Shown: positions 1-64,000 of the stretch, in pieces
How positions within the stretch are numbered: the first letter of the stretch is position 1
Layout: the number at the start of each line of letters is the position of its first letter
DNA from: Chloroflexota bacterium
Lineage (GTDB): Bacteria; Chloroflexota; JAJPGV01
DNA: 64,000 nt
Assembly (NCBI GenBank): GCA_021325635.1
Contig: JAJPGV010000035.1
Span: 62,001-126,000 of the forward strand
Reading direction: 5' to 3'
Notes under the pieces: generated by a model
The model's input: the letters and a program-made list of their open reading frames with translations, nothing else
Databases searched by the model: none
What the model was told of the DNA's origin: nothing
Translations under genes and position numbers: made by a program

Positions 1-242
1 ATGGTTTGAAGCTGAAAACGGTTGAAGCCGAACGCTTGCTCGTCGATCAGCTGTCTGCTGACAGCAGGATGGACGGCTGGCCATACGAGGACAGCGAGGG
101 AAATGACCGACGCAGCCAGCTGGATGAAACCAACGACGAGTAAGGCGACGCACAGGAAACGGACCCAGCGCAGCGGATCCGTCTCGACTCCGTCCGGTTC
201 CTCGTCCGTATCCCGCGGCTCAGCGGGGGCGTGCATTTCCAT
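1..242 (-). CDS. small membrane protein, N-terminal part only (runs off window)
   Basis: An open frame reads leftward from ATG at 242 (a second ATG lies at 236) and reaches the window edge without a stop, about 80 residues. The first 25 residues are acidic and Pro-rich; residues 27-57 are strongly hydrophobic (RFLCVALLVVGFIQLAAS and on), so at least one membrane segment with a cytoplasmic N-terminus is likely. It starts 34 nt after the Nudix stop in the same direction, so it may end the serine operon. No family is recognised from this fragment. Confidence 0.55.
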   Translation of the reverse strand, partial: MEMHAPAEPRDTDEEPDGVETDPLRWVRFLCVALLVVGFIQLAASVISLAVLVWPAVHPAVSRQLIDEQAFGFNRFQLQT

Positions 243-276
243 GGGCGAATGCTAGCCAGGCCGGCCGCTGTCCCCT

Positions 277-720
277 CTAGTCGCCAACCTCCGGCCCCGC
301 CAGCAGCGCTTCCGTCTTCTCCAGCACGCGCACTTCGTTCTGGTAGCTGAGCAGGGCCTTGGCCTCCTCGATCGGCAGCCACTCCACGAAGTCGTGCTCG
401 TGGTCGTGCAGCGAGGTGTCGCCACCAATTGGCCGCATCAGGTAGAAATGCACGAATTTGTGGAAGCGCGTGTCAATGGCGGCGCGCACGAACCAGTACT
501 CGATCACGTCGATCTTGCGCTCGATCTCGACCTCCACGCCGGTCTCTTCGCGGACCTCGCGTTTGGCCGTTTCCTCCATTGATTCGCCCGGGTTAGGTGT
601 TCCCTTCGGTAGGCCCCATATGCCCGGGTCCCGGCGGCCCACGATGATTACTTCGAGCGGCCCCTCGGGGAGCTTGCGGTGGACCACGCCGCCAAAGGAT
701 TCTGCCCGTTCAGTTCGCAT
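277..720 (-). CDS. Nudix hydrolase
   Basis: A 147-residue single-domain Nudix protein. The box is complete: G40, E46, R54-E55-V56, E58-E59 and G61 match GX5EX7REUXEEXGU, so Mg-dependent cleavage of a nucleoside diphosphate linked to X is expected. The opening (ESFGGVVHR) and WGLPKG before the box resemble the Ap4A/diphosphoinositol-type Nudix enzymes rather than MutT, but the substrate cannot be read from sequence. It follows the 104-residue unknown protein by 12 nt and is the fifth gene of the operon that begins with the aminotransferase at 4418. ATG start at 720. Confidence 0.9.
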   Translation of the reverse strand: MRTERAESFGGVVHRKLPEGPLEVIIVGRRDPGIWGLPKGTPNPGESMEETAKREVREETGVEVEIERKIDVIEYWFVRAAIDTRFHKFVHFYLMRPIGGDTSLHDHEHDFVEWLPIEEAKALLSYQNEVRVLEKTEALLAGPEVGD

Positions 721-732
721 CGAGGCTAAAGC

Positions 733-1047
733 TTAGTTGTTTGAGGCGGATCCCTGCTCTTCCTCGAGGTAGTCGTCGCTGTAGAAGCCCAGCTCTGTGC
801 CGCGATAGACGGTGACCAGGAAGTCTTCTCGTGGGACTTCGGCGGACAGCACCAGATCGTTGTCGATTTCCTCGATCATCTTGAGGATCTCGCCCTCCTC
901 GCGATCGACCTCCAGGATGAGCGTGCCGTACACCGTGGCGGCGGTGAAGTGCAAGTCGATCCGGCCCAGCCGCCGGCTGCCATCCATGAGGCTGTAGCCT
1001 TCGGAATTCGGGGTGCGGAAAAGCCGGTCGAACCTCATCTCCGACAT
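733..1047 (-). CDS. conserved hypothetical protein, 104 aa
   Basis: A small soluble protein of 104 residues with no motif I recognise. The first 60 residues alternate polar and hydrophobic positions (DLHFTAATVYGTLILEVD) as in a beta sheet; the C-terminal half is acidic (EEGEILKMIEEIDND) and ends in EEEQGSASNN. It sits 15 nt after the histidine phosphatase and 12 nt before the Nudix gene, on the same strand, so it is co-transcribed with the serine genes. A regulatory or metal-binding role is possible but nothing in the sequence proves one. Confidence 0.7.
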   Translation of the reverse strand: MSEMRFDRLFRTPNSEGYSLMDGSRRLGRIDLHFTAATVYGTLILEVDREEGEILKMIEEIDNDLVLSAEVPREDFLVTVYRGTELGFYSDDYLEEEQGSASNN

Positions 1048-1062
1048 CGGGGGAACACCTCC

Positions 1063-1701
1063 TCAACGCACCTGTACGTGTACGCTCGATCTTAACCCTT
1101 CGAGGTGGCACGTATCGTTAATGGCCATGATCAAGGGCACCTCGTGGTCCTCGATCACGGACAGCCCGCAATTGTCACGCTCGATGCTCCACATCCCGTC
1201 CGGCTTCATCTGCAGGAAGTGCGCCAGCATCAGCTGCAGCACCTCCCCATGGGTGATCACCACCACCTGGCCGTCGGCGTGCTCCTGTCGCGCATACGCC
1301 AGGAAGCTCAGCGCTCTAGCGCGCACCTCCAGCAATGATTCGCCTCCAGGCATGCGCACCGCGGCTGGCTCGGTCTGCCACTGCCGGTGCAGCTCGGGCC
1401 ACGTTTCCGCCACCTCCTCGCGGGAACGACCGGACCAGGCGCCGTGGTCCATATCCAGGAGCTCCCGACGGGTAATCACCGATCCGTCCACACCCGCCAC
1501 GATGCGCGCCGTCTGAAGGGCGCGCCGCAGCGGACTGCTGTAGACGGCGGTCAGCTCGCGATTTGCCAGCCGATCTCGCAGGGCTTCGGCCTGCCGCATC
1601 CCGAGGGGGCTGAGCTGGCTGTCATCGAGCCGGCCCTGGTACATCCCACGACCGTTCCAGTCGCTCTCGGCGTGGCGGGCCAGGAGGAACGTGAGCGCCA
1701 T
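1063..1701 (-). CDS. histidine phosphatase (phosphoglycerate mutase-like), candidate phosphoserine phosphatase
   Basis: A 212-residue member of the histidine phosphatase superfamily. The catalytic RHG motif appears as R9-H10-A11; R60 (SPLRRALQTA) and H151 (VVITHGE) supply the remaining core residues, and D85/H86 lie where the family proton donor segment sits. It is 24 nt downstream of serA and two genes downstream of a class V aminotransferase. Metal-independent phosphoserine phosphatases of this fold are known (Hydrogenobacter iPSP), so the context makes it the likely last step of serine synthesis; a sugar-phosphate or cobalamin-pathway phosphatase is the alternative. The specificity is inferred from position only. 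Confidence 0.88.
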   Translation of the reverse strand: MALTFLLARHAESDWNGRGMYQGRLDDSQLSPLGMRQAEALRDRLANRELTAVYSSPLRRALQTARIVAGVDGSVITRRELLDMDHGAWSGRSREEVAETWPELHRQWQTEPAAVRMPGGESLLEVRARALSFLAYARQEHADGQVVVITHGEVLQLMLAHFLQMKPDGMWSIERDNCGLSVIEDHEVPLIMAINDTCHLEGLRSSVHVQVR

Positions 1702-1725
1702 GCCGCGTGGCGACCGCCGGCGCGG

Positions 1726-3291
1726 CTAGAGCCTGACCAGCCGCGTCTCCCCTACGCCGGGGATGGCGCGGACGCGCTCCAGCACGTCGTCCGGGATTGG
1801 ATCGTCGACGATCAGGATCATGATCGAATCGCCGCCGCGAGCGGTCAGCCGGCCAACCTGCATGCCCGAGATGTTGATGTCGGTCTCGCCCAGCAGAGTG
1901 CCGACCTTGCCGACCATGCCAGGCCGGTCCTGATGGCGCGCCACCAGCCACTGGCCTTGGGCGGGTAGGTCCACCCGATAGCGATTCATCTGCACGATGC
2001 GCGGCTCGCCGTACTCGACCGTCCCTGCCACCAGCGTATCGCCCACCTGCAGCGTCACCAGGCTCTCGAACGTATCGATGTCGTAGACGCGCTTCTCGGT
2101 GACGGTCAGCCCGCGGGCCTTGGCCAGGACGCCCGCGTTGACCACGTTCACCTTCTGATCGGACGTGGCCTCCAGAATGCCCTTGAGCACGGCGGTCGTT
2201 ATCGGTGCTGGGGAATGCTGTGCGATATCGCCGCCGACCGTGAGCTCGATGGGCCCGATCTGCCCTTCGGTCAGCTGCGTGTACAGCCGGCCCAGCTTCT
2301 CGGCCAGCCCTAGGAAGGGCCCCAGGATCTCAGCCAGCTCGGGCGGGACAGCCGGAGCGTTGATGGCGAAACGGGGCTGCCTGCCCTGAGCGACCTCTTC
2401 GATCTGCCGCGCCACGTCCACCGCGACGGCGATCTGCGCTTCCTCGGTAGAGGCGCCCAGGTGCGGCGTCACGATGATCCGGCCGTTGGTCTGGACCAGC
2501 ACGTTGTCCAGCGCTGGCTCCTTGGTAAACACGTCGATCGCCGCGCCGCCGATGCGGCCGCTGCTCACCGCCTTGGCCAGCGCGTCCTCGTTGATGATGC
2601 CGCCGCGGGCGCAATTGACGATACGCAGCGTGGGCTTCGCCAGCGCGAATTCCTTGTCGGCGATAAGGTTCGTCGTAGCTGGCGTCAACGGCGTGTGCAC
2701 GGTGATGAAATCGGCCCGGCGCATGATGTCCGGGATCGACAGCAGCTCGACGCCGGCTGCCCGGGCCTGCTCGGCCGAGATGTACGGGTCGTAGCCGACC
2801 AGCTCCATCTCAAAGGCGCGGGCGCGTTTGGCGACTTCCAGGCCGATCTTGCCCAGGCCCACGATGCCCAACGTCCGGCCCCGCAACTCGAGGCCGACGA
2901 ACTTGGACCGCTGCCACTCGCCGCCCTTGAGGGAGGCGTATGCCTGCGGGACGTTGCGCGCCACCGACAGCAGCATGGCCATGGTGTGCTCGGTGGCGGC
3001 AATGGTGTTGCCGGTCGGCGAGTACACCACCAGCACGCCACGGCGGGTGGCGGCCGGGACGTCGATGTTGTCCACACCTACTCCGGCGCGGCCAACGACC
3101 TGCAGCTTGGAGCCAGCCTCGATGACGTCTGCCGTCACCTGCGTCTCGCTGCGCACGACCAGCGCCTCGGCCTCGCTGACGGCGCTCAGCAGGTCGGCGC
3201 CCTTCAGGCCGGTCCGAACGTCAACGTCGGCGAACTGCCGCAGATAGTCCAGCCCCTCCTGGGCGATGGGATCGGTGACGAGGACGCGCAT
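1726..3291 (-). CDS. serA: D-3-phosphoglycerate dehydrogenase, long form with ACT domain
   Basis: Oxidises 3-phosphoglycerate to 3-phosphohydroxypyruvate, the first step of the phosphorylated serine pathway. The 521-residue length is that of the long type: substrate and Rossmann domains (residues 1-310), an intervening domain, and a C-terminal ACT domain (about 445-521, HQDRPGMVGKVGTLLG). The NAD-binding GLGKIG is at 145-150, and the catalytic triad is R229 (NCARGG), E258 (FTKEPA) and H277 (TPHLGA). It lies 17 nt after the aminotransferase and 24 nt before the phosphatase. ACT domains in this family usually bind serine for feedback control. ATG start at 3291. Confidence 0.97.
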   Translation of the reverse strand: MRVLVTDPIAQEGLDYLRQFADVDVRTGLKGADLLSAVSEAEALVVRSETQVTADVIEAGSKLQVVGRAGVGVDNIDVPAATRRGVLVVYSPTGNTIAATEHTMAMLLSVARNVPQAYASLKGGEWQRSKFVGLELRGRTLGIVGLGKIGLEVAKRARAFEMELVGYDPYISAEQARAAGVELLSIPDIMRRADFITVHTPLTPATTNLIADKEFALAKPTLRIVNCARGGIINEDALAKAVSSGRIGGAAIDVFTKEPALDNVLVQTNGRIIVTPHLGASTEEAQIAVAVDVARQIEEVAQGRQPRFAINAPAVPPELAEILGPFLGLAEKLGRLYTQLTEGQIGPIELTVGGDIAQHSPAPITTAVLKGILEATSDQKVNVVNAGVLAKARGLTVTEKRVYDIDTFESLVTLQVGDTLVAGTVEYGEPRIVQMNRYRVDLPAQGQWLVARHQDRPGMVGKVGTLLGETDINISGMQVGRLTARGGDSIMILIVDDPIPDDVLERVRAIPGVGETRLVRL

Positions 3292-3308
3292 GCGCGGCGA
3301 GGCGGCCT

Positions 3309-4418
3309 TCAGACCGTTGCGCCGGCGGGCACCTTGTGGCCCAGCTCGACCAGCGTCTCACGCAGGCAGGCCATGCACGCCTTGACGTCCTCCAGGTGCA
3401 CCCAGCCAAGGTGGCCGATGCGGATGATCTTGTCGGTCAGCTGCTCCTGTCCGATGGCGATCACCACGTCGTACTTGTCCTCCAGGATCTTCTGGATGTC
3501 CTTACTGCCGATGCCCTCGGGCACGTAGGCCGCGGTGACCACGGACGAGGCGTATTTCGGGTCGGCAAACAGCTTGAGGCCGAGCGCCTGCATGGCGCCG
3601 CGGCAATACGCGCCTATTTCGTTGTGCCGGCGATAGATGTTCTGCAGACCTTCCTGCTCGATGAGCTCGAGCGACTTGCGCAGGCCGTAGTACAGGCTCA
3701 CCGGTGGGGTATATGGATTCTCGCCTCGGCGCTGGTAGTTCATGCAGTTCGTCCAGTCCCAGTAGAAGCGCGGCATCTTGGCCTGCTTATGCGCTTCCCA
3801 GGCCTGTGCGCTGACGGATACCAGCCCCAGGCCCGGAGGGAGCATCAGCGCCTTCTGCGAGCCGGTGGCCACCACGTCGATCTGCCAGTTGTCGGTCTGC
3901 AGCTCGACCGCGCCCATGCCGCTGACGGAGTCGACCATCAGGAGGGCGCCGGTGGGCTTGATGACCTCGGCCAGCGACTTGACGTCGTTGGTTACGCCGG
4001 TCGACGTCTCATTGTGGGTCACCAGCACCGCCTTGAACGGCCCCTCGGCGCGCAGCTTCTCGGCCACTGCCCCGGGATCGGCGCCTTGGCCCCACTCGAA
4101 ATTCAGCATGGTGACGTCTGCGCCGAACAGCCGGGCGATCTCACCCCAGCGCTTGCCGAACGAGCCGATCGAAACGCCCAGCACGCGGTCCCCGGGAGAA
4201 AGCGTGTTGACGATGCAGGACTCCAGCGCTCCCGAGCCGGACGAGGGGTAGAAGATGATGTCGTTGGCGGTTTGAAAGACCCGTTTCAGACCCTCTGTGC
4301 ATTCGCCCAGGATGCTGGCGTATTCCCGCCCGCGATGGTTGATCATCGGCCGGGACAGCTCGCCCAGCACCTCATCCGGGACTGGTGTCGGACCAGGAAT
4401 GCGGAGGTTCAATGGCAC
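3309..4418 (-). CDS. class V aminotransferase (serine-pyruvate/phosphoserine type)
   Basis: A 369-residue PLP enzyme of the alanine-glyoxylate/serine-pyruvate aminotransferase family. K189 in GSQKALMLPPG is the PLP lysine, D163 in MVDSVSG contacts the pyridine nitrogen, and HNETSTG (135-141) is the family loop. It heads the operon with serA directly behind it. No classical SerC is seen in the window, so it may supply the phosphoserine transamination, as proposed for similar gene pairs; serine-glyoxylate transamination is the alternative. The start is GTG at 4418 with AAGGAG about 11 nt upstream. Confidence 0.92.
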   Translation of the reverse strand: MPLNLRIPGPTPVPDEVLGELSRPMINHRGREYASILGECTEGLKRVFQTANDIIFYPSSGSGALESCIVNTLSPGDRVLGVSIGSFGKRWGEIARLFGADVTMLNFEWGQGADPGAVAEKLRAEGPFKAVLVTHNETSTGVTNDVKSLAEVIKPTGALLMVDSVSGMGAVELQTDNWQIDVVATGSQKALMLPPGLGLVSVSAQAWEAHKQAKMPRFYWDWTNCMNYQRRGENPYTPPVSLYYGLRKSLELIEQEGLQNIYRRHNEIGAYCRGAMQALGLKLFADPKYASSVVTAAYVPEGIGSKDIQKILEDKYDVVIAIGQEQLTDKIIRIGHLGWVHLEDVKACMACLRETLVELGHKVPAGATV

Positions 4419-4474
4419 AGAGAAACTCTCCTTGGCGGGATTGGGTCCCCAAGATCGTAGCGCATGGGTCCTCC

Positions 4475-4480
4475 TACACT
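4475..4480 (+). promoter_or_regulatory. -10 box TACACT for a leaderless DUF1015 mRNA
   Basis: TACACT ends 7 nt before the ATG at 4488, with no Shine-Dalgarno. The spacing puts transcription start at or next to the start codon and decides in favour of 4488 over the in-frame ATG at 4464. No clear -35. Confidence 0.5.
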
Positions 4481-4487
4481 AAGACCG

Positions 4488-5765
4488 ATGGCAGAGGTTA
4501 GACCCTTCGCGGGGCTGCGCTTCAGCGGTGTGCCGCTGGCGGACGCAATCGCTCCCCCGTTCGACGTGATTTCGCCCGCACAGCAGGCTGAGCTGTACGA
4601 TCGCAGCCCCTACAACGTCGTCCGCCTCGAGCTGGGACGCGAGCCCGATCGCTACGCGGAGGCGGGCCGGTGCTACCAGGCGTGGCGCAGCGCGGGAGTC
4701 CTGCGTCGAGACGAGCCCTCCCTGTACCTGTACGAGCAGCGCTTCGCCGTGGCGGGCGCCACGCATACTCGTGTCGGCCTGGTTGTGCGTGTGAAGCTCG
4801 AGCCCTGGGAGGCCGGCGTCGTGCTGCCGCACGAGGCCACCCACAGCAAGGCCAAGGAAGATCGCATCCAGTTGATGCGCGCCGTTCGGGCCAACGTCAG
4901 TCCGGTGTTTGGTCTGTACGAAGATCCGAGTGGCGAGGTGCGGGCCCTGCTGCAGCCCGTCCGCGAGACGGAGCCCGCCGCCGCGGCGACCGACGATCTT
5001 GGTGAGGAGCACCGCCTCTGGCCGGTGTCCGATCCCGGCCTGCACGCGGCGATCGGGACGCTCTTTGCGGATCGCAAGCTGTTCATCGCCGATGGCCACC
5101 ACCGTTACGAGACCGCCCTGGCCTATCGCGACGAGAGGCGCGCCGGCCAACAGACAGCCGGCGAGCAGCCATCCGACTTCGTGATGATGGTGCTGGTTGA
5201 TTTCCAAGATCCGGGGCTGGTCGTACTGCCGACGCATCGTCTGATGTACGACCTATCGGCTGCGCAGCTCGGGCAGCTGGGCTCCGGACTGGGCGAGTAC
5301 TTCGAAGTGATTGCCGCGGCCGAAAGCCCTTCGCCGCGTGCCCTCCAGGCGGCCACAGCTCAGGCCGATGCCGAAGTCAGGCCTGCCTTCGTGATGTTCG
5401 GGCCGCCGCCCAACGGCCTGCGTGTCCTGGCCCTGAAACGGGAATGGCAGGGCAAGACCTTCGATCCCGATCATTCGCCTGCCTGGAACCAGCTGGACGT
5501 GTCGGTCATCCACGGCGCAATCGCCCGCGCGCTCGGGCTATCGGCCGAGGACGCGGCCCGCCAGCGCTACTTCCGCTACATCCAAGAGCCGGACCTCGCG
5601 ATCCGCGCGGTGCAGGCTGACGAAGCCCAGCTGGTGTTGATCCTTCGGTCGACGCCGGCCACTGCGATCCGTGACGTCGCTTTGGCCGGGGACAAGATGC
5701 CGCAGAAGTCGACCTATTTCTATCCCAAGCTGGCCACCGGCGTCGTGATTCATCCGCTGGACTAA
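4488..5765 (+). CDS. DUF1015 family protein
   Basis: A 425-residue protein of the DUF1015 family (HTPSP-like uncharacterised proteins). Family hallmarks are the N-terminal RPF.G..F (residues 5-12), APPFDVISP near residue 24, LPHEATHSKAKEDR near 120, and IADGHHRYETAL near 205, a conserved His/Asp patch that looks catalytic. The biochemical role is not known to me. In some genomes members of this family lie beside serA and amino acid genes; here it is divergent from the serine operon, 70 nt away, which fits that association. It starts at ATG 4488 by the promoter argument; ATG 4464 would add eight residues. Confidence 0.9.
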   Translation: MAEVRPFAGLRFSGVPLADAIAPPFDVISPAQQAELYDRSPYNVVRLELGREPDRYAEAGRCYQAWRSAGVLRRDEPSLYLYEQRFAVAGATHTRVGLVVRVKLEPWEAGVVLPHEATHSKAKEDRIQLMRAVRANVSPVFGLYEDPSGEVRALLQPVRETEPAAAATDDLGEEHRLWPVSDPGLHAAIGTLFADRKLFIADGHHRYETALAYRDERRAGQQTAGEQPSDFVMMVLVDFQDPGLVVLPTHRLMYDLSAAQLGQLGSGLGEYFEVIAAAESPSPRALQAATAQADAEVRPAFVMFGPPPNGLRVLALKREWQGKTFDPDHSPAWNQLDVSVIHGAIARALGLSAEDAARQRYFRYIQEPDLAIRAVQADEAQLVLILRSTPATAIRDVALAGDKMPQKSTYFYPKLATGVVIHPLD

Positions 5766-5788
5766 CACTCGTTTACCATGGGGAGCGC

Positions 5789-6028
5789 ATGATCGTAGAC
5801 CTGAAGATGCCCGAGCTGGGTGAAGACGTGAAAGAAGGCACCGTGGCAGCGTGGTTGAAGCAGCCTGGCGACATGGTGCAGCAGGGCGAAGTGATCGCCG
5901 AGTTCATGACCGAGAAGGTCAACGTGGAGTTCCCCTCACCCGCCAGCGGCAAGCTCCTGGAGGTGCTGTACCAGGAGGGTGACGTGGTCAAGAAAGACCA
6001 GGTGATCGCCCGATTGGAAACTGCCTGA
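5789..6028 (+). CDS. free-standing lipoyl/biotinyl-domain protein
   Basis: A 79-residue protein that is nothing but one lipoyl domain. It reads MPELGEDVKEGTV at the N-terminus, then EFMTEKVNVEFPSP with the swinging-arm lysine at about residue 44 in the hairpin turn, and PASGKLLEVLYQEGD as the symmetry-related half. TEKV at the turn points to lipoylation rather than biotinylation (which needs MKM). Normal E2 components carry this domain ahead of a subunit-binding and catalytic domain; both are absent and no E1, E2 or E3 gene is in the window. GGGGAG ahead of the ATG is the ribosome site. It may be a carrier for a remote dehydrogenase or glycine-cleavage-like system. Confidence 0.88.
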   Translation: MIVDLKMPELGEDVKEGTVAAWLKQPGDMVQQGEVIAEFMTEKVNVEFPSPASGKLLEVLYQEGDVVKKDQVIARLETA

Positions 6029-6042
6029 CTGCCGGCTAGAAT
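6014..6042 (+). promoter_or_regulatory. promoter TTGGAA-N17-TAGAAT
   Basis: TTGGAA at 6014-6019 and TAGAAT at 6037-6042 are separated by 17 nt and lie across the end of the lipoyl gene. The -10 ends 10 nt before the ATG at 6053, so the thioredoxin-fold gene can be transcribed alone as a nearly leaderless message. This is the best -35/-10 pair I found in the window. Confidence 0.6.
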
Positions 6043-6052
6043 CGGCGCCGAC

Positions 6053-6373
6053 ATGCGATACGACTGGCGCGAGAACTTCATGAAGTTCTTCAAGAAGCGC
6101 GCACCCATGCAGCCAGACTTGCTGCTCATCGGCCCCGGCGGCGATCCGGACGTGAAGCGCCTGGAGAACTACCTGGAGCGCATGAACCTGGAGTACCGCG
6201 AAATCGATACTCGCGAAGAGCCGCTGCCCTTAGGCTTTGCCTGGAAGGATCAGCCCATCCTGGTCGTGGACGGCGATCCGTATGCCAATGCCAAGCCGCA
6301 GGAGATTGCCCAGGTCGTCGGCCTCGCGCTTCGGCACTACGGTTTCGACGAGGACCACCAAGCCGCGTCCTAG
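6053..6373 (+). CDS. thioredoxin/glutaredoxin-fold-like protein without cysteines
   Basis: A 106-residue protein whose core follows glutaredoxin order: strand DLLLIGP, helix DPDVKRLENYLERMN, strand LEYREID, then a cis-Pro-like QPILVVDGDPY and a last helix AKPQEIAQVVGLAL. The active-site CPYC/CxxC position reads GGDPD, and the protein contains no Cys, so it cannot do thiol-disulfide chemistry. The N-terminal 20 residues are basic and Phe-rich (MKFFKKRAP). It follows the lipoyl protein by 24 nt but has its own promoter. The fold assignment is by eye and is moderate; the function is unknown. Confidence 0.7.
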   Translation: MRYDWRENFMKFFKKRAPMQPDLLLIGPGGDPDVKRLENYLERMNLEYREIDTREEPLPLGFAWKDQPILVVDGDPYANAKPQEIAQVVGLALRHYGFDEDHQAAS

Positions 6374-6469
6374 TCCGTCCCGCATGCCCAGCCCTGTGGG
6401 CTCCGCTCCGAGACGTTCGTTGCTCGCTACCCTGACACCTAGCCCCTTGGGCCGCCGATCGGCGCCCGG

Positions 6470-7090
6470 CTACGTCAGCTCGCGATAGGCGAAGTGCTTG
6501 ATGATGCCCCAGGACGACGGCGGCCAATACGATACCCAGGCCGTCCCAATGAGGTCGTTTTCGGGGAGCATGCCCCAGCTGCGTGAGTCACTGCTGTTAT
6601 TGCGGTTGTCGCCCATCACAAAGTACTCGTGCGGGGGTACGACGGTTGGCGGGAAAAAGCTGTTGGCCGGCGCCTTGATGTAGGGCTCCGAGATGACCTT
6701 GCCGTCGACGATAGTGTCGTGATCGCGTACCTCGACCGTGTCGCCGGGCAGGCCGATCACCCGCTTGACGAACGATTTGCTCGTATCCAGCGGGTATTCG
6801 AACACGATGATGTCGCCACGCTTGGGCGGCTGGAAATGGGTGCCGATCTTGTTGATCAGCAGGTACTGCCCGTCGTTGAGCGTGGGCTCCATGCTGAAGC
6901 CCTCGACCTTGTAGTTCTGGACCAGCACCCGAACGCCCAGGAAGATGATGGCCGTGAGAATGAGCGTTTCCAGGATCTCGCGCATCGTGCCGCCGCGTTT
7001 GAGGCGGGATGCGGGACTCAGTTGTAATGGAGCTATAGACGGAGGCTGAGGGGAAACGGCTGCCTCCGAGACGGGCTCGGAGCTATCCAC
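6470..7090 (-). CDS. lepB: signal peptidase I
   Basis: Membrane-bound serine protease that removes signal peptides from secreted pre-proteins. Numbering from GTG 7090, residues 1-36 are a Ser/Pro/Ala-rich cytoplasmic tail, 40-56 are one membrane anchor ([16 protein letters not shown]), S66 in SMEPTL is the nucleophile and K109 in KRVIGLPGD the general base; [11 protein letters not shown] is the third conserved box. Starts: GTG 7090 gives 206 residues, ATG 6985 gives 171 and begins right at the anchor; neither has a clear ribosome site. Reading further upstream is only the shadow of the sigma gene. It is divergent from the sigma factor. Confidence 0.93.
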
Positions 7091-7168
7091 CGGTCGAGTA
7101 TATCGGGTGCGTCTTCGCGCTTCAGATACCCATTTGGGGGGGTACTGGCGGTCAAACGGGCAGCGCGA

Positions 7169-7174
7169 TACACT
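7169..7174 (+). promoter_or_regulatory. -10 box TACACT for sigma factor gene
   Basis: TACACT ends 10 nt before GTG 7185 and there is no Shine-Dalgarno, so the mRNA would be leaderless or nearly so. The box supports GTG 7185 over more distal in-frame starts. Confidence 0.45.
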
Positions 7175-7184
7175 CGGACCGGTT

Positions 7185-8051
7185 GTGAGCAAGAATTCTT
7201 TCGAACGTGAACTTGAACTAAGTGACGAACTTGCAGATGAGGCCCTTGGCGCGTACCTGGCTGAGGTGCGCGTTGCCCACGGCGGACAGCTTCTAACCGC
7301 CGAGCAGGAGCAAACGCTCGGCCGGCGTGTGGCCGACGGCGACAACACCGCGATCAACGAGCTGGTGGAGGCGAATCTGCGCCTCGTGGTGAGCGTAGCT
7401 AAGAAGTACGCCAATCGTGGTCTGCCCCTTTCGGACCTCATCCAGGAAGGCAACCTGGGCCTGATTCGTGCGGCCCAGAAGTTCGATTACAAGCGCAACC
7501 TCCGCTTTTCCACGTACGCCGTGTGGTGGATCCGCCAGGCTGTCGGCCGCGCCATCGAGGAACAGGCGGCCATGATTCGCCTGCCTGTGTACGTGGCGCA
7601 GCTCCGCCAGAAGCTGCTGCGCATCGAGTCCGATTTGCATGGCAAGCTGGGGCGGCTGCCCGACGAGTACGAGCTCGCCAATGCCGCGGGCTTGACCATC
7701 GAGAAGGTTCGCGCCGCCCGTTCGGCTTCGTGGGTCTCGGCATCGTTGGATGAGCCCGTGGGGGAGGACGAAGACTCCACGCTGGGCGACCTGCAGGCCG
7801 ACAACAAGATTGGCTCACCCGAAGAGGAAGTCATCCGCGCCGAGCTGCGTGATTTGCTGGAAGACGCGCTGCGCAGCTTGAGCACGCGCGAGGCATTCGT
7901 CATTCGCGCTCGCTATCTGATGTCCAAGCCGCTGTCGCTCGATGAAGTGGGCGAGCAGCTCACCATCACCCGCGAGCGCGTACGCCAGATCGAGGTCGAA
8001 GCGCTTTCCAAGCTCCGCGCCCTCGGCGATCTGGCCGGCTTCCGCATCTAG
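7185..8051 (+). CDS. RNA polymerase sigma-70 family factor (RpoD-like, no region 1.1)
   Basis: A 288-residue sigma factor with regions 1.2 ([10 protein letters not shown], about 23-55), 2 ([17 protein letters not shown] through [13 protein letters not shown], 65-130), 3 (140-210) and 4 with its helix-turn-helix ([20 protein letters not shown], 250-275). All regions that bind core enzyme, the -10 and the -35 are present, so it is either a short primary factor or a group 2 paralogue; region 1.1 and the spacer domain of large primary sigmas are missing. It is transcribed away from lepB. Residues upstream of GTG 7185 are not sigma-like. Confidence 0.93.
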
Positions 8052-8112
8052 CCGGCAGCGGGGCGGTCAAGCCCTGCCGCGTGACCTCGCCCGTTAACCG
8101 GCGTCGCTCATC

Positions 8113-8118
8113 TATTCT
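8113..8118 (+). promoter_or_regulatory. -10 box TATTCT, leaderless start at GTG 8125
   Basis: TATTCT ends 6 nt before the GTG of the 135-residue membrane protein. No ribosome site is visible between them. Confidence 0.5.
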
Positions 8119-8124
8119 TACGCG

Positions 8125-8532
8125 GTGAACTATCTCTCCGGGGCTTACTTGCTCAGCCCCGCCGCTCCTCAGTTCCGCTTCGTTTGGCCCGCGGTGCTCT
8201 TTTTTCTGACAATGGCCATGCTCAGCACAACCCTGGCCTACCTGGTTGAGCAGCAGAACTACAAGCGTGCGCCCATCACCCGCAAGGTGGGGCAGATTCG
8301 GACCTGGGCCTGGTCGATTGCCATCGTCGGGCTGGTGCTGATTGGCTTTCGTGTCGGCGGTGCGGCCATTCCGTGGATCGAGTCGCGCCTGCTCCTGTAC
8401 CTCGTGGCGTTGTGCTATCTCGGCTTGGCGGGCTACCTGGCGTATTTCCTGAGGTACGTCCTACCCAAGAAGAACGAGGCCTACGAGGCTACGCGGCTGC
8501 GGCGTCAGTATCAGCCGCGCCGCCGCCGGTAA
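8125..8532 (+). CDS. small integral membrane protein, 3 TM
   Basis: A 135-residue protein with three hydrophobic segments at about 19-40, 61-82 and 88-112 and a very basic C-terminus (RLRRQYQPRRRR), which by the positive-inside rule should be cytoplasmic. I recognise no family. It starts at GTG 8125, set by the -10 box just upstream, and lies 73 nt after the sigma gene. It may be transcribed alone. Nothing points to a substrate. Confidence 0.7.
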   Translation: MNYLSGAYLLSPAAPQFRFVWPAVLFFLTMAMLSTTLAYLVEQQNYKRAPITRKVGQIRTWAWSIAIVGLVLIGFRVGGAAIPWIESRLLLYLVALCYLGLAGYLAYFLRYVLPKKNEAYEATRLRRQYQPRRRR

Positions 8533-8593
8533 GAAACGGGCCGTCAAGCCTGCTCGGCAGCGGAATCAGCGCCTGCTTCCCGCGCTGATTTGG

Positions 8594-8599
8594 TAAAAT
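8594..8599 (+). promoter_or_regulatory. possible -10 box TAAAAT before the membrane protein/gyrB operon
   Basis: TAAAAT in an AT-rich island (about 8587-8615) is the only promoter-like sequence in the 89 nt ahead of the TTG start at 8622. No convincing -35 is seen, so this is tentative. Confidence 0.35.
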
Positions 8600-8621
8600 T
8601 GCCTATAGGAATTTCCATCGT

Positions 8622-11527
<2,906 letters not shown>

Positions 11528-11583
11528 CCCCGGTTCGCGGCGCCGCTATCCGCTCTTCTTAGCTGGCTCTCAGGGTAGCTCGA

Positions 11584-11589
11584 TATGCT
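11584..11589 (+). promoter_or_regulatory. -10 box TATGCT, leaderless start at GTG 11599
   Basis: TATGCT ends 9 nt before the GTG of the lipoprotein gene, within the 71 nt after gyrB. No Shine-Dalgarno is present. Confidence 0.42.
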
Positions 11590-11598
11590 GTCGCCTAC

Positions 11599-12618
11599 GT
11601 GATCACGCGTCGAGCCGCAGCTGTCCTGGCCGGGCTAGGCCTGATCCTGGGGGGCTGTGGCGCTACCCTGCCGGCTCAGCCGCCGCAGGCGGTCGCCGGT
11701 ACGGCCCAGGTTGAGGACATCGGCGCTCTGAGCTCCCCAAACCCTTCGCCGGCTGCCGGAGCAACTGAGGCGCCGGCAGTGGCATCTGCTCAGCCCGTCA
11801 CGTCGCCCCAACCCGAGGTTACGCCGGCTCTCGCACCCGCGGGCCCGCCGCCAGGGCCGGCCATAGCGCCCTCGGGACCAAAGGCCATGCTCGGGCCGCT
11901 GGAATACATCAGCCAGACCCTGAACAATTGCGGGCCAGCTTCGGTGGCCGAGGTGCTCGACTATTGGGGTATCTCCCGAACCCAGGCGCAGGTGCAGGCT
12001 GTCTTGAGAGCCGACGGCAACAGCCACGGCATGGCCCCGTTTGGCGTCCCAGCCTACACGGCCAGCCTGGGCATGAACACGCTCATGGGCGTGGGTGGCA
12101 GCCAGCAGCTGGTCAAGTCGCTGGTAGCGAATGGCTTCCCGGTCATCGTGAGCCAGTGGGTCAGCCTCACCGACCACTACGGCCACTACCGCCCGATCGA
12201 GGGGTATGACGATGCCAAGGGCGTCTTCATTGCCAGCGATCCATATTTGGGGCCGAACCACCAGATCAGCTATGACGAGTTCGGCAAGATCTGGAACACG
12301 AACAACCGCTTCATGGTCATTTTCCCCACCGCCAAGCAGCCGCTGCTTCTGGCTGTGCTGGCTGCGAATGGCTGGGATAAGAAGGCTGCGTACCAGGCGG
12401 ACCTGGCCAAGCTGCAGAACTTCCGGCAGCCGTTAGGCTCGGCGCTGGGAGCTTACGCAGGCGGGCGTGGCGGCTACAGCCAGCTCAGCTTGGCCTGGGA
12501 CCAGATGGAGCTGGGTAACGTCGATGCCGCTAACGCCGCCTTGGACGCCGCCATCCAGCAGGGCGCCAAGCAGCCAACCACCGACTGGATTCGGCAGGCG
12601 ATCAAGCTCAGCGCGTAG
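11599..12618 (+). CDS. lipoprotein with C39-like papain-fold peptidase domain
   Basis: A 339-residue exported lipoprotein. Residues 1-20 are a signal peptide with lipobox LGGC (Cys20); 25-95 are an Ala/Pro-rich spacer; 98-240 form a C39-type domain with Q106, Cys111 (NNCGPAS), His196 (HYGHYRP) and Asp214 (ASDPY), a complete papain-like set. The last 90 residues are helical, with a repeat-like segment (GNVDAANAALDAA). Bacteriocin-processing C39 enzymes are fused to ABC transporters, which is not so here, so this is one of the free surface-anchored C39-like proteins of unknown substrate. It starts at GTG 11599. Confidence 0.85.
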   Translation: MITRRAAAVLAGLGLILGGCGATLPAQPPQAVAGTAQVEDIGALSSPNPSPAAGATEAPAVASAQPVTSPQPEVTPALAPAGPPPGPAIAPSGPKAMLGPLEYISQTLNNCGPASVAEVLDYWGISRTQAQVQAVLRADGNSHGMAPFGVPAYTASLGMNTLMGVGGSQQLVKSLVANGFPVIVSQWVSLTDHYGHYRPIEGYDDAKGVFIASDPYLGPNHQISYDEFGKIWNTNNRFMVIFPTAKQPLLLAVLAANGWDKKAAYQADLAKLQNFRQPLGSALGAYAGGRGGYSQLSLAWDQMELGNVDAANAALDAAIQQGAKQPTTDWIRQAIKLSA

Positions 12619-12642
12619 TTCCAGCACGCGCGCCGCGCCTGG

Positions 12643-13374
12643 TTAGCGGTCGTTCGGGAAACCGGCCTCGATACACCACGCTTCCCAGGCGCGTTCGCTG
12701 GTCAGCGGCTCGCTGCAGCGCTGGCCCATGAGGCGCGCTTCGGCGTCACTCAGGTACCGTACCTGGCCTGCGCCCAGCAGGTGCGCCATCGTTTGCAGCT
12801 GCGCGTTCTGCTCCATGTAGATGCCGGCCATGACTACTTCGGGCACGGCAGCCCCCGCGATGACGGAGCCGTGGCCGCGCATCAGCGCCACCCGCCTGGG
12901 CCCTAGCGTCCTGGCCAGCGAGCGCCCCATGGGCACGCTGGTTACCAGCATGTCCGTATCGCCGAACTCCTGGGCAATGTCCCACACGGGAATGTCGGTG
13001 CCAATGAGGCTCGCCATGTGGAAGATTGGTTTCAATGGCACGCCGGTTACGCCAAAGGGGATGATCGACGGCGAGTGGTTGTGGCATACGACCTGCACGT
13101 CCGGGCGTGCCTCGAAGATTCCGCCATGGATGAAGCGCTCGCCGTAGGGCCTGCGGGTGTCGCCGTTCAGCTCGTTGCCCTGCAGGTCGAACGTCAGCAG
13201 GTCGTCTTCGGTGACCAGGTTAGGGGCCAGGGAGCGCGACATGACGAACCGGGCTGGGTCTTCGGGGTCTCGAACGCTTACGTGCCCGAACGCGTCCAGC
13301 ACGCCGTGCTGAGCGAAAATTCGATTGGCCATCACCAGCTGCCGCAGCAGCTTGTCCTTGGCGCGGTTAGCCAT
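12643..13374 (-). CDS. class II aldolase/adducin family protein
   Basis: A 243-residue zinc-dependent aldolase-fold protein. The family layout is clear: GHVSVRD near residue 30, the substrate-binding segment near 45, E79-HGG region (ERFIHGGIF), the metal ligands in CHNHSPS near 97, and the third His in RGHGSVIAG near 168. L-fuculose-phosphate aldolases, ribulose-phosphate epimerases and decarboxylases all share this fold, and the sequence does not separate them. The neighbouring minus-strand gene is a dienelactone hydrolase, so a catabolic role is possible. ATG start at 13374. Confidence 0.88.
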   Translation of the reverse strand: MANRAKDKLLRQLVMANRIFAQHGVLDAFGHVSVRDPEDPARFVMSRSLAPNLVTEDDLLTFDLQGNELNGDTRRPYGERFIHGGIFEARPDVQVVCHNHSPSIIPFGVTGVPLKPIFHMASLIGTDIPVWDIAQEFGDTDMLVTSVPMGRSLARTLGPRRVALMRGHGSVIAGAAVPEVVMAGIYMEQNAQLQTMAHLLGAGQVRYLSDAEARLMGQRCSEPLTSERAWEAWCIEAGFPNDR

Positions 13375-13409
13375 TGTCCTCCCTATTCAGCCTCGATCTT
13401 GGGTGATGC

Positions 13410-13447
13410 CAATGACCCTCTCCCGCCTCAGCAGGAGAGGGTCATTG
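13410..13447. terminator. 14-bp hairpin between dienelactone hydrolase and aldolase genes
   Basis: Arms 13410-13423 and 13434-13447 are perfectly complementary (CAATGACCCTCTCC and its reverse complement) around a 10-nt loop. It lies 30 nt beyond the dienelactone hydrolase stop on the minus strand. No U-tract follows on either strand, so it is terminator-like by position only. Confidence 0.5.
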
Positions 13448-13476
13448 CAACAGCAATCAGCGCGACGCCGGACAGC

Positions 13477-14376
13477 CTAGCCCAGGTACTTCTTGAACCA
13501 CGCCAGAGCGTCGGCCCAGGCGACCTTGGCCTGCTCCGGGTTATAGCGATCTGGCGGGTTGGTGTGATTGTGGAAGGCGTGCTGTGAGTCGGGGTAGACC
13601 TTGGTCTCCAGCGTCTTGCCATGCTGGGCCATGGCGCTCTTGATGGCGTCGATCCCGGCGTTGATGCGCTCGTCCAGCCCGCCGTAGACAGCAAAGACCT
13701 TGGCATTGACGTTCGGCACGTCTTCCAGTGGCGGGTTGGGACCGTAGAACGGTACCGCCGCCGCCAGCCGGCCATCTTGCGTAGCCAGCCGCCAGGTCTG
13801 GCCGCCGCCGAAACAGAAGCCGATAGCGCCGATGGGACCAACGTTCTGGCTCACCAGATAGTCGACTGCGGCTTTCAGGTCGCCAACGTGCCGCTCCGGC
13901 GGGATCTTGCTCAGCGCTCCGGGCACCTCTTCTATGGGGTTGGCGAAGCTGTCTGTGCCGCCCTCCCGGGTCAGCAGGTCCGGCGCGAGGGTGACGTAGC
14001 CATTCGACGCCAGGCCGTTGGCCACGTCCTTGACGTACTCCACCAGGCCCTTGTTCTCATGGGTAAGCACAATGCCGGGCTTGGGGCCCTGGGACTTGGG
14101 CTTGGCCAGATAGGCCTTCACCTGCGTGCCGCCGCTGTCGTAGGTGATCATCGAGCCCTCAACCTGCTCGCTGCCCGTCATCCACGGGTTGTCGGCTCCG
14201 GCCAGCATGGCCGGCCGCTTCGGTACGCCGCTAACCACCGGCAGGTTGTCAAGGATCGACAGGTCGGCGTTGGTGTGCATCAGCCGGCGCCGCAGATCCT
14301 CGTAGCCATAGTGGCCCAGCTTGTATTCCTCGATGAATTCCTCGATTACGTAGCGTTCGATCTCGTTCAAGTGCAC
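13477..14376 (-). CDS. dienelactone hydrolase family protein
   Basis: A 299-residue alpha/beta hydrolase. The Cys-type triad of dienelactone hydrolase is complete: C188 in GFCFGG, D235 in GGLDERI and H266 in DSQHAFHN, with E107 of HENKG where the enzyme's activating Glu sits. The first 70 residues form an extra N-terminal region (acidic helix EFIEEYKLGHYGYEDL, then GSE) not needed for the fold. The start is GTG 14376, with AAGGAGA upstream. No other aromatic-ring-cleavage genes are in the window, so the physiological substrate may be another lactone or ester. Confidence 0.9.
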   Translation of the reverse strand: MHLNEIERYVIEEFIEEYKLGHYGYEDLRRRLMHTNADLSILDNLPVVSGVPKRPAMLAGADNPWMTGSEQVEGSMITYDSGGTQVKAYLAKPKSQGPKPGIVLTHENKGLVEYVKDVANGLASNGYVTLAPDLLTREGGTDSFANPIEEVPGALSKIPPERHVGDLKAAVDYLVSQNVGPIGAIGFCFGGGQTWRLATQDGRLAAAVPFYGPNPPLEDVPNVNAKVFAVYGGLDERINAGIDAIKSAMAQHGKTLETKVYPDSQHAFHNHTNPPDRYNPEQAKVAWADALAWFKKYLG

Positions 14377-14504
14377 CTCTCCTTCGGACGAATTCGTAGG
14401 CCCGCGCGTCGCTGTCCAGACAGGGCCTGGCCGCCGTCAGCCTGGGCAAGCGGGGACTTCTATTATGCCCGACGGATGGCCGATGGCCCGCGTGCCCGCG
14501 TCGT

Positions 14505-15197
14505 CTACAGGGGGTGCTTGGCAGGCATACCGGAGCGGCGTGGGTATTCGGAGGGCGTGGCGGCGACCTTGGCGATGACGATGATCTGCCGGGACTCGCC
14601 AGCCAAAGCGTAGGTGCGTGGGGCTGCGAGCTCGCCGCCGAGCACGTTCAGGGCGTGGCGGGCGGAGCCGAGCTCGGCGGGTAGGGCCGGCCCCTTTTTC
14701 ATGGCCAGCACCCGTCCACCCACCCGGGAAAAGGGCAGGGTCAGCTCGAGGAGCACTGGCAGCGCGCCAACCGCCCGGGCGACGACCAGGTCGAAGGCCT
14801 CGCGGCCGGGCGCCGTCTCGGCGCGGTCGTTGACCACTTCCACGTCGTCCAAGCCGAGGACACCGGCCACATGCTCCAGGAAGCGGGCCTTCTTGCCCGT
14901 CGCCTCCAGGAGCGTGAGACGCAGATCCGGCCGGGCGATCTTGAGGGGCAGGCCCGGAAATCCCGCTCCGGCGCCAACGTCGAGCAGCCTGGCCTGGGAT
15001 TCGATCGGCTCCAGCAGGCAGGCCAGGCTGTCGGCAAAGTGCAGCGTCTCGACCTCACCGGGATCGACGATGGCGGTCAGGTTCACTCGCTCGTTCCAGG
15101 CCAGCAATTCAGTGCGATAGCGATCGAATTGCGCACGCTGCGTGTCGTTCAGCTCGACGCCGAACGCCCGAGCGGCGGTGGCCAGTGCGTCCAGCAT
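14505..15197 (-). CDS. rsmG: 16S rRNA (guanine527-N7)-methyltransferase
   Basis: SAM-dependent methyltransferase that modifies G527 of 16S rRNA (gidB/rsmG); loss of it gives low-level streptomycin resistance in many bacteria. The 230-residue protein has the N-terminal helix with LLAWNERVNLTAI, the SAM loop LLDVGAGAGFPGLPLKI, the ELEATGKK-type motif (LLEATGKKARFL), VVARAVG and MKKGP. The usual neighbour gidA/mnmG is not in the window; the next gene upstream is a rhomboid protease 22 nt away, so the two share a transcript. ATG at 15197 is chosen because sequence before it is not conserved-looking. Confidence 0.95.
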   Translation of the reverse strand: MLDALATAARAFGVELNDTQRAQFDRYRTELLAWNERVNLTAIVDPGEVETLHFADSLACLLEPIESQARLLDVGAGAGFPGLPLKIARPDLRLTLLEATGKKARFLEHVAGVLGLDDVEVVNDRAETAPGREAFDLVVARAVGALPVLLELTLPFSRVGGRVLAMKKGPALPAELGSARHALNVLGGELAAPRTYALAGESRQIIVIAKVAATPSEYPRRSGMPAKHPL

Positions 15198-15219
15198 CGG
15201 TCTTCCGCCGGAGAGCGGA

Positions 15220-15948
15220 TCAATCCAGCGACAGCAGTGGCACGGGTGGCGAGCGACGGCGGCGGAAGAAGAAGACCAGCAGCATGCCGGCGACGAATCC
15301 GCCGATGTGCGCGAAGGTTGCCACACCGCCTGTGTCGTGGGTGCCCAATGCGGTCACGCCGGTGAAGAATTGCAGCACGATCCAAACGCCCAGCACGACA
15401 AAGGCCGGCAGCCGTACGAAAAAGATGAAGATGACGAATACCGCCGTATCCACCGGCGCGGTGGGATACATCACAAAATAGGCGCCGAGCACGCCGGCGA
15501 TCGCGCCGCTGGCGCCCAGGCTGGGCACGGTCGAGGTGGGATCGAACCCAATCTGGGCGAAGGCGGCGATGAGCCCGCAGACGAAGTAGAACGCCAGGAA
15601 CCGCAGGTGACCCATCTCGTCTTCGACGTTGTTCCCGAAGATCCAGAAGAACAGCATGTTGCCGGCTATATGAAGCCAGCCACCATGAACGAACATTGAG
15701 GTGAACAGGCTGACGATCGGGTTGATCGGATCGTGCACCGCCTGCAACTCGCGCACGAGCGCCGGCGGGCAGGTGTTGGTGATCAGGCAGGGGATGAAGC
15801 CGTACACAGCGTAGAAGCGATCGATCGCCGCCTGGGAGATGGCTTGCTGTCCCAGCTCGTAGAAAAAGACCGCGACGTTGACGACGATGATGAGGATGGT
15901 GAAGAAGGGAAAGGTGCGGGTGGGGTTCAGATCCCGGATCGGGATCAC
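15220..15948 (-). CDS. rhomboid family intramembrane serine protease
   Basis: A 242-residue polytopic protease with six hydrophobic segments. The catalytic dyad is S147 in SLGASGAIAG and H214 in FAHIGGFVAG; N97 in HIAGNMLFFWIFG is the conserved oxyanion/second-helix residue. An extracytoplasmic insert with two cysteines (IPCLITNTC, 51-60) follows the first segment and may form a disulfide. It cleaves membrane-spanning substrates; the target is unknown. It starts at GTG 15948, with GGAG about 8 nt upstream, and is followed by rsmG 22 nt later. Confidence 0.93.
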   Translation of the reverse strand: MIPIRDLNPTRTFPFFTILIIVVNVAVFFYELGQQAISQAAIDRFYAVYGFIPCLITNTCPPALVRELQAVHDPINPIVSLFTSMFVHGGWLHIAGNMLFFWIFGNNVEDEMGHLRFLAFYFVCGLIAAFAQIGFDPTSTVPSLGASGAIAGVLGAYFVMYPTAPVDTAVFVIFIFFVRLPAFVVLGVWIVLQFFTGVTALGTHDTGGVATFAHIGGFVAGMLLVFFFRRRRSPPVPLLSLD

Positions 15949-16033
15949 GCCGTGCGCTCCAGCATCGGCTCGGGCCTCCCTTTCCGAATCACCCCTTGAT
16001 TGTGCACGAGAATGACGATAATTGCATCCGGCC

Positions 16034-16906
16034 TCACCTTTCCGTCTGCCGGAGGAGCCCCACCAGTCCTCGCGGCAGGAGCAGCAGGGCGCCGAGGATG
16101 ACCAATCCCAACACCGTCGCGTGCGCGGTGGGCGCGTAGGCGTCGAGCAGCTCGGACGCGGCAGTTAGCAGGCAGGCGCCCAGCATCGGGCCAGTGATAG
16201 TTCCGGCGCCGCCAAGCAGCACCATGGCCAGCAGCTCGATGGTGATGCCGAGGTCGAACACCGTGCCGGGCTCGATGAACGTGAATGAGGTGGCCTCAAT
16301 GCCACCGACCAGGCCAATGAGCGCCGCGGCGGCGGAATACAGCGGCAACGTGCGTGACAGGCGCAGCTTGCTGGGCGTTGGCCCTTGGCCGACTGCGGGC
16401 CTGAGCCGCTGGCTGGCCAACGGCAGCGCGGCGGCGAGCGCCAGGAGCGCATAGTAGGTCAAGCGCGAGTCGGCGGCCGAGGGCGGCAGCGAGATCCCGC
16501 CCGTGCCGCCGGTCAAAGCGGTCCAGGCGGTGGCCAGCTCCCGTAGGGCGAAGGAGGCGCTGAGTGTGCCAATGGCGAAGATGTCCCAGCGGCCGCGCAG
16601 CAGGATGCTCCCCAGCACGCTGGCCAGCATCGCCGCCAGCACGCCACCGGCCAGGATCGAGGCGACCGCCGGCACCGCGGCCCGGGCGCTCAGGATGGCG
16701 GTGACGTAGGCTCCCAGTCCGAAGAACGCGGCGCTGCCCAGATCTGGCGCCCTGCCGAAACCGCCGACCAGGTTCCAGGCTTGAGCCATCACGGCGAAGG
16801 CGAACAGCGTCGCCAGCAGGCGCATGGACGTTCCTGCCGTTATCAACGGCAGTGCCACCAGAGCCGCTCCCGGTACGCCGAGCGCCACCGCCGCGCGGAT
16901 GCTCAT
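16034..16906 (-). CDS. branched-chain amino acid-type ABC permease (LivM family)
   Basis: A 290-residue inner-membrane permease with about eight hydrophobic segments. NLVGGFGRAPDLGSAAFFGLGAYVTAIL near 46-73 is the LivM signature, and GGAGTITGPMLGA near 232 is its typical cytoplasmic EAA-like loop. Its ATG overlaps the stop of the LivH-like gene (ATGA at 16903-16906). No LivG/LivF ATPase or Liv binding protein is adjacent: downstream lies the rhomboid gene and upstream a divergent, different binding-protein family. The substrate is therefore undetermined. Confidence 0.88.
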   Translation of the reverse strand: MSIRAAVALGVPGAALVALPLITAGTSMRLLATLFAFAVMAQAWNLVGGFGRAPDLGSAAFFGLGAYVTAILSARAAVPAVASILAGGVLAAMLASVLGSILLRGRWDIFAIGTLSASFALRELATAWTALTGGTGGISLPPSAADSRLTYYALLALAAALPLASQRLRPAVGQGPTPSKLRLSRTLPLYSAAAALIGLVGGIEATSFTFIEPGTVFDLGITIELLAMVLLGGAGTITGPMLGACLLTAASELLDAYAPTAHATVLGLVILGALLLLPRGLVGLLRQTER

Positions 16907-17727
16907 GGGAGCTCGTTTCCGGATCCGCGGCCGGCGACGAAGATGATCACGGCAAGGAGCAGGAGTCCGAACGCGGCGCTGTTCTCGAGCTGTGGGGCCG
17001 CCATGCCTGCCAGGGCAGCCTGGACGCTGGCCAATGCTAACCCCGCGCCGATGAGGCCAGCTAGTCCGCCCGTTCTGGCGAGAAGGGCTGTCGCCGCGGC
17101 TACCGGCAAAAAGAACCAGCCGGCGCCTGAGGGAACGGCACGGTCGAGGACGAACAGCGCCCCGGCGGCCCCTGCAAGGCCTGAGCCCAGCGCGAAAGCG
17201 AGGGCGTCGGCTCGACCTACGTCGATGCCCGCGGCCGCGGCCGCTCCGCGGTCGTCAGCGACATGGCTCATCACCCTGCCTATTCGCGAGCAGCCCCATA
17301 GCCACCACAGTGTCAGCAGCAGCGCCGCCAGCAGCAGCTGGGACAGCCGCGCCGCCTCTGATTCGGGGCCTGCCGCTGGCGGCATGCTCGGCTGGAAGAT
17401 TTGAACGAGCTCCAGGCAGACGATCCCTACTGCCAGCGTAGCCAGCAGCCCGGCTCGTCTCGGCCGCTGCGCCAGCCGCTCCAGCAGCCAGTTCTGCAGC
17501 AGCCAGCCCAGCACAAACGCCGCGAGAGCGACCATCGGCGCGAGCAGCGCGTTGAGTCCGAGTGACTGGGACAGCCATAGAGCCAGGTCGGCGCCGGTGA
17601 CGGCGAATGCGCCGTGGGCCAGATTGGGAGCTCCGGTGACGCGCCATGACGTCAGGAAACCGGCGCCGAGCAGCGCGTAGAGCGCCCCCGACGACAGGAC
17701 GTCTAGCAGGAGCTGGGGAAGGTGCAA
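16903..17727 (-). CDS. branched-chain amino acid-type ABC permease (LivH family)
   Basis: A 274-residue permease that opens with LPQLLLDVLSSGALYALLGAGF, the usual LivH beginning, followed by NLAHGAFAVTGADLALW and eight hydrophobic segments; GAAAAAGIDVGRADALAFALGSGLAGAAGAL is the conserved cytoplasmic/TM block. It is chosen to begin at TTG 17727 because upstream residues do not look like protein of this family. It pairs with LivM through a 4-nt overlap. The operon holds two permeases only. Confidence 0.85.
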   Translation of the reverse strand: MHLPQLLLDVLSSGALYALLGAGFLTSWRVTGAPNLAHGAFAVTGADLALWLSQSLGLNALLAPMVALAAFVLGWLLQNWLLERLAQRPRRAGLLATLAVGIVCLELVQIFQPSMPPAAGPESEAARLSQLLLAALLLTLWWLWGCSRIGRVMSHVADDRGAAAAAGIDVGRADALAFALGSGLAGAAGALFVLDRAVPSGAGWFFLPVAAATALLARTGGLAGLIGAGLALASVQAALAGMAAPQLENSAAFGLLLLAVIIFVAGRGSGNELP

Positions 17728-17806
17728 ACAGTCACGGCTGGTTGGTGATTGGCCTCTCGCCTGCCGTCCACAACGGCCGGCACCGGCCCATCGAGCCGGG
17801 GTTGGG

Positions 17807-17812
17807 TACGAT
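17807..17812 (+). promoter_or_regulatory. -10 box TACGAT, leaderless start at GTG 17819
   Basis: TACGAT ends 6 nt before GTG 17819. The spacing fixes the start of the binding-protein-like gene and rules out an upstream signal peptide on the same message. Confidence 0.5.
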
Positions 17813-17818
17813 GGTACC

Positions 17819-19144
17819 GTGATCGTCGGAGTGCAGGCGATTCCGGCCTGTTTCGACGTCGAGCAAAACCGCTGCACCTGCTCCCCGGTTGCGCTGGAAG
17901 CGCACCTCCAGGCCTATGATTCGCTGCTGCAGTATCAGCTTCGAAGCGACAGCAGTGGCTACAAGCTTCTCGACGTCAAGTCGCTGAAACCGTGCCTGGC
18001 TCAATCCTGGGAAATTTCGTCCGATGGACGGACGTGCAGCCTGCAGCTGCGCAAGGGCATCCTGAGCGCTGCTGGGAACGAGCTGACGGCGCATGACGTC
18101 AAGTGGTCCTGGGAGCGCTGCTTCGCCCTCAATTCATGGAGCGCGCGCATCGCTCGGCTGGCCGGCGTCTCGTCCCCCGACATGGTGCGGGCCCCGCAAA
18201 CCTACACCGTGCAGTTCAGGCTCGATCGACCGAGCACGCTCCTGCCGCGGGCGCTCGCGAGCACCTTTCCCGCGATCTATGACCTCGAGGAGGTCCGTGG
18301 GCATTGCCCGGTTGGCGATCCCTGGGGTCACGTGTGGCTGAGCCAGCACACCGCGGGCTTCGGTCCCTACACGCTGCAGCGCGCGGTTGAGGGCGAGGAA
18401 GCGACGTTGGTGGCGAATCCCAACTACTGGCAGGGCCCGGTACTGGAGCGGCGGGTGTTGCTGCGTGTCACGCTGCCGGTTGAAGCGCGCTCCGGCGCTC
18501 TTCGGCGTGGCAGCCTCGAGATCGCGACGGACCTTCCGGCCGGCGAGATCCGAGCGCTCGCACGCCAGGCGGGCGCACGCGTGGCCGAGTACCCGAGCCA
18601 GCGCCAGGTGGTGCTGCGCCTCGATCCGTCGTATGCCCCATTCGATCAGCGCCAGGTGCGCCAGGCGCTGCGACTGCTCATGCCATACGAAGACATCAGC
18701 CAGGTGCTCTGCCTCGAGCCTGCCGCAGCGGTGCATGCCGAGCAAGATTTGCGGCTCGCCCGGACGCTGCTCAAGGAGGCCGGCTACGGCTCCGGTTTTC
18801 GGACCACGGTGTACCTGCCCGCGGGCAGCCCGGACCTCCAGGCCGTGGCACAGCTGGTGCAGATCGGCGCCATCCGCGCCGATCTCAAAATCGTCGTCGA
18901 ACCCATGAGCCCAGCGTTGTTCGCTCGTGAGAAGGCCGCGCGACATCTGCCGATCTATCTCGAGGAGCGATCGCCCATCGAGGCCCTCTTTTCGCCTGAA
19001 GAGCTCGAGCCGCTGCCGGACGTTGAGGCCGTGCTGCTGGCGCAGCCGCACCAATATTTCGCGGCGCGTTCCAACGTGCGAGGGTTCATTCGCCGGCCGG
19101 ACGGGCGGCCGCGCTACTACGAGCTGCGCAAGGTACAGGCATGA
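17819..19144 (+). CDS. family 5 solute-binding-like protein without signal peptide
   Basis: A 441-residue relative of the oligopeptide/nickel-type extracellular binding proteins (SBP_bac_5). LKPCLAQSWEISSDGRTCSLQLRKGI, ELTAHDVKWSWER and the TAGFGPYTL / NPNYWQGP block are the family landmarks. Unlike family members it has no signal peptide, lipobox or membrane segment: it starts MIVGVQAIPACFDVEQ, already in the mature domain, and no in-frame start lies upstream. It has several Cys, unusual for a secreted protein. Its stop overlaps the start of a response regulator (ATGA), and it is divergent from LivH/LivM. A cytoplasmic ligand sensor is the inferred role; a degenerate transporter component is the alternative. 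Confidence 0.85.
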   Translation: MIVGVQAIPACFDVEQNRCTCSPVALEAHLQAYDSLLQYQLRSDSSGYKLLDVKSLKPCLAQSWEISSDGRTCSLQLRKGILSAAGNELTAHDVKWSWERCFALNSWSARIARLAGVSSPDMVRAPQTYTVQFRLDRPSTLLPRALASTFPAIYDLEEVRGHCPVGDPWGHVWLSQHTAGFGPYTLQRAVEGEEATLVANPNYWQGPVLERRVLLRVTLPVEARSGALRRGSLEIATDLPAGEIRALARQAGARVAEYPSQRQVVLRLDPSYAPFDQRQVRQALRLLMPYEDISQVLCLEPAAAVHAEQDLRLARTLLKEAGYGSGFRTTVYLPAGSPDLQAVAQLVQIGAIRADLKIVVEPMSPALFAREKAARHLPIYLEERSPIEALFSPEELEPLPDVEAVLLAQPHQYFAARSNVRGFIRRPDGRPRYYELRKVQA

Positions 19145-19599
19145 CAGAAGAGTGGGAGCTTCATCCTCTGCACGATGCCAATGAGGGTGAGGACGACCTG
19201 TTTCGGCTCACGGATCATCCGTTGCGGATCCTGGTGGTTGACGACGAGTCGTTGATTGCCCTGGCCCTGCATGACCAGCTGGTCTACCTGGGGCACTCCG
19301 TGGTGGCTACCGCCAGCAGCGGTCGAGAAGCCATCGATCTGGCTGCCGAGCATGATCCCGACCTGGTGCTGATGGACGTGCATCTTGGTGGCATGGATGG
19401 CCTGCAGGCCGCCGAAGCCATCAATCAGCGCCGGCGAACTCCGGTCATCGTCCTCACCGGCTTTCCGGACAAGGCGATCGTCGAGCGAGCGCAGGAAGCC
19501 GGCGTGGTGGCTCACCTCCTGAAGCCGATCGACATCGAAGATCTACGCGCTGCCGTCGAAACCGGCTGGGCGCTCTTTCAGGACGGGGGTGGACGCTAA
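19141..19599 (+). CDS. receiver-only response regulator
   Basis: A 152-residue protein with one CheY-type receiver domain (residues 28-145) and no output domain. D34 and D35 bind Mg, D79 in LMDVHLGG is the phosphorylation site, T106 in VLTGF and K128 in LLKPID complete the switch residues. A 25-residue acidic leader (EEWELHPLHDANEGEDD) precedes it. It is translationally coupled to the binding-protein-like gene. Its layout resembles the first half of ANTAR regulators (PdtaR), but the ANTAR domain is missing. No histidine kinase is adjacent; the nearest is at 23491. Confidence 0.92.
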   Translation: MTEEWELHPLHDANEGEDDLFRLTDHPLRILVVDDESLIALALHDQLVYLGHSVVATASSGREAIDLAAEHDPDLVLMDVHLGGMDGLQAAEAINQRRRTPVIVLTGFPDKAIVERAQEAGVVAHLLKPIDIEDLRAAVETGWALFQDGGGR

Positions 19600-19638
19600 G
19601 GAAGACGGGTCACAGCGGTGCGGCGCAAGCCGGCGCTG

Positions 19639-19839
19639 CTAGCGCAGCACCGCTAGCCCGGTGACGAGAGCCAGCGCCACAAGGGCCAGGGAGAACGCGA
19701 TACTGCATGCTGTCAGGGCCCTGTCGCTGGCCAGACGAGCGTGCCAGCGGGCTGTGGCGAGGAAGGCGCCAGCGCTCAGCAGCAGCAGGCCGCCGAGGCA
19801 TGCTGTTTCAGGCGAGAGATCCGGCACGGGAATGCGCAC
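19639..19839 (-). CDS. putative small membrane protein, 66 aa
   Basis: Two hydrophobic stretches (about residues 14-30 and 44-64) flank a short basic loop (ARWHARLASDR), the plan of a two-TM miniprotein. The start would be GTG 19839. No ribosome site or family is recognised; it fills an otherwise empty 450-nt gap and may be chance coding in GC-rich DNA. Confidence 0.4.
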   Translation of the reverse strand: MRIPVPDLSPETACLGGLLLLSAGAFLATARWHARLASDRALTACSIAFSLALVALALVTGLAVLR

Positions 19840-19989
19840 GAGTCTACTACGACTGGCTGCTGGCGAGCTCCGCTTGGCTAAAGATTGAGGAGCCGAGCTC
19901 CGATACTACATGTGAAGGCAGGGATGCCCGGATGAGGCCCCGCAAGGGCCGCTGGAACGGATGCCAGTCAGCATCAGGCAACCCAACGC

Positions 19990-20024
19990 GAAGAGGCCCT
20001 CAGCAGTAAGCTGAGGGCCTCTTC
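19990..20024. terminator. 15-bp perfect hairpin after the aldehyde dehydrogenase gene
   Basis: Arms 19990-20004 (GAAGAGGCCCTCAGC) and 20010-20024 are exact reverse complements around a 5-nt loop. It starts 28 nt past the aldehyde dehydrogenase stop on the minus strand. No run of T follows on that strand, so it would be a terminator without U-tract. Confidence 0.6.
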
Positions 20025-20051
20025 GTACGTACCGAACCCAGAAAGGGGAGC

Positions 20052-21518
20052 TCAGCCTCCCAGCTGGATGTTGATGTGCTTCATCTCGGTGTATTCGTAC
20101 AGCCCTTCGAGGCCGTACGAGCGGCCGATGCCGGACTGCTTCGCACCGCCCATCTCGCCGGCCGCGTACAGCTTGCCGAAGGTGTTGACCCAGACCATGC
20201 CCGAGCGCACCTTCTTGGCGACACGCAACGCCTTGTTGATGTCCTTGGTCCACACGGCAGCGGCCAGCCCGTACACGGTGGAGTTGGCCACGCGCGCCGC
20301 ATCCTCCTCGTCCTCGAACGTCTGGACGGCCAGCACCGGGCCAAAGATCTCTTCCTGAGCGATGGTGGCCTGCACAGGCACGTCGTCGAAGATGGTGGGC
20401 GGCACGAAGTAGCCTTGGGCCAGCGGGCCCTCCTGGTAGCGGTAGCCGCCAGTGACCAGCTTGGCCTCCTGCTTGCCGCGGTCGATGTAGTCGTAAATGC
20501 GGTCCTGCTGAGTCTTGGAGATAACCGGCCCCAGCTCCACCCCGCGCTCCAGGCCGTCGCCCACTTTGAGGCCCTCGGCAACCGTTCTCATGCGGTCCAC
20601 GAGCTCCGAGTGCAGCTGCTTGGGCACGAGCACGCGCGTGCCGGCGATACACACCTGGCCTGCATTGAAGAAGGATGCGCCATTGATGGCACCCTTCACC
20701 GCCCGATCCAGGTCGGCGTCCTCGAAAATGATGTTGGGCGACTTGCCCCCGAGCTCCAGCGAGACCTTCTTCAGCGTGTCGGCTGCTGTCTTGAGGACGT
20801 GCTTGCCGGTGCGCGTGTCCCCGGTGAAAGAGATCATGTCCACGTCGGCGTGCCTCACGAGCTGATCGCCCACCGTCCCTCCGGACCCGATCAGCAGGTT
20901 GACGATGCCCTTGGGGAACTCGTCGATCTCGTCGATCAGCTGGATGAACTCAGCTGTGGCGCCCGGCGTCATGCTCGATGGTTTGGCGACGACGGCGTTG
21001 CCGGCTGCCAGCGCCGCCGACAGCGGACGGGTCAGCAGCGACAGCGCCATATTCCAGGGCACGATGATGCCGACCACGCCTACCGGTTCGCGCAGCATGA
21101 TGGCCAGCGAGTCCGGATTCAGCATGGTGCTGCGTCCGTACACCGCCCGAGCGAGGCCGGCGTAGTAGCTCAGGGCGTCGGCCCCTCGATTCACTTCGGC
21201 CAGCGAAACCGGGAACAGCTTGCCGGCTTCGAGCGCCAGCAGTCGAGCCAGGTCCTTGCCGAGGCCCTTGAGCCGATCCGACAGCTTGCGCAGGGCAGCA
21301 GCGCGGCGTTCGGGATTATCCGCCCAATCCGACGTCTCCACCGCCTGGCGCGCGGCGGCGACGGCCGCGTCCACCTCAGCCGGCGTGGCGCTTACGGCGC
21401 GGTACACCAGCTCCCCGTTGACGGGATTGACCACGTCCAGCTTCTCGCCGGAATCCGAGCCGACCCATTCGCCGGCGATGTAGTTCCTGTAAACCTTCAA
21501 ATCTTGAGCGACAGCCAA
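20052..21518 (-). CDS. aldehyde dehydrogenase family protein
   Basis: A 488-residue NAD(P)-dependent aldehyde dehydrogenase. Numbered from TTG 21518, N155 (PWNMALS), K179 (AKPSS), E255 (LELGGKSPNI) and the nucleophile C290 (NAGQVCIAG) are all present, as is EEIFGPVLAVQTF. The enzyme oxidises an aldehyde to an acid; the substrate class is not evident. The start is TTG with GGAGG about 8 nt upstream and a TATACT -10 before it; ATG starts further upstream read through non-conserved sequence. It is divergent from eutA-like gene 21707, which may hint at acetaldehyde from ethanolamine, but that link is weak. Confidence 0.94.
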   Translation of the reverse strand: MAVAQDLKVYRNYIAGEWVGSDSGEKLDVVNPVNGELVYRAVSATPAEVDAAVAAARQAVETSDWADNPERRAAALRKLSDRLKGLGKDLARLLALEAGKLFPVSLAEVNRGADALSYYAGLARAVYGRSTMLNPDSLAIMLREPVGVVGIIVPWNMALSLLTRPLSAALAAGNAVVAKPSSMTPGATAEFIQLIDEIDEFPKGIVNLLIGSGGTVGDQLVRHADVDMISFTGDTRTGKHVLKTAADTLKKVSLELGGKSPNIIFEDADLDRAVKGAINGASFFNAGQVCIAGTRVLVPKQLHSELVDRMRTVAEGLKVGDGLERGVELGPVISKTQQDRIYDYIDRGKQEAKLVTGGYRYQEGPLAQGYFVPPTIFDDVPVQATIAQEEIFGPVLAVQTFEDEEDAARVANSTVYGLAAAVWTKDINKALRVAKKVRSGMVWVNTFGKLYAAGEMGGAKQSGIGRSYGLEGLYEYTEMKHINIQLGG

Positions 21519-21538
21519 CAGTCCAACCTCCAGAGTCG

Positions 21539-21544
21539 AGTATA
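21539..21544 (-). promoter_or_regulatory. -10 box TATACT for the aldehyde dehydrogenase gene
   Basis: On the minus strand TATACT lies 20 nt before TTG 21518, and the short leader carries GGAGGT. This supports the TTG start. Confidence 0.5.
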
Positions 21545-21595
21545 CGGGCGGGCATCCAGGCTTCGGCGGCTTGGTTAATTGAGCGGGCGTTGAGG

Positions 21596-21601
21596 TATAG
21601 T
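21596..21601 (+). promoter_or_regulatory. -10 box TATAGT upstream of the EutA-like gene
   Basis: TATAGT is the only good -10 between the divergent genes on the plus strand; TTGGTT at 21571 with a 19-nt gap is a weak -35. Transcription from here would give a leader of about 100 nt holding two palindromes. Confidence 0.4.
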
Positions 21602-21653
21602 CCCTAGTCGCTGGCCTGCACGCGGCGGCGCGGTCCCGTTTGGGGTGGAAGGC

Positions 21654-21667
21654 GCCTGAGCTCAGGC
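21654..21667. promoter_or_regulatory. 14-bp perfect palindrome GCCTGAGCTCAGGC
   Basis: A perfect inverted repeat with no spacer, 40 nt ahead of the EutA-like start and downstream of the likely -10. It could be a dimeric-repressor operator. Confidence 0.4.
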
Positions 21668-21679
21668 TTGCATAAAACC

Positions 21680-21693
21680 AGCGCACGTGCGCT
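21680..21693. promoter_or_regulatory. 14-bp perfect palindrome AGCGCACGTGCGCT
   Basis: A second perfect palindrome, 26 bp centre to centre from the first, 14 nt before the ATG at 21707. The spacing of about 2.5 helical turns places the two on opposite DNA faces. Operator function is an inference. Confidence 0.4.
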
Positions 21694-21706
21694 CCAAAGT
21701 GGACAC

Positions 21707-23212
21707 ATGCACGAAGACGACGATTTCCCCGAGCACTTTCACCTGGAGCCGGGTGAGGTATCCGAAGACGTCGAAGGACTCGAGAAGTTCTCCCTGACTT
21801 CAGTCGGGATCGACATCGGATCGTCCACCTCTCACCTGGTGTTCTCCCACCTGACGTTGAGGCGCAAGGGGGCCGACCTGTCGACGCGCTTCGAGGTATC
21901 CGAGCGCCGGGTACTGTACCGATCGCCCATTCTGCTCACGCCCTATCGGTCCAGCACCATGATCGACGTCGACGGCCTGAGCGCCTTCTTCGACGAAAAC
22001 TACAAGCGGGCGGGATTTTCGCCGGCAACGATTGACACGGGCGCCGTGGTGATTACCGGCGAAGCCCTGAACAAGGAGAACGCGCGCCCGATTGCCGAGC
22101 TGTTCGCGCAGCATTCGGGCAAGTTCATCTGCGCTTCTGCCGGGCCCAATCACGAGGCGCTCCTCGCGGCGCACGGTTGTGGGGCCGTGGCGCTGTCGGC
22201 CAAGGAGCACACCAGCGTGCTCAACGTCGACATCGGCGGCGGCACGACGAAGCTGTCGCTCGTACACGATGGAGTCGTGCTGAGCACCGCCGCCATCAGC
22301 GTGGGGGCCAGGCTGCTGGCCTTTGACACTGATGGCCGGGTTTCACGCGTCGAGGAGCCGGCGAGGCGCCTGCTCCGCGAGCTTGGCTTAGAAACGGCCG
22401 TTGGCGCTGAGCTGGACCAGTCGGTGCGGCAGCAGCTGGCCGACTTGATGGCCGGCTGCTTGCTGGAAGTCATGGACGGCCAGCCACAATCGGATCTCGG
22501 GCAGGACCTGATGGTGACCGAGGAGGCCCTCAGCGCCTACGGAGGGCTCCGGACGGTGAGCTTCCTCATCTTTTCCGGAGGCGTCTCGGAGTACATCTAC
22601 CAGCATGACAGCACCGCGTATGGGGATCTCGGCCCGTTGCTCGGTGCCGCCATTCGCGAACGGCTGAAGAGCGTGCCGGCCCGGCTGGCCCTGCGCGAGG
22701 GTGCCGAAGGCATTCGAGCCACGGTCATCGGAGCAGGCGAATACACCATCCAGGCCAGCGGTATGACCAGCTACCTGTCCGACCTCAGCGTGCTGCCGGC
22801 GGTTGGCTTGAAGGTAGTCAAAGCCCCCGTTTCCCACGGCGTCTCGCTCCGTACGGCGCTGCGCGCTGCGCTGGGGAAGTTCGATCTGCAGACATACACA
22901 GAGGGGCTGGCGGTGGCTTTGTCCCTGTCCGAGCGCCCCAGCTACACGCTGGTGCGCGGCGTGGCGCGAGAGGTGGCACACCTGCTCCAGCACTCCACCA
23001 ACCCGGAGATGCCGCTCTACCTGATCCTCGATGCCGACATCGGCAAGTCACTTGGGGGGATCCTCAAGGAAGAGCTCCGCCTGCCCGGCGCCATCATTGC
23101 CATCGATGGCATCGACGTTGGCGACCTCGATTACGTGGACATTGGCCGCCCAATGGGTGTGTCCGAGTCACTGCCGGTGACCGTTAAGTCGCTGATGTTC
23201 CCTCGAGGTTGA
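21707..23212 (+). CDS. eutA: EutA-like ethanolamine ammonia-lyase reactivating factor
   Basis: A 501-residue actin-fold ATPase of the EutA family, which restores B12-inactivated ethanolamine ammonia-lyase. The family marks are all here: VGIDIGSSTSHLVFSHLTL (phosphate loop 1), RRVLYRSPILLTPY, DTGAVVITGEALNKENA, CASAGPNHEALLAAHGCGA and NVDIGGGTTKLSLV (phosphate loop 2). No eutB, eutC, cobalamin adenosyltransferase or microcompartment gene is in the window. The start ATG 21707 skips 13 residues of an in-frame TTG extension. It may act on a remote lyase or be repurposed. Confidence 0.9.
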   Translation: MHEDDDFPEHFHLEPGEVSEDVEGLEKFSLTSVGIDIGSSTSHLVFSHLTLRRKGADLSTRFEVSERRVLYRSPILLTPYRSSTMIDVDGLSAFFDENYKRAGFSPATIDTGAVVITGEALNKENARPIAELFAQHSGKFICASAGPNHEALLAAHGCGAVALSAKEHTSVLNVDIGGGTTKLSLVHDGVVLSTAAISVGARLLAFDTDGRVSRVEEPARRLLRELGLETAVGAELDQSVRQQLADLMAGCLLEVMDGQPQSDLGQDLMVTEEALSAYGGLRTVSFLIFSGGVSEYIYQHDSTAYGDLGPLLGAAIRERLKSVPARLALREGAEGIRATVIGAGEYTIQASGMTSYLSDLSVLPAVGLKVVKAPVSHGVSLRTALRAALGKFDLQTYTEGLAVALSLSERPSYTLVRGVAREVAHLLQHSTNPEMPLYLILDADIGKSLGGILKEELRLPGAIIAIDGIDVGDLDYVDIGRPMGVSESLPVTVKSLMFPRG

Positions 23213-23490
23213 TGCCGGCACAGGACGATTGCCCCACGTGGTTGCTCTTATACGGATGTTGGGGCGATAGTTAGGACATCACTGAGCGCGAGTCCACGGG
23301 AAGCATCCGACTAGGCCCGGAGCATCGCCCGCGTCGAAGCGGGCCATCCCTGCATTCATGGCCTGAAGCCGGGGCCGTTTCCGCAGCCGATTGCACGAGC
23401 GTCCACGATGGGGCATCGTGCGCGATCTGGACGCGAAAAGGCAGCGGCGAGCTGGTCTACGCGAACCGCTCCGCCCGAAAGCTCTTCGGC

Positions 23491-25527
23491 TTGGGGAGAT
23501 GGCCGGCTGAAAGGTGCTCTCCCCGCGCTGGAGACGCGGAGGTCCAGGAGGCCGATGGGCGCCCTGTTCCCTGGGAGGCTCTGCCGGATGTCTTGGCGCT
23601 GCGCACAGGCCAGCCTCAACGCCAGCGCATGATGCGGATCGTCCCGGCGTCGGACGAGGTGCGCTGGCTGTTGGTGGAGGCGGTGCCGGTGAAAGCCCAT
23701 GGCGGCGCGGTCGAGGAAGTCGTCGCCACCGCTACCGACGTGACGGAGCTCAAGCAATCGGAGCTTGCCTCCAGGGCAAACGAGCAGCGTTACGAACGCG
23801 TTATTGGCGGCCTGCACGAAGGTGTATGCGCGTTGGATCTCGATTCGCGCATCACCTACGTCAACCGGCGCTTGTGTCACATGCTTGGCTACAGACGAGA
23901 GGAATTGCTGGGCCGCAGTGGCTTTGAGCTGATGCAGTCCGTGGACTGGCTGGATGGGGACGGCGAGCGGCTGCTGCTGTCACGACGCGTCCGAAAGCGC
24001 GACGTCCCTCTGCGCCATAAGGACGGCAGTACCGTCTGGGCCTTCATAGCCGGATCGTGCATGACCGGGCTGGATGGGCAGCCTACCGGCATGCTGGCGG
24101 TGTTCCTCGACGTCACCGAGCGCAAGCTGGCGGATGACGCCGTTCGGCAGAGTGAAGCACGTTTCAGGAGACTTATCGAGAACAGCGAGGAAGGCATCGT
24201 AATCGTCGACGCCTCGGGGGTCATGACCTATGCCAGTCCGTCCATGGAGCGCTTGCTGGGCAGACCTCCCGCGGAACTCGTCGGCGAGACGATGTTCGAC
24301 GTGTTTCATCCCGACGACGTGCTGATGATGCAGGGCATCATGGAGCAGATCGTCAAGATGCCGGGAATTGTGCAGCTCGCCTGTCCCCGAGTGCGGCACC
24401 AGGATGGCTCCTGGAGATACATGGAGGGCTCGGGCGTCAATTACCTGCACGATCCCGCCATTTGTGGGATCGTGGCCAATTTCCGTGACGTCACTGCCCG
24501 GAAGCTGGCCGAGCAGCGTGCGAGGTTCGCAGCCGAGCAGATCGAGCGCTTGACCGGCGACGCGATCATCATGGTGGACAAGGACAACCGCGTCCAGGCT
24601 TGGAACCATGGAGCCGAGAAGCTGTTCGGCTGGACTCAGGACGAGGTCATGGGCAAACCTCCCGGCATCCTCCCGAAAGAGATCAAGGCGCGGGCTCGTG
24701 CGGACTTCCAGCGCATCAGGAAGACGGGCGAGACGATGATCGCCGAAAGCCATCGGGTCAACCGGGAGGGCGAGCGCATTCCCGTTCTCGGCAGCTGGAC
24801 GCCGGTTCCTTTGGAGGACGGAAGCATGGGCGTGCTGGCCATCCTCAAAGACATCCGCAGCCACAAGGAGGCTCATCGTCAGCTCCAGGAGCAGGCGAGA
24901 CAGCTCACCCTGCTTACGGAACGCGAGCGCATTGCCATGGACCTGCACGACGGCGTGATTCAGTCCATTTACGGGGTCACGTTGACCTTGGGCGCTCTGC
25001 GCCGCCAGATCGGGGCGGTGACAGCCCCTTCCCAGCGCTCCGACGCCGAGTCGTCGCTGGAACAGGCCATCGATCAGCTGACCGAGACGATCCGCAGTGT
25101 GCGCGATTACATCTTCAATTTGCGGTCCGGTACACCCGGACCGGCCGATCTCACCGCCAGCTTGCATGAGCTGGCCACCGAGTTTGCCGCCAGCACGGCA
25201 TTGCAGCCGGAGGTGAGGCTGCGGGGCAACGTGGCCAAGCTCGCCAGCCTGACGGTCGCCAACGTGGTGCACATTGCCAAGGAGGCCCTGTCCAATGTAG
25301 CCCGGCACGCGGCCGCCACGAAGGTAGAGGTGCAGCTGGCTCCGCGCCGGGGCAGCTTCGAACTGGTGATACGCGACAATGGCAGGGGTTTCGATCCGAC
25401 ACTCGAGAAGCGGCGTTTGGGGGACGGGTTACGCAATATGCATGAACGGGCACGCTCAATTGGTGCAAGTCTGTCGCTGGACAGTCATCCGGGGTCGGGG
25501 ACCGAAGTGAGGGTGTTGTTCAAATGA
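23491..25527 (+). CDS. PAS-domain sensor histidine kinase (NarL/HisKA_3 class)
   Basis: Soluble sensor kinase of 678 residues from the first usual start (TTG 23491). It has a truncated first PAS, full PAS domains at about 105-225, 225-350 and 350-470, then HisKA_3 with H486 in ERIAMDLHDGVIQS and a HATPase with AKEALSNVARHAAATKVEV and DNGRGFDP. No membrane segment is present, so it senses an internal signal; PAS ligands cannot be named. The frame stays open back to 23275 and 23401-23490 encodes a convincing PAS start (ELVYANRSARKLFGL), so the true start is probably upstream, at a rare codon such as CTG 23350. It overlaps its response regulator by ATGA. Confidence 0.92.
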   Translation: MGRWPAERCSPRAGDAEVQEADGRPVPWEALPDVLALRTGQPQRQRMMRIVPASDEVRWLLVEAVPVKAHGGAVEEVVATATDVTELKQSELASRANEQRYERVIGGLHEGVCALDLDSRITYVNRRLCHMLGYRREELLGRSGFELMQSVDWLDGDGERLLLSRRVRKRDVPLRHKDGSTVWAFIAGSCMTGLDGQPTGMLAVFLDVTERKLADDAVRQSEARFRRLIENSEEGIVIVDASGVMTYASPSMERLLGRPPAELVGETMFDVFHPDDVLMMQGIMEQIVKMPGIVQLACPRVRHQDGSWRYMEGSGVNYLHDPAICGIVANFRDVTARKLAEQRARFAAEQIERLTGDAIIMVDKDNRVQAWNHGAEKLFGWTQDEVMGKPPGILPKEIKARARADFQRIRKTGETMIAESHRVNREGERIPVLGSWTPVPLEDGSMGVLAILKDIRSHKEAHRQLQEQARQLTLLTERERIAMDLHDGVIQSIYGVTLTLGALRRQIGAVTAPSQRSDAESSLEQAIDQLTETIRSVRDYIFNLRSGTPGPADLTASLHELATEFAASTALQPEVRLRGNVAKLASLTVANVVHIAKEALSNVARHAAATKVEVQLAPRRGSFELVIRDNGRGFDPTLEKRRLGDGLRNMHERARSIGASLSLDSHPGSGTEVRVLFK

Positions 25528-26180
25528 GCATCCGCTTGATGTTGGTGGACGATCACAAGGTCCTGCGAATTGGTTTGGCAAGCCTATTCCGTACGGTGCC
25601 GGGCATCCAGGTGGTTGGTGAAGCCGGCAGCGCCAGCGACGCCATCGACGTTGCCCGAGATACGCACCCGGACGTGATTCTCATGGACGTTCGTCTGCCA
25701 GACAGCGATGGAGTGGACGCCTGCCGGACGATCATCTCGGAGCGCCCGGAGACGCGAGTCGTCATGCTGACGTCCTACGCGGACGAGGATGCGGTGATCG
25801 CTTCGATCATGGCTGGGGCAGCGGGCTATCTGCTGAAACAGACGGATCCCGAGCGGTTGATAGAGGCGGTGCAGAAGGTGGCCGGCGGCGCTTCGCTGCT
25901 GGACCCGGAGATAACGAAGGCAGCTCTCGAGTTCATGCGCAGCGGTGCCGGAGCGCACGGAGACGACGCACTGGGCGCGCTGTCGGACCAGGAGCGGCGC
26001 ATCCTGCCGTTGATTGCTGAGGGCAAGACCAACCGGGAGATCGGCGCCGCGCTGTCGTTGAGCCCGCATACCGTCAAGACATACGTGAGCAGCATCTTTC
26101 AGAAGCTCCATCTCACGCGTCGCTCGCAGGCCGCCGCTTACGCTACCAGGGCCGCGACGGGAGGCCTGCGCACGCACTGA
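25524..26180 (+). CDS. NarL/FixJ family response regulator
   Basis: A 218-residue two-domain regulator. The receiver (1-125) has D9/D10, the phosphorylation site D55 in LMDVRLPDSDG, and K104-type GYLLKQ. The LuxR-type HTH (about 150-205) reads LSDQERRILPLIAEGKTNREIG and LSPHTVKTYVSSIFQKL, close to the DevR/NarL output domains. It is translationally coupled to the PAS kinase (ATG inside the kinase stop), so they form one two-component system. Target genes are not evident; no matching repeat was found nearby. Confidence 0.95.
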   Translation: MSIRLMLVDDHKVLRIGLASLFRTVPGIQVVGEAGSASDAIDVARDTHPDVILMDVRLPDSDGVDACRTIISERPETRVVMLTSYADEDAVIASIMAGAAGYLLKQTDPERLIEAVQKVAGGASLLDPEITKAALEFMRSGAGAHGDDALGALSDQERRILPLIAEGKTNREIGAALSLSPHTVKTYVSSIFQKLHLTRRSQAAAYATRAATGGLRTH

Positions 26181-26215
26181 AGGCCCCGCGGCCTGCCGGC
26201 AGTGAGCCGCGGTTC

Positions 26216-26232
26216 GTCCGGCCCGGCCGGAC
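26216..26232. terminator. 7-bp GC hairpin between convergent genes
   Basis: GTCCGGC (26216-26222) and GCCGGAC (26226-26232) with a 3-nt loop, in the 58 nt between the convergent regulator and cinA genes. It has no U-tract; it may serve both strands. Confidence 0.4.
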
Positions 26233-26238
26233 GGGATC

Positions 26239-27471
26239 TCACTCTGTCCCGAGGAGGGTGCGTCGGACGAGGTCCAGCGCGGTGAGCATGGTCAATCGTT
26301 TCATCTGCTCTCGCACCACCGGAAAAAAGGGGCTGAGCGCCTTACGCCGGCCGTCGACGTCGACGGCCACGTGCACCGTGCCCGGTGGCTTGCCCTCGAG
26401 CTCGGACGGGCCGGCCACGCCGGTAACGGCCAGACCCACACTGGAGCCGAGCTGCCGTCGGGCCGCTTCTGCCATGTCCAGCGCCGTTTCCGGGCTCACC
26501 GCCCCAAAATTGTCGATCGTTGCCTGAGGCACGCCGAAGGCCACCTTCGCGGCGTTGCTGTAGGTCACCAGCCCGCCCTTGAAATAGGCCGAGCTGCCGG
26601 GCTCATTGGTGATGACGTTGGCGACCAGGCCCCCGGTGCACGACTCCATGCTCGCCAGCGTCAGGCCCTTCTCCATCAGAAGCTGTCCCACTACACCGGC
26701 CAGGCTATCTTCGTCCGCACCGTAGACGTGGATGCCCAGCGCGGCGCGGACCTGAGCCTCGAGGCTGTGCACCATGGCGCTGGCCTGCTCGATGGATTCC
26801 GCCTTGGCAGTGAGCCGCAGGTGGATGCCGTCTTCCTTGGCGTAGGTCCCAATGGTTGGATTGCTGGACTTGAGCAGGTGTCGAATGCGCTCCTCGGCCG
26901 CCGACTCGCCCAGGCCGATCACTTTGAGCAGGCGCGAATGGATGATGACCTCGCCTTGGACCGTCTTCAGTCGGGGCACGACCTGCGTTTCCCACATGTG
27001 ACGCATCTCGTGTGGCACGCCAGGCATCGCCACCAACACGTGTCCGCCGCGCTCGACCCACCAGCCCGGCGCCGTGCCACGCGGGTTCGGCAGCGCCCGG
27101 GCGGATTTGATGAGCGTGGCCTGCTTGAGATTGCGCTCGGGCATGGATCCGCCGCGCCGTGCGAAATGCCCTCGGAGGGTTGATTCCAGGTCCGGATCGA
27201 GGACGATGTCCTCGCCCATCGTGGCGGCAATCGCCTCCCGCGTGACGTCGTCCTCGGTCGGGCCGAGCCCGCCCGTGCAGATCACCAGGTCGGATCGACT
27301 GAAGGCCCGCTGCAGCACTTCGACCAGCCGGCCAACGTTGTCGCCCACGGCGGACACCCAGTACAGGTCGATGCCGAGTGAGGGCAGCTGTTGAGCGATC
27401 CAGGAGGCGTTGGTGTCCGTGATCTGGCCCATGAGGATCTCGGTCCCGATGGACACGATCTCGCTCTGCAT
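26239..27471 (-). CDS. cinA: CinA family protein: NMN amidohydrolase/competence-damage protein
   Basis: A 410-residue two-domain protein. The N-terminal half (1-170) is the MoaB/COG1058 domain that cleaves ADP-ribose-type pyrophosphates (IVSIGTEILMGQITDTN, CTGGLGPTEDDVTREAI). The C-terminal half (about 245-410) is the PncC nicotinamide-nucleotide deamidase domain (ASMESCTGGLVANVITNEPGSSAYFKGG, VTGVAGP). Together they recycle NMN for NAD synthesis. ATG 27471 is chosen because MQSEIVSIGTEIL is the usual start; the in-frame upstream extension is not conserved. No recA or pgsA neighbour. Confidence 0.95.
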   Translation of the reverse strand: MQSEIVSIGTEILMGQITDTNASWIAQQLPSLGIDLYWVSAVGDNVGRLVEVLQRAFSRSDLVICTGGLGPTEDDVTREAIAATMGEDIVLDPDLESTLRGHFARRGGSMPERNLKQATLIKSARALPNPRGTAPGWWVERGGHVLVAMPGVPHEMRHMWETQVVPRLKTVQGEVIIHSRLLKVIGLGESAAEERIRHLLKSSNPTIGTYAKEDGIHLRLTAKAESIEQASAMVHSLEAQVRAALGIHVYGADEDSLAGVVGQLLMEKGLTLASMESCTGGLVANVITNEPGSSAYFKGGLVTYSNAAKVAFGVPQATIDNFGAVSPETALDMAEAARRQLGSSVGLAVTGVAGPSELEGKPPGTVHVAVDVDGRRKALSPFFPVVREQMKRLTMLTALDLVRRTLLGTE

Positions 27472-27634
27472 GGGACTAGCGTATCGGAGCGCTGTAAACA
27501 ATCCGCTCGCCGCCCGGTAGGCGGGAGCTTTCGCCCGGAGAACGGCTCCGCCCAGCTGTTACCTAAGGCACATGCGGGTTGTGATCAAAATCTCTTGTCG
27601 CCGGAGGGCGGCCGTCGTAGTGTGAATGGTGGAC

Positions 27635-27679
27635 GAAGCGACCCAGCGACGAAACCCCCCATCGGCGCTGGGTCGCTTC
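27635..27679. other. strong stem-loop (14-bp perfect stem, 17-nt loop) in a divergent intergenic region
   Basis: Arms 27635-27648 (GAAGCGACCCAGCG) and 27666-27679 are perfectly complementary; the loop is purine-then-C-rich with six C in a row. It lies between divergent cinA and the LarA-like gene, upstream of the latter's -10, so it is not a normal terminator for either. It may be the end of a small RNA read from about 27545, or an operator-like structure. Confidence 0.4.
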
Positions 27680-27713
27680 AACCTACCTGCAGCAAGCAAC
27701 CAGTGCCCGCGGC

Positions 27714-27719
27714 TATACT
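27714..27719 (+). promoter_or_regulatory. -10 box TATACT for the LarA-like gene
   Basis: TATACT ends 12 nt before ATG 27732 and no ribosome site lies between, so the leader would be at most about 5 nt. Confidence 0.5.
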
Positions 27720-27731
27720 TCGCTTCCCAGC

Positions 27732-29021
27732 ATGAAAGTCAAGCTCGCGTACGGCCGCAGCGGCATGACGGTGAACATGCCCGACAATCGCACGACCGTC
27801 ATCGATCCCCATTTCATGCCCGGGATTCCCGACCAGGGCGCATCGATTCTCCACGCGCTGCTGCATCCAATCCGGTCGGCGGCGCTTCAGGACGTGGTTG
27901 GGCCCGAAGACACGGTGGCGATCGTGTTCTGCGATCAATCGAGCCCCATGCCCAATGCCCTGGTTCTGCCCATCGTGCTCGATCAGCTGCAGCATGTGCC
28001 GCGCCGGAACATCGTGCTCGTCCAGGCGACTGGGGCGCGCAAGAGCAGTGGCCACGATGAGCTGAGTGCGGCGATTGCCCCGGCTATTCTCAAGAACTAC
28101 CGCGTGGTCCAGCACAATGCCCACGACCGGACCACGCAGACGCTCGTCGGTCGTATGACTGATGGCGCCGAGGTGTGGCTGAACAGCGAGGTGGTGGCTG
28201 CCAGCAAGCGCATTGTCGTTGGCTACATCGAGCCACACTTCTTCGCCGGGTTCACGGGGGGGCCGGAAAACATCGCTCCCGGCGTTGCGGGCATCGACAC
28301 CATTGGGGCCCTGCAGTCGCCCAGGTTGATCGCTCAGGAGAAGGCGACCTGGGGGATTGCCGCAGGTAACCCGGTTTGGGAGCGCATGTGTGAGGCAGCC
28401 AGATTGATCGACGTGGCGTTCAATCTGAGCGTTACCTTGAACAACCGGCATCACGTCACCAACGTCTTCGCCGGTGAGCTGTGGCAATCGCATCATATCG
28501 GCGTTGAGTTCTCCCGCAAGACCGCGCTGCGCGGCATTCCGCAGTCGTTCGACGTCGTGGTGACGACCAATGCTGGATACCCTCTGGACCAAAGCCTTTG
28601 CCAGTCCGTGAAAGGCATCTCGGCCGCGGCGCAGATCGTGCGCCCGGGCGGGGCGATCGTGGTCGCAGCGGAGTGCTCAGAGGGTATTCCCGAGACGAGC
28701 AATTTCAAGAAGCTGCTCAAGCAGGCGGAAACCGCCGATGCCCTGCTGGACATGCTCAATCGCCCAGGGGCAAAAGCGCAGGACTACTGGGAAGCCCAGA
28801 TCCTGGCACAGATCCAGAAGAAGGCCCGGGTCTTTTTGAAAGCGGGCTACCTGTCCGATCAGCAAATTCGCGATTGCCTGCTGCTGCCCATCTCCAGCGT
28901 GGAGACCTGTGTCAGTGATCTGTTGGAGGAGATGGGCCCGACCGCGACTGTGGGTGTGCTGACCCAGGGGCCCATGGCTATTCCCATGGTTCAGGCGCGC
29001 GAGCCCTTGGCGATGGTCTAG
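27732..29021 (+). CDS. LarA/DUF2088-family protein lacking nickel-pincer residues
   Basis: A 429-residue homologue of the nickel-dependent lactate racemase LarA (DUF2088). The scaffold is recognisable: FCDQSSPMPN near 67-76, QATGARKSS near 98, YIEPHFFAGFTGG at 165-177. Using the L. plantarum numbering and constant spacing, catalytic H174 is kept (H169), but H108 corresponds to R103, cofactor-anchoring K184 to E179 (GGPENIAPG instead of GGRKSILPG), and nickel ligand H200 to Q195. It should not bind the nickel-pincer cofactor in the known way. No larB, larC or larE is nearby. Function is unknown; a non-redox sugar- or hydroxy-acid role is possible. Confidence 0.85.
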   Translation: MKVKLAYGRSGMTVNMPDNRTTVIDPHFMPGIPDQGASILHALLHPIRSAALQDVVGPEDTVAIVFCDQSSPMPNALVLPIVLDQLQHVPRRNIVLVQATGARKSSGHDELSAAIAPAILKNYRVVQHNAHDRTTQTLVGRMTDGAEVWLNSEVVAASKRIVVGYIEPHFFAGFTGGPENIAPGVAGIDTIGALQSPRLIAQEKATWGIAAGNPVWERMCEAARLIDVAFNLSVTLNNRHHVTNVFAGELWQSHHIGVEFSRKTALRGIPQSFDVVVTTNAGYPLDQSLCQSVKGISAAAQIVRPGGAIVVAAECSEGIPETSNFKKLLKQAETADALLDMLNRPGAKAQDYWEAQILAQIQKKARVFLKAGYLSDQQIRDCLLLPISSVETCVSDLLEEMGPTATVGVLTQGPMAIPMVQAREPLAMV

Positions 29022-29093
29022 AACCGGCAGTAACCACACTCGTCTCCCGTTCGGCGAGCTACGCTCGGTAAACTAGGACGGCTCTCGATTCAT

Positions 29094-30098
29094 ATGGAGA
29101 AGATGCTCTCCGTCCGCGATCTCCGGACGGAGTTCCAAACGCAGGACGGGACAGTCCACGCGGTGAATGGCGTGTCGTTCGACGTCGCTCGGGGCGAAAC
29201 GCTCGGCATCGTTGGGGAAAGCGGCTGCGGTAAGAGCGTCACCGCACTGTCGATCATGCGCCTCGTGCCCGATAGCGGCAGGATCGTGAGCGGGCAGATC
29301 CTGTTCGACGGCCGGGACCTATTGACGCTCTCCAACAAGGACATGCGTCGAGTTCGTGGCCGGCGCATTGCCATGATCTTCCAGGATCCAATGACCTCGC
29401 TGAACCCCGTGCTCACCATTTCCCGGCAGTTGACCGAGGGGCTGGAGCTGCACCTGAACATGGACCGCCGGGCGACTCGGGACCGCGCGGCCGAGCTGCT
29501 GGACAGGGTTGGCATTCCCTCGGCCCGCGATCGGCTCGACGATTATCCGCACCAGTTTTCCGGTGGCATGCGTCAGCGAGTGATGATCGCCATGGCTCTC
29601 TCCTGCAATCCGGAGCTGCTCATCGCCGATGAGCCCACTACGGCGTTGGACGTGACTATTCAGGCCCAGATCGTCGACTTGATCAAAGAGCTGTCGGCCG
29701 ACTCGGGGACGGCGGTCATGTTCATCAGTCACAACCTGGGCGTGGTTGCCCGCCTGTGCGATCGCATCGACGTCATGTACGCCGGGCACGTTGTAGAGTC
29801 GGCTGCCACCGCCGAGCTGTTTGCCCATCCCAGGCACCCGTACACGCTGGGGCTGCTGCGCTCCATCCCGCGTCTCGACCGGCCTCGCCAGGAGCGCCTG
29901 TTGCCTATCGAAGGCTTGCCGCCCGACCCGATCCACCTGCCTCACGGCTGCCCATTCGAGCCCCGCTGTCCCTACAGGGTTGAGCGATCCGTGGAAGAGC
30001 GCCCGCGGCTGCGTCAGGTCGGTCCGGACCACTGGGCAGCGTGCCACGTGGACGTGGCTGACGATGCGCTCGAGCGCGCAGCCGCTGGAGCATCATGA
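29094..30098 (+). CDS. oligopeptide/dipeptide ABC transporter ATP-binding protein (OppD/DppD type)
   Basis: A 334-residue cytoplasmic ATPase. Walker A GESGCGKS (about 41-48), Q-loop [10 protein letters not shown], signature [15 protein letters not shown], Walker [13 protein letters not shown] and the H-loop ISHNLGVV are intact. The C-terminal oligopeptide-transporter extension is present ([12 protein letters not shown], then a Cys-rich CPFEPRCPY segment that in this family can hold an iron-sulfur cluster). It overlaps the OppF-like gene (ATGA). No permease genes are in the window. ATG 29094; ATG 29103 is an alternative. Confidence 0.93.
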
Positions 30099-31107
30099 CG
30101 CCGCTGCCAGCGATGGCCAGCCATTCGGACGTCGCCGAGGACGTTCTGCTGGACGTGCGGAACCTCAAGGTGCACTTTCCCATCATGAGGGGCGCCCTGC
30201 TGCAGCGACGGGTGGGCGTTGTTCGCGCTGTCGACGGACTGAGCTTTGCCCTGTGTCGCGGCCAGACCTTGGGCTTGGTGGGCGAAAGTGGCTGCGGCAA
30301 ATCCACCGTGGCCCGGGCCATCCTGCAGCTGTATCGGCCTACCGAAGGCGAGGTCGTGTTTGAGGGGATTGACCTCACCACAATTGGCGGAGAGGCGCTG
30401 CGTGGCATGCGCCGCCGCATGCAAATGATCTTTCAGGACCCCTACGCTTCGCTCGATCCACGGATGACCGTGGGCAGCATCGTCGCCGAACCGCTCGAGA
30501 TCCATCATTTAGCTCGGGGCAAGCAGAAGCAGCGGGAGGTCGAGGAGCTGCTGCGGCTGGTAGGCCTGAACCCATCCTTCGCCAACCGTTACCCGCATGA
30601 ATTCTCAGGGGGCAGCGTCAGCGCATTGGCATCGCCCGGGCGTTGGCGGTCAAGCCGGCCTTCGTTGTGGCCGACGAGCCCATCTCAGCGTTGGACGTCT
30701 CGATTCAAGCGCAGATCATCAACCTGCTGGAGGATTTGCAGGACGAATTCCATCTCACCTACCTGTTCATTGCCCACGACCTCAGCGTTGTCCGGCACAT
30801 CAGTGACCGCGTGGCGGTCATGTATCTCGGACGTATCGTCGAGCTGGCCGGCCGCGACGAGCTGTACGAGCACGCCGCGCATCCGTATACCAAGGCGCTC
30901 CTGTCGGCGGTGCCGGTGCCGGATCCTCAGGTGGAGCGTCGACGAGAGCGGGTCGTGCTGAGTGGTGAGGTGCCAACGCCTGTGAGTCCTCCAAGTGGTT
31001 GCCGCTTCCACACCCGCTGTCCCATCGCCATTGAGCAGTGTGGCCGCGTCGAGCCGGAGTGGCGCAACATCGGCGGCGGCCATTGGGTGGCATGTCACCA
31101 CGTCTGA
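30095..31107 (+). pseudogene. OppF/DppF-type ATP-binding protein with a frameshift in the signature motif
   Basis: The first frame (ATG 30095) gives Walker [15 protein letters not shown] and [12 protein letters not shown], then reaches HEFSGG and goes out of frame at a run of five G (30608-30612). Reading the next frame from 30613 continues the family exactly: [38 protein letters not shown], the C-terminal [12 protein letters not shown] and CRFHTRCPI, ending at 31107. One G is missing against the expected GGGGGG, or a -1 shift is needed. The whole would be about 337 residues. A homopolymer assembly error is the simplest reading; a decayed gene or -1 frameshifting are possible. Confidence 0.85.
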
Positions 31108-31120
31108 GGAAACGCCAGCC

Positions 31121-32734
31121 ATGATGGACGTTCCTCTCACCATCCAGTCGATCTTGCGGCACGGCCTGAGCCAGTTCGGCCGGAAGACTATCGTCACCCG
31201 GCAGGCGGATGGGGGGACTGTGCGGCAAACCTTCACCGAGCTGGGAGCGCGGACCGAGCGCCTGGCCGCCGCGCTGAAGCGCCTCGGCGTCACGAAGGGC
31301 GACCGCGTTGGCACCTTTGCCTGGAACAGTCACCGCCACCTGGAAGCGTATTTCGCCGTTCCGAACATGGGAGCGGTGCTGCACACCATCAACATCAGGC
31401 TGTTTCCACAGCAGCTGATCCACGTCATCAATCACGCGCAGGATCAGGTCCTGCTGATCGACGCCGATCTGCTGCCGACGATTGAGGGCGTCGCCGAGCA
31501 GCTCGACGGTGTCCGCCACTTTGTGGTGCTGGACAAGAGTGTGCCTCAGACCTCGCTGCCGAATGTGCTGGCGTACGAGGAACTGCTCGCTGAAGCGGGG
31601 GCCGGGTTCGACTGGCCAGCGTTGGATGAGGACGACCCCTCAGCCTTGTGCTACACGTCGGCCACGACCGGCAATCCCAAGGGCGTGATCTACACGCACC
31701 GCTCCCAGTACCTGCACACGATGGCGCTTGGGCTAGTCAACAACCTGGGTCTGTGCGAGGCGGATACGCTGCTTCCGTTCGTGCCCATGTTCCACGTGAA
31801 CGCCTGGGGACTGCCATTCGGCGCCATTGCTTTCGGCAGCACTCTGGTGCTGCCTGGATCCCGGCCGGACGCCAAAGCCATCCTGGACCTCATGGAGCGG
31901 GAGCGCGTGACCGTGGCCGCGGGAGTGCCCACGATATGGCTCGCGGCCGCCGAGCTGCTGGAAGCCGGCGCCTATCGCCTGGAGGCCGTCCGCAGCGTTA
32001 TCTGTGGGGGCGCGGCCATCCCTCCGGCGCTCCTGCGTCGTTATGACCGGCTTGGCTTGCCGGTGCTGCATGCGTACGGCATGACGGAGACGAGCCCCCT
32101 TGCCAGCTGCGCCCACCTCCGCACCTGGATGGCGGACTGGCCTCAGGAGCTCAAGTTCCAGGTCCGTACAACGCAGGGCAGCGCCTCCTTCGGCGTGGAG
32201 TTCCGCGTCGTCGACGAGGAGGGCTCCGACGTTCCCCAGGATGGCAAGACGTTTGGCCAGCTGCTGATGCGGGGCCCCTGGGTGGCCAGCGAGTACTATC
32301 GGGACGATCGCGGCGCCGACACGTTCAAGGACGGCTGGCTGTACAGCGGCGACATCGTCACCTGGGACGAGGATGGCTACATCACGATCGTGGACCGAGC
32401 CAAGGACCTGGTGAAGTCGGGTGGTGAATGGATCTCGAGCGTCGACCTCGAGAATGCGATTATGGCCATGGACGGCGTCGCGGAAGCCGCCGTAATCGGC
32501 GTCACGCATCCGCGTTGGCAGGAGCGGCCGCTCGCCTGCGTGGTCCCAAAGCGTGATGCACAGATCAGGCCGACCAAAGAGGACATTCTGGAGCGGCTGC
32601 GGAGCCAGTTCCCGAAGTGGTGGGTTCCCGACGACGTGGTGTTCGTGGAAGAGATTCCCAAGTCGAGCGTGGGCAAGTTCCAGAAACGAGACCTGCGCGA
32701 ACGCTTTGCCGGCTACGTTTTCAGCGACGCCTAG
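31121..32734 (+). CDS. acyl-CoA synthetase (AMP-forming), long-chain fatty acid ligase type
   Basis: A 537-residue ANL-family adenylating enzyme. The P-loop A3 motif is YTSATTGNPKG (an Ala replaces the usual Gly of YTSGTTG), A5 is YGMTETSP, A7 YSGDIVTWDEDGYI, A8 RAKDLVKSGGEWIS and A10 K in PKSSVGKFQKRDL. The lid lysine is intact, so it should activate a carboxylate with ATP and transfer it to CoA. WKW-like and VNAWGLPF features match the medium/long-chain clade. It starts at ATG 31121, 14 nt after the OppF-like stop. A tautomerase follows 22 nt later. Confidence 0.94.
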   Translation: MMDVPLTIQSILRHGLSQFGRKTIVTRQADGGTVRQTFTELGARTERLAAALKRLGVTKGDRVGTFAWNSHRHLEAYFAVPNMGAVLHTINIRLFPQQLIHVINHAQDQVLLIDADLLPTIEGVAEQLDGVRHFVVLDKSVPQTSLPNVLAYEELLAEAGAGFDWPALDEDDPSALCYTSATTGNPKGVIYTHRSQYLHTMALGLVNNLGLCEADTLLPFVPMFHVNAWGLPFGAIAFGSTLVLPGSRPDAKAILDLMERERVTVAAGVPTIWLAAAELLEAGAYRLEAVRSVICGGAAIPPALLRRYDRLGLPVLHAYGMTETSPLASCAHLRTWMADWPQELKFQVRTTQGSASFGVEFRVVDEEGSDVPQDGKTFGQLLMRGPWVASEYYRDDRGADTFKDGWLYSGDIVTWDEDGYITIVDRAKDLVKSGGEWISSVDLENAIMAMDGVAEAAVIGVTHPRWQERPLACVVPKRDAQIRPTKEDILERLRSQFPKWWVPDDVVFVEEIPKSSVGKFQKRDLRERFAGYVFSDA

Positions 32735-32756
32735 AAATCATCGCAGGAGTACGACC

Positions 32757-32942
32757 ATGCCTGTCATCAACGTCCAAATGCTCGCCGGCCGCACGGCCGA
32801 TCAGAAGCGTGCCTTGGCACACGCTCTTACCGAGGCGGTGACGGCCCACGCCAACGTGTCGCCGGATCAGGTCTGGATCGTGTTCGAGGAGGTGGCCCGG
32901 GAGAATTGGGCCATGGCCGGAAAGCTCGTGTCCGACCGCTAG
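32757..32942 (+). CDS. 4-oxalocrotonate tautomerase family protein
   Basis: A 61-residue protein of the tautomerase superfamily. After Met removal Pro1 (MPVINVQML) becomes the catalytic N-terminal base; the helix ADQKRALAHALTEAVTAH and strand QVWIVFEEVARENWAMAG complete the beta-alpha-beta unit, which works as a hexamer. The Arg39 position of 4-OT is less clear here. GGAG lies 8 nt before ATG 32757. It follows the acyl-CoA ligase and its stop overlaps the convergent binding-protein stop by 4 nt. Usual partners of aromatic catabolism are absent. Confidence 0.92.
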   Translation: MPVINVQMLAGRTADQKRALAHALTEAVTAHANVSPDQVWIVFEEVARENWAMAGKLVSDR

Positions 32943-34582
32943 CTGGAGATCGGCGATACCAGCTTGGTCTTGATGTACCACTGGTCGATGGTCGCCAGCC
33001 GGTCCCAGGGATGGATCGCCGCGGGTAAACTGACGCCCTTGACGGAGCCATCGACGGCATATTCGTAGACTGGATGAAACAGCAGGAAGGCGGGCAGGTC
33101 GGTGGCGAAGTCCGTTTGGAACTGCGAGTAGGCGCGCTTGCGTACGGTGATGTCCGCGCTGCGACGCCCGAGCTCGAGCTGCTGATCGGCGTCGGGGTTC
33201 TTCCAACCGCTGAAGTTCAGCCCCGTGGCGGTCGCCTGGCTGGAGTGCCACAGCGGATACGGGTCGGGATCGCTGCCTGGCACGTCCCAATCCAGCAGCG
33301 CGATCTGGAAGCGCCGTGGCGCGAGGAAGTCTTTAACGAGCCCGTCGAAGCCCACCGACTGCACCGTGGCGTCCATGCCGAGCGTACGCAGCTGATCGGC
33401 GATAGCCTCTGCCAGGGCTACGTGGTCGGGCAGGTTGGCCACGAGGATGATGGGCGCCAGCCTCATGTCGTCCTTGGTGCGGACACCGTTCGGGCCCATT
33501 TGCCAGCCGGTCTGGTCGAGGGTTCGAGCCGCCAGCCCCGGGTCGAACTGATAGACGCGGATACTCGAATCGTAGGCCCAGGAAGTCGGCGAGATGGGAC
33601 TGTCGGAAATGCGCCCGAGCCCGCCCAGGAACTGCCGCTGCAGGGCTGGCCGGTCGATGCCGTAGGCGATCGCCTGACGGACCTCCGGGCGTCCAACCAC
33701 GCGGTCGGCTAGGTTGAACGACAGCCCGCTGAATGATGGCTGCACGGCTTGGTAGAAGCGCAGGTTGACGTCGGAGTGCAGGGCCGCCACCTCAGCGGCG
33801 TCCACGTGCCAATCGCCCTGGATCTCACCCCTCAGGAGCGCCTGGGCGACGCTCGCGTCGTCCTTGTAGAAGCGGAACATGACCCGTGAGATGAAAGGCT
33901 TGGTGCCGTAGTAGTCGTCCGCCACCTGGAGAGTCGCCGATCGCAGGTCTAACTGTTGCAGGCGGTATGGACCTGTGCCCACTGGCTGCCGATTGAAGGT
34001 GTTGGCCGGCAGGTCCTTCGGTGCGACCTGTGCCAACAGGTGAGCGGGCAAGATGCCCACGGAGGCAAAATCCAGGAACGGTGCGAACGATTCCTCGCGT
34101 GACAGCTGCACCGTGAGGGCATCGAGCTTGGTGACCTGCACTCCTTGCCAGGCCGCGGCCAGGTCCTGATTCCCCGGGAAGTCGGGCGCCTGGATCGTGG
34201 CCACGGTGTAGGCAACGTCATCGGATGTCACCGGCTGGCCATCGTGCCAGCGGGCGCTGGGGCGCAGGTAAAAGGTGTATTGTTTCCCGTCCGGCGAGAC
34301 CGTCCAACTCTCGGCCAGGTCGGGCTTGGGTTCACCGGCCGGATCTTCTTTGACCAAGCCGGAGAAGATCAGCGCGTCTATGCTCTGTGCCGGATAGTCC
34401 GTTGGCAGGGCTAGCAGCGGGTTCAGGTACTTCGGCTGGCCGGTGACGCCCTCTACGTAGGCGCCGCCCACGTCCGGCACCGGTTTGAAGCTCGAACGGT
34501 AGGCGAGGCTGCCGATGGTCGCGGCCACAATCAGCGCACCGATCAGTGACAGGATGAGCTGGAAACGGATGACGCGCGACAA
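32939..34582 (-). CDS. family 5 ABC substrate-binding protein (oligopeptide type)
   Basis: A 547-residue extracytoplasmic binding protein. Residues 8-27 are an uncleaved or signal-anchor segment (no lipobox Cys). GGAYVEGVTGQPKYLNPLLA, LAESWTVSPDGKQYTFYLRPSARWHDGQPVTSDDVAY and PVGTGPYRLQ are family landmarks; AYGIDRPALQRQFLGG and YPLWHSSQ close the ligand-domain pattern. It may feed the OppD/OppF pair at 29094-31107 but lies on the opposite strand with no permease nearby. SecG follows 13 nt upstream on the same strand and drives the operon. Confidence 0.92.
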   Translation of the reverse strand: MSRVIRFQLILSLIGALIVAATIGSLAYRSSFKPVPDVGGAYVEGVTGQPKYLNPLLALPTDYPAQSIDALIFSGLVKEDPAGEPKPDLAESWTVSPDGKQYTFYLRPSARWHDGQPVTSDDVAYTVATIQAPDFPGNQDLAAAWQGVQVTKLDALTVQLSREESFAPFLDFASVGILPAHLLAQVAPKDLPANTFNRQPVGTGPYRLQQLDLRSATLQVADDYYGTKPFISRVMFRFYKDDASVAQALLRGEIQGDWHVDAAEVAALHSDVNLRFYQAVQPSFSGLSFNLADRVVGRPEVRQAIAYGIDRPALQRQFLGGLGRISDSPISPTSWAYDSSIRVYQFDPGLAARTLDQTGWQMGPNGVRTKDDMRLAPIILVANLPDHVALAEAIADQLRTLGMDATVQSVGFDGLVKDFLAPRRFQIALLDWDVPGSDPDPYPLWHSSQATATGLNFSGWKNPDADQQLELGRRSADITVRKRAYSQFQTDFATDLPAFLLFHPVYEYAVDGSVKGVSLPAAIHPWDRLATIDQWYIKTKLVSPISS

Positions 34583-34594
34583 AGCCGAAGCGGC

Positions 34595-34825
34595 TTAGAG
34601 GACGGAGTGGGTGAAAGCGGCGGTGGCGATGGAAATGATGCCGAAGGCAATCGCCAGGATGATGGTCAGGTTGAAGAGGCCCTTCTCAGCTCCTCGCCGA
34701 GTGCGGAATACCGAACCATCGCCGCCGAATACACTGCCCAGCCCCGAGCCCTTGGACTGCAGCAGAATGGCCGCTATGAGTGCGACCGAGATGATGATCT
34801 GGGCTACCCCGAGAGACGTTGTCAC
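34595..34825 (-). CDS. secG: preprotein translocase subunit SecG
   Basis: A 76-residue two-TM protein of the SecYEG channel. The first helix (LGVAQIIISVALIAAILLQ), the cytoplasmic loop with KGSGLGSVFGGDGSVFRTRRG and the second helix (LFNLTIILAIAFGIISIA) match SecG closely. The loop GG..FG motif is the family signature. GTG at 34825 lies 8 nt after a perfect TATAAT, so the message is leaderless. The peptide-binding protein gene follows 13 nt later on the same strand. Confidence 0.95.
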   Translation of the reverse strand: MTTSLGVAQIIISVALIAAILLQSKGSGLGSVFGGDGSVFRTRRGAEKGLFNLTIILAIAFGIISIATAAFTHSVL

Positions 34826-34833
34826 CGGCCGAG

Positions 34834-34839
34834 ATTATA
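34834..34839 (-). promoter_or_regulatory. -10 box TATAAT for secG (leaderless)
   Basis: A perfect TATAAT on the minus strand ends 8 nt before GTG 34825. This is the consensus-perfect example of the pattern in this window. No clear -35. Confidence 0.6.
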
Positions 34840-34995
34840 GCTGCCGGGGCCGTGGACGCGGATCATCCGTAACTCATCCTCAACCGTAGGTATAGGTAAC
34901 TCGCCGCGGTTTCGTTCGCGCACGCTCAACCCGCGATCTTGTCTCGGCGGGCGCCAGGGCACTCGTTTCCTCCGTCCTCCCCACGAGTGTCCGCA

Positions 34996-35025
34996 GCTGA
35001 AGGAACTCCTGCCGGTTCCTTCAGC
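34996..35025. other. 11-bp hairpin in the gap upstream of secG
   Basis: GCTGAAGGAAC (34996-35006) and GTTCCTTCAGC (35015-35025) with an 8-nt loop, in the 278-nt gap between secG and the divergent gene 35104. Apart from this hairpin and the two -10 boxes the gap shows nothing recognisable; no T-box or other named RNA was found. Confidence 0.4.
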
Positions 35026-35091
35026 TTGCCTGCGCCGGGCCGTCCGTCGCGCCGGCGCTCTCGGCCGCCTGAAGGCTGAGCGACCGTCCAG

Positions 35092-35097
35092 TACAAT
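35092..35097 (+). promoter_or_regulatory. -10 box TACAAT, leaderless start at GTG 35104
   Basis: TACAAT ends 6 nt before the GTG of the 96-residue gene, with no ribosome site between. Confidence 0.5.
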
Positions 35098-35103
35098 TGG
35101 TCA

Positions 35104-35394
35104 GTGCTCACGGCCAAGCAGCACGCTGCCGCTCTTCGCAAGCGACAGGGTCAGGTTGCCCCCCTCGTAAACGAGCTCAACGACGAGGATTTGCTCGTTC
35201 GTCACTACCTTCACGTGGCCACTCAGGGCGTCTATCTCACGGGCGGTGTCGCGCCGCATGTGGAGCAGCTCCATGCTGCGGGGCTCAGGCTGCTGACGAA
35301 TCGAGCCTGGGGCCTGCGCAAGACCGACGAAGCCGCCCTCCGCGCCGTCGTCCGCCTCGCCCTCGAGAAGGGCCTCGGCGTCGAGACGTACTAG
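35104..35394 (+). CDS. hypothetical protein, 96 aa
   Basis: A small soluble, mostly helical protein of 96 residues, slightly basic, with no recognised motif. The helix-friendly stretches are KQHAAALRKRQGQVAPLVNELN and TDEAALRAVVRLALEKGL. The start GTG 35104 is fixed by the TACAAT box six nt ahead. Divergent from secG. Reliability as a gene rests on the promoter and codon quality; no homologue family is recalled. Confidence 0.55.
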   Translation: MLTAKQHAAALRKRQGQVAPLVNELNDEDLLVRHYLHVATQGVYLTGGVAPHVEQLHAAGLRLLTNRAWGLRKTDEAALRAVVRLALEKGLGVETY

Positions 35395-35517
35395 AGGGAG
35401 GGTCGAGGGTCGCGCCTCACCCTGGCGGGAATGGACTGGCCAAAGCCCCAGGGTTCTTGACGTCAACCCAGCGCCCGCTTCCGGCATTGTTGCTGAATGG
35501 TGCTGGGAAGCTGAAAG

Positions 35518-35742
35518 TTAGCCGCGCGCGGGTGGCAGTTTGGCGTAGCGATAGCACGGCTTGATGCGCTGGTTCAGGTAGGCGCCTACAGAATCGGCAG
35601 CCAGCAGCTCCTGGTGCACTTCGGCGGACACGTCGTAATAGCGGTATCGTCCACCGCTGACGTACTCCACGTCCAGACAACGCCGTCTGGGGTTGTAACG
35701 GATGGCGCTGGCGGCTGAGGAATCGACGGGCACCCAAGACAT
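35518..35742 (-). CDS. KTSC-domain protein
   Basis: A 74-residue protein made of one KTSC domain, a fold found fused to lysyl-tRNA synthetase and in stand-alone small proteins. It follows the pattern: VDSSAASAIRYNPRRRCLDVEYVSGGRYRYYDVSAEVHQELLAADSVGAYLNQRIK in pieces, with the S-S start, G..Y.Y..V center and A.S.G.YLN..I end. Function in bacteria is not settled. ATG 35742; its convergent neighbour is unrelated. Confidence 0.75.
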   Translation of the reverse strand: MSWVPVDSSAASAIRYNPRRRCLDVEYVSGGRYRYYDVSAEVHQELLAADSVGAYLNQRIKPCYRYAKLPPARG

Positions 35743-35776
35743 TGCTGCTCAGGAGATAGTGTGCCAATCGCCCCGG

Positions 35777-35897
35777 TCAACCCTCAACCATGACCCTCAA
35801 CCCTCGACCTAACCCTCGACCCTGAACCCTCGACCCTCAACCCTCAACCCTCGACCCTCGACCCTGACCCCTCGACCCTGACCCCTCGACCCTCCCC
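35777..35897. repeat. degenerate heptanucleotide tandem repeat (CCCTCRA)n
   Basis: About 120 bp of 7-bp units, mostly CCCTCGA, CCCTCAA and CCCTGAC, with two or three shortened copies near the left end. It ends 2 nt before the TACAAT -10 of the ferredoxin-like/thioredoxin gene, so the last units occupy the -35 region. Confidence 0.85.
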
Positions 35898-35898
35898 G

Positions 35899-35904
35899 TA
35901 CAAT
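35899..35904 (+). promoter_or_regulatory. -10 box TACAAT, leaderless start at ATG 35912
   Basis: TACAAT ends 7 nt before the ATG of the fusion gene. CTGACC units of the repeat lie about 15-16 nt upstream and may act as -35. Confidence 0.55.
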
Positions 35905-35911
35905 TCCATCC

Positions 35912-36604
35912 ATGCCTGTCCTGGTTGACTATGCGCGGTGCGACCACAAGAACTGCTTCCCACTGGAGGTGTGCCCGCAGACGGGCAGCGCGCTGCTGGA
36001 TGATGGTCAGCGCATCGTGGCGCATCCGGAGCTGTGTGGCGACTGCCCGGCGCCGTGCCTGAACTTCTGTGACAAGAAGGCGCTGCGCTACGCGCCGGAC
36101 CTGGAAGAGCTGGCGTTGGTCCAGGCCGAAATCGACGGCAGCATGACCAGGGAGCAGATCGACGCGGCCCGCCTGGAAAAGAAGCAGGCTGCTGAGGAGG
36201 CCAAGAAGCAGGCCGAAGCCGGCTCGGTGCAGCCCGTCAAGACGGCCGATTTCGAGACCCAGGTGCTGCAGGCCGACGTCCCGGTGGCGGTCGATTTCTG
36301 GGCCCCGTGGTGTGGTCCCTGCAAGCAGATGGCGCCGGTGTTCGAGGAGCTGGCCAAGAGCTATGCCGGCATGATGAAGTTCTGCAAGATCAATACCGAC
36401 GAAGAGCAGGCGCTGGCCATGCGCTTTCAGATCCAGAGCATTCCCACGCTCATCTTCTTTTGGCAGGGTCGCGAGCTCGATCGTCTGACCGGCGCTCTGC
36501 CGCCTTCGATGCTGCAGACGATCGTCTATCAGCTGCTCGCCGCGGTCCAGGCGCAGAAGGCCCAGCAGCCGAGCGGACAGGAAAGCAAAAGCCCGCTGCT
36601 GTAG
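35912..36604 (+). CDS. Cys-rich ferredoxin-like domain fused to thioredoxin
   Basis: A 230-residue two-domain redox protein with no signal peptide. Residues 1-62 hold seven cysteines (10, 15, 21, 42, 45, 49, 53; YARCDHKNC, LEVC, PELCGDCPAPCLNFC) in a cluster-binding-like layout, though the spacing is not that of a standard 2[4Fe-4S] ferredoxin. Residues 77-105 are a charged helix (EKKQAAEEAKKQAEAG). Residues 107-215 are a normal thioredoxin with WCGPCK (Cys134, Cys137) and SIPTLIFF cis-Pro. Intramolecular electron transfer from a cluster to the dithiol is the natural model. It starts by the -10 box above. Confidence 0.88.
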   Translation: MPVLVDYARCDHKNCFPLEVCPQTGSALLDDGQRIVAHPELCGDCPAPCLNFCDKKALRYAPDLEELALVQAEIDGSMTREQIDAARLEKKQAAEEAKKQAEAGSVQPVKTADFETQVLQADVPVAVDFWAPWCGPCKQMAPVFEELAKSYAGMMKFCKINTDEEQALAMRFQIQSIPTLIFFWQGRELDRLTGALPPSMLQTIVYQLLAAVQAQKAQQPSGQESKSPLL

Positions 36605-36611
36605 AGGTCTT

Positions 36612-37031
36612 CTACAGCTGCAGCAGCCGGCGCAGCTTCGAGCCCAGGGTGTTGCCCGCCATAGCCAGCATGGCGCAGATGATCCATGACGTCACGACCG
36701 CTCCGGCGACGTTGGGGATGGCGCCCAGCACGTTGCCCGCGGCATTCTGCCGCAGCGCCTCCTTGATGGTGTCCGGCACGATCCCCGGATCCGACAGCGT
36801 TGCCAGCGTCAGGCTGGCGAAGATGTAGGCCCAGAACAGGCCAAAGACAATGCCCGACGAGAGCACCAGGGCGCGTGAATTGTCCAGCGGCTTCTCGCGG
36901 AAAACGAAAGCCCCCACGAAGCCGATGGCCAGAAAGCCGCACAGCAGGAACCAGACCTCGTTCGCTGGGGTGAAACGCAGCGTGGCCAGGAGCAGCAGCT
37001 CGACCAGCAGGTAGCTGAACAGTGGGGGCAT
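36612..37031 (-). CDS. small polytopic membrane protein, 4 TM
   Basis: A 139-residue membrane protein with four hydrophobic segments (about 3-17, 26-45, 55-80 and 105-125). The loop ATLSDPGIVPDTIKEALRQNAAGN carries two Gly-Pro-type turns. No family is recognised. It is convergent with the ferredoxin-like/thioredoxin gene (7 nt apart) and divergent from the HTH gene. ATG at 37031. Confidence 0.68.
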   Translation of the reverse strand: MPPLFSYLLVELLLLATLRFTPANEVWFLLCGFLAIGFVGAFVFREKPLDNSRALVLSSGIVFGLFWAYIFASLTLATLSDPGIVPDTIKEALRQNAAGNVLGAIPNVAGAVVTSWIICAMLAMAGNTLGSKLRRLLQL

Positions 37032-37112
37032 GACTCCCGCAATTATGAATTGCCTTGCCGCCGTGCGGCGCTTTTTGGGTCTGGCTCAACCCGTGTCGCC
37101 CGCCAGCCGCCG

Positions 37113-37118
37113 TATACT
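37113..37118 (+). promoter_or_regulatory. -10 box TATACT, leaderless start at ATG 37126
   Basis: TATACT ends 7 nt before the ATG of the HTH protein gene, with no Shine-Dalgarno. Confidence 0.55.
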
Positions 37119-37125
37119 TCGGCAA

Positions 37126-37380
37126 ATGGTGGTCATGATCGAGGGTGAGGAGTACCTCACCACCGACGAGGCCTGTGAGCTGCTGGGCGTCAAGGCGGCG
37201 ACGCTGTACGCCTACGTCAGCAGAGGCCTGCTCCGCAGCTACCGCCAAGGGCTCAAGCGCCAGCGGCTCTACAAGAAGGGGGAGCTGGCCCGTCTCCGTG
37301 AGTTCGGCCCGAGCGAGAGCCGGCGCCAGGACGCTGAGACGTGGCTGCCTGCCGCCGAGAGCTGGGTCCCCTACAAGTAG
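37126..37380 (+). CDS. stand-alone HTH (excisionase/MerR-like) protein
   Basis: An 84-residue winged-HTH protein. EEYLTTDEACELLGVKAATLYAYVSRGLLRS and RQRLYKKGELARLREF are the pattern found at the N-terminus of HTH-carrying citrate synthases; here the domain stands alone, with a short Trp-containing tail (ETWLPAAESWVPYK). It should bind DNA; the target is unknown. ATG 37126 is fixed by the TATACT box; in-frame codons upstream do not form a domain. A tRNA-Ser gene follows 53 nt later. Confidence 0.8.
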   Translation: MVVMIEGEEYLTTDEACELLGVKAATLYAYVSRGLLRSYRQGLKRQRLYKKGELARLREFGPSESRRQDAETWLPAAESWVPYK

Positions 37381-37415
37381 CTGTTTGGGGGCTTTAACCG
37401 CGCCACGGCCAGCGC

Positions 37416-37421
37416 TAGAAT
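37416..37421 (+). promoter_or_regulatory. -10 box TAGAAT for the tRNA-Ser gene
   Basis: TAGAAT lies 12 nt before the tRNA 5' end; TTTAAC at 37393 gives a 17-nt spacer and is a weak -35. Confidence 0.5.
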
Positions 37422-37433
37422 TGAGCGGTCGCC

Positions 37434-37524
37434 GGAGGAATAGCCTAGTTGGTCTAAGGCGGTCGCCTGCTAAGCGATTGTGGGCCCTTAAAGCCCACCG
37501 TGGGTTCGAATCCCACTTCCTCCG
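37434..37524 (+). tRNA. tRNA-Ser(GCT)
   Basis: 91 nt. The acceptor stem GGAGGAA (37434-37440) pairs with TTCCTCC (37517-37523), discriminator G37524. D arm, a 5-bp anticodon stem (37462-37466 with 37474-37478), anticodon GCT at 37469-37471, a long variable arm (GTGGGCCC/GCCCAC type) and T arm GTGGGTTCGAATCCCAC are all present; the long variable arm is diagnostic of Ser. CCA is not encoded. Confidence 0.96.
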
Positions 37525-37545
37525 CAAGAACATCGGTGCTTTGCT

Positions 37546-38805
37546 TCAAGCCGGTGAGCCTCGAGCAGAAAGCTTGAGCAGCAGGCCTATGAGCAGGAAG
37601 TTCACGATCAGCGAGCTGCCCCCGTAGCTCACGAATGGCAGTGTGATGCCCGTCAGGGGAATGAGGGACACGTTTCCGGCCGCGATGACGAGGCACTGCA
37701 GCGCCAGCACCATGCTGCAGCCCACACCCAGTAGCTGGCTGAAGGCGCGCGGCTGCAAGAGGCCAATCTGCAGTCCCCTGAGGACCAGCAGCACGTATAC
37801 GCCCAGCATGGCCAGCATGCCGGCCAGGCCGATCTGCTCGGCTGTGGCGGCGAAGATGAAGTCTGTCGAGGCGAACGGAATGAACCCTGGGCTGCCGCGG
37901 CCCAGGCCCGTGCCCGAGGCGCCGCCAGCAGCGACGGAATACAGCGCCTGCACGATCTGATAGGAGGGTCCATTGGCGAGCTCCCAGGGATGGAGCCAGA
38001 CGTCGATACGTTGATGGACATAGCCGAACACGCGGTAGGTCAACGCCACGTTGGCGGCCAGCAGCAGCAAGCCAGCCAGGACGAAGGTCTTACGACCCGT
38101 GGCCACATACATCATCGACAGCGCGATGCCCAGCATCAGGACCGTGGCCCCGAGGTCTTTTTGCCATAGCAGGAGCATCAGGGACAGGCTCCACAGCAGG
38201 ATCAGCGGCACCAGGTACGGCAGAGGATTGAGCTTCAGGCTCGCCCAACGGTAGCTGGCCCGAGCCAGCAGCTCCCGCCGCTCCTCGAGGTAGGCCGCCA
38301 TGAAGACCACCAGCAGCACCTTCATCAGCTCAGACGGCTGGAACTGGAGCGGGCCGACGCCCAGCCATAGACGCGCGCCATTGATCTCTCGGCCAAACGC
38401 TGCCGTCACGACCAGCAGCCCGAGGCCGATGGCGGCCGCGGTGTACTTGTAGCGCTGCAGCAGACCGACGTCGGGGAGCGCGACGACGGTCGAGATCATC
38501 AGCGCCAGGCCCAGCGCCAACCACCCGATCTGCGCTTGCTCCTGTCCCGGGTCGAGGTAATTCAGCACCAGCAGGCCAATCCCGGATAGGATCGCAACGA
38601 GAGGGAGCAACGATTGGTCGCCCCGAAACCGAAGCAGCACGAGGATGACATGAGCTGCCAGCAGCAGGCCGGCGAACGTTAGTGGAGTGCGATACCAGTC
38701 TGTGGTTACGTGTCCTGCCTGAGCAAAGCTTTCGCCCGCCCAGCCAACCGCAACCGTCAGGACCGCCAGCAGGATCAGACCCAACTCGCGGAAGCGGGGG
38801 ACCAC
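37546..38805 (-). CDS. FtsW/RodA/SpoVE family peptidoglycan glycosyltransferase
   Basis: A 419-residue SEDS protein with about ten TM segments that polymerises lipid II glycan strands with a partner class B PBP. PLQFQPSELMKVLLVVFMAAYLEER in pieces, WQKDLGATVLMLGIALSMMYVATG, the extracytoplasmic loop with ANGPSYQIVQALYSVAAGG, and GITLPFVSYGGSSLIVNFLLIG are SEDS marks. Neither ftsA/ftsZ nor a PBP is nearby, so FtsW versus RodA cannot be fixed. The start is GTG 38805, with TACAAT 7 nt upstream; the longer frame upstream is the shadow of the divergent gene. It lies 21 nt beyond tRNA-Ser, convergent. Confidence 0.93.
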   Translation of the reverse strand: MVPRFRELGLILLAVLTVAVGWAGESFAQAGHVTTDWYRTPLTFAGLLLAAHVILVLLRFRGDQSLLPLVAILSGIGLLVLNYLDPGQEQAQIGWLALGLALMISTVVALPDVGLLQRYKYTAAAIGLGLLVVTAAFGREINGARLWLGVGPLQFQPSELMKVLLVVFMAAYLEERRELLARASYRWASLKLNPLPYLVPLILLWSLSLMLLLWQKDLGATVLMLGIALSMMYVATGRKTFVLAGLLLLAANVALTYRVFGYVHQRIDVWLHPWELANGPSYQIVQALYSVAAGGASGTGLGRGSPGFIPFASTDFIFAATAEQIGLAGMLAMLGVYVLLVLRGLQIGLLQPRAFSQLLGVGCSMVLALQCLVIAAGNVSLIPLTGITLPFVSYGGSSLIVNFLLIGLLLKLSARGSPA

Positions 38806-38812
38806 CTGGCCG

Positions 38813-38818
38813 ATTGTA
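38813..38818 (-). promoter_or_regulatory. -10 box TACAAT, leaderless start at GTG 38805
   Basis: On the minus strand TACAAT ends 7 nt before the GTG of the FtsW/RodA gene. This sets the start against a 264-nt longer reading. Confidence 0.55.
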
Positions 38819-38857
38819 GAATCTGCCCGTGACCGCTCACCGCCCGGTTGCCCGCTG

Positions 38858-40309
38858 ATGGCCTCGGCAGGGACCACGGACGACGTGGCCCAGGCAGCGG
38901 AAAGCGCGGGCTCGCTCCGTCCCGCGCCGGAGTCGCTGCTGGGCGTCGACATCGGGACCGCCTTCACCAAGGCAGCGCTGTTCGAGCCGGTCGAAGGGCA
39001 GTACCGGCTGGTGGCTCGTGGACAGGCGCGAACCACCTCGGGGACGCACGTCTTCGATGGACTCGCCAAAGCATGTGCCGAAATAGAGGAATTGACCGGT
39101 CGTCAGCTGTTCCGTGGGGGCGAGCCACTGGCCGGCGATGCGTCGGGCGCCCGGGGGGTGGAAATCCTGGGCGCAGTGGTGAGCTGCTACCGGCCGTTGC
39201 TGGTACTGGCCACCAACGACCAGGCCTTTGGCGCGGCCAGGTCGGAGCGCTGTTTGGTCACCCTGCTATCCGAGACCGGTCTCCAGGAGCGATTGGACCG
39301 CCTTACGTCGGCCTCCTGGGATGCAATCGTGGGCACCGCCGATGAGCTGGCCGCCGCCACTGCCCTGTTGGGACAGGCGGGCAGCGACGGCAGCACCGAA
39401 CGTACGTCCACCATGCCGGCCCTGATCAGCGGCGAGGCTTCCGCCATCCGCTCCGGGCTGGCCGAGATTGCGCTGAAGCTGGCCTACCAGGATCTGCCCG
39501 GCCTGCACGATCTTGCGTCCGCATCGACGGAACGGCTGACCACCGTGCCGGCGGCGCTGCTGGGTCTGGCCAAGCTCATTGCTTCGCGCTTCGGGCTGCG
39601 TCTGGGTCTGGCCGACTGTGGGGCCAGCCAGGCCTCGGTGGCCTTTGCCAGTCCCGACACGGAATGGCTGCGCCTGGCGCCCTTCGATCGAGCGTACGTC
39701 GATATGCCCGTAAATCCTGTTGCGCTGCGGGACTTGCATGTATGGCAGCAGCGGGCTCTGGCGCAATGCGTCGACGATTCGTTTGCCGCGGATCTGCTCA
39801 TGGGCACCGGGGCCATCAAGCACTTCAAGAGCTGGAGCGAGCCGGCGCTGACGCTGCTCAATGGGGTGCACCCGTCCGGCGTCATCCAGTTTGCCCTGGA
39901 CAGCGCGGGCATCGCTACCCAGATAGCGCCCTTCGCGCCCAGCCTGCCCGACGTTGCCTCGCGCATCTTCGAGCACGACGCGCTGACCGGCCTGGGAGCT
40001 GCCGTCTGTCCGCGTGGAACCGTGAAGCCTGGCGCCAAGGCCATCGAGGTGCGCTGGCGGGTTGACGATCAGAATGAGCAGAGCCGCGCCGTTACGGCAG
40101 GGGAGCTGGTGCGCATCCCGCTCACCGCTGGTTCGAAGGCCAGCCTGTCGCTCTTCCCGGCCAAGAGCCTGGACATCGGCTTGAAGCGCCCGGGCGTAGC
40201 GGCCAAGGCGCATATCGACGGCGGGCACGTAGGCCTGATCGTCGATGCTCGCGTGGAAGCCGACGATACGGCGGAGGGCCGGCGGCGATGGGAGGAAGCC
40301 CTGGCGTGA
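38858..40309 (+). CDS. GlmL/MutL-family actin-like ATPase (glutamate mutase repair protein family)
   Basis: A 483-residue protein of the MutL (GlmL) family, actin-fold ATPases associated with glutamate mutase and related B12 enzymes. DIGTAFTKAALFE (31-43) is phosphate loop 1, VVSCYRPLLVLATND and LADCGASQASVAFA are inner core segments, and TGLGAAVCPRGTVKPGAKAIEV with IDGGHVGLIVDAR close the family-specific C-terminal domain. No mutase subunits (glmES) are in the window. It overlaps the next gene by 22 nt, and the pair with gene 40288 looks fixed. ATG 38858. Divergent from FtsW/RodA. Confidence 0.88.
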   Translation: MASAGTTDDVAQAAESAGSLRPAPESLLGVDIGTAFTKAALFEPVEGQYRLVARGQARTTSGTHVFDGLAKACAEIEELTGRQLFRGGEPLAGDASGARGVEILGAVVSCYRPLLVLATNDQAFGAARSERCLVTLLSETGLQERLDRLTSASWDAIVGTADELAAATALLGQAGSDGSTERTSTMPALISGEASAIRSGLAEIALKLAYQDLPGLHDLASASTERLTTVPAALLGLAKLIASRFGLRLGLADCGASQASVAFASPDTEWLRLAPFDRAYVDMPVNPVALRDLHVWQQRALAQCVDDSFAADLLMGTGAIKHFKSWSEPALTLLNGVHPSGVIQFALDSAGIATQIAPFAPSLPDVASRIFEHDALTGLGAAVCPRGTVKPGAKAIEVRWRVDDQNEQSRAVTAGELVRIPLTAGSKASLSLFPAKSLDIGLKRPGVAAKAHIDGGHVGLIVDARVEADDTAEGRRRWEEALA

Positions 40310-41223
40310 ACGGCCAGCCACAGCTGCTCCTGCCTGCCCGGAGAGTGTGGCGGCGCGGCCTGCCGTTTCCCTGCAGGGTGTTGGTGGGACCGGGCGCTCA
40401 GGTGCGGCCGGAAACGTCGGTGGTCGAAGGCAGCCTGGATGCCGCGCCGATGGTCGTGGAGATCGGGCAGGCGGAGCTCCTGGTCGACGTAGGCCGCAGT
40501 GTGGCCGCCGGCGCCGTGATTGCCCGCCGCAAGAAGCTGCTGGGTCGCGGCGAGGAGATCCTGTCTCCCATGGCGGGCACGGTCCTGCAGCACGCCGGCG
40601 CCGTCATCATCATGCAGCCGCCGCCGCAAGACGTGCGGCTGCAGGCGCAGCTTCCGGGCAGTATCGCTGCCGTCCGGAGCGCATCTGGGATCGACCTTGA
40701 GGGTCATTTCGGCCTGCTCTACGCCTACGGGGGCGCAGGCGCGGAAGCATACGGCGTGCTGGGAGAGGATCTGGCGGTTGTCGCGGAGCCTCTGACGGCG
40801 GAAAGGCTGAATGCCCTCCACGCTCAGGGGGTGCATGCTGTGGTCGCGCCGAGCTGGTCAGCGGCCGAGGCTCCTCCTGTCCAACCCGGGTTGAGCTATC
40901 TGCTGACGGAACCGGTCCACGGGCTGTCGATGGCGGCGCCGGTCGCTCAAGCGCTGCAGCAGCATCGAGGGCAGCCGGCGGCGATTCAGTTTGGCCACAG
41001 GCCCGCCCTGGCATATCTTGGGCTCGACGGCGAGCAGCCGCCTCCGCAGGTGTGGGGGAGTGGATCCTGGGTTCGGGCGTCGGACGGTCGCACTGGCCGG
41101 CTGCTGAGCATCGCCGATCGACCCCGTTTCTTTCCGTCTGGCTTGCGCGCGAAGGCGGCCGAGGTCGATTTCGGCGACGCTACCGAAAGCCTGGCCGTCG
41201 ACAGCCTCGAATGGGTGGCCTGA
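40288..41223 (+). CDS. unknown protein with barrel-sandwich and KOW-like parts, partner of GlmL
   Basis: A 311-residue soluble protein. Residues 25-112 look like a barrel-sandwich hybrid (VLVGPGAQVRPETSVVEG, LLVDVGRSVAAGAVIARRKKLLGR, ILSPMAGTVLQHAGAVIIMQPP), the fold of lipoyl/biotinyl domains and RnfC-type proteins, but no MKM or TEK lysine is present. Residues 113-160 carry a KOW-like strand pattern (LPGSIAAVRSASGIDLEG), and the C-terminus ends GSWVRASDGRTGRLLSI with AAEVDFGDATESLAVDSLEWV, a second KOW-like unit. It overlaps both neighbours. I do not know its function. Confidence 0.75.
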   Translation: MGGSPGVNGQPQLLLPARRVWRRGLPFPCRVLVGPGAQVRPETSVVEGSLDAAPMVVEIGQAELLVDVGRSVAAGAVIARRKKLLGRGEEILSPMAGTVLQHAGAVIIMQPPPQDVRLQAQLPGSIAAVRSASGIDLEGHFGLLYAYGGAGAEAYGVLGEDLAVVAEPLTAERLNALHAQGVHAVVAPSWSAAEAPPVQPGLSYLLTEPVHGLSMAAPVAQALQQHRGQPAAIQFGHRPALAYLGLDGEQPPPQVWGSGSWVRASDGRTGRLLSIADRPRFFPSGLRAKAAEVDFGDATESLAVDSLEWVA

Positions 41224-42698
41224 TCGCCGCCGACGCACTGAAGGTTCGCCGCCGAGAGGGGGTGAGCGAGCTTGGCCCCCGGCTCGTTGCGATCGAAAGC
41301 CGGACCGAGCAGTGGGTGATCGCCTTTGTCGTGATCGTTACCGCCGGCTACCTGTTTCTTCTGGCCAGCAATGTTCTCGACGGCATCCGGGGGAACGAGC
41401 AATGGCACATCCCCCGCGCCGCGAATCCGAACAGCTCCTGGTGGTGGCTGCCCATACCGCCGGGCCTGGCCATCGCCGCGCTGCCGCTGCTGCGCCTGCG
41501 GCGGAGGACAGCGCTGGTCCTAGGCATGGCTCTAACCTGCGTCTTTGGGGTTCTGCTCTATCAGGCACAGTGGGGCGGGGCCGGAGACAACCTGCTGTCA
41601 AAGATCATCACGGGCAAGACTGGCTACTACGAGGCTGCCGTCAAGGTCAGCGATGTCTGGACGATCCTCCGCGACTACCCGGCCTATGTGGCCACGTTCG
41701 AGCAATCCTCCCACCTGCCATCTCACCCGCCGGCGGATCTCCTGCTCTTCCTGTGGCTGATCGATCTCATGCGCCTGCTGCCTGGGCTTGCGGGCGTTGT
41801 CGTCGCAGGCGCTCGGCCTTTCGTCAGCGGGCTTCCGATGCTGATCTCTGCCGGCGGCGCTCCCACCAACCTGGCCGCGGCCATGCTGTCCATTCCTCTG
41901 CTGGTCGTGTTTGGCCGGCTCGCCGCTGTCCCAATGGCCCGGCTGGCGGACCATCTGGGCGTCTCCGGATTGGGGGCTGGCCTGGCGGTGCTCAGCCTGC
42001 CGGTGCTGCTGAACTTCATTCCCGCGCTGGACACGATTTACCCGGTGATGTCCATCCTGGCGGTGGTGCTGTGTGTTGTCGCGCTCGAGCGGCGCAGTCC
42101 CGCGATCGCGCTCCTGGCGGGCGTTTGCTTGGGCTTGGGTCTGTTCTTCACCCTGGGTCTCCTCGTGGCCCTGGTCCCGATGTCCGCCTATGCGATCGTT
42201 CGCCACCGTTCAAGGGTTATTCCCATAGGCTTGGTGGTGATCGCGGGTTGGGCGGCCGCCTGGCTGGGGCTGTGGCTCATTGCCAGGATCAACATGCTCG
42301 ATATTGCCGCTCACATCAGCGTCCACCAGCGCGAGTGGGAGGGCCGCTACACCTACTGGCTGTGGTTCTGCTGGAAGTGGTACGACTTCGTGATGTTCTG
42401 CGGCATGCCCGTCGCGGCCCTCACCGCGCGCTTCCTGTTGTTATCGGCGCGGCACTGGATCCAGCGCCGGCCGGCGGCTATTGACGCCTTCTTTGCCGGC
42501 TGGCTTGGAATGATGATCGCGCTGTGGATATCGCCATACTCCCTGGCGGAAACGGGGCGGACCTTCGCCCCGCTGACCAGCCTGGCGGTGCTGTTCGCCG
42601 CGGCCGCGCTGCCCAAGCAGCGCTGGGCGCTATCGGTATTCCTGCTGCTTCAGCTGGCCCAGGTCATGGTGATGAACCGCTATCTCGAGATCCTCTAA
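41211..42698 (+). CDS. polytopic membrane protein, GT-C glycosyltransferase-like
   Basis: A 495-residue protein with about eleven hydrophobic segments and a cytoplasmic N-terminal tail of about 35 residues. The plan (first TM, an extracytoplasmic loop with a possible catalytic acid, then many TM) resembles lipid-linked GT-C glycosyltransferases, and a Trp-rich EWEGRYTYWLWFCWKWYDF segment near 375 is unusual. No GT39 DxD/EE motif can be pointed to with confidence. It overlaps the KOW-like gene by 13 nt, so it is in the GlmL operon. ATG 41211. Confidence 0.75.
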   Translation: MGGLIAADALKVRRREGVSELGPRLVAIESRTEQWVIAFVVIVTAGYLFLLASNVLDGIRGNEQWHIPRAANPNSSWWWLPIPPGLAIAALPLLRLRRRTALVLGMALTCVFGVLLYQAQWGGAGDNLLSKIITGKTGYYEAAVKVSDVWTILRDYPAYVATFEQSSHLPSHPPADLLLFLWLIDLMRLLPGLAGVVVAGARPFVSGLPMLISAGGAPTNLAAAMLSIPLLVVFGRLAAVPMARLADHLGVSGLGAGLAVLSLPVLLNFIPALDTIYPVMSILAVVLCVVALERRSPAIALLAGVCLGLGLFFTLGLLVALVPMSAYAIVRHRSRVIPIGLVVIAGWAAAWLGLWLIARINMLDIAAHISVHQREWEGRYTYWLWFCWKWYDFVMFCGMPVAALTARFLLLSARHWIQRRPAAIDAFFAGWLGMMIALWISPYSLAETGRTFAPLTSLAVLFAAAALPKQRWALSVFLLLQLAQVMVMNRYLEIL

Positions 42699-42711
42699 GA
42701 CCCGGACGTTC

Positions 42712-43314
42712 TCAGGCGCCGACTTCACGGCGGCCTTCGAGGGCTCGGCTCAACGTGATCTGGTCGGCGTACTCGAGGTCGCCCCCGATGGGCAGGCCGC
42801 GGGCGAGTCGCGTGACCCGTGCACCCAGGCCGGCAAGCTGGCGGGTGATGAACATCGCCGTCGCGTCACCTTCCATGTTCGGGTTGGTGGCCAGGATCAC
42901 CTCCTGCACCCCTCCGGCCCGCACCCGCTGCACCAGCTCGCGGATCTTCAGGTCCTCCGCCGATACCCGCTCCATCGGTGAGATCGCGCCGTGCAGCACG
43001 TGATAGAGGCCGCGATATTCGGCCGTGCGTTCGAGCGCCAGGATGTCCAGAGGCTCCTCGACCACACAGATGGTGCTGCCGTCCCGCGCCGGGTTGCGGC
43101 AGATGTGGCAGGGATCGACGTCGGCCAGGTTGAAGCACGTCGAGCACAGAATGGTCTTGTCGCGCAGGTCGATCAGGGCGTTGGCCAGCTCAGTGGCCAG
43201 ATTATTGGGATTGCGAAGCAGGTAAAAGGTCAGGCGCTGAGCGGTCTTGGGGCCAACGGTTGGAAGCCTGCGGAACGCCTCGATCAGGCGAGCTACTGGT
43301 GCCGCGACTTCCAC
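42712..43314 (-). CDS. recR: recombination protein RecR
   Basis: A 200-residue recombination mediator that works with RecO/RecF to load RecA on gapped DNA. The N-terminal HhH (AFRRLPTVGPKTAQRLTFYLL), the zinc finger with CSTCFNLADVDPCHIC (four Cys), and the Toprim domain (CVVEEPLDILALERTAEYRGLYHVL, ATNPNMEGDATAMFITRQL) are complete. It is the third gene after dnaX and ybaB on the same strand, the conserved bacterial order. recO is also in the window, at 54588. ATG 43314. Confidence 0.97.
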   Translation of the reverse strand: MEVAAPVARLIEAFRRLPTVGPKTAQRLTFYLLRNPNNLATELANALIDLRDKTILCSTCFNLADVDPCHICRNPARDGSTICVVEEPLDILALERTAEYRGLYHVLHGAISPMERVSAEDLKIRELVQRVRAGGVQEVILATNPNMEGDATAMFITRQLAGLGARVTRLARGLPIGGDLEYADQITLSRALEGRREVGA

Positions 43315-43347
43315 GTTACGGCTCGGACCGGAGCCCTTGCACGGCCG

Positions 43348-43656
43348 TCACATCAGGCCGGGGATCTTGAGCCCGCCAGTCAACGACGCCATCTTCTGCT
43401 GGGCCAGCTCCTGGGACTTCCGCAAGCCGTCGTTGACGGCGCTCAGCACCAGGTCCTGCAGCGTTTCGACGTCGTCCGGGTCAACGGCCTCCCGGGCGAT
43501 GGTCACCGACCTGAGCTCCTGATGCCCGCTCACCTCGCAGGTGACCGCGCCTCCTCCAGCAGTCCCTTCAACCAGCTGGTTGCCCAGCTCTTCCTGCATG
43601 GCCTGCATGCGCTTCTGCATCTGCTGCATCTGCTGCATCATCTGTTTGTTGACCAT
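43348..43656 (-). CDS. YbaB/EbfC nucleoid-associated protein
   Basis: A 102-residue dimeric DNA-binding protein that coats DNA. Residues 1-30 are the long amphipathic helix (NKQMMQQMQQMQKRMQAMQEELG), followed by TAGGGAVTCEVSGHQELRSVTIAREAVDPDDVETLQDLVLSAVNDGLRKSQEL in pieces, the family hallmark. It sits between dnaX and recR, its usual place; its ATG overlaps the dnaX stop by one base (TGATG). It is annotated yaaK in Bacillus. Met-rich at the N-terminus, which is normal for the family. Confidence 0.96.
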   Translation of the reverse strand: MVNKQMMQQMQQMQKRMQAMQEELGNQLVEGTAGGGAVTCEVSGHQELRSVTIAREAVDPDDVETLQDLVLSAVNDGLRKSQELAQQKMASLTGGLKIPGLM

Positions 43657-45449
43657 CAGTTGTTCTCCAGGACTCGAGCGTTGAGCATACGCAGCGCAGC
43701 GCGTACGAGGGGATCGTTTTCATCCGGCTTCACGGCGTCAGGCTCGTTCGCGCGGGGGCCGGAAGCATCAGTTTTTTTTTGACGTACCTGGCACTTAACG
43801 TAGCATGGGCGGCCCAGCACGCGGCTCAGGGCACCCTCGACCATGCGCTTGTTTTCGGGCTTCTGCAGCGTGTTGGCGTGGAATTCCGCGTCGCACAGCA
43901 GACTGACCGTGGCCCCCTCGAAGCTGGTCGCGGCGCAGCTTCGCAGCAGCGCCTGCACCGTCTTGGATTGCGCGCCGACACCGTCCAGCACCTGGGGCCA
44001 CCTGTCCAGGATGGTTTGGAGCAGCGCCTGATCCTCGCTATCCGCCGCGGGCGCCGGCTGCTCACTGCCGGGCTCTTGCTCTTCGGCGTCGGCCGGCGCC
44101 TGATCCGCGGGAGCGATGGCCGGCGAGGGCTGCCACTCGGCCTTGCTTTCCGCTGCCGCCGTCCCCTCTTCGCTCGCAGGCTGGCGAACGGCCTCCGCTG
44201 CTGCCGGAGCCGCTGCGGCGCGTTTCGGGACAGGGGCTTGCGGGGGCACCGGCACACTGGGAGCAGCTGTGGTAGCTGCCGGAATGACCGGTGGCTGATA
44301 GGCCGCCCCGGCGGCGGCCGGTGGGCTAGCGCCAATCTCCGTCGCCTGCAGAAAGGCCAGCTCGAGCGGCAGCTGCGCCTGCAGCGCGGCGCGGAAGCCG
44401 AAATCCGCGTCCGAGAAGATCTTGATCTGCCGCACCAACGCGGCCGTGTTGAGACGCGCCGCCCGCTCGCGAAGCGCGGGCAGCGACTCGGGTGCCACGT
44501 CCAGCGTGGCCGCGGTATCCGAGCTGACCTTCAGCAGCAGTAATGCCCGCAGATGCTCGACCAGCTCGCGGTTCAATCCGCGTGGGTCGACTCCAGCATC
44601 GGCGGCCTGATTGATCAGCTCCAGCCCCGTCCGCGCATCCCCGCCGAGCAGCGCGTCCACCAGCTGCTCGACCATCTCGGCGCTGGCTAGGCCGAGCATG
44701 CTTCGCACCGCAGCGAGCGAGATCTGCTGGCCTGAGAAGGCGATCGCCTGGTCCAACAGGCTCTGCGAGTCGCGCGAGCTGCCGTCGGCGGCCCGCGCCA
44801 GCAGTTCCAGGGCAGCCGGGTCGGCTTCCACCCCCTCAGCGGCGCAGATGTCGATGAGGCTGGCCCTGATGTCGACCACCGACAGCCGCCGAAAATCGAA
44901 GCGCTGGCAGCGCGACAGGATGGTGGGAGGCACCTTGTTGGGATCCGTCGTGGCCAGCACGAAGATGACGTGCGCCGGCGGCTCCTCGAAGGTCTTGAGC
45001 AGCGCGTCGAAGGCGTCCTTCGTGATCTGGTGAGCCTCATCGATGATGTAGAACTTGAAGCGCGCTTCATTCGGAGCGAAGTTGATCTGATCCCGCAGGT
45101 CGCGCGCATCGTCCACGCGGCCATTCGAGGCGGCGTCGATCTCGATTACGTCTAGAGAGCGGCCATCGGTGATCTGCCGGCAGATGGAGCAGCTGTTGTC
45201 GGGTTCGGCCGGTATGGGCGCTCCGGGCTGCCGTGCCGCCGCGGCCGGATCGTCCTCGTGCAGGCAGTTGACTGCTTTGGCGAACAGCCGGGCTGTCGTG
45301 GTCTTACCAACGCCGCGCGGGCCGCAGAACAGATAGGCGTGGCCGATGCGGCCCGCGCACAGGGCATTCTGGAGGGTACGCACCACCCGTTCCTGGCCGC
45401 GTACCTCGGCAAACGTCTGCGGCCGCCACTTGCGATAGAGCGTGGTCAC
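43656..45449 (-). CDS. dnaX: DNA polymerase III subunit gamma/tau
   Basis: Clamp-loader ATPase of 597 residues. The AAA+ module (1-240) has Walker A GPRGVGKTTTARL, a zinc-binding insert (CSICRQI), Walker B IIDEAHQI and sensor 1 ATTDPNK; domain III follows, then a Pro/Ala linker (PQAPVPKRAAAAPAAAEAVRQ, 400-450) and a tau C-terminal domain (470-597). Near the end an A9 run (43772-43780, codons 557-560) can shift reading so that translation stops at once (AAC TGA), giving a 560-residue form. GTG start at 45449. The gene is flanked by SRP RNA and ybaB. Confidence 0.96.
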   Translation of the reverse strand: MTTLYRKWRPQTFAEVRGQERVVRTLQNALCAGRIGHAYLFCGPRGVGKTTTARLFAKAVNCLHEDDPAAAARQPGAPIPAEPDNSCSICRQITDGRSLDVIEIDAASNGRVDDARDLRDQINFAPNEARFKFYIIDEAHQITKDAFDALLKTFEEPPAHVIFVLATTDPNKVPPTILSRCQRFDFRRLSVVDIRASLIDICAAEGVEADPAALELLARAADGSSRDSQSLLDQAIAFSGQQISLAAVRSMLGLASAEMVEQLVDALLGGDARTGLELINQAADAGVDPRGLNRELVEHLRALLLLKVSSDTAATLDVAPESLPALRERAARLNTAALVRQIKIFSDADFGFRAALQAQLPLELAFLQATEIGASPPAAAGAAYQPPVIPAATTAAPSVPVPPQAPVPKRAAAAPAAAEAVRQPASEEGTAAAESKAEWQPSPAIAPADQAPADAEEQEPGSEQPAPAADSEDQALLQTILDRWPQVLDGVGAQSKTVQALLRSCAATSFEGATVSLLCDAEFHANTLQKPENKRMVEGALSRVLGRPCYVKCQVRQKKTDASGPRANEPDAVKPDENDPLVRAALRMLNARVLENN

Positions 45450-45466
45450 GGCAGCCGTAACCGCGG

Positions 45467-45553
45467 GTGAAGAATGAAGAGTGAAGAGTTAAGGATTATC
45501 GAGCGCAAGGGCCGCATGCCCATTCTTCACTCTTCACGCCTAACTCTTCACTC
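45467..45553. repeat. heptamer-based imperfect inverted repeat (GAAGAGT/ACTCTTC)
   Basis: The left block (45467-45494) is made of GAAGAAT, GAAGAGT, GAAGAGT, TAAG units; the right block (45520-45553) repeats the complement (CATTCTTCACTCTTCAC, then TAACTCTTCACTC). The blocks can fold into an imperfect stem with a 25-nt GC loop. It lies between SRP RNA and dnaX and is the second 7-bp-period repeat in the window. Confidence 0.7.
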
Positions 45554-45606
45554 CCGAATAAGTCCGTGGTCGTGCACCTTCTGTCGACTTGACGCTCCTG
45601 CAGCTT

Positions 45607-45741
45607 GTGGCGCAGTTGGCTCAGGCCAGGTAGCTCTGCGGCACCCGGAAAGACACCTCTTACCGCTGCTTCCTTCCGGACCTGACGGGGTTCGTGGGCT
45701 TCCGCCGCGCAGAACCCGACCCTCGACGTCACTTACGCCAC
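45607..45741 (-). ncRNA. ffs: signal recognition particle RNA (bacterial 4.5S/6S type)
   Basis: On the minus strand the conserved domain IV core GTCAGGTCCGGAAGGAAGCA is present exactly (about 45661-45690), within longer flanking helices. CGCCAC/GTGGCG ends (45607-45612 and 45736-45741) define a terminal stem, and CTGCG/CGCAG further in continues it, giving about 135 nt. This RNA with Ffh targets nascent membrane proteins. It is followed by dnaX, ybaB and recR, the order seen in Bacillus (scr-dnaX-yaaK-recR). Ends are approximate. Confidence 0.9.
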
Positions 45742-45884
45742 AGTCCCAAAGGAGGAAAAGCCTCGAGAAGGATTTCGGCCCCGCTAGAGCGGTTTGCGGG
45801 TACAGGGCACCGCTAGCTCCCCGCTTAGCACGACCACACCGAAGTGTATCTCGCATGCCTTAGCGGATAGGGTATAGGTTGCGA

Positions 45885-48305
45885 ATGGTGGGTGCACAGC
45901 TGCGCGACACTGCACGGGAGCCGGCTGCGCCTGCCAGCGCTTTCGCTGCGGCCCAAGCGTACGTCCTCGCGGGCGTCATCGCCACGGCCGTGTTCCTGCG
46001 TCTGTTCGAGCTGCAGTACGGCCAATACGGCTCCGACGACGAGCGGCTGTGGACACTAGCGCTCAAGGCGCTGGCCGATCGCGTTCTGCCATCGTCCGGC
46101 ATTCGCTCCTCGATGGGCTTGAACAACGGCCCCTTCCAGGCGTACCTGGTGATGCCGGCCGCGATGCTGGCAGCCACGCCGCTGGCGGGGGCCATCGTCG
46201 TAGCTCTGGTCAACAGCCTGGCCGTCTACGTCCTGTACCGCTTCATCCGCGAATTCTTCGGTTCGCGTCCGGCGCTGATCGCCGCGGCGTTGTTCGCTAG
46301 CAGCTCCTGGGCCGTCATCTATGCGCGCCGGATGCAGGCCCAGGACATGTTGGTGCCCTTCCAGGTGCTGTTCTTCTGGAGCGCGGCGCGCTGGCTTACT
46401 CGCGGCCGAACTATCGATCTGGCCCTGATGTTTGCCTGGCTGGCGATCGTCGCCCAGGTCTACGTGCTGGGCGCCGTGCACCTGGCCTGCGCGGTCCTGG
46501 TCCTGGTCCTTGGCTGGCGCCGTTTACGGCCGGTCCCGCTGCTGCTGGGGATCGCGCTGTTCGGCCTGCTCACCTTCCGCTACCTGGCCGGCACCGTGCT
46601 TCCGGGCGTGAGCACGTTCAGCAACGTCCTTTCCGGGACGCCTTCTCTCGACCGCGACAGCCTGACGCTGGCGCTGATCATGGCGACGCACAAGGGCTAT
46701 CAGACCATCGCCGGACAGGCCGGCTCGGTGTTCGATTCGACATCGGGCTTCGAGGGCCTTCTGGTGACGCTGGAGGAGCTGCTGTTCGCGGCCGGGTTCG
46801 TCTTACTGGCCCTGCGCTGCTGGGCCGCGCTGCGCCCCTCGACGGCTGGCCTTCGTAAGTGGTTGATTGCGAGGGCAGCGCCACCCGACTCCGCGGTGGT
46901 CTGCGCCTTGCTGCTGATCTGGGCTGTTGTTCCGACCGCAGCCTTCCTTCGCCATTCCGTCCCGCTCTATCCCTATTACTTCGTGTCGCTTATCCCGCTG
47001 CCGGCCATCTTCACCGCGCTCCTGCTGGATCGCTTCTGGTCGCAGGGCGGGGGCCCGGCCGCCGTGCTTCTGTCTGTCAACGGCCTGGTGCTGGCCGGCG
47101 TCTTTTTCCTGGTCATCCCTCGTTACTACACGCGCAACGATTACGGTCTGCCCTACAGCTACACATTTCAGGTCGAATCGCAGGTCGAGCAGCTGGCCGC
47201 CGAGCGCCACGCTGGCCGCATCTACGTGGACGGCGACATGGATCCGTCGGAAGTCATGACCTCCGTGCTGCTCCGTCGTGGATACGAGGTGTTCTGGCTC
47301 GACGATTACCGCACTCCCGAGCTCGAGGTGCCACCGGCCGGCGCTGCCTCGGCTATCTACGTGACTATGGCCGACGATACGGAAACGGCGCGCTACCTGG
47401 CCCGCGAATTCGCCGATCGCCAGGCTTTCGCGGTGCCGCTGCCGGGAGAAGGGATCACGATCCGCGCCTATGCGATCGATCCCGCCGACGTGCAGCGCTC
47501 GCTGGACCGGCTGCTCACCGAGCCGCTGGGCCTGCAGGCGGCAAATGGCATGCTACTGCGCGACTTTCAGGCCGATCGCCGGCTGCAGCCCGGCAAGTCG
47601 CTGGGGGCAGCGCTGAGCTGGACCTGGCAGGGCGACGTGGACCCCGGCAAGGCGCGCTATTCGATCTTCGGCCACCTGGTCGATGCCAGCGGCGAGTCAC
47701 GGGCCCAGGCCGACTATCCCATCGAGCCGAACCAGGACTGGCGGCCCGGGCAGCGCGTGGTGCAGTGGCTCAGCATCCCGGTGCCGACGACGCTTAAGCC
47801 CGGACGGTACGTCCTCGAGGTGGGCGTCTATTCGCAGGACGGTGTAGTCCGCCAGCGGCTGGTCGACGGCTCCGGAAGAGACGTCGGTGGGAGCGTGTCG
47901 ATTCCCGGCTTCGTCCTGCCGCCGGCGGCGCCGGCGGGCTCGGCGCCGGCAACCCCGGAGTCGAGGTTCGCCGACGGGATCGATCTGGAGGGTCATCAAG
48001 TGGCCGTGCAGCCTGGGAAGATTGAGCTGACGCTGGACTGGGCGGCAAGAGCCGAGCCATCGCGTGACTACACCGTCTTCGTGCACGTCATCGACCCGTC
48101 GGGCAAGGTGGTGGTGCAGGCCGACAGCCAGCCGCTGAAGGGGGACTTTCCCACTGGCACCTGGCGAGCAGGAGATCGTGTAGCCGACCAATACGAGCTT
48201 CAGGTGCCTCCCGGCCAGTATGAGGTTCAGGTTGGTCTGTACTATCTGCCCACGCTCGAGCGCTTGTCAGGGGCGCCGCTGGCGCTCCGGCTCGACGTGC
48301 CATAG
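45885..48305 (+). CDS. GT39-like membrane glycosyltransferase with extracellular C-terminal region
   Basis: An 806-residue protein: about ten TM segments in residues 20-440 with an N-terminal extracytoplasmic loop (QYGQYGSDDERLWTLAL, carrying the acidic SDDE site typical of dolichyl-phosphate-mannose-type GT39/ArnT enzymes) and EFFGSRPALIAAALFASSSWAVIYARRMQAQDML in pieces, the next GT-C landmark. Residues 440-806 are outside the membrane, partly a beta-rich module (RVVQWLSIPVPTTLKPGRYVLEVGVYSQDG twice in related form). Start ATG 45885; TTG 45879 is an alternative. It should transfer a lipid-linked sugar outside the cell. Confidence 0.85.
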   Translation: MVGAQLRDTAREPAAPASAFAAAQAYVLAGVIATAVFLRLFELQYGQYGSDDERLWTLALKALADRVLPSSGIRSSMGLNNGPFQAYLVMPAAMLAATPLAGAIVVALVNSLAVYVLYRFIREFFGSRPALIAAALFASSSWAVIYARRMQAQDMLVPFQVLFFWSAARWLTRGRTIDLALMFAWLAIVAQVYVLGAVHLACAVLVLVLGWRRLRPVPLLLGIALFGLLTFRYLAGTVLPGVSTFSNVLSGTPSLDRDSLTLALIMATHKGYQTIAGQAGSVFDSTSGFEGLLVTLEELLFAAGFVLLALRCWAALRPSTAGLRKWLIARAAPPDSAVVCALLLIWAVVPTAAFLRHSVPLYPYYFVSLIPLPAIFTALLLDRFWSQGGGPAAVLLSVNGLVLAGVFFLVIPRYYTRNDYGLPYSYTFQVESQVEQLAAERHAGRIYVDGDMDPSEVMTSVLLRRGYEVFWLDDYRTPELEVPPAGAASAIYVTMADDTETARYLAREFADRQAFAVPLPGEGITIRAYAIDPADVQRSLDRLLTEPLGLQAANGMLLRDFQADRRLQPGKSLGAALSWTWQGDVDPGKARYSIFGHLVDASGESRAQADYPIEPNQDWRPGQRVVQWLSIPVPTTLKPGRYVLEVGVYSQDGVVRQRLVDGSGRDVGGSVSIPGFVLPPAAPAGSAPATPESRFADGIDLEGHQVAVQPGKIELTLDWAARAEPSRDYTVFVHVIDPSGKVVVQADSQPLKGDFPTGTWRAGDRVADQYELQVPPGQYEVQVGLYYLPTLERLSGAPLALRLDVP

Positions 48306-48316
48306 CCGTCAGCTTC

Positions 48317-49867
48317 ATGGAGCCGTTGGCCAACCCCGCCCCCCTTGCCGGTGCGACTATTGCCGGGCGCTACCAGGTCCTGCGACGGCTTGGGGTGGGA
48401 GGGATGGCCACGGTGTACCTGGCGCAGGACCCGCTGCTCGGCCGGGACGTTGCCATTAAGCTGCCGCGGATAGAGGACGATCCCGAGGCGCTGGCCCGGT
48501 TCCGTGGGGAGCTGCAAGCCATTGGCCGGCTCAATCATCCCAACATCGTGACGATCTATGACGGCGGCGAGCACGAGGGCCAGCCCTACCTGGTGATGGA
48601 GCCGGTCGAGGGTGAAAGCCTGGCCGATCTGATCCGTCGGGAGGCGCCGCTTGCACCAGAGCGGTCGGCAGGCATCGCTTGCCAGGTGGCCGAGGCGCTG
48701 GCTTACGCTCATTCCCGCGGCATCATCCATCGAGACATCAAGCCGCAGAACGTCCTGCTGGATCGTGCAGGACGGGCCAAAGTAACGGATTTCGGTATCG
48801 CCAAAAACGCGGATCTGACGCGCACTCTGGCGGGCACCATCCTCGGCACGCCGAGCTACATCGCCCCGGAAGTTTCGGCCGGCCAGCCAGCAACGGCCGG
48901 GGCCGACATCTATGCCCTGGGCGTGCTGCTGTATCTCATGCTGACCGCCCACACGCCCTTTGAGTCCGACAACCCGATTGCCCTGGCTATTCGCAGCCAG
49001 CGCGAAGATCCGCGCCCGCCTTCCGCGCTCGTGCCGCTGCCCGAATGGCTCGACCCGGTCGTGCTGAGGGCTCTGGCGCGGAATCCTGAGGATCGCTACG
49101 CGGCCGCTGCTGACGTGGCGCACGACCTGGCCCGACAGGGATCGGCGCCCGCGCCGTCTCTCGTGGGGGGCGCCACGCTCCGGCTGCCTGTTTCTCCGGC
49201 CGCCTCCGATGGTTCACCAACGCCCGCCCGGCGCAGACGTAGGCGACCGGCAATTCTGTGGCTCCTCCCTACCCTCGTCCTGGTGGCGGCCGCGATCGGT
49301 TTGGCGTATTTGAGTTTGAACAGGCCTGTCGCGCCTCGACCCTCACCAACGCCAACGCCGGGGGTCCCGCCGCCGAGCGGCGCCCCTAACCTGCTGGCCA
49401 ATGGACGCTTGACCTCGGTCGGCAATGCGCAACCGATCGGCTGGCAGTGGCAGACGTTCAGCGGCGGCGAGCCACTCCATTTCTGGCGGCCAGGCGGCCC
49501 GTCAGGGAGCGATCCGGAGCTCGGGCTCGAAAGCGGCAGCAGTACCGATACGGCATGGGTTAGCAGCGACGTGAGTGTCGCTCCGGGGTGGAAGCTGACG
49601 CTGACTGGCTTCGTCCGCACGACTGGCGTCGCGGCCGACGGGTCGGGTGCATCGCTTCAGATCGCCTGCCACCTGGCCGATGGCCGGCCCGGCGCTACCG
49701 CCGCCAGCGCCGCCAGCCGCGGGTCGTCCGGTTGGAGTCAGGCGAGCGCAGGGTTGACCGCGCCGCCCGATACCAAGGTTTGTCAGGCGTTGCTGCGGCT
49801 CGGATCGGCCGGGAAACCAACGACCGGCCGGGTTGAGTTCAGCCGGATAAGCCTTACGGCAAGCTGA
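48317..49867 (+). CDS. transmembrane serine/threonine protein kinase with extracellular domain
   Basis: A 516-residue Hanks-type kinase. The catalytic core (18-275) has GVGGMATVY, K48 in VAIK, HRDIKPQN (D140) and DFGIAKN (D158), APE and ALGVLLYLML. A basic juxtamembrane segment (ARRRRRR) and one TM (about 313-334) follow, then a Pro-rich linker and an extracellular beta-rich domain (350-516) with LLANGRLTSVGNAQPIGWQ, resembling carbohydrate-binding or discoidin-like sheets. PASTA repeats are absent. It lies 11 nt behind the GT39-like gene, so an envelope-sensing role is likely. ATG 48317. Confidence 0.93.
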   Translation: MEPLANPAPLAGATIAGRYQVLRRLGVGGMATVYLAQDPLLGRDVAIKLPRIEDDPEALARFRGELQAIGRLNHPNIVTIYDGGEHEGQPYLVMEPVEGESLADLIRREAPLAPERSAGIACQVAEALAYAHSRGIIHRDIKPQNVLLDRAGRAKVTDFGIAKNADLTRTLAGTILGTPSYIAPEVSAGQPATAGADIYALGVLLYLMLTAHTPFESDNPIALAIRSQREDPRPPSALVPLPEWLDPVVLRALARNPEDRYAAAADVAHDLARQGSAPAPSLVGGATLRLPVSPAASDGSPTPARRRRRRPAILWLLPTLVLVAAAIGLAYLSLNRPVAPRPSPTPTPGVPPPSGAPNLLANGRLTSVGNAQPIGWQWQTFSGGEPLHFWRPGGPSGSDPELGLESGSSTDTAWVSSDVSVAPGWKLTLTGFVRTTGVAADGSGASLQIACHLADGRPGATAASAASRGSSGWSQASAGLTAPPDTKVCQALLRLGSAGKPTTGRVEFSRISLTAS

Positions 49868-49902
49868 CGCTGCAGTCTGTGTCTGGGATAGGAACCCTGC
49901 GT

Positions 49903-49908
49903 TAAGAT
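49903..49908 (+). promoter_or_regulatory. -10 box TAAGAT, leaderless start at ATG 49917
   Basis: TAAGAT ends 8 nt before ATG 49917, in the 49 nt after the kinase gene. It would start the glmU-prs operon as well. Confidence 0.45.
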
Positions 49909-49916
49909 CCGCCCGA

Positions 49917-50873
49917 ATGAGACTGCCCGCGTTTGCCGGCGTCCCTTCCGGGTTGGGGTTCCCGCAGACGCGGATTCGTTCGGCTCCGCACATCCGTGCC
50001 CTCGTGCTGCGTGCCGGGGCGGGCCTGCTGCTGACGTCGATGCTCAGCGGTCTGTTGTCTGCCTACGTGGGCTGGCAGCTGACGCATCCCGGCCGCAAGG
50101 CCCTGAGCGGGGCACCCTCGATGCCGTATCGAGACGTGACGTTCCCCAGCTCGGATTCGCTGCAGCTTTCGGGCTGGTTTCTGGACGCCGCGTCCAACCG
50201 GACAGTGATCCTGGTGCACGGCTATCGCGAAAACCGGCTGCAAGAGAATGTGCCAGGGCTCGACGTGGCGGAGGGCCTCGTGGGCAATGGTTACAACGTG
50301 CTCATGTTCGATCTCAGGGACTCCGGCTCTTCCGCGGGCAGCCTCACGACTATCGGCGTGTTCGAGCAGCGCGACGTGCTTGGGGCCATCGCCTACGTGC
50401 ACAGCCTGGGACGTCCCGCGGAGCACGTCGCTTTGCTCGGCTTCTCGATGGGAGCAGCCACGGCGCTGCTGACCGCCGGTCATGGAGGAGACGCCCAGGC
50501 GGTCATCTCTGACAGCGCCTTCGCGGACCTCTACCCGTATCTCCAGGACAACCTGACGGTTTGGAGTCACCTGCCCACCTTTCCGTTCACGCCGTTGATT
50601 CTCGGCCTCGAGCCGGCCATTACCGGCGCTGATCCGAGGCTGGCCGATCCGATCCATTGGGTAGGCAAGATATCCGCTCCGATCCTCTTCATTCATGGGT
50701 TGGCCGACGGATCCATCCCGTATCGCAACAGTGAGGAGCTGGCCCGGGCCGCCACTAACCCAGCCAGCGAGCTCTGGCTCGTGCCTGGGGCGGATCACGT
50801 CAAGTCGTTCGAAACGGACCGCCAGGGCTACTGGCAGCACCTGCTGCCGTTCCTGGATCGCGCTCTGAGCTAG
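49917..50873 (+). CDS. alpha/beta hydrolase with N-terminal membrane anchor
   Basis: A 318-residue serine hydrolase. A TM segment at about 30-55 (LVLRAGAGLLLTSMLSGLL) is followed by an alpha/beta fold: HGYRENR near 100 (oxyanion), nucleophile S in LLGFSMGAATALL near 179, D in IHGLADGSIP near 262, H in PGADHVKSF near 289. It resembles the YqjL/BEM46-like envelope hydrolases. The substrate is not evident. It is followed 2 nt later by glmU and starts the operon from TAAGAT at 49903. Confidence 0.88.
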   Translation: MRLPAFAGVPSGLGFPQTRIRSAPHIRALVLRAGAGLLLTSMLSGLLSAYVGWQLTHPGRKALSGAPSMPYRDVTFPSSDSLQLSGWFLDAASNRTVILVHGYRENRLQENVPGLDVAEGLVGNGYNVLMFDLRDSGSSAGSLTTIGVFEQRDVLGAIAYVHSLGRPAEHVALLGFSMGAATALLTAGHGGDAQAVISDSAFADLYPYLQDNLTVWSHLPTFPFTPLILGLEPAITGADPRLADPIHWVGKISAPILFIHGLADGSIPYRNSEELARAATNPASELWLVPGADHVKSFETDRQGYWQHLLPFLDRALS

Positions 50874-50875
50874 GG

Positions 50876-52227
50876 ATGTCCGCTGCACTGGCCGTTGTCC
50901 TCGCCGCCGGGCAGGGCACCCGAATGAAGTCGCGGACTCCCAAGGTGCTGCATCGGGTAGCCGGGAAGGCGATGGTGGATCATGTGCTGGCCGCTGCTCG
51001 TGCTGCGGGAGCGGACAGATGCATCGTGATCGTCGGGCATGAAATCGAACGCCTGCGCGAGCACTTTGCCGGCAGCGACGTCGAGCTGGTGGAGCAGCGT
51101 CCGCAGCTTGGTACCGGCCACGCCGTCCAGCAGGTGCTACCTCAGCTGGAAGCGCACCGCGGGGAGGTGCTGGTGCTCAACGGCGACGCCCCGCTTGTTG
51201 ACGCACGGTCCCTCGGAGAGCTGCTGGAAAGACATCACGCTGCGCGTGCGCAGGTCACGTTTCTCACTGCCCTGGTCGATGATGCGGAGCGCCTGGGCCG
51301 GATCACCAGCGACGGGGGACGCGTTCGCGTCGTCGAATGGGCGGATGCGACGGCCGAAGAACGGGCGATCCGCGAGGTCAACACCGGGATCTACTGCTTC
51401 GACTCAGCCTGGCTCAGCCGCGAGCTGCCGCTCCTCCAGGCCAGCCCGGCGAAGGGCGAATACTACTTGACGGACCTCATCGAGCGCGCCCCTCAGGTCG
51501 AGCGCATGCTGGCCGAGGGTGGCTTCGCTTTGTGCATCGGAGTCGATACGCGCGAAAAGCTGGCGCAGGCGGAACGTGAAATGCAGCGCCGTCTACGGGA
51601 GCGCTGGATGGCCGAAGGTGTGACCTTTCTTTCGCCTGAGACGGTCTTGCTCGACGTCGACTGCAGCCTGGGACAGGATACGATCGTCTATCCCAATACA
51701 ATCATGCAGCGGTGCACGATTGGTATGGGCTGCATTATCGGTCCAGGCTCGCGGCTGGAGGACACGCGCATCGGCAATGACTGTTCGATTCGGGAATCGG
51801 TCGTGGAGTCGGCGGTAGTGGAAGATGAGGTGCAGATCGGACCGTTCTGCCACCTCCGACCGGGCAGCTACATCGAACGTGGGGCAAAGTTGGGGAACTA
51901 CGCGGAGATCAAGAGCTCACGAATCGGGAGGGAAACGCAGATCCATCACTTCAGCTATACCGGTGACGCCCAGGTTGGCCAGCGCGTCAACATCGGGGCA
52001 GGAACGATTACCTGCAACTACAGCAGCGAGACGGGTGTCAAGAGCGCGACCATCATTGGTGACGACGCCTCTACCGGCTCGGACACGCTGCTGGTCGCCC
52101 CAGTGACGCTTGGCGCCGGTGCAATGACCGGTTCCGGCGCGGTGGTCACTCACGACGTCCCTCCTGACACGCTGGTGGTGGGCGTGCCGGCCCGCGAGGT
52201 GCGTAAGGTTCGAAAGGCCGCGCGGTC

Positions 52228-52231
<4 letters not shown>
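50876..52231 (+). CDS. glmU: bifunctional N-acetylglucosamine-1-phosphate uridyltransferase/glucosamine-1-phosphate acetyltransferase
   Basis: Makes UDP-GlcNAc for peptidoglycan. The 451-residue length is normal: the uridyltransferase domain (1-225) has LAAGQGTRMKS (nucleotide loop) and LNGDAPLV, and the left-handed beta-helix acetyltransferase domain (230-451) has repeats GPFCHLRPGSYIERG, GDAQVGQRVNIGAGTITCNY and the catalytic His in the YTGDAQVG/HHFSYTGD coil. It begins 3 nt after the hydrolase and overlaps prs by ATGA. glmS/glmM are elsewhere. Confidence 0.97.
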
Positions 52232-53202
<971 letters not shown>

Positions 53203-53235
53203 GAGCAACGGTAACGAGCAGCAGGTCGCCTTAGG

Positions 53236-54543
53236 TTGGATTCCGAAACCACCTGGCAGTTCGTCCTGCTGGCGGTGTGCCTGTTACTGGCGGGTCTTGC
53301 TTCAGCAGCGGAAACGGCGCTGACGTCCCTGGGACGCATACGTATCCGCCACCTGGCCGAAGAGGGGAACCGCTCCGCCCAGCTGCTGCAGCACATGCTC
53401 AGCAATCCTGGCGACTTCCTCTCGACCATCCTCGTGGTCAACAACGTGGCGGTCATCGTCGCCTCCACGGTGACTACTCTGCTCACCATCAAGCTGGCGG
53501 AGTTCTCCCACGCCGAGGCCATAACCACGGCCGCGCTGTCGTTCTTCATCCTAGTGTTCTGCGAAATCACGCCTAAGACCATCGCCATTCGGCACGCCGA
53601 ATCCTGGGCCCTGCGGCTGGCCCGGCCGGTTCGGGCCATGTCCTGGCTGCTGGGCTGGTTGGTTCGCGTGCTGTCCTCCTTCCCTCCGCTGGTGATGCGT
53701 GTATTCGGAGCTCAGCCCGATCGCAAAAGCCCGTTCGTCACCGAAGAGGAGATTCGCTTCCTGGTTGGGACGGCCGAGGAAGAAGGGGTCATCGAAGAGG
53801 ACGAAGAGCAGATGATCCACAGCATCTTCGAGTTCAGCGAGACGACGGCTCGGGAAGTCATGGTGCCGCGCGTGGACATCAAGGCGGTCGAGGCCGAAAC
53901 GCCCCTCAAGGAGGTGATCGACCTCATGCTGCAGGTCGGACATTCCCGCATCCCGGTCTTCGAGGAGACTGTGGACAACATCATCGGCATCGTGTTCGAC
54001 CGCGACCTGTTCAAGTACCTGCGCGAGAACGCGTTCGACATTCCTCTGCGCGACGCCGTGCGGCCGGCCTACTTCGTGCCCGAATCCAAGAAGGTCGACG
54101 ACCTGCTGCGCGAGCTGCAGAAGAACCGGGTGCAGATGGCGATTGTGGTGGACGAGTACGGTGGAACCGCCGGTCTGGTCACCATCGAGGACATCATCGA
54201 GGAGATCGTGGGCGAGATCCAGGACGAGTTCGAGGCGGAGGAAGACCAGGTCGAGTTCGTGAGCGACAACGAAGCGGTAATGAACGCCCTGGTGAACCTG
54301 GACGACGTGAACCGCCTGCTGGCGCTCGATCTCAAGGACGAGGAGGTCGATACGCTGGGTGGTTACGTCTACTCGCACCTGGGGAAGATGCCCGTCAGCG
54401 GTGACACGTTTGAGGTCGACAACGTTAGCTTCAGCGTGGTGTCGACCGTTGGCCGGCGGATCAAGAAGGTTCGTGTGACCAAGCACCAACCGCCGTCGGA
54501 AACTACGAATGGCCAGAACGAAGGCAACGGCGTCTCGTCTTGA
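53236..54543 (+). CDS. CNNM/CorC-HlyC family transporter (DUF21-CBS)
   Basis: A 435-residue membrane protein: DUF21/CNNM transmembrane region (about 1-190, [27 protein letters not shown] in pieces), a CBS pair (200-320, [13 protein letters not shown] and [24 protein letters not shown]) and the C-terminal CorC_HlyC domain (340-420). Homologues move Mg2+ or Na+, some protect against divalent stress. The ETALTS motif is the family signature. It starts at TTG 53236 and lies 33 nt after prs, so it may be in the same operon. Confidence 0.93.
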
Positions 54544-54587
54544 ACGGTCGCTGAGGTCGGCTCCCACCTTCCGCTGAGCGGCGCCAC

Positions 54588-55379
54588 GTGCCAACGTCCG
54601 GTTTCCGCGTCTACCGCACCGAAGCCATCGTCTTGCAGCGCCATGATTTCGGCGAAGCTGACCGGCTGCTTACCCTCTACACGCCGGCGATGGGCAAAGT
54701 TCGCGCCATAGCCAAGGGCGCCCGCCGCACGACCAGCAGGATGTCGGGCCACATCGAGCTGTTCACTCATACCGAGCTGGTCATGGCGTGCGGCCGCAAC
54801 CTCGACGTGGTCACTCAGAGCCAGCTCATTCACAGCCATGAGAGGCTGCGTGAGGACCTGTGGCGCGCGGCTCTCGGCTTCCATGTGCTGGAGCTGGTGA
54901 ACCTTTTCAGCGAGGAGCGCCTGGACAACATCCAGGTGTGGCATGCGCTCCTGGACGTGTTGGGACGTTTGGACGTCGGGCAAAGCCAGGAGGCCTCACC
55001 GGCGGCGGCCGAGCTGTCGGTCCGCTACTTCGAGGCCAGGCTGCTGGATTACATGGGTTACCGGCCGGAGCTGCGCAGCTGCACCCGCTGCCAGGAGTGT
55101 TTAGAGCCGGTGGAGAACTTCTTCCACCCGCCTTCCGGAGGCCTGCTGTGTCCTGGCTGCGCCCAGGGACACAGCGCGCTGCTGCCCCTTTCCGTCGATG
55201 CGGTGAAGGTGCTGCGGGTGCTGCAGGATGGCGATTACGGCCTGAGCTCTCGGCTGCGGCTGACCAGCTCCCTGCTGCGTGAGATTGACACCACCATGCG
55301 CCGGCACATCAGCCACGTGCTGGAGCGCGACCTGCGAACCATCCACCTGGTGGATGAGCTGCGAACGTCGGGTGCCTGA
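54588..55379 (+). CDS. recO: DNA repair protein RecO
   Basis: A 263-residue recombination mediator that anneals SSB-coated DNA and works with RecR (here at 42712). The N-terminal OB fold reads VYRTEAIVLQRHDFGEADRLLTLYTP and GKVRAIAKGARRTTSRMSGHIEL; the zinc finger is CTRCQECLEPVENF and CPGC at residues 165-195. It starts at GTG 54588 and overlaps folK by 8 nt. The upstream CNNM gene and downstream folK give the common order seen in Chloroflexi/Firmicutes. Confidence 0.95.
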   Translation: MPTSGFRVYRTEAIVLQRHDFGEADRLLTLYTPAMGKVRAIAKGARRTTSRMSGHIELFTHTELVMACGRNLDVVTQSQLIHSHERLREDLWRAALGFHVLELVNLFSEERLDNIQVWHALLDVLGRLDVGQSQEASPAAAELSVRYFEARLLDYMGYRPELRSCTRCQECLEPVENFFHPPSGGLLCPGCAQGHSALLPLSVDAVKVLRVLQDGDYGLSSRLRLTSSLLREIDTTMRRHISHVLERDLRTIHLVDELRTSGA

Positions 55380-55854
55380 CGCTTACCTAGGCCTCGGCAG
55401 CAACCTGGGCAACCGGCGTGAATATCTTCGGGCGGCGCTCCGAGCGCTGGCCGATCGGGCCGTTTACGTGAAGCGGGTATCGTCCTTGTACGAGACCGAA
55501 CCGATGTATCGCACCGACCAGCCACGCTTCCTCAATGCCGTGATCGAGATCCATACCGAGCTCGATCCGAGCGGACTCCTGGCTGCAGCCAAGATGGTTG
55601 AGCAAGCGCTGGGAAGGCAGCCGCGGCTTCTCAATGGTCCGCGCGAGATCGACGTCGACGTCCTCTCGGTCGAAGGGCAGCGCGTCACTTCCGGCGAGTT
55701 GACGTTGCCGCACCCCCGCATGGCCGAGCGGCCGTTCGTGCAGCTGCCGCTGAGCGAGCTGACGGGGCAGTCGCCAACCGCCACTGGCGGCGCGTGGAAG
55801 GTCGAAGGCGCGGAGTGGGCCAAGGGGGCCCTGGAAGAGGCGCGTCACGGCTGA
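55372..55854 (+). CDS. folK: 6-hydroxymethyldihydropterin pyrophosphokinase
   Basis: Transfers pyrophosphate from ATP to 6-hydroxymethyl-7,8-dihydropterin in folate synthesis. 160 residues: AYLGLGSNLGNRREYLRAAL at the N-terminus, SSLYETEPMYRTDQPRFLNAVIEI, and GPREIDVDVL, the classic HPPK motifs. The start GTG 55372 lies inside the recO stop region (8-nt overlap). No other folate gene (folP, folB) is in the window. The last 30 residues (ATGGAWKVEGAEWAKGALEEA) are not family-typical. Confidence 0.94.
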   Translation: MPDAYLGLGSNLGNRREYLRAALRALADRAVYVKRVSSLYETEPMYRTDQPRFLNAVIEIHTELDPSGLLAAAKMVEQALGRQPRLLNGPREIDVDVLSVEGQRVTSGELTLPHPRMAERPFVQLPLSELTGQSPTATGGAWKVEGAEWAKGALEEARHG

Positions 55855-55891
55855 GAGCGGCCTCCGAGAACGCGCAGCAGCCGCCGTCCGC

Positions 55892-57178
55892 TTGGCACCC
55901 GCGGCCAGGGTGCGCCCGCTGCTCAGCAGGCTGCGTCCGCGTCGAACCCTGCGGTTGTATCTATCGATCTTGGGGCCGGGGCTCATCGCGGCCAATGCCG
56001 GGAACGATGCCAGCGGGGTGGCCACGTACTCCTCCGACGGGGCCAAGTACGGCTACGGCCTGCTGTGGATGCTGGTGCTGATTACTGTGAGCCTGGCCGT
56101 GATGCAGGAAATGGCGGCGCGCATGGGGGCCGTCACCGGCAAAGGCTTTTCCGACCTCGTCCGCGAGCGGTTCAGCATCCGCTGGACGGCGCTGGTCATG
56201 GTCGCCCTGTTGGTCGCCAACACGGTGCTCGTTGTTTCGGAGTTCGCCGGCATTGGGGCCGCCGCCGAGCTGTTCGGCATTCCGCGCTGGCCGGCGATCG
56301 TAGTCATGGCGCTGCTGGTGTGGTGGCTGGTGGTGAAGGGCAACTACAAGCGCGTCCAGTTCGTCTTCCTGGCCATGACCTTGGCCTTCTTCTCCTACCC
56401 GCTCGCCGCAATACTGGCCAAGCCTGACTGGCTGGAGGTGGGCAAGCACCTGGCCCTGCCGACGTTCCAGCTCGATAGTGGCTACCTGCTGCTGTTCGTG
56501 GCGACGGTGGGTACGACGCTCACCCCATACATGCAGCTGTACATCCAGTCGGCGGTGGCGGAAAGAGGTCTTGGGCCGGAAGGCTACAAGCGCGAACGCA
56601 TCGATGCGTACGTGGGGGCTATTTTTGCCGACCTTATCGCGGCATTCATCGTCATCGCTACCGGCGCAACCCTGTTCATTCGCCATATCGACGTGCAGAC
56701 GGCCCAGGATGCGGCCATGGCCCTCGAACCGCTGGCTGGCCCGTTCGCCGGCTATCTGTTTGCCATCGGACTGTTCGGGGCGTCTGTCCTGGCGGCCGCG
56801 GTGGTCCCGCTGGCCACGACCTACTCGCTGACGGAAGCTATCGGCTTCGAGCGCGGAGTGTCGAGAACGTTTGCGGAAGCGCCCGTCTTCCTCGGTATCT
56901 ACAGCGGGCTGATTGCCCTGGGGGCGCTGGTCGCGATGATACCCGGGATCCCAGTCATCCAGCTGCTGATCGTTACCCAGGTGCTCAATGGCCTGCTGCT
57001 GCCAATCGAGCTGGTGACGATCGTCAAGCTGGCCAGCGATAAGGAAATCATGGGCGTCTACGTCAACGGCCCCATCCGCAACGCGCTCGGCTACGTGACC
57101 GTCGGTGCCATCGGCTGTATGTCGATTGGTTACGTGGCCATCACCGTGCTGCGAATCGTTGGCCTTGGCGGCGGCTGA
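55892..57178 (+). CDS. Nramp-superfamily divalent metal transporter, non-canonical metal site
   Basis: A 428-residue LeuT-fold transporter of eleven TM segments. The TM1 motif, DPGN in canonical Nramp, reads D39-A40-S41-G42 (LIAANAGNDASGVAT), and the TM6 motif, normally MPH, reads L-T-P-Y (TTLTPYMQLYIQS), so the Met ligand is gone. That pattern fits the Nramp-related Mg2+ transporter clade better than the Mn/Fe clade, but I have not aligned it against references. ATG 55892, 37 nt after folK. The stop overlaps the ThpR start. Confidence 0.88.
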   Translation: MAPAARVRPLLSRLRPRRTLRLYLSILGPGLIAANAGNDASGVATYSSDGAKYGYGLLWMLVLITVSLAVMQEMAARMGAVTGKGFSDLVRERFSIRWTALVMVALLVANTVLVVSEFAGIGAAAELFGIPRWPAIVVMALLVWWLVVKGNYKRVQFVFLAMTLAFFSYPLAAILAKPDWLEVGKHLALPTFQLDSGYLLLFVATVGTTLTPYMQLYIQSAVAERGLGPEGYKRERIDAYVGAIFADLIAAFIVIATGATLFIRHIDVQTAQDAAMALEPLAGPFAGYLFAIGLFGASVLAAAVVPLATTYSLTEAIGFERGVSRTFAEAPVFLGIYSGLIALGALVAMIPGIPVIQLLIVTQVLNGLLLPIELVTIVKLASDKEIMGVYVNGPIRNALGYVTVGAIGCMSIGYVAITVLRIVGLGGG

Positions 57179-57764
57179 CCCCTCCCAGCGCATTCGCGCT
57201 TTCATCGCCCTGGCCGTCACCGACGAGCTGCGGGTGCGGGTGGCCGAGGTGCAAGCCGCCTTCAGCAGGGTCGTGTCGGACGTGCGCTGGATGGATCCGT
57301 CCGCGTGTCACCTCACGCTCCGGTTCCTGGGAAACATAGCGCCGGCGGACGTCGAAACGATCGCCACTCGCTGTGCCGCGGTGGCCGGCGAAAGGGCGGG
57401 TTTCCAGCTGGAGTTTGCGGGCCTCGGCGTTTTTCCGCGGATGCGCGCCGCGCGAGTGCTGTGGATTGGGACGTCGAGCGGCACCGAGGTCCTCGTTGGC
57501 CTGCAAGCAGAGATCGAGCGTGCCCTGGCGGGGCTGGGATTGGGGGCTGACGAGGGTCCGTTTTCCCCGCATCTGACCATCGGTCGCTTCCGGCAGCCGC
57601 CCCATCGATCCCTGCTCGAGCGGCTGCAGGCCCTGGCCGCCAGCTACGAAGGCGTGCGTCTCGGCCTCGTCCCGGTCGATCGCCTGCTGCTCATGCGCTC
57701 GGAGCTGAGCTCGACTGGCGCCAGGCACTCCCTGCTGGCCTCGATCCCCCTGGGTGGAGCATAA
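57165..57764 (+). CDS. thpR: RNA 2',3'-cyclic phosphodiesterase (2H family, ThpR)
   Basis: A 199-residue 2H-superfamily enzyme, which opens 2',3'-cyclic phosphates on RNA. The two HxT motifs are HLTLRF (near 47) and PHLTIGRF (near 135), the defining pair. RIRAFIALAV begins the fold and VDRLLLMRSELSSTGARHSLL ends it, typical of ThpR (LigT). TTG 57165 overlaps the transporter stop (57176-57178). It is followed by the nitrile-hydratase-like gene 37 nt on. Confidence 0.92.
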   Translation: MAAADPSQRIRAFIALAVTDELRVRVAEVQAAFSRVVSDVRWMDPSACHLTLRFLGNIAPADVETIATRCAAVAGERAGFQLEFAGLGVFPRMRAARVLWIGTSSGTEVLVGLQAEIERALAGLGLGADEGPFSPHLTIGRFRQPPHRSLLERLQALAASYEGVRLGLVPVDRLLLMRSELSSTGARHSLLASIPLGGA

Positions 57765-57800
57765 TCACCGGCACAGCGCAGGAGCGGGAGGTGCTTGGAC

Positions 57801-58742
57801 ATGGCTAAGGTTCACGATCGGGGTGGGCGGCAGGACGCCGGCCCTATTCCCATGGCTGAGCATCACTACACGCTGTGGGAGAAGCGAACCCACGCCCTGT
57901 CCAACCTGCTGCGCCGCAAGATGGACCTCTACAAGGTGGACGAGAAGCGCCGCACGCTGGAAAGCATGGAGCCGGCTCAGTACGAGAGCCTGCGCTATTA
58001 CGAACGCTGGGTCGTGGCCACCGAGAGCCTGCTGGTCGAGAAGGGCGCCATGACCTCTCAGGAGATCGACCGCGAGCAGCGCGAGCGTGCCCGCGTGCAT
58101 ACGGTGCCCGTCCCCGCCGGCCATGCAGCCGAAGAGCACGATCATGAACATCTGCCAGAGGACACGCGCACTGAGCTGAATCCCTGGGAAGCTCGTATAG
58201 ACGCCATCCTTAGCCTGCTCGACCAGCGGGGGCTAATCACGGCCGACGAGATCCGCCGCGAGGTGGAGGCGATGGACTCGCGCGATCCGGCGCAAGGCGC
58301 CAGGATAGTGGCGCGCGCTTGGGCTGACCCTGCCTTCAAGAGCAGGTTGATGGCCGATGCCAAAGCGGCCGTGGCGGAGCTGGGTATCGATGCCAGCGCC
58401 TTGAACCACCTCGTCGTGTTGGAAAACACCGAGCGGCTGCATCACATGATCGTCTGCACCCTGTGCTCGTGCTACCCCACGCCAATCCTCGGTCTTCCCC
58501 CCGACTGGTACAAGAGCCTGGCGTACCGCTCACGAGCGGTGTCGGAGCCACGCAGCGTGCTGCGTGAGTTCGGCCTGGATCTCGAGCCGGATGTGGAGGT
58601 CCGCGTGGTCGACAGCACGGCCGACACCCGCTACCTGGTGCTGCCGGTCCGCCCGGCAGGCACCGAGAATCTCGGAGAGCAGGAGCTGGCCGCTCTCGTT
58701 ACCCGTGATTGCATGGTGGGCGTAGCCAGTCCTCGGGCCTGA
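57801..58742 (+). CDS. nitrile hydratase-like fusion: beta-subunit N-domain plus Co-type alpha subunit
   Basis: A 313-residue fusion. Residues 22-95 match the helical N-terminal domain of nitrile hydratase beta subunits (LRYYERWVVATESLLVEKG). Residues 100-121 are a His/Glu-rich linker (HAAEEHDHEH). Residues 125-313 are a full alpha subunit: GARIVARAWADPAFK, and the claw CTLCSC (219-224), the cobalt-type signature whose cysteines become sulfenic/sulfinic acids, then YPTPILGLPPDWYK. No beta C-terminal (SH3-like) domain or activator is adjacent. Expected activity: hydration of a nitrile or thiocyanate. ATG 57801, GGGAGG 10 nt ahead; TTG 57795 is possible. Confidence 0.88.
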   Translation: MAKVHDRGGRQDAGPIPMAEHHYTLWEKRTHALSNLLRRKMDLYKVDEKRRTLESMEPAQYESLRYYERWVVATESLLVEKGAMTSQEIDREQRERARVHTVPVPAGHAAEEHDHEHLPEDTRTELNPWEARIDAILSLLDQRGLITADEIRREVEAMDSRDPAQGARIVARAWADPAFKSRLMADAKAAVAELGIDASALNHLVVLENTERLHHMIVCTLCSCYPTPILGLPPDWYKSLAYRSRAVSEPRSVLREFGLDLEPDVEVRVVDSTADTRYLVLPVRPAGTENLGEQELAALVTRDCMVGVASPRA

Positions 58743-58796
58743 AGGCGAAGTGATCGGCGTAGCCAGCCCGGCTGGCCCGTGGGGCGGCTCTGCCGC

Positions 58797-59102
58797 CTAG
58801 CGCTCTTGCGTGAGCACGGGTTGGGTGGCGCCCATGGCCAGAGGTGGCTCGGCAGGTGCCGGGGCAGCGGGCGCCCGGTGATGAACGCGCTGGGCCGCTT
58901 GGGCTGCCTTCGCGGCAACGCGATGTTCCAAATTCGCGCTCGTCTTCCGCAGCCGGCCTGCCAGCTCTTCGAGCGGCGGAAGGTCAACGTCAAGCTTCAT
59001 CAGCGGCGTGTCCTCCTTGCCGATCTCTCGCGGAAGCAGGAAGCAGCTGGCTATGGTAACCAGGCCCAGCAGGAGCACGAGCCAACCGAATGGTGCGGGC
59101 AC
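58797..59102 (-). CDS. small membrane-anchored protein with Ala/Pro-rich tail
   Basis: A 101-residue protein. One TM or signal anchor at about 5-22 (FGWLVLLLGLVTIASCFLL), a charged middle (REIGKEDTP) and an Ala/Arg/Pro-rich C-terminus (PAAPAPAEPPLAMG). No family is recognised. It starts at GTG 59102 and follows the 115-residue membrane protein 57 nt later on the same strand, convergent with the nitrile-hydratase-like gene. Confidence 0.55.
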   Translation of the reverse strand: MPAPFGWLVLLLGLVTIASCFLLPREIGKEDTPLMKLDVDLPPLEELAGRLRKTSANLEHRVAAKAAQAAQRVHHRAPAAPAPAEPPLAMGATQPVLTQER

Positions 59103-59159
59103 GATCGATTATCGGCCGCTGGAGCGCCCGAGTGGAGCGCCCGGGGGTGCCGTGACTGG

Positions 59160-59507
59160 CTAGCGGAACAGTCCCAGGCCGGATGAGCCCAGCACCAGGA
59201 CCAGCGTGACCAGCTGGATCGCCGCGTAGGTGGCAATGAGCGCCGGCTCCACTTTCGGATCGCGGTTGCGATACACCACGACGCTCAGTACCAGGCAGCA
59301 GCCAGCTGCCAGGAAGGCCAAGATGCCGATCCACACGTTGCCGAAACGGCCGGTGGCCAGCGAGGCGAACAGCAGCAGCACGGTAAGCGCCGAAAACAGC
59401 GCGTGCACCGCTACCTTGGCGTTGTACTGGGCCGGGAAGATCCGGAACAGATGCAGGATGCCGGTAACGGTCCCCAGGAAGACCGACGCTTGTGTGACGG
59501 TCGCCAT
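59160..59507 (-). CDS. small membrane protein, 3-4 TM, 115 aa
   Basis: A 115-residue protein with hydrophobic stretches at about 33-52, 57-78 and 90-110 and an N-terminal amphipathic region. No motif is recognised. ATG 59507 lies 10 nt after TAGAAT. It is divergent from the duplicated protein at 59589 and probably drives the gene at 59102. Confidence 0.65.
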   Translation of the reverse strand: MATVTQASVFLGTVTGILHLFRIFPAQYNAKVAVHALFSALTVLLLFASLATGRFGNVWIGILAFLAAGCCLVLSVVVYRNRDPKVEPALIATYAAIQLVTLVLVLGSSGLGLFR

Positions 59508-59517
59508 GCTTTGGCCT

Positions 59518-59523
59518 ATTCTA
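59518..59523 (-). promoter_or_regulatory. -10 box TAGAAT for the 115-aa membrane protein
   Basis: On the minus strand TAGAAT ends 10 nt before ATG 59507; no ribosome site intervenes. Confidence 0.45.
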
Positions 59524-59576
59524 CCTAGGCTGGCCCCAATGGGCGCTCAGCGGCACGCTCGCTCGCCGGCTCGCGC

Positions 59577-59582
59577 TACGAT
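59577..59582 (+). promoter_or_regulatory. -10 box TACGAT, leaderless start at GTG 59589
   Basis: TACGAT ends 6 nt before the GTG of the duplicated protein gene. Both -10 boxes of this divergent pair sit within 60 bp of each other. Confidence 0.5.
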
Positions 59583-59588
59583 GCAGAC

Positions 59589-60086
59589 GTGACACGTGAG
59601 GAGACGGTCGTCGCGGGTGAGGTAGTCGAGGTCGACTACGATCGCGACACAATCACCGTCCGGCTGGAGGACGGCGCCGAGCGCACGTTCCCGTTCCAGC
59701 TGTTCGACGAGCAGGACGTCTATCAGGCCGGACAGCGCTTTCGATTGACACAGGACGACGGTGGCGAGCCACGGGCGGTCAGCCTGGTCGAGGCCGCCAG
59801 CGCCAGGGCGGCGATTAGCGGCTACGTGGAATCCGTCGATCAGGACGACGAGCTGGTGTGGGTCTACCTGCGCGGCGAAGAGGGCTGGCAGCGCAAAGTC
59901 ATGCCTCTGCGCTTGTTCGAGGAGCACGATCTGGCTCGGCCGGGCAGCCACTTCCTGCTCGAGCTGGGAGAAGACGGAACGCCAACCGACCTTCAACCCG
60001 ACGAGCACGAGCTGGAGATGCTGCCGCAGGCGGTGGAAGAGACCAAGCCGCGCTGGACGAACCGCCCCGCGGCCGAGGCCGACTAA
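59589..60086 (+). CDS. unknown protein with an internal beta-barrel-like duplication
   Basis: A 165-residue acidic protein formed by two similar units: residues about 10-70 (GEVVEVDYDRDTITVRLEDG, LFDEQDVYQAGQRFRLTQDDGG) and 78-140 (GYVESVDQDDELVWVYLRGEE, LFEEHDLARPGSHFLLELGEDG). Each has G-V-x-E-x-V at the start, then L-F-[DE]-E and a strand ending in a D-G turn. The plan suggests paired small beta barrels (OB/KOW-like). The tail is Glu/Pro-rich. No family is recalled. GTG 59589 by its -10. Confidence 0.7.
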   Translation: MTREETVVAGEVVEVDYDRDTITVRLEDGAERTFPFQLFDEQDVYQAGQRFRLTQDDGGEPRAVSLVEAASARAAISGYVESVDQDDELVWVYLRGEEGWQRKVMPLRLFEEHDLARPGSHFLLELGEDGTPTDLQPDEHELEMLPQAVEETKPRWTNRPAAEAD

Positions 60087-60096
60087 CCCTATCATC

Positions 60097-60118
60097 GGGC
60101 GGTCGCCTGTGTCCGCCC
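60097..60118. terminator. 6-bp GC hairpin after the duplicated protein gene
   Basis: GGGCGG (60097-60102) and CCGCCC (60113-60118) with a 10-nt loop, 10 nt past the stop at 60086. Weak as a terminator; no U-tract. The remaining 60119-60374 is a GC-rich gap with no gene or RNA I can support. Confidence 0.35.
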
Positions 60119-60374
60119 AGTGCGCCGAGCGTCATCCAGCGGCCGACTGACGGCCTGACTCCCCCTCGCGCTCTCCGCCCCAACACCCCTCCTCATTCCG
60201 GGACCGCGGCACGCCCTTGTTGATCCCCTGGGCGTCACACGGCAGGCAACCAGACCGTTTTTTCATCATGCCGATGAGGTTGCAGGAACAGCGCTGGTGA
60301 ATCTACCCTGGCCCTGACCTCTACCCGACGTGGGCCACTAGTACCAAATGCTTGTGCCGGTATAGGCATTTTCA

Positions 60375-60380
60375 TAGGCT
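60375..60380 (+). promoter_or_regulatory. -10 box TAGGCT, leaderless start at GTG 60388
   Basis: TAGGCT ends 7 nt before GTG 60388 and fits the TANNNT pattern of the window. It favours 60388 over the in-frame TTG 60352. Confidence 0.4.
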
Positions 60381-60387
60381 TCGGCTC

Positions 60388-62172
60388 GTGCGTTTGAGGC
60401 TCCTCAGCATGGGCGTCCTGGCAGTCCTGCTGTTCACCACCGTTGCCCCGGTGCACGGGGCAGCCACGGCCAGCGGGCCCGACTACGACGTGCCCGGCGG
60501 CCACTTCTACACCCAGGCCAATGGCGACGGCAGCGCCAACGGCTACGCCATCGTCGACGACGCCGGCGGCCCGTTCTGGACCTGGTTCAAACGCTACGGC
60601 GGCGTGGCCGTCATCGGCTATCCCAACACCAACCGCTTTCTGCTGGACGGTTACCTCGTTCAAGGCACACAGCGGGCGGTGCTGCAGTGGCATCCGGAGA
60701 GCCAGACGATGGCCTTCATGAACGTGCTCGATTACCTCCACACCCACGGGCTCGACTCTGTTGGTGACGCGACCTACCAGATCCCCCCTCAGGTCGACAA
60801 CGCATCCGCCGAAGCAGGCTTCACCTTCGATCAATCGCGCGCTGTGCGCGAGTCGTGGCTGGACGCGAACCCCACGCTCAAGAAGTACTACCTGAGCGAT
60901 CCCTATCGCATCGACCACTTCGGTTTGCCCACGTCCCGTCTGGTGGACTACGGCCCGTTCGTGGCGGTGAGGATGCAGCGAGCCGCCTTTCAGGTGTGGA
61001 AGGCCGATGGCCCCTCCGGCATCAAGGCCGGGCAGATCACGCAGGTACTGGCCTCAGACGTGGCCAAGAAGGTCAACCTGTTCCCCAAAGCCGCCGTGGA
61101 TCCCGCGCCGTCCTCCGGACCGCCGCCGATTGTCAACGTGCCCTCGGTGGATATCCCGGCAGTGGCTACCGGGTACCAGTACGGCTTCACCGTGGATATG
61201 CAGGGCGGCCGCGAGCTTCAGCTGGTGAACCTGACGAAGGATGCAGGGTTCACCTGGATGAAGCAGCAGGTCCGCTGGAAGGACATCCAGCCCACGCCAG
61301 ACGGCCCGTTGAACTGGGGAGAGGCCGACGCAGGCGCGGACGCCGCCTCAGCCTGGGGCGTCAAGATGATGTTCAGCGTGCTCGACGCCCCAGCGTGGGC
61401 CGCTGTGCCAAGCGGTCATTTTCCGCGCAATCCCCAGGATCTGGCCAAATTCATGGCGGCCATGGCGGCGCACTTCAAGGGTCGCGTGCAGGCGTATGAG
61501 ATCTGGAACGAGGAAAACTACGCCACCGAGGTTGGCCCGGGCAACATCAACGCCGGCAGCTACGTGGAACTGTTGAAGGCCGTGTACCCGGCCATCAAGA
61601 CCTTCGATCCCAACGCCATCGTGGTCTCCGGCCCGCCGACCCCGAACGGGCTGATGGATCCCAACGTCGCTATCGACGACCTGTTCTTCCTGCAGCAGAT
61701 GTTCCAGTACCAGGATGGCATCGTTCGCAACTATTACGACGCCCTGGGTGCCCATCCCGAAGGCTACGGCAATGCCCCCGAACAGACCGTCGCCACCCAC
61801 GACATGCCCAGCTTTTCCAATCATCCCAGCTTCTTCGTGCGGCGCGTGGAAGACTACCGCAAGCTGATGGTGGCCCAGGGCCAGGGCGCCAAGCCCATAT
61901 GGCTGACAGACATTGGCTACGCCTCCAATCCGGCGCCGCCCGCGGGCTACGAATACGAGTCCTATCTCACCGAAGCTATGCAGGCGGACTATTTGACCCG
62001 CGAGATCTGGTACATCCGGGCGAACTGGCCCTGGGTGGCGCTGATGTTCATCTGGAACCTCAACTTCCAGGCCGAGGTCCCGCAGAACGACGAGAAGTGG
62101 GGCTTTGGGGTCCTTCGCCCGACCTACGATCCTCGGCCCGCGTACCTCGCCCTGAAGGCGCTGCCGAAATAG
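60388..62172 (+). CDS. secreted glycoside-hydrolase-like protein with N-terminal GYP-repeat domain
   Basis: A 594-residue exported protein. Residues 1-25 are a signal peptide (RLLSMGVLAVLLFTTVAPVHGA). Residues 35-220 hold two repeats of the wall-associated type WF..YGG.AV.GYP (RYGGVAVIGYPNT, HFGLPTSRLVDYGPF). From about 265 a TIM barrel of the GH39/GH5 kind follows: TWMKQQVRWKDIQP, WNEEN with E375 as acid/base, and LTDIGYA where the nucleophile position is D508 instead of Glu. GTG 60388 is set by its -10 box. It may bind or cleave a surface polysaccharide. Confidence 0.82.
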   Translation: MRLRLLSMGVLAVLLFTTVAPVHGAATASGPDYDVPGGHFYTQANGDGSANGYAIVDDAGGPFWTWFKRYGGVAVIGYPNTNRFLLDGYLVQGTQRAVLQWHPESQTMAFMNVLDYLHTHGLDSVGDATYQIPPQVDNASAEAGFTFDQSRAVRESWLDANPTLKKYYLSDPYRIDHFGLPTSRLVDYGPFVAVRMQRAAFQVWKADGPSGIKAGQITQVLASDVAKKVNLFPKAAVDPAPSSGPPPIVNVPSVDIPAVATGYQYGFTVDMQGGRELQLVNLTKDAGFTWMKQQVRWKDIQPTPDGPLNWGEADAGADAASAWGVKMMFSVLDAPAWAAVPSGHFPRNPQDLAKFMAAMAAHFKGRVQAYEIWNEENYATEVGPGNINAGSYVELLKAVYPAIKTFDPNAIVVSGPPTPNGLMDPNVAIDDLFFLQQMFQYQDGIVRNYYDALGAHPEGYGNAPEQTVATHDMPSFSNHPSFFVRRVEDYRKLMVAQGQGAKPIWLTDIGYASNPAPPAGYEYESYLTEAMQADYLTREIWYIRANWPWVALMFIWNLNFQAEVPQNDEKWGFGVLRPTYDPRPAYLALKALPK

Positions 62173-62290
62173 CAGCTCCTGGCTGGCTGGCTAAGCGCCG
62201 AACCAATGTTCTAGAATCTTTGTTCGATGGCGCCAGGTCCGATGCCACCGGTCCGGCGTCTTGCCGACTCTCGTAACAAAGCAGCCCGCG

Positions 62291-62296
62291 TATCGT
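62291..62296 (+). promoter_or_regulatory. -10 box TATCGT for the ECF sigma gene
   Basis: TATCGT ends 10 nt before ATG 62307. A further TAGAAT at 62211-62216 could start a longer message. Confidence 0.4.
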
Positions 62297-62306
62297 TCCT
62301 ACGGGC

Positions 62307-62933
62307 ATGCTCGAGGCCTTGGCCCTGAAGGGGGTCCAGTTCGCCGTCTCCGCCGAGGAGAAGACGGATCGCGTCAGCGATCTGGTCGATCGCGCCTCCA
62401 AGGGTAGCGGAGAAGCGTTCGGGCAGCTCTATCAGCTGTACGTCGACCGCATCTACAACTACATCTACTACAAGACGGGCAACACGGTCGACGCCGAAGA
62501 CCTGACCGAGCAGGTGTTCATCAAGGCCTGGGAGGCCATCCGTCGCTTTCGCTTTGAAGGCAAGCCCTTTGCCGCCTGGCTCTTCAAGGTTGCCCGCAAC
62601 GTGGTCATCGACCACTACCGCACGCGCAAGAACAACACCGACCTGAGCGAAGTCATCAGCGCCATCGCCCACGACGGCGATCCCGAAGCCTTCGCGCAGC
62701 GGCGCGCCACCGCTCAGGTTCTCATGACCGCCATCCGCCGGCTCACCGACGAGCAGCAGCAGGTCATACTGTTGAAGTTCATCGACGGCATGGACAACAC
62801 CGAGATCAGCGCCGCCATGGGAAAGAAAGAGGGCGCCATTCGTGCCCTCCAGTACCGTGCGCTCCTGGCGCTGCAGCGCATCCTCATGGACGAGCGCTAC
62901 GGCCTAGAGCGGATGCCCGCCCGAGCGACCTGA
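62307..62933 (+). CDS. ECF-type RNA polymerase sigma factor
   Basis: A 208-residue sigma factor with regions 2 (FGQLYQLYVDRIYNYIYYKTGN, DAEDLTEQVFIKAWEAIRRF, AWLFKVARNVVIDHYRTRK, 37-110) and 4 (RLTDEQQQVILLKFIDGMDNTEISAAMGKKEGAIRALQYRAL, 147-190), without region 3. A 30-residue N-terminal leader precedes region 2. It is followed 18 nt later by a membrane-spanning DUF5667 protein, the likely anti-sigma, so the pair should be a stress-response switch. ATG 62307; -10 TATCGT ends 10 nt ahead. Confidence 0.94.
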   Translation: MLEALALKGVQFAVSAEEKTDRVSDLVDRASKGSGEAFGQLYQLYVDRIYNYIYYKTGNTVDAEDLTEQVFIKAWEAIRRFRFEGKPFAAWLFKVARNVVIDHYRTRKNNTDLSEVISAIAHDGDPEAFAQRRATAQVLMTAIRRLTDEQQQVILLKFIDGMDNTEISAAMGKKEGAIRALQYRALLALQRILMDERYGLERMPARAT

Positions 62934-62951
62934 AAGCACGAGTTGCGCGCC

Positions 62952-64000
62952 ATGTTCAAACCAGAGGACGTTCTGGAGAAGGTCCTGAGCGGTGAGCTGA
63001 CCCGTCAAGAAGCGATCGATCATTGGCCGGAGATGCACGACCGGCTGATGATGCTGACCGACTTGACCGACGAGCTGCGGGCTTTGCCCGAGCAGCGGCC
63101 CGATCCCGAATTCAGGAACAGAGCTCGTCTCCACCTGCTGCAGCGAATCCAGGAGACCGAGCGGCGTCGCGCGCCCTGGCAGCGCATCCTCGATCCTCTG
63201 GCCGGGCTGTCTGGTTGGGGCACCGGCGTCAGTGCGCTTGGCGTAGCCGGAGGCGTGCTCGCCACCGCGGTTGGCTTTGCTTCGGTGAACGCCCTGCCCG
63301 ACGACCGTCTATATCCCGTCAAGCGCGCCGTCGAGAACGTCCGGCTGGCTCTTGCCCTATCCGACGAGGCCAAGGCCGGTGTCTACCTGGACGTAGCCGA
63401 TCGCCGCGCCGCGGAAATCGCTGCCGTCGCCAGCGACGTTGATGACCGGCAGCTCCACTCCTTGACGTTCGACTACGGCACAACCCTTCAGCAGATGAAC
63501 CTGGTGGTGCAGAAGCTGCCCTCGCCGCCATTGCCGCTCCTGGACAAAATGCAGTCGCACCTGGCTTCCCAGGCAACCGAGCTGGAGGCTAGGGCGGTGA
63601 ACTCCTCATCGCGTCCGGCCGTGCAGCAGAGCCTGACGGACGCCGAGATGGTGGCGTCCAATGTCGTGGATCATGTGACCTTCGTGGCCGAGCAGCGCGG
63701 CAGCCCCGGCGTCCAGGACGTCAGGCTGGCCAATAATGCGCCGGCAGCCGCCACGGCTTCGGCGCAGACGATTCAGCAGCTGGCCACGGCCACCCCTGCA
63801 CCCGCCGTCGGCGTGAGCCCGAACGCCAGTCCGAGCGTGGCCCCCAGCCAGCCAAAGGCTGCCGCCACGCCGCCTGCCACGCCCGCCAGCGTCGCGCCGG
63901 CGGCTTCGAATCCGCCGGCAGCGTCTGCCTGGGACGGCCAGTTCGACCGGCTGTGGAACGACGTGGCTGGCGCGCCGTACATGGGCCAGAAGGTGCGCCT
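62952..64000 (+). CDS. DUF5667-like membrane protein, probable anti-sigma factor (cut by window end)
   Basis: ATG at 62952 opens a frame that runs to the window edge (about 349 residues). Residues 1-90 are an N-terminal cytoplasmic domain (DVLEKVLSGELTRQEAIDHWP, LPEQRPDPEFRNRARLHLLQRI), 94-118 a membrane segment, and 120-240 a DUF5667-type outside domain (DDRLYPVKRAVENVRLALALS, YLDVADRRAAEI). A long Ala/Pro/Ser low-complexity stretch follows (TATPAPAVGVSPNASPSVAP), then WDGQFDRLWNDV. It lies 18 nt after the ECF sigma, so the role as its anti-sigma is inferred from context. Confidence 0.82.
   Translation, partial: MFKPEDVLEKVLSGELTRQEAIDHWPEMHDRLMMLTDLTDELRALPEQRPDPEFRNRARLHLLQRIQETERRRAPWQRILDPLAGLSGWGTGVSALGVAGGVLATAVGFASVNALPDDRLYPVKRAVENVRLALALSDEAKAGVYLDVADRRAAEIAAVASDVDDRQLHSLTFDYGTTLQQMNLVVQKLPSPPLPLLDKMQSHLASQATELEARAVNSSSRPAVQQSLTDAEMVASNVVDHVTFVAEQRGSPGVQDVRLANNAPAAATASAQTIQQLATATPAPAVGVSPNASPSVAPSQPKAAATPPATPASVAPAASNPPAASAWDGQFDRLWNDVAGAPYMGQKVR

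Follow-up and report, generated by a model that had tools for sequence, protein, structure and literature searches.

The window analysed here, by which we mean the whole 64,000-nucleotide stretch of a Chloroflexota contig (JAJPGV010000035.1), carries a gene for a solute-binding protein (SBP) whose stop codon overlaps the start of a receiver gene. Two permease genes are divergent from this pair. The features are:

16034..16906, minus strand: orphan LivM-like permease
16903..17727, minus strand: orphan LivH-like permease, TTG start, divergent from the SBP gene
17807..17812, plus strand: TACGAT, a weak candidate -10 box for leaderless transcription, 6 bases ahead of the GTG
17819..19144, plus strand: signal-less SBP_bac_5-family protein, 441 aa, GTG start (PF00496, E 1.3e-49; open reading frame and upstream-frame reading)
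19141..19144, plus strand: ATGA, 4-base stop-start overlap of the SBP and receiver genes
19141..19599, plus strand: receiver-only protein (Response_reg), 152 aa, an ANTAR-lineage receiver without ANTAR domain, with a 27-aa N-terminal extension

In the open reading frame listing both genes lie at the coordinates given by the first-pass annotation. SBP_bac_5 (PF00496) was the single Pfam family matched by the SBP, with 169.7 bits against a cut-off of 32.4 and over profile positions 2-337 of 368. For the receiver, Response_reg (E 5.1e-27) was the sole match above a cut-off; as annotated, its gene overlaps the SBP stop and codes for no output domain.

The LivH/LivM genes had been described as divergent from the SBP and lacking a binding protein. 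This was confirmed, and the ATPases are absent as well: no LivG, LivF or type-I binding protein was found between the SBP and an rsmG-like gene (named by eye), which lies beyond LivH/LivM and a gene for a rhomboid protein. The closest LivM paralogue in the genome, a full-length match (E 1.6e-38), is on contig C13, where the reading frames were read by eye as a complete SBP-LivH-LivM-LivG-LivF set. Since this paralogue sits in an apparently complete set, we consider the LivH/LivM of the window to be orphans. The LivH query matched no other genome at E 1e-25 among 400 phylum genomes. We dropped the idea of an internal deletion in LivM, suggested by a split Pfam match, as the alignment with the paralogue (4-286 on 11-306) is essentially full length.

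No Dpp/Opp-type permeases or ATPases were found beside the window SBP, whose neighbours are LivH/LivM (BPD_transp_2), the receiver and an aldehyde dehydrogenase. A possible small hydrophobic membrane protein was noticed by eye between the last two (19640-19850, minus strand). The aldehyde dehydrogenase is adjoined by a EutA-family protein (21668-23212; PF06277, E 6.9e-119); reading by eye, we did not notice an ethanolamine ammonia-lyase gene in the stretch read.

Start site and location of the binding protein

The frame upstream of the GTG at 17819 runs 46 codons back to a stop, and these codons contain neither an ATG, GTG or TTG nor a hydrophobic run. No signal peptide was found in the other two upstream frames. 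The G+C content at the three codon positions is 71.7/47.6/80.3 within the SBP reading frame and 65.2/71.7/63.0 in the 138 bases 5' of it. Since the codon-position bias is present inside the frame and absent upstream, coding begins at about 17819. Both the upstream frames and the codon bias therefore agree with the earlier claim that the SBP has no signal peptide and no upstream start. The TACGAT motif is only a hint of a leaderless promoter. It lies 5-7 bases ahead of 3 of the window's 44 starts, which is no clear enrichment, and a sigma-70 scan found nothing.

Relatives of the SBP were sought in an even sample of 400 phylum genomes from a larger group; beyond the phylum, the search took in a plasmid collection, one genome-contig scan and one viral-contig scan. 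The best match in another genome came from G136 alone, in two copies with 38% (contig C361) and 34% (contig C219) identity, a divergence of about 62-66% from the nearest relatives. Both copies are signal-less, like the window SBP. The C361 copy has an ATG start with a TGA two codons upstream, 3 bases past the stop of a TRAP DctM gene, and in the C219 copy, which starts at GTG, the frame stays open for just 11 codons upstream. Signals are present in the next matches, those of G192 and of proteobacterial plasmids, and the annotated plasmid homologues adjoin ABC permeases. Across 29 genomes of G136's class, matches past 1e-50 came from G136 and from exported G192 genes alone. The scan of genome contigs with the SBP gave only three weak exported homologues, and no homologue was found in the viral contigs. 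The first-pass annotation had named signal peptides in homologues as one of two findings that would speak against it; they are present in the distant homologues and absent from the two closest.

In G136, the C361 SBP gene follows dctP, dctQ and dctM as the final gene of the series and faces AtuA and DUF4387 genes in convergent orientation, and the C219 SBP lies between the end of Hydantoinase_B and an aminotransferase class IV gene. Non-cognate permeases adjoin two of the three signal-less SBPs, LivH/LivM in the window and TRAP DctPQM at C361. One genome thus holds two signal-less SBP_bac_5 genes, after TRAP DctM (L086, 1966-3465) and among hydantoinase genes (L087, 611-2107), and these are candidates for other types of internal sensor.

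In a 50-row tree, the window SBP and the two G136 SBPs form one clade (support 99/95), nested among exported SBPs with Tat, Sec or lipoprotein signals. Cysteines were counted on the same 50 rows, a selection from the fetched loci comprising the 3 signal-less SBPs and 47 others. The aligned cores of the signal-less SBPs contain 8, 8 and 5 cysteines and rank first to third, whereas among the others the median is 1 and the highest count 4. This is as expected of proteins spared oxidising export. The several cysteines first noticed in the window SBP number 8. The survey of signals covered 94 entries, several of them repeating one gene. Not counted as signal-less were L042 (G174), which is without the Tat-like stretch of its cousin L041, L116 (G184), which has no clear signal, and L097, L103 and L121, which are truncated at contig ends; L041 entered the tree, and the other entries named here were left out of the tree and the cysteine count.

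The start site, the relatives and the cysteines are largely independent lines and are mutually consistent, and the window SBP very probably resides in the cytoplasm, so the claim that it stays inside is well supported. Judged from sequence, it belongs to a clade of family-5 proteins in which the signal peptide was lost. That the true start was lost by a sequencing or assembly error, and that the SBP is an ordinary exported protein, is very improbable. The genome is a draft of 63 contigs and the distant homologues do bear export signals, but no signal peptide is present in any of the three upstream frames, the coding bias is absent there, two relatives are signal-less too and the protein contains 8 cysteines.

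Alignment with homologues showed that the window SBP is shortened, with about 16 residues missing near residue 300 and about 46 near residue 386, in the second lobe. Both losses are in-frame, and the conserved motifs and the C-terminal end are retained. The larger loss, in the second lobe, makes ligand binding uncertain. A structure prediction from four sequences gave a mean pLDDT of 47.4, with only residues from about 230 to 380 fair, and no conclusion here draws on it. These losses could mean that the SBP is a remnant, which lost its signal peptide and pieces of the second lobe and is decaying beside LivH/LivM that also lost their partners, the ATPases and the binding protein; a second shortened SBP_bac_5 protein in the same genome points the same way. 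However, 441 codons run without a stop (against 6 and 8 stops in the other two forward frames) and show normal codon-position bias along all blocks, and this at such a divergence from the nearest relatives. Together with the retained motifs and C-terminus, and with the two full-length proteins of G136 in the same signal-less clade, this makes decay an unlikely explanation.

The receiver and its occurrence beside binding proteins

The window receiver keeps the acidic, phospho-acceptor, threonine and lysine residues (DDE at 34-36, D79, T106 and K128). Neither an ANTAR nor any other output domain was found, and its C-terminus is at the point where the linker to ANTAR would start. The best match in the PDB was 1s8n, a 'putative antiterminator' (1e-26; the next was 3.7e-17). 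Among the 76 other receiver matches in the genome, the closest paralogue was C23:13791 (5.9e-26; the next was 6.0e-18), a protein of 219 aa. The sole ANTAR domain detected genome-wide lies in this protein, and a kinase-like gene (type read by eye) is just upstream. In a tree of 47 receivers, the window receiver stands beside 33 ANTAR receivers and apart from 13 others of the genome, which are only its best-matching ones; the support of 91/84 is below the starred level and the branch is long (1.52). By its matches and its position in the tree, the window receiver is a member of the ANTAR (antiterminator) lineage without the ANTAR domain. PADLOC gave weak receiver matches only. A second ANTAR locus was noticed in G136 (L173, 3778-5744), where a histidine-kinase-like gene (by eye) is directly followed by a REC-ANTAR gene.

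The first-pass annotation had proposed searching for the pair in related genomes. No SBP-receiver pair was found in another genome among the 400 of the phylum; in the collection, the class is represented by the window's genome alone. The second finding that the annotation had named against itself, a pair conserved in no other genome, thus holds for this sample, which covers the phylum beyond close relatives. In 110 fetched loci (repeats included), receivers adjoin only the window SBP and one other gene of the same genome. This second pair, on contig C6 (L071, 1288-2847, minus strand), consists of a receiver-only gene of 165 aa and, 27 bases later, a 344-aa SBP_bac_5 protein. The latter matches only positions 1-189 of 368 of the PF00496 profile and seems to keep only the first lobe. 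Its N-terminus is Tat/lipoprotein-like, and a signal of this type rules out contact with the receiver inside the cytoplasm. Searching the 400 phylum genomes with this SBP gave 30 loci, with a receiver only at its own.

The genome has seven SBP_bac_5 matches, and both shortened ones adjoin lone receivers; no receiver was found beside the five longer ones in the fetched flanks. Conversely, no SBP_bac_5-like neighbour was found in 20 other receiver stretches of the genome, chosen mainly for short frames. With 77 receiver matches in 4.64 Mb, we roughly estimate that two receiver neighbours among seven SBPs would arise by chance as a few-percent event. Therefore, the association between SBP_bac_5 proteins and lone receivers is more than a single coincidence. 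Since the C6 SBP is probably exported, the second pair counts against direct contact as a general rule.

The two window genes could also be co-expressed without being partners, the receiver acting as a CheY-like relay for some histidine kinase and the SBP serving a separate function in the cytoplasm, in binding or storage. We give this explanation a minor, though not small, chance. It fits the absence of the pair from every other genome searched and the two G136 SBPs, on whose contigs (6.2 and 4.0 kb) no receiver was found, and the number of receivers in the genome means that chance neighbours are not rare. Against it stand the 4-base overlap of the genes and the receiver, whose lineage is exactly the one that partners cytoplasmic SBPs in the known systems.

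A possible internal sensor and known systems

A cytoplasmic SBP next to an ANTAR-lineage receiver has the layout of NasS-NasT and AmiC-AmiR, and for this reason our best reading is an internal sensor. We tentatively suggest, by analogy, that the SBP and the receiver form a cytoplasmic ligand sensor made together with its signalling partner; for the functional partnership as such, the odds are a little under even. The ligand-sensing module first proposed is thus plausible. It gained weight from the lineage of the receiver, the partner type in both known systems, and lost some because no second genome with the pair was found among the 400. The G136 SBPs without receivers, the loss in the second lobe, the missing output domain and the lipoprotein-type signal of the second SBP also count against a sensor.

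In such a sensor, the SBP would bind a small molecule inside the cell, and its apo or holo form would hold the receiver, as in AmiC-AmiR and NasS-NasT. The ligand, with or without phosphorylation, would then free the receiver. Lacking any RNA- or DNA-binding part, the receiver would act on another protein. Its probable targets would be the expression of the divergent LivH/LivM, or the proteins that partner the one ANTAR regulator of the genome. A more specific model, to which we give a slim chance, is a third, independently built switch of a cytoplasmic SBP and an ANTAR receiver, with a family-5 fold, in which the receiver would have lost its RNA-binding part. The receiver would be a ligand-gated decoy, competing with the single ANTAR regulator for the histidine kinase encoded next to that regulator on contig C23, and the SBP would set the amount of free receiver.

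If the sensor reading is true, a third binding-protein fold, besides those of AmiC and NasS, has been recruited inside the cell to control an ANTAR-type signalling protein. It would also mean that 'extracellular solute-binding' names given by annotation pipelines hide internal sensors. More of them could be screened for by the lack of a signal, the cysteine content, non-cognate permeases and a neighbouring receiver.

In the literature we found papers on NasS-NasT and AmiC-AmiR, and none on an SBP_bac_5-receiver pair. The exported binding proteins of Dpp/Opp-type ABC importers belong to the same Pfam family as the window SBP and are its nearest exported sister clade; they differ in having signal peptides and, where annotated, neighbouring ABC permeases of their own type, and the window SBP has neither. 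In SgrR, a cytoplasmic SBP_bac_5-type domain serves in regulation, fused to a DNA-binding domain at the N-terminus. The window protein differs, as it consists of SBP_bac_5 only and has no DNA-binding domain on its chain. The closest relatives of the receiver are REC-ANTAR regulators of the 1s8n type, which we take to be PdtaR and EutV, and the window protein differs from them by the absence of ANTAR. The partner of PdtaR and EutV is a histidine kinase and not an SBP. AmiC has the type-I (Liv) fold, and the window SBP has no match to this fold (Peripla_BP_6).

Closest in layout are the cytoplasmic binding proteins encoded beside ANTAR-type receivers, which, according to PMC3795266, sense a ligand and release the regulator. 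In the AmiC-AmiR system of Pseudomonas aeruginosa, which responds to amides, a binding-protein fold inside the cell holds an ANTAR-family regulator in a ligand-responsive complex, according to the same paper. AmiR has an ANTAR domain, and the window receiver is without one. Likewise, the C-terminal ANTAR domain of NasT binds RNA and has no counterpart in the window receiver, and NasS is NrtA-like, whereas the window SBP matched SBP_bac_5 alone. The likeness to the nitrate system of Paracoccus denitrificans is in the arrangement: as PMC3795266 describes it, NasS resembles NrtA without its signal sequence, is encoded beside the REC-ANTAR protein NasT and frees it on nitrate or nitrite, and the window pair likewise combines a signal-less, cytoplasmic SBP with an ANTAR-type receiver.

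Follow-up and report, generated by a model that had tools for sequence, protein, structure and literature searches.

The gene analysed here lies in a 64,000-nucleotide stretch of a Chloroflexota contig (the window) and encodes a ferredoxin-like cysteine domain and a thioredoxin, each a known module, in a new combination (Table 1). With somewhat less than even confidence in the reading as a whole, we take its product to be a cytoplasmic thioredoxin that bears an atypical ferredoxin-type Fe-S domain on a helical arm, is reduced by TrxB and would be docked onto redox partners by the added domain. Rather than taking the place of the usual reductase, the Fe-S domain probably equips the thioredoxin with a new partner or a sensor. 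We infer the metal, the ligand assignment, the docking and the reductase used.

Table 1. Features of the fusion gene, in window coordinates.
Feature	Position	Strand	Basis
Whole gene: ferredoxin-like domain, helical linker and thioredoxin, 230 aa	35912..36604	+	Full-length homologues
Ferredoxin-like Cys domain, residues 1-62 (C10, C15, C21, C42, C45, C49, C53)	35912..36097	+	Cys invariance; hhalign with shuffle control; low-confidence AF2 strands; FdI/AprB fold matches
First Cys motif C-x4-C-x5-C-P, residues 10-21	35939..35974	+	Alignment
Second Cys motif C-x2-C-x3-C-x3-C, residues 42-53	36035..36070	+	Alignment
Charged helical linker, residues 63-105	36098..36226	+	AF2 helices 64-75 and 80-103
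Thioredoxin domain, residues 106-210 (WCGPC 133-137, cis-Pro 178)	36227..36541	+	PF00085, TIGR01068, AF2

The reading frame starts with ATG and ends with TAG, and the start is supported by an N-terminal MP that is invariant in all 20 fusion proteins of the alignment (L102, read in part only, was left out). The frame, the two cysteine groups, the charged helix and the WCGPC thioredoxin are all as the original prediction had described them, and no hydrophobic N-terminal segment is visible in the protein sequence, in agreement with its claim that a signal peptide is missing. Seven cysteines within 53 residues have a binomial P of about 3e-6 at a cysteine content of 1.2%; outside this region and WCGPC the protein has one further cysteine, residue 158. 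The N-terminal unit extends to about residue 76, because a stand-alone homologue in genome G080 contains the first linker helix. This homologue (L143, 7774-8001, 76 aa) adjoins response regulator and ABC-transporter-like genes.

None of the neighbours of the window gene is informative. Directly upstream, at 35777-35894, CCCTCAACCCTCG-like units of 7/14 bp are repeated in tandem, with about eight copies of 14 bp; the array ends 17 bp before the ATG. Downstream are a gene for a small membrane protein (36612-37031), a divergent gene for a MerR/HTH_17-type DNA-binding protein of 116 aa (37030-37377) and, on the minus strand, a gene for an FtsW/RodA family protein (37546-39069).

The N-terminal domain is homologous to the 4Fe-4S ferredoxin superfamily (Fer4), as judged by sequence comparison, and is very probably ferredoxin-type and Fe-S-binding. 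At E ≤ 1, residues 1-66 alone had no match in Pfam or NCBIfam, so standard annotation would read the protein just as a thioredoxin. Matches to the Pfam Fer4 families were weak with a profile of the domain, and its relatives reached only E ~1e-3. In the search with this domain alone, which had been proposed at the outset, curated families returned nothing; profile comparison with the PDB matched the ferredoxin-type chains FwdG, a ferredoxin and AprB. Its nearest kin are small ferredoxins with a C-x5-C-x5-C(P) first motif, such as L125, which themselves exceed the Pfam Fer4 cut-offs. In hhalign, the domain aligned with L125 at 98.5% over 56 columns. The score of 73.6 dropped to 15.2±4.0 (maximum 26.3) in 100 shuffles in which all non-cysteine residues of L125 were permuted and the cysteines kept; the similarity thus exceeds a shared cysteine spacing, and the ferredoxin-like character proposed for the domain holds up. 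With low confidence (pLDDT 58.7, range about 50-70), AF2 arranges the strands of the domain in the order of a ferredoxin fold, and the best fold matches in the PDB were Azotobacter FdI and AprB, with a best E of ~0.01 and none below 0.001. As had been foreseen, the spacing is not that of a textbook 2[4Fe-4S] protein, since instead of two CxxCxxCxxxCP motifs with eight cysteines the domain has C-x4-C-x5-C and C-x2-C-x3-C-x3-C, with seven.

In such ferredoxins, a cluster is held by three cysteines of one motif and the CP cysteine of the other. By this rule C42, C45 and C49 together with C21 would form a complete site, predicted to hold one [4Fe-4S] cluster, and C10 and C15 with C53 would form a three-cysteine site (site I), predicted to hold a [3Fe-4S] or a labile [4Fe-4S] cluster. 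Because the AF2 model of this domain is poor, the assignment rests on the alignment. All seven cysteines are invariant in the 20 aligned fusion proteins; loss of the pattern in homologues, which the original prediction had named as evidence against itself, was not seen. The first motif reads C-x5/6-C-x5-C in the relatives. Five of the 20 proteins have an additional cysteine at position +2 from C10 that would supply a fourth ligand, and in the other 15 site I has only three cysteines. The N-terminal domain is under strong purifying selection: in close pairs its dN/dS was mostly 0.02-0.12, with one pair at 0.24, similar to the thioredoxin domain. This selection and the invariance of the seven cysteines speak more strongly for the domain than does the binomial estimate.

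The fusion is present in 21 genomes, the window's genome counted. A whole-protein search of 151 relatives gave a single full-length homologue (G028), a search of 400 Chloroflexota genomes with the N-terminal domain only gave four more, and a profile built from these homologues recovered 19 genomes of the class to which G389 belongs, plus G028 in another class. Among the same 400 genomes, which were evenly drawn, seven members scored at least 93 bits, i.e., six fusions and the stand-alone domain of G080; the next matches, at 42 bits and below, were small or generic ferredoxins. Scanning 84,980 species with a single, tight nine-residue pattern returned nine relatives, all Chloroflexota or Thermomicrobiota, and since looser variants would escape this pattern, the scan does not establish absence outside these groups. 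Viral contigs gave matches to the thioredoxin domain only and plasmids gave none. Across the fusion family the N-terminal domain is conserved and always occurs with the thioredoxin.

The thioredoxin domains of the fusions form a lineage largely apart from the stand-alone thioredoxins of Chloroflexota: a supported branch (95/99) separates 17 of them from the latter, and that of G028, on a long branch, groups with the stand-alone proteins. A separate origin of the G028 fusion is not required, as placing all 18 fusions tested in one clade gave a p-AU of 0.5. Gene neighbourhoods of the fusion are not conserved beyond close relatives. In Thermomicrobia the common neighbours are a glycosyltransferase and a ribosome-hibernation factor, in the f80 genomes a 75-aa membrane protein, and the G445 and G028 loci have a NUDIX protein in common; none of the shared neighbours from Thermomicrobia and f80 is present beside the window gene.

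The C-terminal half is a regular thioredoxin. It scored 116.1 bits against TIGR01068 (NCBIfam, cut-off 96.8) and 102.5 bits against PF00085 (Pfam, cut-off 23.5), was modeled by AF2 with pLDDT >90 and matched thioredoxin structures in the PDB. The dithiol C134/C137 is retained in 19 of the 20 fusion proteins. The window genome encodes another thioredoxin and a TrxB (400 bits, cut-off 343) with both NADPH motifs, GGGDTA and HRRDQLR, which distinguish NADPH enzymes from FFTR (PMC10880999). The FTR catalytic chain (PF02943) was absent from the window protein and genome, while positive controls were detected. At the thiol-redox locus of G028 (L142, 6347-10199), the fusion gene comes first in a tightly packed series on one strand and is followed by DUF302, FmdB zinc ribbon, DUF1462 and, last, canonical TrxB (372.8 bits) genes; the gene ends overlap or nearly do so, and the run is a putative operon. 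The linkage occurs in this one genome only, that of the most divergent member. An OsmC gene and a TlpA-like gene diverge from the run, and another cysteine-rich ferredoxin of 68 aa lies just past the locus, at ~10650. In G446 (L139, 8327-9720), the fusion protein has SPRAGQD in place of WCGPC with its seven N-terminal cysteines intact, and a separate WCGPC thioredoxin is encoded ~0.3 kb downstream of it. The genome's own TrxB, the TrxB linkage in G028 and the loss of CGPC in G446 argue against a cluster meant to reduce the attached dithiol, although cluster and dithiol may conceivably be partners in trans, and the original proposal that the cluster feeds the dithiol and bypasses thioredoxin reductase is not borne out.

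We therefore tentatively favor a TrxB-reduced thioredoxin whose atypical Fe-S domain would mainly dock it to redox partners or carry electrons itself. Most likely, NADPH and TrxB would reduce the dithiol in the ordinary way; the Fe-S domain would then place the thioredoxin on ferredoxin-using or Fe-S enzymes, or itself transfer electrons, and disulfide reduction would be delivered to a chosen client. The main rival to this reading, which we consider unlikely but still worth weighing, is that the domain senses redox state or oxygen, the assembly state of a labile three-cysteine cluster being the switch that sets how active the attached thioredoxin is or which clients it serves. The three-cysteine site of 15 of the 20 relatives is typical of labile clusters, and heme-copper oxidase genes indicate that the organism meets oxygen. 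However, the G446 protein keeps the sensor cysteines with no dithiol to control, and a stress-regulation signature was not found at the locus. It is rather improbable that the cysteine domain binds zinc or has a structural role, or that it acts as an Fe-S scaffold or carrier that takes no part in electron transfer. Cysteine-rich domains commonly bind zinc or serve as scaffolds, and an extended 2-3 Cys spacing like the one seen here is unusual, but by sequence the domain is homologous to 4Fe-4S ferredoxins and not to zinc ribbons, and the CP/helix pattern of ferredoxins is retained.

Direct reduction, in which electrons of reduced ferredoxin or another donor would enter the cluster domain and go on to the attached disulfide as a one-protein alternative to FTR, is possible but disfavored, and we regard it as improbable. 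The two redox domains are constantly fused, and the three-cysteine site could leave an iron open to a disulfide sulfur. Genes for 2-oxoacid:ferredoxin oxidoreductases are present as well; together with the heme-copper oxidases, these indicate that both reduced ferredoxin and oxygen occur in the organism. These oxidoreductase genes agree with the earlier suggestion that ferredoxin-linked reduction may matter there. One-electron clusters need an FTR-like geometry for disulfide reduction, and the FTR fold is absent from the protein and the genome. Direct reduction is further opposed by the NADPH-type TrxB of this genome and of the G028 putative operon, by the G446 protein, which lost CGPC yet kept the cluster cysteines, and by a linker of ~40 residues across which domain packing was predicted without confidence (AF2 pTM 0.58). 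A one-protein Fe-S thioredoxin system in which the open iron of the three-cysteine cluster directly reduces or ligates the disulfide of the thioredoxin or a client is very improbable; if real, it would lead from ferredoxin to thiols by an independent path that needs neither flavin nor FTR.

Thiol chemistry and low-potential electron chemistry have thioredoxin and ferredoxin as their two main currencies, and the conserved covalent joining of these has been hidden because current models annotate only the thioredoxin. The fusion would give thioredoxin a new mode of targeting or sensing, and direct reduction, if true, a new ferredoxin-to-thiol route. We found no account of a fusion between a ferredoxin-like domain and thioredoxin in the literature searched, which covered few subscription papers, and the fusion is apparently undescribed.

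Small ferredoxins such as L125 ('CPQNHRCPSLRVCPTGAL...CIDCGKCIAYCP') and L152 share the cysteine layout of the first motif and the order of elements, but stand alone and have a textbook CxxCxxCxxxCP second motif, whereas the window protein has C-x2-C-x3-C-x3-C and is fused to a thioredoxin. The 7Fe/8Fe ferredoxins (Azotobacter FdI) and AprB, a subunit of adenylylsulfate reductase, share the CP pattern of the N-terminal domain and, at low confidence, its predicted fold, with weak scores, other loop lengths and no fused thioredoxin. Known reductases that link Fe-S electrons to thioredoxin embody the same idea as the fusion, but there the reductase is a separate enzyme that has the FTR-beta fold or uses FAD, and neither fold occurs in the window protein. 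With the bacterial thioredoxin TrxA (TIGR01068, PF00085), the thioredoxin domain shares WCGPC, the cis-Pro and scores above the curated cut-offs; unlike TrxA, the window protein carries a 105-residue N-terminal cysteine domain plus linker.
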